Part shown: in pieces, positions 1 through 26,459 of the stretch | Layout: every line of letters begins with the position of its first letter | Numbering within the stretch: the first letter of the stretch is position 1 | Assembly (NCBI GenBank): GCA_021163155.1 | Contig: JAGGXI010000114.1 | Span: forward strand, 1 to 26,459 | Origin: Candidatus Aerophobota bacterium | GTDB lineage: Bacteria; Aerophobota; Aerophobia; Aerophobales; JAGGXI01 | Direction: 5' to 3' | Length of the DNA: 26,459 bases | Position numbers and translations under genes: made by a program | The notes under the pieces: model-generated | Database searches by the model: none | What the model saw: the letters and a program-made list of their open reading frames with translations, nothing else | What the model was told of the DNA's origin: nothing

Positions 1-1
1 A

Positions 2-226
2 GAGAAAATTCCTTACCAGCTTGTAGGAGAAAGCAGGGGGACTCCTACTGATGCTAATGTTATCCAGTTAACTCGAGCAGGTGTTGCTGCAGGTTTAGTT
101 TCTATTCCCCTGCGTTATATGCATAGCACTGTTGAAGTTATTTCATTAGACGATGTAGAAAATACTATCAAGTTGTTAGGAATATTTGCCCTAAAAATAA
201 ACGAGAAAACAAATTTTATTCCTTAA
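2..226 (+). CDS. M42 family metallo-aminopeptidase, C-terminal part (partial)
   Basis: The open frame enters from the left edge and ends with TAA at 224-226, giving the last 74 residues. The segment containing ESRGTPTDAN, followed by GVAAGLVSIPLRYMHS and VEVISLDDVENT, is the C-terminal signature of M42 peptidases (glutamyl aminopeptidase / deblocking aminopeptidase / FrvX group). These are cytosolic dinuclear metal aminopeptidases that form tetrahedral dodecamers and trim short peptides. In the family, the histidine of the RYMHS motif is a metal ligand. The catalytic core lies outside the window, so substrate preference cannot be judged. It converges on the PorV-like gene across about 130 bp of repeat-derived DNA. 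Confidence 0.9.
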   Translation, partial: EKIPYQLVGESRGTPTDANVIQLTRAGVAAGLVSIPLRYMHSTVEVISLDDVENTIKLLGIFALKINEKTNFIP

Positions 227-227
227 T

Positions 228-345
228 AATTTAGTCCGAATTCTGCAAATTATCAAAGCTCTTTCTGAGTAGGGATGAAGGGGAAAGCCCCGAGATTCTC
301 CTTGTCATCACTCATCAAAAGGGGTATTTTTGCTTAATGAAGACC
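228..345. repeat. Degenerate family-M palindromic repeat (copy M0)
   Basis: This gap between convergent genes holds a diverged relative of the family-M elements. CGAATTCTGCAAAT resembles the terminal motif GATTCGGCAAACT of the copy at 6832-7067, and AAAAGGGGTATTTTTG matches that copy's right half. GAGTAGGGATGA can pair with TCATCACTC around an inner hairpin, GGGGAAAGCCCC. It may serve as a weak stop signal for both converging genes, which is inference. Confidence 0.5.
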
Positions 346-355
346 AATTTTATCT

Positions 356-1312
356 CTAAAACATTAAAGAAAAAGAGAATCTATGAGTATTTCCTAAAGT
401 TTTATTATAAGAGAAAGCATAATTAAGTTTAATTCCTGTTAAATTTCCCATTTCTTTTAAAGGAATATAAAATCCTGAGCCGACAGAGAAAGTGAAATCA
501 GCGGTGCTCTGAAATATTTTAGTTCCACCAAAACGGAGGGCGATGTTTCGTTTGTGCCCCATCCACCATTCACCACCCAAATGAATATCCCTTGGAATAT
601 TTTCTTTGGAGGCATCTATATCCAGAGCAATAAGAAAACAGGGGCTAAATATATAAGCTGTTCCTAATTTTATATTTATAGGGATAGACTCCTTTTTTCC
701 TGTTTTCCAACGTATTTCCGAAATTAAATCCTGGATATTAGCTCCCCAAGAAAATCTTTCATTTTTTGATAAAAAACTTATATCCAGGCTGTAACCTTCC
801 CCATTTTCCCAATTAGTATTTTGTTTTAAATATTTAAAGTTAGCCCCCCAGGAGGCAAATCTTTTTCTGTAAATTGAAGGAGAGTTAAACAAAAAGTTGG
901 CATAGGAATAAGAGAATATATCATAATTCCATTTTTCAGGTTCCAAATTAGCCTCGAGATGGGTCCAGTTGATTCCTCCTGCACCCATTCCCTTGTCAGG
1001 TTCTATAAATGATAAGAAACTGTGACTTAAAAGTCCTAATCCATATAAATCGTTGTATATAGCTCCCACCTCTTTTTGGTTAATTTGTACGAGACCGGCA
1101 GGATTAAAATAGCAAGCTTCATAATTATCAACTACTGCCACAAAAGCTCCTCCCATTCCCATAGCTCTAACACTTGTGGGAAGAAGAGTGAAACCGCTAT
1201 CTTTTGTATGGAGATAATCATCAGCATAAACAGGAAAAGTGACCATTAATCCGATAATAAACGCAAAAAATATGGCATCTTTTCTCTTTATAAAGAATTT
1301 AAGTCTTTTCAT
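356..1312 (-). CDS. PorV/UPF0164-like outer-membrane beta-barrel protein
   Basis: A 318-residue exported protein. The N-terminus has a basic stretch, a hydrophobic core (AIFFAFIIGLMVTFPVYA) and an apparent cleavage site before DDY. Next comes the family hallmark SVRAMGMGGAFVAVVDN ... CYFNPAGL, which is typical of PorV/UPF0164/FadL-like barrels. The rest alternates polar and aromatic residues, as in transmembrane beta strands. Family members sit in the outer membrane; PorV itself works with type IX secretion, but no T9SS gene is present here, so that role should not be assumed. The start at 1312 is preferred over the upstream ATG at 1324 because GAGG stands 7 nt before it and the upstream ATG has no ribosome-binding site. 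A 12-bp hairpin lies just upstream at 1330-1358. Confidence 0.8.
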   Translation of the reverse strand: MKRLKFFIKRKDAIFFAFIIGLMVTFPVYADDYLHTKDSGFTLLPTSVRAMGMGGAFVAVVDNYEACYFNPAGLVQINQKEVGAIYNDLYGLGLLSHSFLSFIEPDKGMGAGGINWTHLEANLEPEKWNYDIFSYSYANFLFNSPSIYRKRFASWGANFKYLKQNTNWENGEGYSLDISFLSKNERFSWGANIQDLISEIRWKTGKKESIPINIKLGTAYIFSPCFLIALDIDASKENIPRDIHLGGEWWMGHKRNIALRFGGTKIFQSTADFTFSVGSGFYIPLKEMGNLTGIKLNYAFSYNKTLGNTHRFSFSLMF

Positions 1313-1327
1313 TTTTTTCCTCATTCA

Positions 1328-1482
1328 CTAGAGATTTCTGAAAAAGTCAGAAATCTCTGATTTCACAGATAAAAATCGAGATTACACAGATTAGATTATC
1401 ATTACTAAATCAGTGTAATCATTTTAAGAATCAGTGTTTACCCTATGAAATAGAGTATTTCACGGGGTGATCAGAGGCCTCT
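1328..1482. repeat. Family-D repeat (GATTACACAGATT type) with 12-bp hairpin, copy D1
   Basis: AGAGATTTCTGA (1330-1341) and TCAGAAATCTCT (1347-1358) form a perfect 12-bp stem with a 5-nt loop. It is followed by GATTACACAGATTAGATTAT and AATCAGTGTAATCATTTTAA, and then AGAGGCCTCTG. An inverted, closely similar copy lies upstream of livK (21755-21868), and a shorter relative lies upstream of rny (8368-8435). Here the element sits in the leader of the PorV-like gene, between it and trxB. Confidence 0.75.
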
Positions 1483-1487
1483 GCTCA

Positions 1488-2432
1488 CTAATTATACTCA
1501 ATCCCTTTTATATTATTTATATATTTTTGGGCTGAATAAGCGGCTAATGCTCCCTCTCCACAAGCAACTATCACCTGTTTTAGGGTGTTTTTTCTTACAT
1601 CTCCACAGGCAAAGATACCTTTTTTATCTGTCTGGAGGTTATTATTTGTATTCACAAAACCAATCTCATCCAATTTTACCATATTTCTTAAGAAATGTGT
1701 GTTAGGTTCTAATCCAACGAAAATAAATACGCCTGAACAGCTTAAATCTTTTATTTCTTCTGTATCTACATTTTTAATTTTAACTCCTTTCACTTCCTTT
1801 TCTCCATAAATCCTTTCAATAACCGATTTCCAGACTATCTCTATTTTTGGATTTTTGGATATCCTCTCTTGAAGAATCTTTTCCGCTCTGAGCATTCCTC
1901 GTCTATGAATAAGATAGACCTTATCAACAAATTTAGTTAAATAGAGAGCTTCTTCGGCAGCAGTATTACTTCCTCCCACTACAGCTACTTTTTTCTCTTT
2001 GAAAAAAGGAGCATCGCAAGTAGCACAGTAAGAAACTCCCCGTCCTATAAACTTTTCTTCTCCTTGAACACCTAATTTTCGTTGACTGCATCCACTTGCA
2101 ATTATCAAAGATAATGCGTTGTATTTTTCTCCAGATTTAGTATATACAATTTTTTTATTATTTTCTATCCCTATTTTCTCTACTTCTCCTTGTTCCAATC
2201 TCATCCCTAAATTCTCAGCCTGTTTCTGCATTTCTTCCATTAGCTTCTGTGGAAAAATTGGCTGCGAGAAACCAGGATAATTCTCAATTTTTTCTGAAAG
2301 TAGGATTTGTCCTCCTGGGGAAAGTTTTTCAAGCACTAAAGTATTTAATCCTGCTCTTTGAGCATAAATAGAAGCAGTTAAACCGGCTGGTCCGGCTCCA
2401 ATTATTATTAAATCGTAGATTTTTTCTTCCAT
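1488..2432 (-). CDS. trxB: Thioredoxin reductase (NADPH)
   Basis: A 314-residue FAD-dependent pyridine nucleotide-disulfide oxidoreductase, the usual length for low-molecular-weight bacterial TrxB. It passes electrons from NADPH through FAD to thioredoxin in the cytoplasm. Visible motifs are GAGPAG at residues 12-17 (FAD), the redox-active CATC at 136-139, GGSNTAAEE at 153-161 with HRR at 176-178 (NADPH binding), and ACGDV near the C-terminus (FAD). The HRR motif argues for NADPH rather than ferredoxin or NADH use. No trxA lies beside it. Translation starts at ATG 2432; the AGGG-containing ribosome-binding region is built from the GGATTAGAGG repeat that fills the upstream gap. Confidence 0.95.
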   Translation of the reverse strand: MEEKIYDLIIIGAGPAGLTASIYAQRAGLNTLVLEKLSPGGQILLSEKIENYPGFSQPIFPQKLMEEMQKQAENLGMRLEQGEVEKIGIENNKKIVYTKSGEKYNALSLIIASGCSQRKLGVQGEEKFIGRGVSYCATCDAPFFKEKKVAVVGGSNTAAEEALYLTKFVDKVYLIHRRGMLRAEKILQERISKNPKIEIVWKSVIERIYGEKEVKGVKIKNVDTEEIKDLSCSGVFIFVGLEPNTHFLRNMVKLDEIGFVNTNNNLQTDKKGIFACGDVRKNTLKQVIVACGEGALAAYSAQKYINNIKGIEYN

Positions 2433-2439
2433 TGTTTAA

Positions 2440-2815
2440 TTCATCCCTCTAATCCTTTAATCCTGCTTTTTTAATCCTGCTTTTTTTGTTTCTGTTTTTT
2501 CTTTCTTTTCCCTTTAATCCTCTAATCCTGCTTTTTTAATCCTGCTTTTTTTGTTTCTGTTTTTTCTTTCTTTTCCCTCTAATCCTCTAATCCTTTAATC
2601 CTCTAATCCTGCTTTTTTCTCTCACATCCTACCTTTTCGCAGGCTAAAGCCTGCGGCTACCAGTTTACATCTCACTGTTTTGTTTTTCCCTCTAATCCTC
2701 TAATCCTTTAATCCTCTAATCCTTTAATCCTGCTTTTTCCCTCTCACATCCTACCTTTTCGCAGGCTAAAGCCTGCGGCTACCAGTACCTTTTTCCCTTT
2801 AATCCTTTAATCCTG
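2440..2815. repeat. GGATTARA tandem repeats with two embedded family-A hairpins
   Basis: The whole gap between trxB and the CsgG-like gene is repeat. On the minus strand it reads as 8-bp units GGATTAAA/GGATTAGA with AAAAAGCAGGATT and poly-purine spacers. A roughly 65-bp unit is tandemly duplicated (starting at 2461 and 2526). Two family-A palindromes of the form GCAGGCTAAAGCCTGCGGCT sit at 2638-2661 and 2760-2783, each followed by the CAGTGAGATGTAAACTGG-type flank (reading the minus strand). The right end runs into the 3' end of the CsgG-like gene. No gene is seen. Confidence 0.85.
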
Positions 2816-3835
2816 CTTTTTTAGTATTGCCTCGTTGCGAATGTAAATTCTTTCACCTTCCACCAATCGGGTTACTATTCCCGTTGCTGATAATTCCCCT
2901 ACCTCGTAAATCACAATCTCTCCTATTTTCTCCCTCTCTTTTTTGATTACTTTACCTGTAGCAGGGTCTTTTATCTCATCGGTGATTTTATACAGCTCAA
3001 AAACATTACCTGGTGCAACTCCTCTATTCGTTCCCATATTTATAGTAACTATGGTAACATTTTTATTCTTAACATAAGCAACAAGTCCTTCGTTCTGTAA
3101 AGCAACTCCAGGCGTAACGGGGGTAACAACTCCAGATGCAGGAGCTCCAGGCACAGCTACCTCAGGCACGAAAACAGGTTTTAAACCAGCAGATTTCTCT
3201 TCAATTTGAGCTACTAACTGTTCAATTGCTTTTTCTACAGCTTGACCAAGCTGATGGGCTCTAAATTCGCTACTATCAAATGTTAATCCTTCTAAGTCTC
3301 CCCACATAGCCCCAAATTTAACACCTGTTTGAGACTTTCTTCCGCTTCCTTCCATAACTGCCATAATTTCAGAGGTCTCTACATTAACCAGTCTTGCATT
3401 AAGAGCGCATCTTGCCTTTGCATCTACAACCTTTCCCACAATAGGCAAAGTATATATCTTTTTTTCCATATTAAATTCAGTAACCGAACCAAAGACAAAT
3501 AGCTGTACTCCTAAGACTTTACCTACTTTAGCTGCTGTAGCTGCGCTGGTAATACCCTCTACTCCTAAGTGCTGTTCTTGAAGTATCTCGTCAAGGCGAT
3601 CTCGTTCAACTACGCTGAATTTACCGGTGTTTACCAGGTCTGTAATAAGCATATCCGCTATCCCTCCTCCTACATCATAATCCCCGGTCCACCATTGATG
3701 GATATTATGCAGCTTAAAAGCCATAACAGCTATACGTATCTTTTGTCCTGATGCTTGGCCACTGAAAGTAAAAAGACTCATGAGCATCAGAAGTAGAACT
3801 AATACTCCTACCATTTTTCTTCTTTTTTTTGCCAT
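2807..3835 (-). CDS. CsgG/HfaB-like periplasmic protein
   Basis: A 342-residue exported protein. Residues 1-30 form a signal peptide (KKRRK, then VGVLVLLLMLMSLFTF, ending near GQASG). There is no lipobox cysteine, unlike lipoprotein CsgG of E. coli. The CsgG core follows: IRIAVMAF, then GGGIADMLITDLVNTGKFSVVERDRLDEILQEQ split across about residues 57-90, then GKVLGVQLFVFGSVTEF. Relatives include the curlin secretion pore and many CsgG-domain proteins of unknown role. The C-terminal part (about 250-335, NVTIVTINMGTNRGVAPGNV ... GEIVIYEV) resembles an FlgT C-terminal-like domain. No curli subunit genes are nearby, so a curli role is not supported. GAGGAG precedes the ATG. The last residues (KKQD) and the stop codon are encoded by the invading repeat. 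Confidence 0.75.
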   Translation of the reverse strand: MAKKRRKMVGVLVLLLMLMSLFTFSGQASGQKIRIAVMAFKLHNIHQWWTGDYDVGGGIADMLITDLVNTGKFSVVERDRLDEILQEQHLGVEGITSAATAAKVGKVLGVQLFVFGSVTEFNMEKKIYTLPIVGKVVDAKARCALNARLVNVETSEIMAVMEGSGRKSQTGVKFGAMWGDLEGLTFDSSEFRAHQLGQAVEKAIEQLVAQIEEKSAGLKPVFVPEVAVPGAPASGVVTPVTPGVALQNEGLVAYVKNKNVTIVTINMGTNRGVAPGNVFELYKITDEIKDPATGKVIKKEREKIGEIVIYEVGELSATGIVTRLVEGERIYIRNEAILKKQD

Positions 3836-3905
3836 TGTCTATCTCCTCTTTTTTAATTTTAATTTAATTTGTAACTATTTAGCCTGTTCAATTATAGTAG
3901 TACAA

Positions 3906-4009
3906 ATAAACCTGGGGCTAATTGGCTGTTTAGTGTGTAGGGGTGAGGCTAATCGCCTTTTGTAAAACAAGAGTTAGAAGTAATTGGGAGGCTAAAGCCT
4001 GCGGCTACC
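3906..4009 (-). repeat. Chimeric repeat: family-A left half joined to family-M right half (copy M5)
   Basis: Read on the minus strand, it starts GGTAGCCGC (family A), passes through the shared hairpin AGGCTTTAGCCT, and continues CCCAATTACTTC...CTCTTGTTTTACAAAAGGCGATTAGCCTCACCCCTAC, which is the family-M body. It ends near a TAAACCTGG-type terminus (3906-3915) like the right end of the copy at 6832-7067. It lies 70 bp upstream of the CsgG-like start codon. Confidence 0.75.
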
Positions 4010-4059
4010 AGTTTACTTCTTACTGTTTTTCTTGGTTTTTTCCCTTGTTTTTCTTTGTT

Positions 4060-4200
4060 TTTCTTTCTTTTCCCTCTAATCCTTTAATCCTTTAATCCTC
4101 TAATCCTGCTTTTTTAATCCTGCTTTTTTCTCTCACATCCTACCTTTTCGCAGGCTAAAGCCTGCGGCTACCAGTACCTTTTTCCCTTTAATCCTTCTTT
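4060..4200. repeat. GGATTARA tandem units plus one family-A hairpin
   Basis: This second array has the same design as 2440-2815: AATCCTTT/AATCCTCT octamers, the AATCCTGCTTTTTT unit twice, then a family-A palindrome at 4149-4172 and a final CCTTTAATCC. It ends just 3' of tRNA-Leu. Together with 3906-4009 it fills the gap between tRNA-Leu and the CsgG-like gene; nothing else is seen there. Confidence 0.8.
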
Positions 4201-4205
4201 TTGCC

Positions 4206-4293
4206 TGGTGCCGGAAGGGGGACTTGAACCCCCACGGAGAAAACCTCCACAGGCTCCTCAAGCCTGAGCGTCTACCAATTCCGCCATCCCGGC
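4206..4293 (-). tRNA. tRNA-Leu (GAG)
   Basis: An 88-nt class II tRNA with encoded CCA. The 5' end GCCGGGA pairs with the 3' TTCCGGC. The anticodon arm CAGGC-TTGAGGA-GCCTG gives anticodon GAG, reading CUC/CUU. A long variable arm and the T-arm GGGGGTTCAAGTCCCCC are present. It lies on the same strand as its neighbours. Confidence 0.95.
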
Positions 4294-4345
4294 TTACATA
4301 AAATATAACAAAAATTTAAAAAATGTAAAATTTTCTTTACCCTCT

Positions 4346-5041
4346 TTACTCTTTTAATAATTTCTCAATATCTTTTTCTTCTCCCACTACTAATAATACA
4401 TCTCCCTCTTCAATTACATCATTAGGCTGGGGAAGATAATTTATCTTTTTTATTTTTTCTTCTTTTCCTTCACCAGAAATTTTTTTTATTTCTAATACAT
4501 TAACCTTGTATTTTTGTCGAATTTTAAGCTCACCTATTGTTTTATTGCAAAATGATTTTGGCAGGCGAACCTCTGCTGCGCTGTATTTTTCAGAAATAGG
4601 CACATAATCTAAAACACTGGACATTAAGAGATTTTGTACTAATTTTTTACCTATTTCCACTTCGGGGAAAATTATTCTATTTGCTCCTACAAACTCCAAT
4701 ATTCGTTTTTGTATTTGAGCGGAGCCAGGGATACGCAGAGCCCTGGTAACAACGGCGATTACAGTGGGTATACCTAATTGTTTTAAAAGAGCTGTTGTTA
4801 GAATAGAAGTTTCAAAGTTTCCTATACTTACTATAGCTACATCTACCTGATCTATTCCTTGAGATCTTAAAGCTTCTTCATCCGTAGAATCCAGTTTAAC
4901 TGATACATCTGCTATCTCTTTAAATTTATCTACTAATTTAGCATCTAGATCTACAGCAATTACTTCTGCTCCTCTTTCAATTAAACTCTGTGCTACTACA
5001 GTTCCAAATGGACCTAATCCGATAACAGCGAATTTACGCAT
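4346..5041 (-). CDS. ktrA: Potassium uptake regulatory subunit, KtrA/TrkA type
   Basis: A cytosolic RCK protein (231 residues) that forms an octameric ring gating the KtrB channel in response to nucleotides. The Rossmann motif GLGPFG is at residues 8-13, with the acidic end of beta-2 in AVDLD. The N-terminal RCK-N domain runs to about residue 140. A C-terminal RCK-C (TrkA-C) domain spans about 150-228, ending YLPQPNDVIEEGDVLLVVGE. The chosen start (5041) has GAGGAG 7 nt upstream and begins MRKFAVIGLG, as in family members. A longer start at ATG 5059 would overlap ktrB by 8 bp but has no well-placed ribosome-binding site. With the chosen start it follows ktrB by 10 bp, so the two are surely co-transcribed. 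Confidence 0.92.
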   Translation of the reverse strand: MRKFAVIGLGPFGTVVAQSLIERGAEVIAVDLDAKLVDKFKEIADVSVKLDSTDEEALRSQGIDQVDVAIVSIGNFETSILTTALLKQLGIPTVIAVVTRALRIPGSAQIQKRILEFVGANRIIFPEVEIGKKLVQNLLMSSVLDYVPISEKYSAAEVRLPKSFCNKTIGELKIRQKYKVNVLEIKKISGEGKEEKIKKINYLPQPNDVIEEGDVLLVVGEEKDIEKLLKE

Positions 5042-5051
5042 TTTTTTCTCC

Positions 5052-6815
5052 TCAACCAATCATTATACTCTCTTCTGGATATTCGTAAAGTTTAACCATT
5101 TTTTTCCCTCCTATAGCTAAGGCGAGAGTTAAAGGGCCAACTCTCCCTATTAGCATAGTCAATATAATAATAATTCTTCCCAATGAAGTTAAATTAGGAG
5201 TAAGTCCTCTGCTTAATCCTACAGTACCAAAGGCAGAAAAAACTTCAAAAAGAATATTTACAAAGGGACCATTTTCTGTAAGAGTAAGGAGAAGAACAGA
5301 AATAGCGATCCATCCTAAAGCAAGAATAGTTACACATAAAGCTTGATATACTATAAGGCGAGGGATGGTTCTTTTAAAAACTTCCACCTCACCTTTTCCT
5401 TGAACCATAGATTTAATGGTGAAAAACAAAGCAGCAAAAGTGCTTGTTTTAATTCCTCCCCCTGTAGAGCCGGGTGAGGCTCCTATAAACATAAAAATTA
5501 TAAGAAGAAAAGAAGAAAAAATGCTTAAATTTTTTATATTTAATGTATTAAATCCAGCTGTTCTTGCTGTTACTGATTGAAAATAGGCTCCTAATAGTTT
5601 TCCCTTTAAGGAAAAATTTTTTAAGAGTCCGTTATTCTCACTTAAGAGGATTAAACAAAATCCTACGATGAGTAATAAGGAAGAGGTTAAAATAACTAAT
5701 TTACTTTGAAGAGATAAGGACCTTTTCTTACCTCGAAGACGAAAATTTTCTCTATGTAAAAGGTCAACTATCACTGTAAATCCTAACCCTCCTATAATGA
5801 TTAAAATGCTCATAACCAAATTAATCCCTAAACTATTCTCATATCTCATAAAACTATTGGAATAAAGGCTGAATCCGGCATTACAGAAAGCAGAGATAGA
5901 ATGAAAAACTGCTAAATAAACACTAAACAAAGCATTTTTAGTTTGAGGTAGAAATTGGATATATAAAAGGAGAGCTCCTATTCCCTCAACAATAAATGTT
6001 ATACGAAGAATGGACAGAATCAAAGAACCTATTCCTCCCATATTTTTATAATTAAGTATATTTCTAAGAAGAAATCTATCTTTAACTCCAAATCCTTTCC
6101 CCAGAGCTAAGGCGAAAAAGGAGGTAAAGGTCATCAGACCCAATCCTCCTATTTGAATGAGAGTGAGGATAATTAACTGTCCTAATAAAGAGAAATGACT
6201 TCCTGTATCTAATACAATAAGGCCGGTAACGCAAGTTGCTGAAGTAGCAGTGAACAGAGCATCCAGAAAGGTAGTCTCTTTACCGCTAACTGTAGACTTG
6301 GGAAGAAGAAGTAGAAAAGTCCCCATAGCAATAATAATGATAAAAGTTAAAATAACTGTAGAAGGGGGAGGTAGTTTAAAAAGAAGAATTAGTCTATTAA
6401 GATAAGGTATTCTTATAATGAGAGAGGCGAGAATGTAAATCTGAGAGATTACAATATATATCCTGCTTAAAGAAAATATACCTTTTGCATTTAATAAATC
6501 AACAAATCCTGGAAAAGCAGAAAACACTTTAAGAATTAAAATTACAGAAACAAAAATAATAGCAATAGAGAAATCTGGCCAATTATCTTTAATGAAAAGC
6601 CTTTTATCCTCTGCTAAAATAAATTTAAGTAAAAACTCACTTATAAATATAATAACAATAAGTATAACCAGGTAATGAAAAATATATTTAGTTTCTCTAG
6701 TTAAGTAAAACCCGTATTCCCATATAAAAGAGATAAGAGCTAAAAGACAAGTTCCTCCCATTACAATATTTAAACAAGTTTTAAAATTAGATTTATTTAT
6801 TTTCATGGATTTCAA
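5052..6815 (-). CDS. ktrB: Potassium uptake channel subunit KtrB/TrkH with extra N-terminal membrane module
   Basis: A 587-residue integral inner-membrane K+ transporter subunit. Four selectivity-filter segments of the superfamily are visible: TCVTG (194-198), CNAGF (311-315), TAGFN (419-423) and TVGLS (531-535). The GSTGGGIKT intramembrane gating loop is at about 449-457. The core begins around residue 150 (LPPPSTVILTFI). KtrB proteins are usually near 450 residues; the extra 140 or so N-terminal residues hold about four hydrophobic segments. These include FISEFLLKFILAEDKR and NWPDFSIAII (about 57-86), then a segment with spaced arginines (R118, R135, R141). This pattern recalls S2-S4 of voltage-sensor domains. 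It is the first gene of the pair with ktrA. Confidence 0.92.
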   Translation of the reverse strand: MKSMKINKSNFKTCLNIVMGGTCLLALISFIWEYGFYLTRETKYIFHYLVILIVIIFISEFLLKFILAEDKRLFIKDNWPDFSIAIIFVSVILILKVFSAFPGFVDLLNAKGIFSLSRIYIVISQIYILASLIIRIPYLNRLILLFKLPPPSTVILTFIIIIAMGTFLLLLPKSTVSGKETTFLDALFTATSATCVTGLIVLDTGSHFSLLGQLIILTLIQIGGLGLMTFTSFFALALGKGFGVKDRFLLRNILNYKNMGGIGSLILSILRITFIVEGIGALLLYIQFLPQTKNALFSVYLAVFHSISAFCNAGFSLYSNSFMRYENSLGINLVMSILIIIGGLGFTVIVDLLHRENFRLRGKKRSLSLQSKLVILTSSLLLIVGFCLILLSENNGLLKNFSLKGKLLGAYFQSVTARTAGFNTLNIKNLSIFSSFLLIIFMFIGASPGSTGGGIKTSTFAALFFTIKSMVQGKGEVEVFKRTIPRLIVYQALCVTILALGWIAISVLLLTLTENGPFVNILFEVFSAFGTVGLSRGLTPNLTSLGRIIIILTMLIGRVGPLTLALAIGGKKMVKLYEYPEESIMIG

Positions 6816-6831
6816 CTTTTAATTTAACACT

Positions 6832-7067
6832 TTAACCCAGATTCGGCAAACTGACTGTTAGAATGCTTAGCCTGGGTAGGGGGAGGCTTTAGCCTCCCAA
6901 TAGACTTTAGCTCTTGTTTTGCAAAGGGCGACTGAAGTCACCCCTACCCATTAAAAGGGGTATTTTTGATAAGGGAAAATTTTTTGAAGAATGTGAGAAT
7001 TAGACCTAATGTTATACTTCGGGATTAACCTTAGCTAATATTATTCAAACTGCCGAATCCAGGTTTA
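6832..7067. repeat. Family-M palindromic element with terminal inverted repeats (copy M1)
   Basis: The ends TTAACCCAGATTCGGCA (from 6832) and the reverse complement of TGCCGAATCCAGGTTTA (to 7067) form imperfect inverted repeats sharing GATTCGGCA and AACC. Inside, GGGTAGGGG (6874-6882) pairs with CCCCTACCC (6941-6949) around two hairpins, GAGGCTTTAGCCTC and GGGCGACTGAAGTCACCC. This predicts a three-way junction. It fills the gap between the pflX-like stop and the ktrB start and encodes nothing visible. Confidence 0.75.
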
Positions 7068-7088
7068 ACTACTCAACATTATATATCT

Positions 7089-8015
7089 TCATATAGTATC
7101 ACTAATGTCTTGCTGCCATCCCCTTTGCAAGTCCAATTCTTTAGCTGTATCGAGAGCTTCTTTGTATTCTTTAGGGGTAATCCTTCTATTTAATTCTTCA
7201 AATTCTTGTGCCTTATAAGCAGGAAAATATTGACTCATAATACTAACATAAGTGTTGGGGGATATTTCTTTAGCCAAAAAAGAAAAAACATTTTTTGTGC
7301 CTGCTAATTTGTTAGGTAAAACTAAATGTCTTGCAAGAAGACCTCTTTGAGCAATTCCCTCTTTGTTTAGCTTTAAATTTCCTACTTGTCGATGCATCTC
7401 TTTTACTGCTTTTTTAGCTATTTCGAAATAATCAGAGGCAGAGGAATATTTTTCCCCCTCTATCTTTCCTCCATATTTTATATCTGGCATATAAATGTCT
7501 ATTATGCCTTCCAAAAGCCTTAGAGTCTGCACCGATTCATAACCACCACAATTATAAACAAGAGGAATATATAAATTTTCCTCAATAGCCAGATAAAGAG
7601 CAGATAAAATCTGGGGGACGAAATGGGTAGGGGTAACAAAGTTTATATTATGGCATCCTTTTTTTTGTAAAATAAGCATCATTTTAGAAAGTTCATTTTT
7701 AGAAACTTGATTTCCATTTCCTAAGTGAGATATGGGATAATTTTGACAGAATAAACATCTAAGATTGCAATTAGTAAAGAAAATAGTTCCCGAGCCTTTA
7801 TAGCCAGATATAGGAGGCTCTTCCCCAAAATGTGGATTAAAACTGGAGACTATAACCTCTGCGCCTGACTTGCAAAATCCCGTTTCTCCTTTTAATCTAT
7901 TCACTCCACATTCACGTGGACAGAGTTTACATTTGATGAGTAGATTATAAGCTTCTTTTATTCGATTTTTTATCTCACCATTTTTATATAATTTCAGATA
8001 ACCAGGACAATTCAG
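7089..8015 (-). CDS. Radical SAM protein, PflX (PFL-activase-like) family
   Basis: A cytosolic radical SAM enzyme of the COG1313/PflX group; the true substrate is unknown for the family. The [4Fe-4S]-binding motif CNLRCLFC gives Cys83, 87 and 90, followed by QNYPISH. An N-terminal cysteine cluster, CKLCPRECG ... GFC, precedes it. The first in-frame standard start (GTG 7904) falls just after CPRECG and would delete conserved family sequence. The frame stays open upstream and encodes GYLKLYKNGEIKNRIKEAYN, which is typical of full-length relatives. The open stretch has no ATG, GTG or TTG. A strong ribosome-binding site (GGAAGGTGA) stands 6 nt before a CTG at 8015, which I take as a tentative start, giving 308 residues. 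It is followed downstream by element M1 and ktrB. Confidence 0.8.
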   Translation of the reverse strand: MNCPGYLKLYKNGEIKNRIKEAYNLLIKCKLCPRECGVNRLKGETGFCKSGAEVIVSSFNPHFGEEPPISGYKGSGTIFFTNCNLRCLFCQNYPISHLGNGNQVSKNELSKMMLILQKKGCHNINFVTPTHFVPQILSALYLAIEENLYIPLVYNCGGYESVQTLRLLEGIIDIYMPDIKYGGKIEGEKYSSASDYFEIAKKAVKEMHRQVGNLKLNKEGIAQRGLLARHLVLPNKLAGTKNVFSFLAKEISPNTYVSIMSQYFPAYKAQEFEELNRRITPKEYKEALDTAKELDLQRGWQQDISDTI

Positions 8016-8022
8016 AGTTATT

Positions 8023-8031
8023 CACCTTCCT
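8023..8031 (-). promoter_or_regulatory. Ribosome-binding site supporting a CTG start for the PflX-like gene
   Basis: On the minus strand GGAAGGTGA (an extended match to anti-SD) lies about 6 nt upstream of CTG at 8015-8013. The only other non-standard candidate, ATA at 8021, is too close to the SD. A TGA stop immediately upstream in frame limits how far the gene can extend. Confidence 0.5.
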
Positions 8032-8073
8032 TAAGTTTTTTTCTTGTTTGTTGATTATATCAATTCATATTTC

Positions 8074-8337
8074 TTTGGCAACCAACTTTTGCACGAAAAA
8101 AATGGTAGTCGCGAGGCTCAGAGCCTGCGTAAAACAGCGCAACCTGAAGGTTGCGGCTACCTTACTTTACCGATCAACCTTAATAGTGTAAGGATAACTA
8201 CAGCTTAAATGTGGAATTTATGATTTTGAAATTAATCTTTCTCTTCTTATATAGATCGTTATTAGTGCAAATATTACGGATTTTAAGATATTTTAAAAAT
8301 CTAATAAGATGAATTTCTGTAAAAACTATTTGACAAA
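8074..8337. repeat. Family-B element (copy B1) enclosing a two-hairpin family-A core
   Basis: The left end TTTGGCAACCAACTTTTGCA (8074-8093) is an inverted match to the right end (8317-8337; 14 of 21 positions, and 18 of 21 to the right end of copy B2). Within it lies a family-A element at 8104-8161: GGTAGTCGC and GCGGCTACC pair around GAGGCTCAGAGCCT and GCAACCTGAAGGTTGC. The right part (about 8184-8330) is a near-copy of sequence at 11919-12077 and 21243-21378, sharing ATAGATCGTT, TGCAAATATTACGGA and CTAATAAGATGA. It fills most of the divergent gap between the pflX-like gene and rny. Confidence 0.75.
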
Positions 8338-8358
8338 AAGATTTAAAAATTGTATTTT
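8330..8358 (+). promoter_or_regulatory. Predicted sigma-70 promoter for rny
   Basis: TTGACA (8330-8335), a 17-bp spacer, then TATTTT (8353-8358). The -35 box lies inside the right terminal repeat of the family-B element and the -10 box lies just outside it. Confidence 0.55.
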
Positions 8359-8367
8359 TAATTGAAT

Positions 8368-8435
8368 AAAGAAAATTGAGATTACACAGATTAAAACCTT
8401 TGGAGGTTTTTCAGAGGTCTCTGATTAGATCTTTG
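8368..8435. repeat. Short family-D repeat (copy D2) in the rny leader
   Basis: AATTGAGATTACACAGATTA followed by AAACCTTTGGAGGTTT and TCAGAGGTCTCTGA. It matches parts of the D copies at 1328-1482 and 21755-21868 but lacks the 12-bp hairpin. It lies between the predicted promoter and the rny start. Confidence 0.6.
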
Positions 8436-8473
8436 AAAAAATAAGTAGTGGGTGAATGGAGGGTGACCAAGAT

Positions 8474-9997
8474 ATGATTTTAAGATTGATATATATTTTA
8501 TTAGCGGCATTAATAGGATGGGCAGTGGCTACTTTTATCGATAGATATAGAACAAAATCCATGTTGAATAAAGCAAAAAATAAGTTACTTCAAGCAGAAA
8601 AAGAGATACAAGACAAAAGAAGAGAAATCGAACTGGAAAAAAGGGAGGAGCTTCATAGACTAAGAAATGCATTAGAAAGGGAAACAGAAAAGAGAAGAGA
8701 AGAGTTTCACAAATTGTCTAAGAAATTAATAGAAAGGGAGGAAATCCTTGACCGTCGCCTGCAAGAGTTAGAGAAAGAGAAAAGGAAATTGTCTTTTAAA
8801 GAACAGAATTTAGAAGAAAAAAAGAAAGAAATAGAATTTTTAAGAATTAAGCGGAGGAAGGAGTTAGAAAAAATAGCTGGTATTTCTGCCGAGGAGGCAA
8901 AAAAAGGCTTATTAGAGGATGTAAAGAAAGAAGCGGAAGAAGAAGCGTTTAAGATTGTTCAGGATGTAGAAAGAAGAACTCAAGAAACGGCCAATAAGAA
9001 AGCAAGAAAAATTGTAACTACTGCTATTCAACGCTGTGCTGTTGATCAAGTGATGGATTCAGTTATTTCCACTGTTTCATTACCCAGTGATGATATGAAA
9101 GGGAGAGTAATAGGTAGAGAAGGAAGAAATATAAGAGCTTTTGAGGCTCTTACGGGAGTAGATTTGATTGTAGATGATACGCCTGGAATTGTACTCATCT
9201 CATGTTTTGATCCTTTAAGGAGAAAAATAGCTGAAATCAGTTTGCAAAGACTTATTGCAGATTCTCGAATACATCCGGCAAGAATTGAAGAGATAGTGGA
9301 AAAAGCTAAGAAAGATATCGGGGAGATTGTTAAAGAAGAAGGTCAACAGGCAGCTTTCGATGCAGGGGTTTCTGATCTATCTCCAGAATTGATTAGTCTT
9401 TTGGGAAAATTAAAATTTCGCACCAGTTACGGACAGAATGTATTAAAGCATTCACAGGAAGTATCTTATATAGCCAGCGTTATGGCAGCAGAGATAGGAG
9501 CAGATTATATGCAAGCAAAAAGAGCAGGGCTTCTTCATGATATCGGAAAGGCTGTTGATCAGCAAATGGAAGGTCCTCATGCTTTCATTGGAGCACGGAT
9601 AGCTAAACAGTATGGAGAATCACCGGAAGTTGTTCACGCTATTGCGGCACATCATGATGATCAACGTGATGAAACTACTTTGGCTATGCTCATTCAAACA
9701 GCAGATGCTATATCGGCTGCTCGACCTGGTGCAAGAAAAGAGGTGTTGGAGGCTTATCTTAAACGCTTGGAGGACCTGGAAAATATAGCTACATCTTTTC
9801 AAGGAGTAGATAAGGCTTATGCTATTCAAGCAGGTAGAGAAATACGTATTATGGTTCAACCTCAAGAGATAAATGATGAAAAAGCAAAGATAATGTGCCA
9901 AAAAATTGCTAAGAGAACAGAAAAGGAATTGCGTTATCCTGGACAAATTAAGGTAACAGTAATTAGAGAACTTCGATATATTGAATATGCAAAATGA
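8474..9997 (+). CDS. rny: Ribonuclease Y
   Basis: A membrane-anchored endoribonuclease that initiates mRNA decay (507 residues with this start, near the family's usual 510-520). The N-terminal membrane anchor is [21 protein letters not shown] long charged coiled coil follows (about residues 25-180), then a KH domain with [10 protein letters not shown] at 210-219, then an HD domain with LLHDIGK (His-Asp at 355-356) and HHDD at 393-396. The ATG at 8474 is chosen because GGAGGGTGA stands 7 nt before it; the in-frame ATG at 8456 (six residues longer) has only a weak site. The stop overlaps nadD by 4 bp (ATGA), implying coupled translation. Confidence 0.96.
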
Positions 9998-10596
9998 GTA
10001 AAGAAATATTAAAACTGGGAATTATGGGGGGGACTTTCAACCCTATTCACCAGGGACATTTAGTAACAGCAGAAGTGGTCAGAGATGAGTTCAAATTAGA
10101 TAAAGTTATTTTTATTCCTTCTGGCAAACCTCCTCATAAGGATAATAATGAAATTGTTTCTTCTGACCACCGTTGGATGATGACAGTACTTGCGACTATC
10201 AGCAATAAATATTTTTCTGTATCCTCTATAGAAGTAAAAAAGAAAGGCGAATCTTATACGAGGGATACCATTTTAGAGCTGAAGAAAATTTATGGAGAGG
10301 CATCAGATTGTTATTTTATTACAGGGGCTGATGTTATAGCTGAAATTTCTACTTGGCATAAAGTAAAAGATTTGCCAAAATTGACTAAGTTTATTGCTGT
10401 TTCTAGACCCGGTTATAAATTAGATATAAATAAAATAGACTCTCGATTTAGAAAATGTACTTACTTAATAGAAGTTCCTGCTTTAGCTATTTCTTCTACT
10501 GAAATCAGGAAAAGAGTAAAGGGAAGACAATCTATCAAGTATCTTTTACCAGAAGCAGTTGAAAGTTATATTTATAAAAATAGCCTTTATTTATAA
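9994..10596 (+). CDS. nadD: Nicotinate-nucleotide adenylyltransferase
   Basis: Transfers AMP from ATP to nicotinate mononucleotide to make deamido-NAD+, the shared step of NAD synthesis, in the cytosol. The 200-residue length is standard. The nucleotidyltransferase motif [12 protein letters not shown] lies at residues 12-23 and the second signature [10 protein letters not shown] is near 165-174. PSGKPPHK is the conserved substrate-binding loop. The start overlaps the rny stop. A conserved partner, rsfS, follows after about 100 bp but has its own predicted promoter. Confidence 0.96.
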
Positions 10597-10640
10597 CTAA
10601 TTATAACTAAACAGATACAAAAGTTCAGAAAATCATTATT

Positions 10641-10668
10641 TTGACGAAAAAAATAATTTTTGTATAAT
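10641..10668 (+). promoter_or_regulatory. Predicted sigma-70 promoter for rsfS
   Basis: TTGACG (10641-10646), a 16-bp spacer, then consensus TATAAT (10663-10668). Transcription would begin near 10676, leaving a leader of about 23 nt before the chosen rsfS start. Confidence 0.7.
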
Positions 10669-10698
10669 ATCACCTCAAAGGAGAAGAGGGTAAAAAGT

Positions 10699-11058
10699 TT
10701 GGTTTCCCAGAAATTGGTTAAAAATGTTGTTGAAATAATGGAGAATAAAAAGGCAAAAGATATTATTCTCCTAAATCTTCAAGATATATCATTAATAGCT
10801 GATTATTTTGTCATCTGTAGTGGAGAATCATCTTCCCATATGCGAAGTATTGCTCAAGAGTTAGAAAAGAGGCTAAAGGATAATGGATTAGAACTTATTG
10901 GGGCTAAAGATTTTATCAATAAATGTTGGATACTTTTAGATTTTGGAACAATAGTAGTTCATATCTTTTCTAAAAAGGGAAGAGAGTTTTATCAATTAGA
11001 AAGATTATGGGCTGATGCTCAAAAAATCGTATTTAGTGAGAAGCTTGATTTGAAGTAA
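10699..11058 (+). CDS. rsfS: Ribosomal silencing factor RsfS (Iojap/YbeB)
   Basis: A small cytosolic protein (119 residues) that binds uL14 on the 50S subunit and blocks subunit joining when nutrients run low. Family features include KAKDIILLNLQDIS, ADYFVICSGESSSHMRSIA, and the C-terminal WILLDFGTIVVHIFSKKGRE followed by FYQLERLWADA. The frame is open from TTG at 10660, but that codon overlaps the promoter -10 box. I therefore place the start at TTG 10699, which has GAGGG 8 nt upstream. A TTG start suggests modest expression. It lies downstream of nadD, as in many bacteria. Confidence 0.9.
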   Translation: MVSQKLVKNVVEIMENKKAKDIILLNLQDISLIADYFVICSGESSSHMRSIAQELEKRLKDNGLELIGAKDFINKCWILLDFGTIVVHIFSKKGREFYQLERLWADAQKIVFSEKLDLK

Positions 11059-11100
11059 GTAAGTAAGTAAAATAAGTAAATAAGTAAAGTAAGTAAAATA
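11052..11100. repeat. TAAG microsatellite at the end of rsfS
   Basis: GAAGTAAGTAAGTAAGTAAA is followed by further TAAG/TAAA units. It starts in the last rsfS codons, and the TAA stop is part of the first repeat unit, so it could vary in length without altering the protein. Confidence 0.7.
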
Positions 11101-11101
11101 A

Positions 11102-11276
11102 GAGCTCATTAAAGTTCTCCACCTGAGTAGGGGAGGCTTTAGCCTCCCAATCGTTTTTTAACTCTTGTTTCACAAAGGGCGATTAGCCTCGCCCCTACTC
11201 ACAAGTAGGTTGTCTAAAATTTTGGTGGGTTGAAGTAGGTTAAAAATGCAAGAGGAGAAGTTCTTAAATAACCTCA
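11102..11276. repeat. Family-M palindromic element (copy M2)
   Basis: The terminal inverted repeats are GAGCTCATTAAAGTTCTCC (11102-11120) and the reverse complement of GAAGTTCTTAAATAACCTC. The outer stem GAGTAGGGG (11125-11133) pairs with CCCCTACTC (11192-11200) around the hairpins GAGGCTTTAGCCTC and GGGCGATTAGCCTCGCCC. The same ends and length are seen at 16583-16756. The remaining sequence up to tRNA-Ala (11277-11417) shows no gene; a 64-codon minus-strand frame here is only repeat sequence. Confidence 0.8.
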
Positions 11277-11417
11277 AAATAAGAAAATAAGGAAGCGGGA
11301 TAATGAGGAAAAGAGTAAAAGCTAATGCGTAAAGATGATGAAAAGGGATGCTCCTCTTACCCATTTACTCGTAAACAGCGACGGAGGGGAAAAGTCTCAA
11401 GATATTCTTGAAAAATT

Positions 11418-11493
11418 GGGGGTATAGCTCAGTTGGGAGAGTGCGTCCTTGGCGTGGACGAGGTCGGGGGTTCGAATCCCCCTACCTCCACCA
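11418..11493 (+). tRNA. tRNA-Ala (GGC)
   Basis: A 76-nt tRNA with encoded CCA. The acceptor GGGGGTA pairs with TACCTCC and includes the alanine-specific G3:U70 wobble pair. The anticodon arm CGTCC-TTGGCGT-GGACG gives anticodon GGC. The T-arm is GGGGG-TTCGAAT-CCCCC. Position 37 is G rather than the more usual A. Its last 20 nt are repeated exactly at 11701-11720. Confidence 0.95.
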
Positions 11494-11775
11494 GATCCAG
11501 ATAAAGACAAAATAGTGAGACGTAAACTGGTAGCCGCAAGGCTCAGAGCCTGCGAAGAGGTAAGACGTGGGAAGTGAGAGATAGAAAAGCAAGGGGATTC
11601 GAAGCCGAGTTGAGCGCATCCTGTGGATGAAAAATGAGCAAAGCGAATGTCAGCGAGACCGGCCGGCTTCGGAGGAGGAGCGGAAGCGACAGGGGAGAAG
11701 GAATCCCCCTACCTCCACCAGATAAAGACAAAATAGTGAGACGTAAACTGGTAGCCGCAAGGCTCAGAGCCTGCG
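11474..11775 (+). repeat. tRNA-Ala 3'-end duplication flanking a structured insert
   Basis: Copy 1 (11474-11554) and copy 2 (11701-11775) both carry GAATCCCCCTACCTCCACCA, then the same flank (AAGACAAAATAGTGAGACGT, AAACTGG) and a family-A hairpin. Copy 1 differs only by an extra 6 bp, because CCAGAT is doubled at the tRNA end. The period is 227 bp. Between them (11555-11700), GGGGATTCGAAGCCG at 11593-11607 can pair with CGGCTTC (11664-11670) and GAATCCCC (11701-11708). A small hairpin CATCC-TGT-GGATG lies at 11617-11629. Its left arm is also the reverse complement of the tRNA T-loop side TTCGAATCCCC. A 62-codon minus-strand frame over this region is not a credible gene. Confidence 0.8.
11529..11554 (+). 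repeat. Family-A hairpin, single type
   Basis: GGTAGCCGCAAGGCTCAGAG, then CCTGCG; the inner stem is AGGCT/AGCCT. The same sequence is at 11750-11775. Confidence 0.8.
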
Positions 11776-11840
11776 TTATGGTGTAATGGTCTTTCTTTGC
11801 GTAACCTAAATCTCATTAGATGTTACTGCTATTTAGCGGC

Positions 11841-11897
11841 GTAGAGGTTGCAGCTACCACTTGCGTAAAACAGCGCAACTTAAAAGTTGCGGCTACC
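11841..11897. repeat. Family-A element with variant stem
   Basis: GTAGAGGTTGCAGCTACC is followed by GCGCAACTTAAAAGTTGC and GGCTACC. The inner stem GCAACTT/AAGTTGC keeps pairing although its bases differ from other copies. It lies immediately before copy B2. Confidence 0.65.
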
Positions 11898-11918
11898 GTC
11901 CTTTGTAGCGCAAACTCA

Positions 11919-12077
11919 GATACTATAAAGGTAACTATGTCCTAAATGTGGAATCTGTGACTTTGAAATTAATCTTTCTGTTTTTTACATAGATCGTTGT
12001 TAATGCAAATATTACGGACTTCAAAATATTCTAAAAATTTAATAAGATGAGTTTCCTACAAAAGTTGGTTGGCAAAC
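11919..12077. repeat. Family-B element (copy B2)
   Basis: It closely matches the family-B copies at 8184-8337 and 21243-21378 (shared GAAATTAATCTTTCT, ATAGATCGTT, GCAAATATTACGGA, TAATAAGATGAGTTTCCTA). The right end CAAAAGTTGGTTGGCAAA is the inverted form of the left terminus of B1. Here the -35-like hexamer is TTGGCA and no -10 follows, so it probably lacks promoter activity. It joins directly to a family-M element. Confidence 0.75.
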
Positions 12078-12282
12078 TGTTAGAGTAATTGGTCTGGGTA
12101 GGGGAGGAGGAGCGGAAGAAGTTCTGCTGGGGAGGGTGAGGGTAACTTAGCCTCCCAACGACTTTTAGTTCTTATTTGCGAAGGGCGATTAATTTTGCCC
12201 CTACCCACAAGTGGGTTGTCTAAAATTTTGGTAGGTTAAATTGGGTTAAAAATGCAAGAGGAGGAGTTCTTAAACTACCTCA
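12069..12282. repeat. Family-M element with internal insertion (copy M3)
   Basis: The outer stem GGGTAGGGG (12096-12104) pairs with CCCCTACCC (12198-12206). The left end GGCAAACTGTTAGAGTAATT resembles copy M1, while the right end (TAAACTACCTCA) resembles M2/M4, so it is a mosaic. The first inner hairpin is interrupted by about 40 bp beginning GGAGGAGGAGCGGAAG, a motif also present in the tRNA-Ala insert. It ends 46 bp before ilvD. Confidence 0.75.
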
Positions 12283-12328
12283 TAGATTATTTTTAATTCT
12301 CAGTTCTAAATTATTATAAGGAGATAAG

Positions 12329-13987
12329 ATGCGAAGTGACAAGATAAAAAAGGGGATAGAGAGAGCGCCCCATAGAGCTCTACTTTATAGTACAGGTGTG
12401 ACAAAGAAAGCTATGAAAAAACCTTTTATAGGAATTGCTTCCAGTTTTAGTGACATAGTGCCTGGACATATTGAGATGCACCAATTAGAGAGATTTATAG
12501 AAAGAGGTATAGAGTCGAAAGGCGGTTTTCCTTTTATTTTTGGTATTCCTGCCATTTGTGATGGGATTGCTATGGGGCATATAGGAATGAAGTATTCTTT
12601 ACCTTCCCGTGAATTAATAGCCGATTCCATTGAGTCTGTTATTCAGGCTCACTCTTTTGATGGGTTGGTTTTACTTACCAATTGTGATAAGATAACTCCG
12701 GGCTCACTTATGGCTGCCGCACGTCTCAATGTCCCGACTATTGCAGTGACAGCCGGTCCTATGCTTTCAGGTAGGTTAAGAGGGAAGAGACTCTCTTATG
12801 TGAGAGATGCTTATGAGGCGATAGGTAGATTTAAAAAAGGAGAAATAAACGAGGAAGAACTCCATGATTTAGAGGAAGAAGCTTGCCCCGGTGTAGGGTC
12901 CTGTCAAGGTTTATATACAGCTAATACAATGGACTGCCTTACAGAGGTTTTAGGAATGAGCCTTCCCGGCTGTGGTACAGCTTTAGCTGTTTCAGGAAAA
13001 AAAAGAAGATTTGCTTATGAAAGCGGAGAGAGAATTGTAGAATTAATTAATGAAAATATACTTCCTCGTCAAATAATGAATAGAAAAGCTTTTGAAGATG
13101 CCATTCGGGTAGATATGGCGATGGGAGGATCTACTAATACCATATTGCATCTTTTAGCCATTGCTTATGAGGCTAAAGTTGACTTACCTTTATCTTTGTT
13201 TAATGAAATAGGTAAAAATACTTACCATCTAGTCAATCTTCGACCAGGAGGCAACTATTTTATGGAAGATTTTGAATGGGCAGGAGGAATCCCTGGGCTT
13301 TTAAATGTGCTTAAGAATACTTTAGTTGACCGTCCTACGGTATCTGGTAAATCCATAAAGGAGATTGCTCAGGAAGGGCGAGTTTTTGATACAGAAATAA
13401 TTAGAAGTTTAGATAATCCTTATGAAAAAGAGGGAGGAATAGCTATTCTTAGTGGTTCTTTAGCGCCGGAGGGGGCTGTAGTAAAACAATCTGCTGTAAA
13501 TAAAAAGATGAGAAGATTTAAAGGAAAAGCAAGAATTTTTGATAGTGAGGAAGAAGCAATCCAGGAGATATATAGGAAAGGGATAAGAAAGGGTGAGGTA
13601 ATTGTTATTCGCTATGAAGGACCCAAAGGTGGACCAGGGATGAGAGAGATGCTCTCTCCTACTGCAGCAGTAGTAGGAATGGGATTAAGTGATTCGGTGG
13701 CTTTAATTACAGATGGACGGTTTTCAGGAGGAACACGAGGACCTTGTATCGGCCATATCTGTCCTGAAGCAGCGGAAGGAGGACCTATCGCACTCATAAA
13801 AGATGGAGATGAGATCTTAATTGATATTCCTGAGAGGAAAATTGAAGTTAATTTGTCCGAAAAAGAACTTAACATGCGAAGGAAAGACTGGAAAAAACCC
13901 TCCCCTAAGATAAAAAGTGGTTACTTATCTCGGTATAGTCGATTAGTAAGTTCGTCAAATAAAGGAGCAGTATTAAGAGGTTTCTAA
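12329..13987 (+). CDS. ilvD: Dihydroxy-acid dehydratase
   Basis: Dehydrates 2,3-dihydroxy-isovalerate and 2,3-dihydroxy-3-methylvalerate to the keto acids of valine and isoleucine synthesis; a cytosolic Fe-S enzyme. The 552-residue length is normal. Visible signatures are ICDGIAMGH (76-84), TNCDKITPG (117-125), and [16 protein letters not shown] (186-201); C119, C186 and C192 are candidate cluster ligands. The early motif reads PGH (45-47), as in E. coli IlvD, rather than PCN as in plant-type [2Fe-2S] enzymes, so cluster type cannot be settled here. AAGGAGAT lies 6 nt before the ATG. No other ilv genes are adjacent; the liv importer lies 8 kb downstream. Confidence 0.96.
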
Positions 13988-14057
13988 AAAAAGTCAGAAA
14001 TCTTTTTGATTTATTATCTAACCTTTCTTTAAGGGAAAAATCTAAAAGACTTTTTTC

Positions 14058-14251
14058 GTAAATACTCAGTGAACACCCTGCTCAGAAGGAAATTTACAGT
14101 CGAGTTTGATCAGTAAAGCAGGGTAGCCGCAACCTTTAGGTTGCGCAGAAGAGACGCAGGCTTTGAGCCTTACGGCTACCAATTTTACCCTTTATCTTCC
14201 CTCTGTGTAGGAAAAATGTTACCTTTGGGACGTAGTTCACTGAATATTTAC
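14058..14251. repeat. Family-E element: 17-bp inverted repeats around a two-hairpin family-A core
   Basis: GTAAATACTCAGTGAAC (14058-14074) and the reverse complement of GTTCACTGAATATTTAC (14235-14251) match at 16 of 17 positions. Between them, 14122-14180 is a family-A element: GGTAGCCG and CGGCTACC pair around GCAACCTTTAGGTTGC and AGGCTTTGAGCCT. It accounts for most of the 372-bp gap between ilvD and cmk; the rest is AT-rich with no gene seen. Confidence 0.75.
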
Positions 14252-14359
14252 CTTTTTTCTTTGTAAAATAGTCTTCAATAAAGAGTTAATAATATAATTT
14301 AATTAAAGAGAATGATAAGATTTTTTTAGTATAACGCTTACCATTATTATTAGAAAAAA

Positions 14360-15106
14360 ATGAAAGATTCATTTATTAATTTTAAAAACTCTTCTTCTCA
14401 ATGCAAAAGGAATCCTATTATTGCTATAGATGGTCCAGCAGCATCGGGGAAAAGCACAACTACCTATTTCCTTGCTAAAAAATTAAGATATTCACATATG
14501 GATACAGGAGCTATGTATAGAGCCTTGACATGGAAAGCGTTAAAGAATAAAGTAAATATCAAGGATAAGGAAGCACTTTATCGTTTAGCTAAAGAGACCA
14601 AAATTTTTTTAAAACCAGAGTCCAATGGGGAGACAAGAGTTTATGTGGATGGAGAAGAGGTAACTTCTTTAATTCGTTCTTCTAAAGTAAATAAATATGT
14701 TTCTCTTGTTTCTGTTATAAAAAAGGTGAGAGAAGTTATGGTTGCTCAACAAAGAAAGATGGGAGAAAAAGGTAAAATAGTGGCTGAAGGTAGAGATATA
14801 GGAACGGTAGTCTTTCCTAAAGCTGAGATTAAGATATTTCTTAAGGCTTCTTTAGAGGAAAGAGCGAGAAGAAGGTGGGAAGAAGAAAAAAGAAAGGGCT
14901 TGTCTTTAAAGAGAGAAGAAGTTCTTAGGGAGTTACTTAATAGAGATCGTATAGATACTCAAAGAGAATCTGCTCCTTTAAGAAAAGCAAAAGATGCAAT
15001 AGTTATAGATAATACTTACTTAAACATTTCTCAAACAGTGGAAGAGATATTAAAAATAGTTAAAAAAAAGTTGTCCTCCAATGAAAGAGCTTCCCCTACT
15101 ATATAG
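14360..15106 (+). CDS. cmk: Cytidylate kinase
   Basis: Phosphorylates CMP and dCMP with ATP in the cytosol. The 248-residue protein has an N-terminal tail of about 18 residues before IIAIDGPAASGKST, whose P-loop GPAASGKS is at 25-32. It also shows MDTGAMYRALTW, the substrate loop GRDIGTVVFP, and the LID-region arginines RARRRWEEEKRKG with LNRDRIDTQRESAPL. The ribosome-binding site is weak (AGAAAAAA), but no better start precedes the P-loop. Its 3' end overlaps plsC by 26 bp. The order cmk-plsC-ispH-rpsA is conserved across Clostridia and several uncultured phyla. Confidence 0.95.
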   Translation: MKDSFINFKNSSSQCKRNPIIAIDGPAASGKSTTTYFLAKKLRYSHMDTGAMYRALTWKALKNKVNIKDKEALYRLAKETKIFLKPESNGETRVYVDGEEVTSLIRSSKVNKYVSLVSVIKKVREVMVAQQRKMGEKGKIVAEGRDIGTVVFPKAEIKIFLKASLEERARRRWEEEKRKGLSLKREEVLRELLNRDRIDTQRESAPLRKAKDAIVIDNTYLNISQTVEEILKIVKKKLSSNERASPTI

Positions 15107-15698
15107 TCTATTATGGAAGTTAGCTTTTATAATTTTTAAGGTTTTTTTTGGAATAAAGATTCAAGGAAGAGAGAATATTCCTTCAGCAGGGGGAGCAATA
15201 CTCGCTCCTAATCATTTAAGCTATTTAGACTCTATAGTTATAGGTCTTGTTACTACTAGAAAGATAAATTTTGTAGCAAAAGAGGAATTATTCAAAAGTT
15301 TCCCTTTTTCTCTTTTAATAAGCAATTTAGGAGCTTTTCCTCTTAAAAAAAAAGGATTTGATCGCTCATCCTTCAAGAGAGCTTTGCATATTTTAAAAGA
15401 GGGAAAATTATTAGTTATTTTTCCTGAAGGGAGACGAAGAGAGAGAAGAGGGAAAATTGATTCTTTACAGAAGGGGGCCGCAAGAATAGCTTTAAAAGCA
15501 GGAGTTCCTTTAGTGCCTATTGCTATTCAAGGAACAGATAAAGCTTTACCTAAAAAAAGGAAAATAGCGAGAATAGCCAAAATAAGTGTTATCATAGGAA
15601 AGTCTTTACCAACTAAAAAATTATTTTATACTAAAGATAATATAGATAAAATTCATAATAGATTAATAAAGAGTATAAATGAATTACTCGGTTATTAG
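15081..15698 (+). CDS. plsC: 1-acyl-sn-glycerol-3-phosphate acyltransferase
   Basis: Adds the second acyl chain to lysophosphatidate to give phosphatidate at the inner membrane. The 205-residue protein shows the HX4D catalytic motif as NHLSYLD (44-50) and the glycerophosphate-binding FPEGRR (114-119), with a hydrophobic N-terminal anchor (LLWKLAFIIFKVFFG). VPLVPIAIQGTDKALPK matches the fourth family motif. It starts inside the cmk 3' end (26-bp overlap, different frame), so translation is probably coupled. Together with plsY downstream it supplies two steps of phosphatidate synthesis. Confidence 0.93.
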   Translation: MKELPLLYSLLWKLAFIIFKVFFGIKIQGRENIPSAGGAILAPNHLSYLDSIVIGLVTTRKINFVAKEELFKSFPFSLLISNLGAFPLKKKGFDRSSFKRALHILKEGKLLVIFPEGRRRERRGKIDSLQKGAARIALKAGVPLVPIAIQGTDKALPKKRKIARIAKISVIIGKSLPTKKLFYTKDNIDKIHNRLIKSINELLGY

Positions 15699-15736
15699 CC
15701 CTTTGCCCTCGGCTCTTATCTCTTGAAGAGGTATCT

Positions 15737-16576
15737 ATGCAAGTAATTATTCCTCAGAAGATGGGGTTCTGTTTTGGGGTAAAAAGGGCATTAAAATTGG
15801 TTAAGGATGAGGCTAAAAAAGACAAAGAAGTTTATACCTTAGGAGATTTAATTCATAATCCTCAGGTTGTAGAGGAATTGAAAAAGGAAGGAATCAAACC
15901 CATTGCTGATTTATCTCAAGTTAAAAAAGGGACCATAGTTATCAGAGCTCATGGAGTAGACCCTTCTTTAAAAGAAAAAGCAGTAAAAAAGGGATTAAAA
16001 GTGGTGGATGCTACCTGTCCTTATGTGTTAAAGGTGCAAAAAATAGCGGAACTTATATCTCAAAAATCTTATAAAATAATTGTAGTTGGTACAGCTTCTC
16101 ATCCTGAGATAATAGGGGTAACAGCAAAAATAAATAAAGGTAAATTCTATGTGATTAGAACTCCCCAGGAGGTACAAAAATTGCCCTTTATAAAAAAGAT
16201 GGGGGTAATAGTTCAAACCACAGAGAGCCTTGACAATTTTAGGAATATAGTAAAAGATTTAATAAAAAAGAGCGAAGAATGTAGAGTTTTTAATACTATA
16301 TGTGAGGTAATAAAACAGAGACAAGAAGACGCCGAGAATTTATCTGCAGAGGTTGAAGCAATGATAGTAGTGGGAGGGCATAATAGTTCTAATACTTATC
16401 AATTAGTTAAATTATGTCGAAATATTGGGGTTAAAACCTATTTTATAGAAAAAGAGGATGATTTATCATTAACCGAGGAAAAATATAAAAATTTTAATAA
16501 AGTTGGTATTATTGGAGGAACTTCTACTCCTAAAGAAGTTTTAAAAAGAGTGAAAGAAAAACTTTTATCTATATAA
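15737..16576 (+). CDS. ispH: 4-hydroxy-3-methylbut-2-enyl diphosphate reductase
   Basis: The last enzyme of the MEP isoprenoid pathway, reducing HMBPP to IPP and DMAPP with a [4Fe-4S] cluster. The three conserved cysteines are C12 (GFCFGVKRA), C94 (DATCPYV) and C189 (NTICE). Substrate-binding histidines appear in LIHNPQV, RAHGV and SHPE, and the closing motif GGTSTPKEV is present. The 279-residue length is standard. The usual NTICDAT...RQ segment reads NTICEVIKQRQ. AAGAGG lies just upstream of the ATG. Some Clostridia fuse this gene to rpsA; here the two are separate, with a 238-bp gap holding a family-M element. Confidence 0.96.
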   Translation: MQVIIPQKMGFCFGVKRALKLVKDEAKKDKEVYTLGDLIHNPQVVEELKKEGIKPIADLSQVKKGTIVIRAHGVDPSLKEKAVKKGLKVVDATCPYVLKVQKIAELISQKSYKIIVVGTASHPEIIGVTAKINKGKFYVIRTPQEVQKLPFIKKMGVIVQTTESLDNFRNIVKDLIKKSEECRVFNTICEVIKQRQEDAENLSAEVEAMIVVGGHNSSNTYQLVKLCRNIGVKTYFIEKEDDLSLTEEKYKNFNKVGIIGGTSTPKEVLKRVKEKLLSI

Positions 16577-16582
16577 TACATT

Positions 16583-16756
16583 GAGCTCATTAAAGTTCTC
16601 CATCTGGGTAGGTGAGGCTTTAGCCTCCCAATTGCTTTTTAGCTATTGATTTACAAAGGGCGATTAGTCTTACCCCTACCCACAAGTGGGTTGTTTATAT
16701 TTTGGTGGGTTGAATTGGATTAAAGATAGAAGAAGAGGAGTTTTTAAATAACCTCA
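16583..16756. repeat. Family-M palindromic element (copy M4)
   Basis: It has nearly the same termini and length as copy M2: GAGCTCATTAAAGTTCTCC at the left and the reverse complement of GGAGTTTTTAAATAACCTC at the right. The outer stem is GGGTAGG (16606-16612) with CCTACCC (16675-16681); relative to M2 one A-T pair is replaced by G-C. It is inserted between ispH and rpsA, 58 bp before the rpsA start. Confidence 0.8.
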
Positions 16757-16814
16757 CTCAGAACTTAATAGTTTCAGATTGTCGAATATGAGATAAATAT
16801 AAAGGGAGTTTAAA

Positions 16815-18332
16815 GTGTCTAAATCAGGAAATGAAGAATTTTTGAAAGCATCTAATGATGTAATAAAAAGAGGGACAGAAGAAGATAACTTCTCAAAGGT
16901 AATCAAAAAATATGGGAATTTACATCTGGCAAAAAAGGGGGATATAATAGAAGGTAAGGTCGTGCAAATAAGTAAAGACGGAATTTTATTAAATGTAGGA
17001 ACAAAGAGCGAAGGTTTTATGCCCTGGCAAGAATTTACCTCAGAAAAAGAGAAAAAAGTAGAAATAGAGGAAATAATGCAGGTCTATGTATTAAATAGGA
17101 ATGATAAAGGGCGTCTTTTGCTTTCTAAAAAAGAAGCAGATTTTCGTTTAAATTGGGGGAAAATTGAGCAAGCCTTTAAAAAAGGAAGCCCTATAGTAAT
17201 AAAAATAGAAAAAGTAATAAAAGGAGGGTTAATAGGGAGTTTTGGGACGATAAATGCTTTTATCCCTGCCTCTCATATAAGTCTAAAAAGAAAAGACAAT
17301 CTTAAAAATTTTATTGGTAAAAAACTACGGGTTAAAGTAGCAGAATTAAATAGAAACTCTAAAAATATAGTTCTTTCCAGGAAGTTATTATTAATTGAGG
17401 AAAGAGAAAGAAAGAGGAAAAAAGTTTTTGTTACACTTAAAGAAGGTGAAATAGTTAGCGGGAAAGTAAGCTCGATAACTAAATTTGGCGTTTTTGTTGA
17501 CTTAGGGGGAGTTGATGGATTAATCCATCCAGAAGATCTTTCTTGGGGATGGGTAAATGATATTCATGATATACTTTCTGTAGATAAAAAAATAAAGGTA
17601 AAAATATTAAAAATAGATAGAGATAAAGAAAAGATTTCTTTAGGTCTAAAGCAGATTAAACCCGACCCCTGGACACAAGTTGAGAAAAAATATCAGATAA
17701 ATTCAGAGATAGAGGGGAAAGTCACTCAACTTAAGGATTTTGGGGCTTTTATTGAACTTGAGGAAGGAGTGGAAGGTTTGATCCACATTTCAGACCTTTC
17801 CTGGAATAAAAGAGTGAGACACCCAAGAGAGGTCTTACACGAAGGAGAAAGGGTAAAAGTAAAAATATTAAATATCGATGTCCAGAAAAAAAAGATTTCT
17901 TTAGGTCTAAAGCAGATTAAACCCGACCCCTGGCAGGAACTCCTACAAAAATATAGAGTAGGAGATGTAGTTTCTGCTGAAGTTCGACAAATAACTAATT
18001 TTGGAATTTTTATAAATTTGATTCCCGGAATAGATGGACTTATTCATATCTCTGAATTAGATAAAGAGTACATTTCTCATCCACAAAAGGTTGCTACTGT
18101 AGGAAATAAAATAGAAGCAGAAATTGTGGAAATTAATGAAGAAAAAAAAAGAGTTAGGCTAAGTATACGCCAATTAAAAGAAAAGAAGAAAGAGAAAGAG
18201 AAAGAGAAAAATAAAGAGAAAAAGGGAGTCAATCTCTACTCTTATGTTGAGGATGATAAAATAGTAATAGGAGATTTAATAGAAGAGAAAATGAAGGAAA
18301 AGTTGAAAAGAGTTGTAGGAAATAGAGAGTGA
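16815..18332 (+). CDS. rpsA: 30S ribosomal protein S1
   Basis: An mRNA-binding ribosomal protein of 505 residues with five S1 domains by eye, starting near residues 41 (GDIIEGKVV), 126, 211 (GEIVSGKVSSITKFGVFVDL), 297 (EIEGKVTQLKDFGAFIEL) and 384 (GDVVSAEVRQITNFGIFINL). E. coli S1 has six; five or fewer is common elsewhere. The C-terminal tail is highly charged (KEKKKEKEKEKNKEKK). The start is GTG 16815 with AAAGGGAG upstream. Domains 3 and 4 share an identical 42-nt stretch (17631-17672 and 17892-17933) encoding KISLGLKQIKPDPW, suggesting recent gene conversion or duplication. It overlaps plsY by 4 bp. Confidence 0.95.
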   Translation: MSKSGNEEFLKASNDVIKRGTEEDNFSKVIKKYGNLHLAKKGDIIEGKVVQISKDGILLNVGTKSEGFMPWQEFTSEKEKKVEIEEIMQVYVLNRNDKGRLLLSKKEADFRLNWGKIEQAFKKGSPIVIKIEKVIKGGLIGSFGTINAFIPASHISLKRKDNLKNFIGKKLRVKVAELNRNSKNIVLSRKLLLIEERERKRKKVFVTLKEGEIVSGKVSSITKFGVFVDLGGVDGLIHPEDLSWGWVNDIHDILSVDKKIKVKILKIDRDKEKISLGLKQIKPDPWTQVEKKYQINSEIEGKVTQLKDFGAFIELEEGVEGLIHISDLSWNKRVRHPREVLHEGERVKVKILNIDVQKKKISLGLKQIKPDPWQELLQKYRVGDVVSAEVRQITNFGIFINLIPGIDGLIHISELDKEYISHPQKVATVGNKIEAEIVEINEEKKRVRLSIRQLKEKKKEKEKEKNKEKKGVNLYSYVEDDKIVIGDLIEEKMKEKLKRVVGNRE

Positions 18333-18961
18333 ATTTTTCTTTATCAGGATTATTTATGGGATATTTTTTAGGTTCCATTCCTTCGGGTTATCTTGTAGGG
18401 AAGTTTTTTAAGGGAATTGATATAAGAGATTTTGGTAGTGGCAATATAGGATTTGCTAATGCTTTGAGGGTTCTCGGATTATCTTTAGGTCTTGTGGTAC
18501 TAATTGCAGATATAGGAAAAGGGGCTCTTGCTGTATGGATAGGGTATCTTATCTCGCCTTTTGCAGGGATCAATCCTCATATAGGTGGAGGAATATCAGG
18601 CTTATTATCTATTATAGGGCATAATTGGACTATTTTCTTAAAATTTAAAGGAGGGAAAGGAGTAGCTACAACTGCTGGAGTGTTTTTATCTTTAACTCCC
18701 CTGCCATTTATATTTGTTGTTTTAGTTATGATAGGTATTGTAGGCTTGACTCATTACATTTCTCTCGGTTCAATAATATCGGCATGTACTCTTCCTTTGC
18801 TCATTTGGTTTTGTATGAAAGATGAAGGATGGTTTTATATTGTATTAAGCATAATATCAGCAGGATTTATTGTGTTTAAACACCGTTCCAACATAAAACG
18901 ACTTTTAAAAGGTAGAGAGATAAAATTAGGAGAAAAGGTAGGGAAAAGAAAAATTTCATGA
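18329..18961 (+). CDS. plsY: Glycerol-3-phosphate acyltransferase PlsY
   Basis: An integral inner-membrane enzyme that moves an acyl group from acyl-phosphate to glycerol-3-phosphate, the first step of phospholipid synthesis. The 210-residue protein has about five hydrophobic segments and the three PlsY motifs: GSIPSGYLVGK (near 15-25) with GSGNIGFANALRVLG (37-51), GHNWTIFLKFKGGKGVAT, and a C-terminal KHRSNIKRLLKG. The usual GSGNIGATN reads GSGNIGFAN here. The GTG start overlaps the rpsA stop, so the two are translationally coupled. It complements plsC in the same gene block. Confidence 0.94.
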   Translation: MNFSLSGLFMGYFLGSIPSGYLVGKFFKGIDIRDFGSGNIGFANALRVLGLSLGLVVLIADIGKGALAVWIGYLISPFAGINPHIGGGISGLLSIIGHNWTIFLKFKGGKGVATTAGVFLSLTPLPFIFVVLVMIGIVGLTHYISLGSIISACTLPLLIWFCMKDEGWFYIVLSIISAGFIVFKHRSNIKRLLKGREIKLGEKVGKRKIS

Positions 18962-18993
18962 TTCTAAATTATCCTATAAAAGGAGGGAATAAA

Positions 18994-19266
18994 ATGAACA
19001 AAGCCGAGTTGGTAGAGAAGGTAGCTAACCAGACAGGGTTAACAAAAAAAGTCTCGAGGGAGGCAGTGGATGCAGTGACTTCTGTTATTACAGATTGTTT
19101 AGCGAGGAGGGAAAAAGTTACCCTGGTTGGATTTGGGAGTTTTAAAGTGAAAAGAAGGCAAGCACGACAGGGGAGAAATCCTCAAACAGGTGAGGAGATT
19201 CAGATTCCATCTAAAGAAGTTCCTAAATTTGAGGCAGGTAAAAATTTAAGAGAAGCTGTAATATAA
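18994..19266 (+). CDS. HU/IHF-family DNA-binding protein
   Basis: A 90-residue histone-like protein that bends DNA as a dimer. It begins MNKAELVEKVANQTGLTKK and carries the arm signature GFGSFKVKRRQARQGRNPQT, then the C-terminal EVPKFEAGKNLREAV. The frame is open from 18958, but AAAGGAGGGA lies just before ATG 18994 and the family N-terminus starts there. The sequence looks like HU (RQGRNPQTGEEIQIP), but the neighbourhood (MerR gene, then tRNA-Pro) resembles that of ihfA in Deltaproteobacteria, so the HU or IHF assignment is left open. Confidence 0.93.
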   Translation: MNKAELVEKVANQTGLTKKVSREAVDAVTSVITDCLARREKVTLVGFGSFKVKRRQARQGRNPQTGEEIQIPSKEVPKFEAGKNLREAVI

Positions 19267-19272
19267 TTGTTT

Positions 19273-19317
19273 GCAAAAAAAAGGAGGCAGAAGGAATTAT
19301 CTGCCTCCTTGCAAATA
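19273..19317. terminator. Hairpin after the HU-family gene, terminator-like on the minus strand
   Basis: AAGGAGGCAG (19281-19290) pairs perfectly with CTGCCTCCTT (19301-19310) across a 10-nt loop, with TTTGC/GCAAA flanks able to extend it. The run of A before the stem makes it a textbook intrinsic terminator for minus-strand transcription. On the plus strand the U-tract is poor, so it may stop HU transcripts only weakly or mainly stabilise their 3' end. Confidence 0.6.
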
Positions 19318-19368
19318 CCTGTTGTTATAAAAACCTAAATTCAAAGGAAATTTCTGGAAAGGGGGTCT

Positions 19369-19755
19369 GTGCAGGTTTTTAAAAGGTCTCCAAAATGTAA
19401 ATTAAAGCAAATGAATTATTCTCAGAAGAAAAAAGAAAAAGAGGAAAAGAGTGAAATTCCAGAGAAATTATTTTTCTCTATAGGAGAAGTAAGTAAAATT
19501 ACACATCTTCCTACTTATGTTATACGCTTTTGGGAAAGTAAATTTAAAGAAATTAAACCTCAAAAAAGTCGTGGTGGACACAGACGGTACCGAAAGAAAG
19601 ATGTTGAATTAATTCTTTGGGTAAAGAAATTATTATATGAAAAGAAATTTACTATTGAGGGAGCGTTGAAAGAAATAAGTAAGAGTAAGAATGGAAAACT
19701 CAATTTTATGGCTATAAAAGAAGAATTGCAAGAGATAGTAAAGATATTAGATTGA
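19369..19755 (+). CDS. MerR-family transcriptional regulator (HTH domain protein)
   Basis: A 128-residue predicted DNA-binding protein. A lysine-rich N-terminal tail (about 1-32) precedes a MerR winged-helix domain: FFSIGEVSKITHLPTYVIRF (35-54), WESKFKEIKPQKSRGGHRRY and RKKDVELILWVKKLLYEKK. The short C-terminus may form a coiled-coil dimerisation segment, and there is no effector domain. Proteins of this short type sit beside ihf/hup and tRNA-Pro in many bacteria, and their targets are unknown. The GTG start at 19369 has GGAAAGGGGG just upstream; ATG 19411 is an alternative that would drop 14 non-conserved residues. tRNA-Pro begins 4 nt after the stop codon, so it may be co-transcribed. Confidence 0.85.
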   Translation: MQVFKRSPKCKLKQMNYSQKKKEKEEKSEIPEKLFFSIGEVSKITHLPTYVIRFWESKFKEIKPQKSRGGHRRYRKKDVELILWVKKLLYEKKFTIEGALKEISKSKNGKLNFMAIKEELQEIVKILD

Positions 19756-19758
19756 GGG

Positions 19759-19837
19759 CGGGGCGTAGCGCAGTCTGGTTTAGCGCACTTGCATGGGGTG
19801 CAAGGGGTCACCGGTTCGAATCCGGTCGCCCCGACCA
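19759..19837 (+). tRNA. tRNA-Pro (GGG)
   Basis: A 79-nt tRNA with encoded CCA. The acceptor CGGGGCG pairs with CGCCCCG, the anticodon arm CTTGC-ATGGGGT-GCAAG gives anticodon GGG, and the T-arm is ACCGG-TTCGAAT-CCGGT. It lies 4 nt downstream of the MerR-family gene. The minus-strand frame across it is the well-known spurious GATGFEPVTP peptide and is not a gene. Confidence 0.95.
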
Positions 19838-19852
19838 ATAAAAGTAATAAAA

Positions 19853-20075
19853 AAAGGATTAAAGGATTAGAGGATTAAAGGGAAAAACAAAACAGTGAGA
19901 AGCAAACTGGTAGCCGCAGGCTTTAGCCTGCGAAAAGGTAAGAGGAAAAGGCAGGATTAGAGGATTAAAGGATTAGAGGATTAAAGGGAAAAACAAAACA
20001 GTGAGAAGCAAACTGGTAGCCGCGAGGCTCAGAGCCTGCGAAAAGGTAAGAGGGAAAAAGCAGGATTAAAGGGGA
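19853..20075. repeat. Tandem duplication of GGATTARA units plus family-A hairpins
   Basis: A unit of about 106 bp starts at 19864 and again at 19970: GGATTAGAGGATTAAAGGG, then AAAAACAAAACAGTGAGAAG, CAAACT, then a family-A hairpin (19909-19932 and 20015-20040), then CGAAAAGGTAAGAGG. The two copies differ mainly in the hairpin: GCAGGCTTTAGCCTGC in the first, GCGAGGCTCAGAGCCTGC in the second. The array fills the tRNA-Pro to trpS gap in the orientation opposite to those at 2440-2815 and 4060-4200. No gene or T-box-like motif is seen before trpS. Confidence 0.85.
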
Positions 20076-20136
20076 AAGAGAAGATAATTTTAGAAAAGCT
20101 AAATTATTACCAATAAAATAAGGAGATATATTGTTT

Positions 20137-21117
20137 ATGGATAGAGAACGTATACTTAGTGGAATGAGACCTACAGGAAGATTACATTTAGGGCATTATA
20201 TTGGGGTTCTTTCCGATTGGGTAAAATTACAAGAAAAATACAAATGTTTTTTTATGATTGCTGACTGGCATGCTCTTACTGACAGAACAGACACAAAAGA
20301 AATTAAAGAGAATATTAAAAGAGTTTTAATTGATTGGCTCTCTGCAGGGCTTGACCCTCAAAAGTCTACTCTTTTTGTGCAATCCCATATCCCACCACAT
20401 GCTGAACTTCATCTTATCCTTTCTATGATTACTCCTATTTCTTGGCTCGAGAGGTGTCCTACCTACAAAGAAAAACTTAACCAGGGAGGGGAGAATAATT
20501 ACGGGCTTTTAGGATACCCGGTTCTTATGACATCTGATATCCTTATCTATAAAGCAAATAGAGTTCCTGTAGGCGAGGACCAATTACCTCATCTGGAATT
20601 ATCCAGAGAGATAGCTCGCCGTTTTAACCATCTTTATGGAGAAGTTTTTCCGGAACCAGATTCTCTTCTCTCCAAAACTACCAAAATTTTAGGTTTAGAT
20701 GGAAAGAAAAAAATGGGTAAATCTTACGAAAATTATATTGCCTTAGCTGATGAGCCTGAGGTCATTTTAAAAAAAACCCAAAGAATGTTTACAGATCCCA
20801 AAAAGATATACATAGGAGACCCTGGCCATCCTGAGGAGTGTAATGTATATAATTATCATAAAATATTTGGAGAGTCTTCCGGAGAAGATTTGGAGAGAAT
20901 TTTTCAGGATTGTCAAAGTGGAAAACTTCTTTGCACATCCTGTAAAAAGAATTTAGCGGCTATATTAATTGACAAGCTTACTCCTTTTCGTCAAAAGAAG
21001 AAAGAGCTTGAAAAAGAAGAGGGAATTCTTCAAAAAATTTTAAAAGAAGGAGAAGAAAAGGCTTTAACTGTGGCTTCTTCAACTTTAAAACAAGTAAAAG
21101 AAGCTATGGAGATATAG
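20137..21117 (+). CDS. trpS: Tryptophanyl-tRNA synthetase
   Basis: A class I aminoacyl-tRNA synthetase charging tRNA-Trp in the cytosol. The 326-residue protein opens MDRERILSGMRPTGRLHLGH, with the HIGH-type motif HLGH at 17-20. It has the KMSKS-type loop as KKMGKS (about residue 193), and family motifs IADWHALTD, GYPVLMTSDILIYKA and PVGEDQLPHLEL. The late motif CQSGKLLCTSCKKNL is found in many bacterial TrpS. ATG 20137 is chosen over an in-frame TTG at 20131; AGGAG stands 11 and 5 nt before them respectively, so the two-residue-longer form remains possible. Confidence 0.95.
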   Translation: MDRERILSGMRPTGRLHLGHYIGVLSDWVKLQEKYKCFFMIADWHALTDRTDTKEIKENIKRVLIDWLSAGLDPQKSTLFVQSHIPPHAELHLILSMITPISWLERCPTYKEKLNQGGENNYGLLGYPVLMTSDILIYKANRVPVGEDQLPHLELSREIARRFNHLYGEVFPEPDSLLSKTTKILGLDGKKKMGKSYENYIALADEPEVILKKTQRMFTDPKKIYIGDPGHPEECNVYNYHKIFGESSGEDLERIFQDCQSGKLLCTSCKKNLAAILIDKLTPFRQKKKELEKEEGILQKILKEGEEKALTVASSTLKQVKEAMEI

Positions 21118-21211
21118 AGATAGTTTAGAAGAGGTAAAAATAAGACAAATAATGAAGATAAGGATGATGAGTGCTTGACAGCTCTCTTTTGTAAGAAAAT
21201 CCTTTTATAAA

Positions 21212-21240
21212 GTAGGGAACGGTCGCGACCGCTTCCCTAC
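21212..21240. repeat. 29-bp near-perfect GC-rich palindrome
   Basis: GTAGGGAA pairs with TTCCCTAC, and CGGTCG with CGACCG, with a single extra C on the right arm. It lies about 95 bp after trpS and directly before a family-B copy. It could act as a weak 3'-end hairpin for trpS, but no T-run follows. Confidence 0.75.
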
Positions 21241-21242
21241 CT

Positions 21243-21378
21243 CAATAAAGGTGGAATCTGTGATTTTGAAATTAATTTTTCTCTTCTTAGATAGATCGTT
21301 ATTAATGCAAATATTACGGATTTTAAGATATTCTAAAAATCTAATAAGATGAGTTTCCTATAAAACTTGGTTGACAGA
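21243..21378. repeat. Family-B element (copy B3)
   Basis: It matches B1 and B2 through GTGGAATCTGTGATTTTGAA, ATAGATCGTTATTAATGCAA and ATATTACGGATTTTAAGATA, ending AAAACTTGGTTGACAGA. Compared with B2 it lacks about 15 bp near its left end. It leaves a perfect TTGACA at 21371-21376. Confidence 0.75.
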
Positions 21379-21398
21379 TAAAAATTATGTTATATAAT
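21371..21398 (+). promoter_or_regulatory. Predicted sigma-70 promoter for the liv operon
   Basis: TTGACA (21371-21376), a 16-bp spacer, and TATAAT (21393-21398): both hexamers are consensus. The -35 box is the right end of the family-B element. Transcription from here would give a leader of about 510 nt before livK. Confidence 0.65.
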
Positions 21399-21404
21399 AT
21401 ATGA

Positions 21405-21754
21405 TAGCTATTCTTTGTAACAGATTTTTCCCGCAAAAGAATTCATTTTAGCAAACCGTTTGTGCAGAAAGAGAATTTTTTCTCTATTTAATTTTGGCAA
21501 GGGGCTCTAAAATATTCCAATAGCACTTTCCTATACTGAGATTAAGATAATTTCATTTCTATATTTTTCCGAAAGAAGATAACACAATAGCTAATTTTTC
21601 CTAAAAAATGTGAGTTTTTTTACTCGATATACATAAGAAAGTATTAGTTCAAGATAATTTGGTTAATAGTTCTACAAAAGTAAAAGCTAAAAAATAAGGC
21701 TAAAAGGAGGTGAGAAAGCTAAATAAGTCAAATAGCTTAAAGGAGACCTTTGAA
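21405..21754 (+). other. Long non-coding leader before livK
   Basis: No protein gene is seen in this AT-rich stretch. It ends with a strong Shine-Dalgarno-like AAAGGAGGTGA (21704-21714) that has no start codon at a usable distance, followed by AGCTA...TAGCT and a GGAGACC/GGTCTCC inverted repeat (about 21740-21770). No T-box or other known riboswitch signature was recognised. Confidence 0.4.
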
Positions 21755-21868
21755 AAACCTACACGGTCTCCTGATTGCACAGATTCTTAAAGATGATTAC
21801 ACTGATTTACAATAATGATCTAATCTGTGTAATCAGAGATTTCTGATTTTTTCAGAAATCTCTAAAGA
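21755..21868. repeat. Family-D repeat (copy D3), inverted relative to D1
   Basis: It reads GATGATTACACTGATTTACA, AATCTGTGTAATC, then a perfect 12-bp hairpin AGAGATTTCTGA (21835-21846) / TCAGAAATCTCT (21852-21863) with a 5-nt T loop. It is the reverse complement of most of 1328-1440. It ends about 50 bp before the livK start. Confidence 0.75.
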
Positions 21869-21915
21869 TTTTTACAAAAAAGGATAAGATACTTTCAAAG
21901 AAAGGAGTATTAAAA

Positions 21916-23094
21916 ATGAAGATTAGAAAACGTTTATTGATAGTAACTTTAGTAGTATCAATGTTATTAATTCTCTTGTCTTTTAGTAGTGTAATGGCTG
22001 CCAAGAAAACAGTTACTATTGGTCTTCAAGGACCAATCACTGGACCATGGGCTTATGAAGGAGAAATGGCTGAACACTCCTGTAGGATAGCGGCTAAATT
22101 AATCAATGATAAAGGTGGCATATTAGGAGGACGAATGATTGAACTTGTGGTTGCCGATGATGCTGGCACTCCAAAAGATGGAGTTTTAGCAGCTCAAAGA
22201 TTGGTTGCTCAAGGAGTAAATGGAGCTGTAGCTACGTATGGTTCCTCTATCTGCAGGCCTTCTTCTGATATATATGAAAAAGGTAAAATGATTAACATTG
22301 GCTATGGGGTTACATTTGTTGGTTTAACTCAGAGAGGATTAAAGTACTTTTTCCGCACCTGTGGTCGTGATGATGCGCAAGGAATCTTCTTTGCCAAATA
22401 TGCTACAGAAGTATTAGGTAAGAAGCGGATTGCCATTATGCATGACAATACAACCTTTGCCAAGGGCGTTGCTGAAGAGACTAAAAAAGCTTTACAGGAG
22501 AAAATTAAGGCAGGAAAGGCAGAAATAGTTTATTATGATGCGATTACCGCCGGTGAGAAGGATTACACTCCTTCTTTAACAAAGTTGCGTGATGCTAAAC
22601 CTGATGTCTGGTATTTCACTGGCTACTATCCTGAAGGAGGGCTGTTGATTCGTCAGGCAAGAGACTTGGGGATTGATTGTCCATTTATTGGGAGTAATGC
22701 TGTCATTAATGAGGACTTTATTAAGATTGCCGGATTAGATGTAGCTAAAGGATGTCTTATGACTCAGGAACCAATGCCCGAGACTCTTCCTTTCTCTGAA
22801 TCTAAAGAGTTCCTTAAAGCCTACAGAGAAAAGTACGGAACTATTCCTACCAGTCCCTGGCCAGTTTATGGTGCCGATGCCTTAAATGTTATTGCCTATG
22901 CTATTGATAAAACAGGCTCCACTGATTCGGATACCTTAGCTAATTTTCTCCGCTATGAACTAAAAAAATCTCCTATGCCGGGCGTCACCGGTCCTGTTAG
23001 TTTTACTGAGCAGGGAGACCGAGTAGGAGTTCCCTATCAAATGTATGTGGTGAATGAAAAAGGGAAGATAGTCCTTTACAAGCCAGGGAAATAA
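21916..23094 (+). CDS. livK: Branched-chain amino acid ABC transporter, substrate-binding protein
   Basis: A periplasmic solute-binding protein (392 residues, type I fold, Leu/Ile/Val-binding family) that hands the ligand to the LivHM permease. The signal peptide has KIRKR, a hydrophobic core (LLIVTLVVSMLLILLSF) and a probable cleavage at SSVMA-A; there is no lipobox cysteine, which suits a free periplasmic protein in a diderm cell. The mature part shows TIGLQGPITGPWAYEGE, LINDKGGILGGRMIELVVAD and YGSSICRPSSDIY (the last in the ligand cleft). AAGGAGT precedes the ATG. Members also bind other amino acids, amides or urea, so the exact ligand is uncertain. It is the first gene of the liv operon, with livH 3 bp downstream. 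Confidence 0.92.
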   Translation: MKIRKRLLIVTLVVSMLLILLSFSSVMAAKKTVTIGLQGPITGPWAYEGEMAEHSCRIAAKLINDKGGILGGRMIELVVADDAGTPKDGVLAAQRLVAQGVNGAVATYGSSICRPSSDIYEKGKMINIGYGVTFVGLTQRGLKYFFRTCGRDDAQGIFFAKYATEVLGKKRIAIMHDNTTFAKGVAEETKKALQEKIKAGKAEIVYYDAITAGEKDYTPSLTKLRDAKPDVWYFTGYYPEGGLLIRQARDLGIDCPFIGSNAVINEDFIKIAGLDVAKGCLMTQEPMPETLPFSESKEFLKAYREKYGTIPTSPWPVYGADALNVIAYAIDKTGSTDSDTLANFLRYELKKSPMPGVTGPVSFTEQGDRVGVPYQMYVVNEKGKIVLYKPGK

Positions 23095-23097
23095 AAG

Positions 23098-24009
23098 ATG
23101 CTAACCTTTGTCCAACAACTTATAAATGGTCTCACTATAGGCTCTTTCTATGCTCTCATTGCCCTCGGTTATTCTTTAGTTTACGGGGTAATGAAACTGA
23201 TTAATTTTGCTCATGGAGACCTTTTTACATTAGGTTGTTACATTGGATATACTCTTTTAGTATGGGTCTCTGCCTTCCTAACCTCTCTTTTTGGAATATG
23301 GGGATGCTTAGCTGTAGGGATGATAGTATCTGCCATTGGTGTAGGCGGAGCGGGTATATTAATGGAGCGAGTAGCTTATCGTCCTATATATCCGGCAGGG
23401 CGACTCCCAGCAGTAGTTTCAGCTCTTGGAGTGTCTATATTTTTAGAGAATTTCATCATGGTTGTCTGGGGGCCGCGCTACCTGGCCTACCGATCATCAT
23501 TTATCCCGACTGCCTATTGGCAAATAGGCAGCTTCCGCATCACTATACTTCAGGTAGTCATTCTTGTTCTCTCCTTTCTTCTCATGGGTCTGTTGTATTA
23601 CATAATTGAGAAGACTACTTTTGGTGCTGCTATTCGAGCGAGCTCTTTTGATCGTGATACAGCTGCTTTAATGGGAATTGATATTAACAAGATAATATTC
23701 TTCATCTTTAGTGTAGGACCTGCGTTAGGAGGAGCAACCGGGGTAATGGTGGGCATGTATTACCGGCAAATCAGTTTCACGATGGGCTGGGTTTACGGAT
23801 TAAGAGCCTTTACAGCTACGATTATAGGAGGTATTGGTAATATACCCGGGGCGATGATTGGGGGAATTATTCTTGGGATTCTGGAAATGTTAGGAGCTGG
23901 CTATATCTCAGCTGCATGGAAAGACGTTTTTGTCTTTATAGTCTTGATATTGGTGCTAATTTTCCGTCCCACTGGCCTTATAGGTGAGAAAAAAGCAGAA
24001 AAGGTTTAA
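23098..24009 (+). CDS. livH: Branched-chain amino acid ABC transporter permease LivH
   Basis: An inner-membrane permease subunit of 303 residues with about eight hydrophobic segments. LINGLTIGSFYALIALGYSL, VYGVMKLINFAHGDLF and GGIGNIPGAMIGGIILGILE are typical of LivH. AASSFDRDTAALMGIDINKI (allowing for the leading AIR) lies in the cytoplasmic loop that contacts the ATPases. It pairs with LivM to form the transmembrane path. It starts 3 bp after livK and its stop codon abuts the ATG of livM, so translation is likely coupled. Confidence 0.94.
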   Translation: MLTFVQQLINGLTIGSFYALIALGYSLVYGVMKLINFAHGDLFTLGCYIGYTLLVWVSAFLTSLFGIWGCLAVGMIVSAIGVGGAGILMERVAYRPIYPAGRLPAVVSALGVSIFLENFIMVVWGPRYLAYRSSFIPTAYWQIGSFRITILQVVILVLSFLLMGLLYYIIEKTTFGAAIRASSFDRDTAALMGIDINKIIFFIFSVGPALGGATGVMVGMYYRQISFTMGWVYGLRAFTATIIGGIGNIPGAMIGGIILGILEMLGAGYISAAWKDVFVFIVLILVLIFRPTGLIGEKKAEKV

Positions 24010-24960
24010 ATGATGAAAAAAAATAAGATTTTAAAGAAAGCGGGCATTCTTATTGTAGTTGCAATTGCTCTTTGTATATTTCCTTTTGTAGCGAGCACCT
24101 ATCTTGTTGATGTAGCTTTCTTCTTCGGCATCTATGCGCTTTTAGGTTTAAGTTTAAATATTGTTCTTGGAGAGGTGGGCCTTTTTGACCTTGGACATGC
24201 TGCCTTTTATGCTGTTGGAGCTTATACTACAGCTATTCTCAATACTCGTTTAGGTATCCCCATATTTGTTCTCTTACCGGTAAGTGGACTTACTGCAGCT
24301 GGTTTTGCCTGGCTGGTCTGTTCTCCTGTTATTCATCTGCGGGGTGATTATCTTTGTATTGTAACCATTGGATTGGGAGAGATTGTGCGGATAGCTCTTC
24401 TTAATGACCCCGGAGGTCTTACCGGCGGACCAAATGGTGTCTTCGGTATCGACCGTCCCACCCTTGGAGGACCTCTGGTAATTGATACTTCTATCGGATT
24501 TTACTTTTTAATCTGGATAGTAGTAGGTTTAAGCATTTTTGGTCTTGTGCGGTTGCAGAATTCTCGTATAGGTCGAGCCTGGAATTGCATTCGTGAGGAT
24601 GAGGTGGCTGCTGAAGCTACAGGGATTAATGTTCGCTCATTGAAGCTTCTATGTTTTATCCTTGGAGCTGGTTTAGCTGGTTTAGCCGGTAACATATATG
24701 CCAGTAAGATGATGTGTGTCTCCCCGGAGAGTTTTACCTTTATGGATTCGTGTATGTATTTTTGTATTGTTCTCCTGGGAGGAATGGGCTCTATTCCTGG
24801 AGCAGTTATAGGTGCTGCTGCAATTGGCCTTTTCCCGGAAATCTTTCGCAGCTTAGCGAAGTACCGCATGCTCTTTTTTGGGGCGGCGATGGTAGCTATG
24901 ATGTATTTTCGGCCAGCAGGCTTATGGCCAAGAAAAAGAGGAGGTTCAGGAGTTAAATGA
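24010..24960 (+). CDS. livM: Branched-chain amino acid ABC transporter permease LivM
   Basis: The second permease subunit, 316 residues with multiple membrane segments. Family signatures include LSLNIVLGEVGLFDLGHAAF, GDYLCIVTIGLGEIVRI, the NDPGGLTGGPNGVFGI loop, and the cytoplasmic coupling loop SRIGRAWNCIREDEVAAEAT followed by GINVRSLKL. The ending GMGSIPGAVIGAAAIGLFPE matches LivM. It begins immediately after livH and overlaps livG by 4 bp. Confidence 0.94.
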   Translation: MMKKNKILKKAGILIVVAIALCIFPFVASTYLVDVAFFFGIYALLGLSLNIVLGEVGLFDLGHAAFYAVGAYTTAILNTRLGIPIFVLLPVSGLTAAGFAWLVCSPVIHLRGDYLCIVTIGLGEIVRIALLNDPGGLTGGPNGVFGIDRPTLGGPLVIDTSIGFYFLIWIVVGLSIFGLVRLQNSRIGRAWNCIREDEVAAEATGINVRSLKLLCFILGAGLAGLAGNIYASKMMCVSPESFTFMDSCMYFCIVLLGGMGSIPGAVIGAAAIGLFPEIFRSLAKYRMLFFGAAMVAMMYFRPAGLWPRKRGGSGVK

Positions 24961-25784
24961 GTTTAAGAAAAGATAATAAAAGTAGAGAGTCTTCCCAGGA
25001 ACCTAATCAAAAAGAAGATGTAATATTGGAAACTCAAAAACTTACTAAAAAATTTGGGGGATTAATTGCCGTTAATAATTTTGACTTGAAAGTGAAGCGG
25101 GAAGAGATTAGTGCTCTTATTGGACCTAATGGAGCAGGGAAGACCACTGTCTTTAATGTAGTTACTGGTATATATCCAGCAGATGGAGGAAAAATTATAT
25201 TTAAAGGTGAAAACCTTAATGGATGCAAGCCCCATGAAGTTGCTACTAAAGGAATTGCTAGGACCTTTCAGAATATTCGACTTTTTTCTAAGATGACCTG
25301 TTTGGAAAATGTAATGAGCGGCCAGCATTGTCGCTGTTCTGCAGGAACGTGGTCTTCCATTTTTAGAACTTTAAAGCAGAGAGAAGAAGAGCGTAGAACT
25401 ATGAAGGTAGCTGAGTCTCGCCTTAATCAGGTAGGATTATGGGAATACAGAGATATGTTGGCCAAAAATATTCCTTATGGCAGTCAGAGAATGCTGGAAA
25501 TCGCTCGCGCTTTAGCTACCAACCCCGATTTATTAATCCTCGATGAACCGAGTAGCGGACTAAATGAGGAAGAATCAGAAAATTTAATGAAATTCCTTAA
25601 AGCTCTATTAAAAGAGAGATTACCTATTCTCCTTATCGAGCATGATATGAATGTAGTTATGGGTGTTTCTGACTGGATTACAGTAATGGATGAGGGAAAA
25701 AAAATTGCTGAAGGTCTCCCAAAAGAGATTTATAATAATCCTTTAGTGATTGAAGCTTACCTGGGAAAGGAGGAGGAAGAGTAG
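24957..25784 (+). CDS. livG: Branched-chain amino acid ABC transporter ATPase LivG
   Basis: A cytosolic ATPase of 275 residues that forms a heterodimer with LivF to drive transport. It has Walker A GPNGAGKT (about 54-61), the Q-loop in ARTFQNIRLF, and Walker B LLILDEPSSGL followed by the H-loop IEHDMNVVM. The ABC signature is the LivG-type variant, YGSQRMLEIARAL in place of LSGGQ. A polar N-terminal extension of about 20 residues (SRESSQEPNQKEDV) precedes the first strand. It overlaps livM by 4 bp and livF by 1 bp. Confidence 0.95.
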   Translation: MSLRKDNKSRESSQEPNQKEDVILETQKLTKKFGGLIAVNNFDLKVKREEISALIGPNGAGKTTVFNVVTGIYPADGGKIIFKGENLNGCKPHEVATKGIARTFQNIRLFSKMTCLENVMSGQHCRCSAGTWSSIFRTLKQREEERRTMKVAESRLNQVGLWEYRDMLAKNIPYGSQRMLEIARALATNPDLLILDEPSSGLNEEESENLMKFLKALLKERLPILLIEHDMNVVMGVSDWITVMDEGKKIAEGLPKEIYNNPLVIEAYLGKEEEE

Positions 25785-26459
25785 TGGCTACTTTATTAAC
25801 AGTCGAAGATTTACATATTTTTTACGATACGACAAAGGCTCTTAAAGGAGTTTCGCTCGAAGTTAAAGAAGGGGAAATTGTTGCTGTTCTTGGGGCAAAT
25901 GGTGCTGGCAAAAGCACTCTCTTGAAAGCCATTTCTGGTTTACTTTCCATTCGTAGTGGAGATATAAAATTAAAAGAGGAAAAGCTTAACGATGTTCCTG
26001 CTTACAAAATAGTTGAAAAAGGCGTCTCTCATGTTCCTGAGGGGCGAAAAGTATTTCCTACTCTTACAGTGGAGGAAAATCTTAATCTTGGAGCTTATAG
26101 CCAGAGAAAAGATAAAGAAAAAATAAATCAGGCTAAAGAGCGTATCTTTCGCCTTTTTCCTATCCTTCAAGAGCGTCGCAGGCAATTAGCGGGTACACTC
26201 TCTGGAGGAGAGCAACAGATGTTGGCTATAGGGCGCGGGTTAATGAGCACTCCTCAACTTCTACTTTTAGATGAACCCTCCTTGGGATTAGCTCCCACCT
26301 TAGTGAAACAGGTTTTTGAGACTATTCAACAGATCAATACTCAAGGAGTATCAATTTTACTGGTAGAGCAGAATGCCCGTAAGGCTCTCGGAATTGCTAA
26401 CAGAGGCTATATTTTTAAAACTGGACGGGTTGCTCTTAAAGGTACTGCTGATAAATTAC
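25784..26459 (+). CDS. livF: Branched-chain amino acid ABC transporter ATPase LivF (3' end cut by the window)
   Basis: The second ATPase of the liv system; 225 codons are present and the frame is still open at the window edge (LivF is usually near 235 residues, so little is missing). GTG at 25784 shares its G with the livG TAG stop, and GGAAAGGAGGAGGAAGAG just upstream gives a strong ribosome-binding site. It shows Walker A GANGAGKST, VPEGRKVFPTLTVEENL (typical of LivF), the signature LSGGEQQMLAIGRGL, Walker B LLLLDEPSLGLAP and the H-loop-region glutamine in LLVEQNARKAL. The operon order livK-H-M-G-F is complete. Confidence 0.95.
   Translation, partial: MATLLTVEDLHIFYDTTKALKGVSLEVKEGEIVAVLGANGAGKSTLLKAISGLLSIRSGDIKLKEEKLNDVPAYKIVEKGVSHVPEGRKVFPTLTVEENLNLGAYSQRKDKEKINQAKERIFRLFPILQERRRQLAGTLSGGEQQMLAIGRGLMSTPQLLLLDEPSLGLAPTLVKQVFETIQQINTQGVSILLVEQNARKALGIANRGYIFKTGRVALKGTADKL

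Follow-up and report, generated by a model that had tools for sequence, protein, structure and literature searches.

Short structured elements behind bacterial tRNA and tmRNA genes that carry the 3' end of their own host

The window, as the whole stretch of 26,459 nucleotides analysed here from a Candidatus Aerophobota bacterium is called, carries between two copies of the 3' end of a tRNA-Ala gene a short structured insert, of which dozens of further copies occur in Aerophobetes and Elusimicrobia and in a small number of additional lineages. The units lie behind tRNA and tmRNA genes, share a conserved core, join the repeated tRNA end at a junction fixed at tRNA nt 57, end in the 3' end of their own host gene and bear a left arm matched to that host; an empty site is also available. 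They are quite probably non-autonomous mobile elements whose insertion at the T-loop is staggered and templated by the target. No description of them was found in the open-licence literature searched.

The insert behind tRNA-Ala and its relatives

The last 20 nt of the host tRNA-Ala (GAATCCCCCTACCTCCACCA, CCA included) recur exactly at a spacing of 227, as an earlier note on this DNA had described (Table 1). The 55 nt after the second copy, with a hairpin termed family-A, are also present behind the first, as the note had likewise stated, at a spacing of 221, because copy 1 carries the extra CCAGAT that had been recognised there as doubled. The left arm GGGGATTCGAA, described as complementary to the T-loop side of the tRNA, proved to be the reverse complement of nt 54-64 without a mismatch, and its pairing partner in copy 2 is GAATCCCC.

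Table 1. Features of the window insert and other copies in the same genome
Feature	Position	Strand	Basis
Host tRNA-Ala(GGC), intact, CCA encoded	11418-11493	+	ARAGORN and Rfam RF00005, 65 bits
Target duplication copy 1, tRNA nt 57-76 (GAATCCCCCTACCTCCACCA)	11474-11493	+	Exact repeat
Flank copy 1, doubled CCAGAT and family-A hairpin	11494-11554	+	58-nt exact repeat
Rest of the 5' spacer of the inserted unit, unconserved between genomes	11555-11592	+	Spacer comparison
Left arm GGGGATTCGAA, host nt 54-64 in inverted form; could pair with copy 1 or 2	11593-11603	+	
Conserved core: P2, P3 and variable hairpin P4	11604-11663	+	Covariation, 17 sequences
Core helix P2, GCCG-a-GTT with GAC-CGGC, tandem G.A, then GC/GC	11604-11611 with 11657-11663	+	
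Core hairpin P3, CATCC/GGATG	11617-11629	+	
Hairpin P5, GGAGC-GGAA-GCGAC, GNRA-type loop, tandem G.A	11677-11690	+	Alignment A1
Constant 3' end of the element (AGGGGAGAAG)	11691-11700	+	Pre-junction sequence across family
Target duplication copy 2, host tRNA nt 57-76; right junction fixed at nt 57	11701-11720	+	
Flank copy 2 with family-A hairpin; putative native downstream flank	11721-11775	+	Repeat; G007/G009 comparison
Truncated copy behind tRNA-Ala(CGC)	C86 of own genome		
Copy behind tRNA-Ser-type 3' end, apparent integrase att remnant	C50 of own genome		
Copy close to contig end	C26 of own genome		
45-nt fragment close to contig end	C113 of own genome		

The core is strongly supported by covariation. 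In the alignment of 17 sequences, 98.2% of the cells pair and 12 of the 20 pairs have changed on both sides, a covariation score reached by none of 500 shuffles. The helix GAAGCCG/CGGCTTC proposed earlier is unconserved in the family, the conserved helix being P2. The tandem G.A of P5 is replaced by Watson-Crick pairs in relatives (alignment A1), and the alternation of tandem G.A with Watson-Crick pairs, together with the GNRA-type loops, suggests an RNA. In the predicted RNA fold of tRNA plus element, the constant 3' end of the element and the next 7 nt can make a T-arm-like hairpin at the junction, and the second 3' end can close the acceptor stem; this fold is only a hint, its stability being unexceptional (z -1.0). 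Long variants (L107 on G001:C81, L103, L105, L106 and L099) contain within the core an extra module GTTRCTGCGCGATGAATAAAGAGCGCGTGGGTWGYAACGGGTGCGAGAAGGTGAGCACCC, twice in L107, which looks like a separate structured insertion.

The genome of the window holds five copies, namely the window insert and four other copies or fragments, and a DNA search found the element in seven of the 17 genomes of the order, which make up the whole phylum sample. True relatives were recovered by a pattern scan of named genomes in Elusimicrobia, in one Ratteibacteria genome and in two unclassified genomes. Covariance model R1 added further copies in the pattern-scan genomes and detected the element in 15 of the 149 sampled genomes of the Elusimicrobia phylum, with up to eight copies per genome; most genomes are metagenome drafts. 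A pattern match on a viral contig (L052) was rejected, as it looks like coding sequence met by chance. Phage and plasmid collections searched with the window element gave no credible match, and the E. coli-type copies opened in the plasmid collection turned out to come from the tyrT region of the chromosome, in records that carry a plasmid label. Autonomous long versions were not found within up to 20 kb downstream of elements without a nearby right end. Rfam yielded only tRNA matches in the window, no credible match on nine element loci and no family to which the element belongs above the gathering score.

Fit of the elements to their host genes

A same-strand tRNA or tmRNA gene lies within 450 nt upstream of 63 of the 78 covariance-model hits, about 0.5% being expected, and the hits lacking one are mostly at contig ends or tRNA fragments; chance is excluded because copies of the insert sit behind tRNAs across many genomes. 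Right ends were compared against every host 3' end in the set. Among 62 testable copies, 49 agree with nt 57-73 of their own host at 16 or more of 17 positions, and the own host is strictly the best match in 52 (mean 15.8 of 17, as against 10.5 for other hosts); a good right end is absent in 13 copies, which are truncated or decayed. The hosts comprise 13 isotypes (Leu, Gly, Ser, Ala, Thr, Gln, Asp, Met, Tyr, Glu, Arg, Lys and Cys, with tRNA-Tyr found once) and tmRNA. Behind the tmRNA gene, element L195 (G052:C30:78779-78898) shows CCA after copy 2 and none after copy 1, a pattern also explained by a 17-nt duplication of a gene that originally encoded CCA. Origin of copy 2 from a mature tRNA was rejected, since genomes without encoded CCA have no CCA in copy 2.

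On the right, the junction always falls at nt 57, with GGGGAGAAG before it and GAATCC after it. The opposite end of the repeat is variable, lying in most cases at 17-20 nt and reaching 61 nt at the extreme. In L125 the duplication runs past the tRNA into locus-specific sequence that includes the tRNA's own terminator. Several of the long repeats could arise from tandem arrays instead of insertion.

An empty tRNA-Ala site, which the earlier note had proposed to look for, exists in G007, a sister species in the same genus as the element-bearing G009. Spacer, left arm and core are all missing from G007. The sequence downstream of its tRNA-Ala can be aligned with what follows copy 2 in G009 (score 52.5, the highest shuffled score being 18.5) but not with what follows copy 1 (score -5.0). 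Spacer, left arm and core were therefore inserted with a duplication of 20-23 bp, this filled/empty comparison resting on the one pair. Together with the position of 63 of the 78 hits behind host genes and the 49 own-host ends, the empty site strongly supports the suggestion, made from the window, of a non-autonomous tRNA-tracking element whose copies follow tRNA genes and end in the 3' end of their own host.

A simple local tandem duplication through the flanking hairpins, with no discrete insert, would account for the repeated flank or tandem units seen in the window, in L123, L126, L134, L189 and in others. As an explanation of the family it is scarcely credible, given that the core is homologous over phyla, that most loci duplicate 17-20 nt only and that neither spacer nor left arm nor core is present at the empty site. 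For the extra 55-nt flank of the window such a duplication is probable; the first flank copy would duplicate the native downstream flank, placed after copy 2 by the G007/G009 comparison. The 75-nt duplication of the window probably combines an insertion event with a later local duplication of the flank.

Integrases are known to use tRNA T-loops and to leave a duplicated 3' end (PMC1762012, PMC4383910), and copies L003 and L032 adjoin integrase-type att remnants. Site-specific integration in the T-loop by a tyrosine integrase, the repeats then being attL and attR, is nevertheless very unlikely. It is disfavoured because a move to another acceptor stem would swap the 3' half of the host and create a hybrid tRNA, and because a studied T-loop integrase requires 100% identity over a 26-bp core (PMC1762012). 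All testable host tRNAs are intact and of their own type, locus-specific sequence beyond the tRNA is duplicated (including terminators, as in L125), and element and target share no locus-independent attP core, own-host ends being found in every tRNA type. Att-site duplication, to which the insert had been likened, is thus not upheld as the mechanism, as the duplication can exceed the tRNA and hosts with different acceptor stems are all intact; the accompanying remark that the unit is too small holds, no integrase fitting in 110-200 bp.

In 53 of 60 elements, covering eight T-loop types, the left arm read as its reverse complement is identical to host nt 57-60. The observed mean is 3.87 of 4 and the best of 5000 permutations is 3.13, figures that are approximate since the elements are related; the contrast within a genome, for example G018 with AACT, AAAT, GACT and AATT hosts, is independent of this relatedness. 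The inverted homology starts exactly at nt 54 and fades past about nt 64-67, and at the tmRNA host, which has TGC instead of TTC at 54-56, the arm ends in GCA as against GAA elsewhere. Where the nearest core relative belongs to another T-loop type (n=34), the arm fits its own host in 30 cases, the host of the neighbour in none and neither in four. The left arm was therefore refitted at or soon after each insertion, and a role as an inherited target-selecting guide was rejected on the same counts. Behind one Glu host (L091), nt 61-66 of the arm are still of Gln type.

The geometry would also fit homing by an RNA-guided nuclease of the TnpB/omega-RNA kind. TTC (54-56) would then serve as the target-adjacent motif and nt 57-76, preceded by a scaffold, as a 20-nt guide, with the cut falling about 17-23 nt downstream: the right end is a 20-nt target sequence and the left junction lies where such nucleases cut. 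This is highly improbable, as the left arm would block the guide, the guide would direct cleavage of the very tRNA gene that hosts it, TGC stands in place of TTC at the tmRNA host, and TnpB (PF07282) is missing from 16 of 20 carriers, drafts that include some with up to eight copies.

The nearest core relative is found in the same genome in 47% of cases, where permutation gives 4%, but it occupies the same tRNA in 6%; copies therefore spread within genomes. These data bear on the alternative that the element is a regulatory or processing RNA inherited vertically as part of tRNA operons, a role proposed for the RtT RNA, its arms being kept complementary by selection on the RNA. The strong RNA-type structure, the G.U pairing allowed by six of the seven left-arm mismatches in nt 57-60 and the closure of the acceptor stem by the second 3' end in the predicted fold all accord with it. 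It is unlikely, however, in view of the sporadic presence of the element at orthologous tRNA-Ala loci, the nearest core relatives at different tRNAs within one genome and the empty site with its duplication. A function could still have been acquired after insertion. Pairing of an RNA with the tRNA, the other possibility raised in the earlier note, is compatible with the data.

Known systems and neighbouring repeats

Similarity in plan is closest to the enterobacterial RtT RNA, or tyrT repeats (Rfam RF00391; Bosl and Kersten 1991, cited in PMC4986893), described as a tRNA-operon by-product that may take part in the stringent response (PMC4986893, PMC2965389). In E. coli, Salmonella and Klebsiella it shares the succession of tRNA, spacer, complementary left arm, structured core and a 19-nt copy of the tRNA-Tyr end. 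Its left arm (GGGGAAGGAU) is complementary to the T-stem/acceptor side of the host tRNA, as in the new elements, and a comparable CUC-GA-GC...GC-GA-GAG stem is present along with a GGAGCGAUAGCGAC hairpin that turns Watson-Crick in other units. RtT occurs in 4687 of 5426 E. coli genomes. A copy also lies between tyrT and tyrV; in E. coli K-12 this spacer (L170 1064-1195, minus strand) matches the Rfam RtT model with 132.9 bits, and the record annotates one rttR unit only. In the examined records RtT follows tRNA-Tyr only, mostly as tandem units, whereas the new family covers 13 isotypes and tmRNA in other phyla, and the consensus sequences differ. The Rfam RtT model gave no match in the genome of the window (E<=10) or on nine element loci (E<=5), and the covariance model of the new family matched RtT weakly (10.2 bits, E 0.009). 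Membership in the Rfam RtT family was rejected, its model finding none of the elements; the two share a plan and are possibly related, but they are separate families.

The integrative elements and islands that target tRNA genes (Ms6, PMC1762012; Islander, PMC4383910) likewise have a T-loop junction, a duplicated 3' end and an intact tRNA. The new elements differ from them in having no integrase, a length of 110-200 bp, many tRNA types per genome, duplicated locus flank and host-fitted arms. With SINE/LINE elements they share a fixed junction (nt 57), a variable other end (17-61 nt) and a target-site duplication. These eukaryotic non-LTR elements have a conserved 3' end at a fixed nick, a variable 5' side and a target duplication of mostly about 17-20 bp; the new elements, in contrast, are bacterial, most carriers are without reverse transcriptase, the tRNA gene serves as target rather than as ancestor, and the left arm would be rebuilt from the target. 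REP/BIME repeats, which are linked with RAYT transposases, are similarly short structured repeats spread in trans, but they are shorter hairpins with a GTAG guide and are not known to be tied to tRNA genes or to produce a target duplication. Several attenuator-like BIME elements resemble rtT (PMC2965389).

The family-A hairpin (TAAAGACAAAATAGTGAGACG...GGTAGCCGCAAGGCTCAGAGCCTGCG) belongs to a dispersed repeat of its own, matched more than 60 times in the genome. It lies in the window at 2620-2687, 11494-11554, 11721-11775, 19883-19943 and 19989-20051, and the hairpins are frequently paired and sometimes behind tRNAs. Short tandem arrays of CCTCTAAT / AGGATTAA stand beside tRNA-Leu and tRNA-Pro (window 2444-2731, 4024-4129 and 19853-19987), and the same motif fills the spacers of element copies L003 and L004. 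Upstream of four copies in G001 (L092, L098, L103 and L104), a repeated pseudo-tRNA end GGTTCGAATTGGTTGCA..CGTCCGCCA was observed with a small helix-turn-helix-like reading frame; these ends are probably att remnants of another mobile element.

Proposed insertion reaction and its significance

In the proposed reaction, a non-autonomous element of about 110-200 bp, the transcript of which would be a structured RNA, would enter a tRNA or tmRNA gene opened by a staggered break. The opening of one strand, at a constant T-loop position, would separate nt 56 from nt 57; the other strand would be opened at or slightly past the mature tRNA 3' end, some 17-23 nt further downstream and occasionally more. 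Fill-in would leave the host tRNA whole and make a second copy of the host 3' end the right border of the element. The mobile form may tentatively be taken as an RNA, copied by target-primed synthesis from the nicked T-loop strand, because the conserved 3' end, the unconserved 5' end and the variable duplication resemble SINE/LINE insertions. Copying of the left arm from the target during insertion, and its correction just afterwards through a left-arm/right-arm hairpin, appear about equally probable.

The enzyme would presumably be supplied from elsewhere. Reverse transcriptase (PF00078) was detected among the tested carriers only in G000, G016, G019 and G024, and none was found in G001-G003, G009, G017, G018 and G020-G023, all of these being drafts. 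Single-strand transposition by Y1/RAYT-type transposases, as with REP repeats, draws on the presence of Y1_Tnp genes in 15 of 20 carriers and on one locus (L177 / L209; G099:C6, ~177.9-176.5 kb, minus strand) where an element without a recognisable tRNA directly precedes a gene for a 336-aa Y1 transposase. It is quite unlikely, as five draft carriers have no Y1 at E<=1e-5, including G022 with eight copies; Y1 insertions are not known to produce a target duplication. Reverse transcriptase, TnpB and Y1 were each rejected as a universal partner, being absent from some carriers, although such absences are soft in draft genomes.

The elements may represent a new class of mobile bacterial nucleic acid: structured RNAs that use the T-loop as their entry point into tRNA and tmRNA genes, the right arm being written as a direct and the left arm as an inverted copy of each new host, with RtT as a domesticated branch; this wider proposal is put forward as a possibility somewhat short of probable. 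If the arm is rebuilt from each target, this would be an unusual way of fitting an element to its host. The proposal also predicts an enzyme able to open tRNA genes at the step from nt 56 to nt 57. RtT at E. coli tyrT, a locus-specific curiosity, would become one case of a wide tRNA-tracking family with a testable origin. For genome annotation, such units are a source of spurious partial tRNAs and spurious att sites downstream of tRNA genes.
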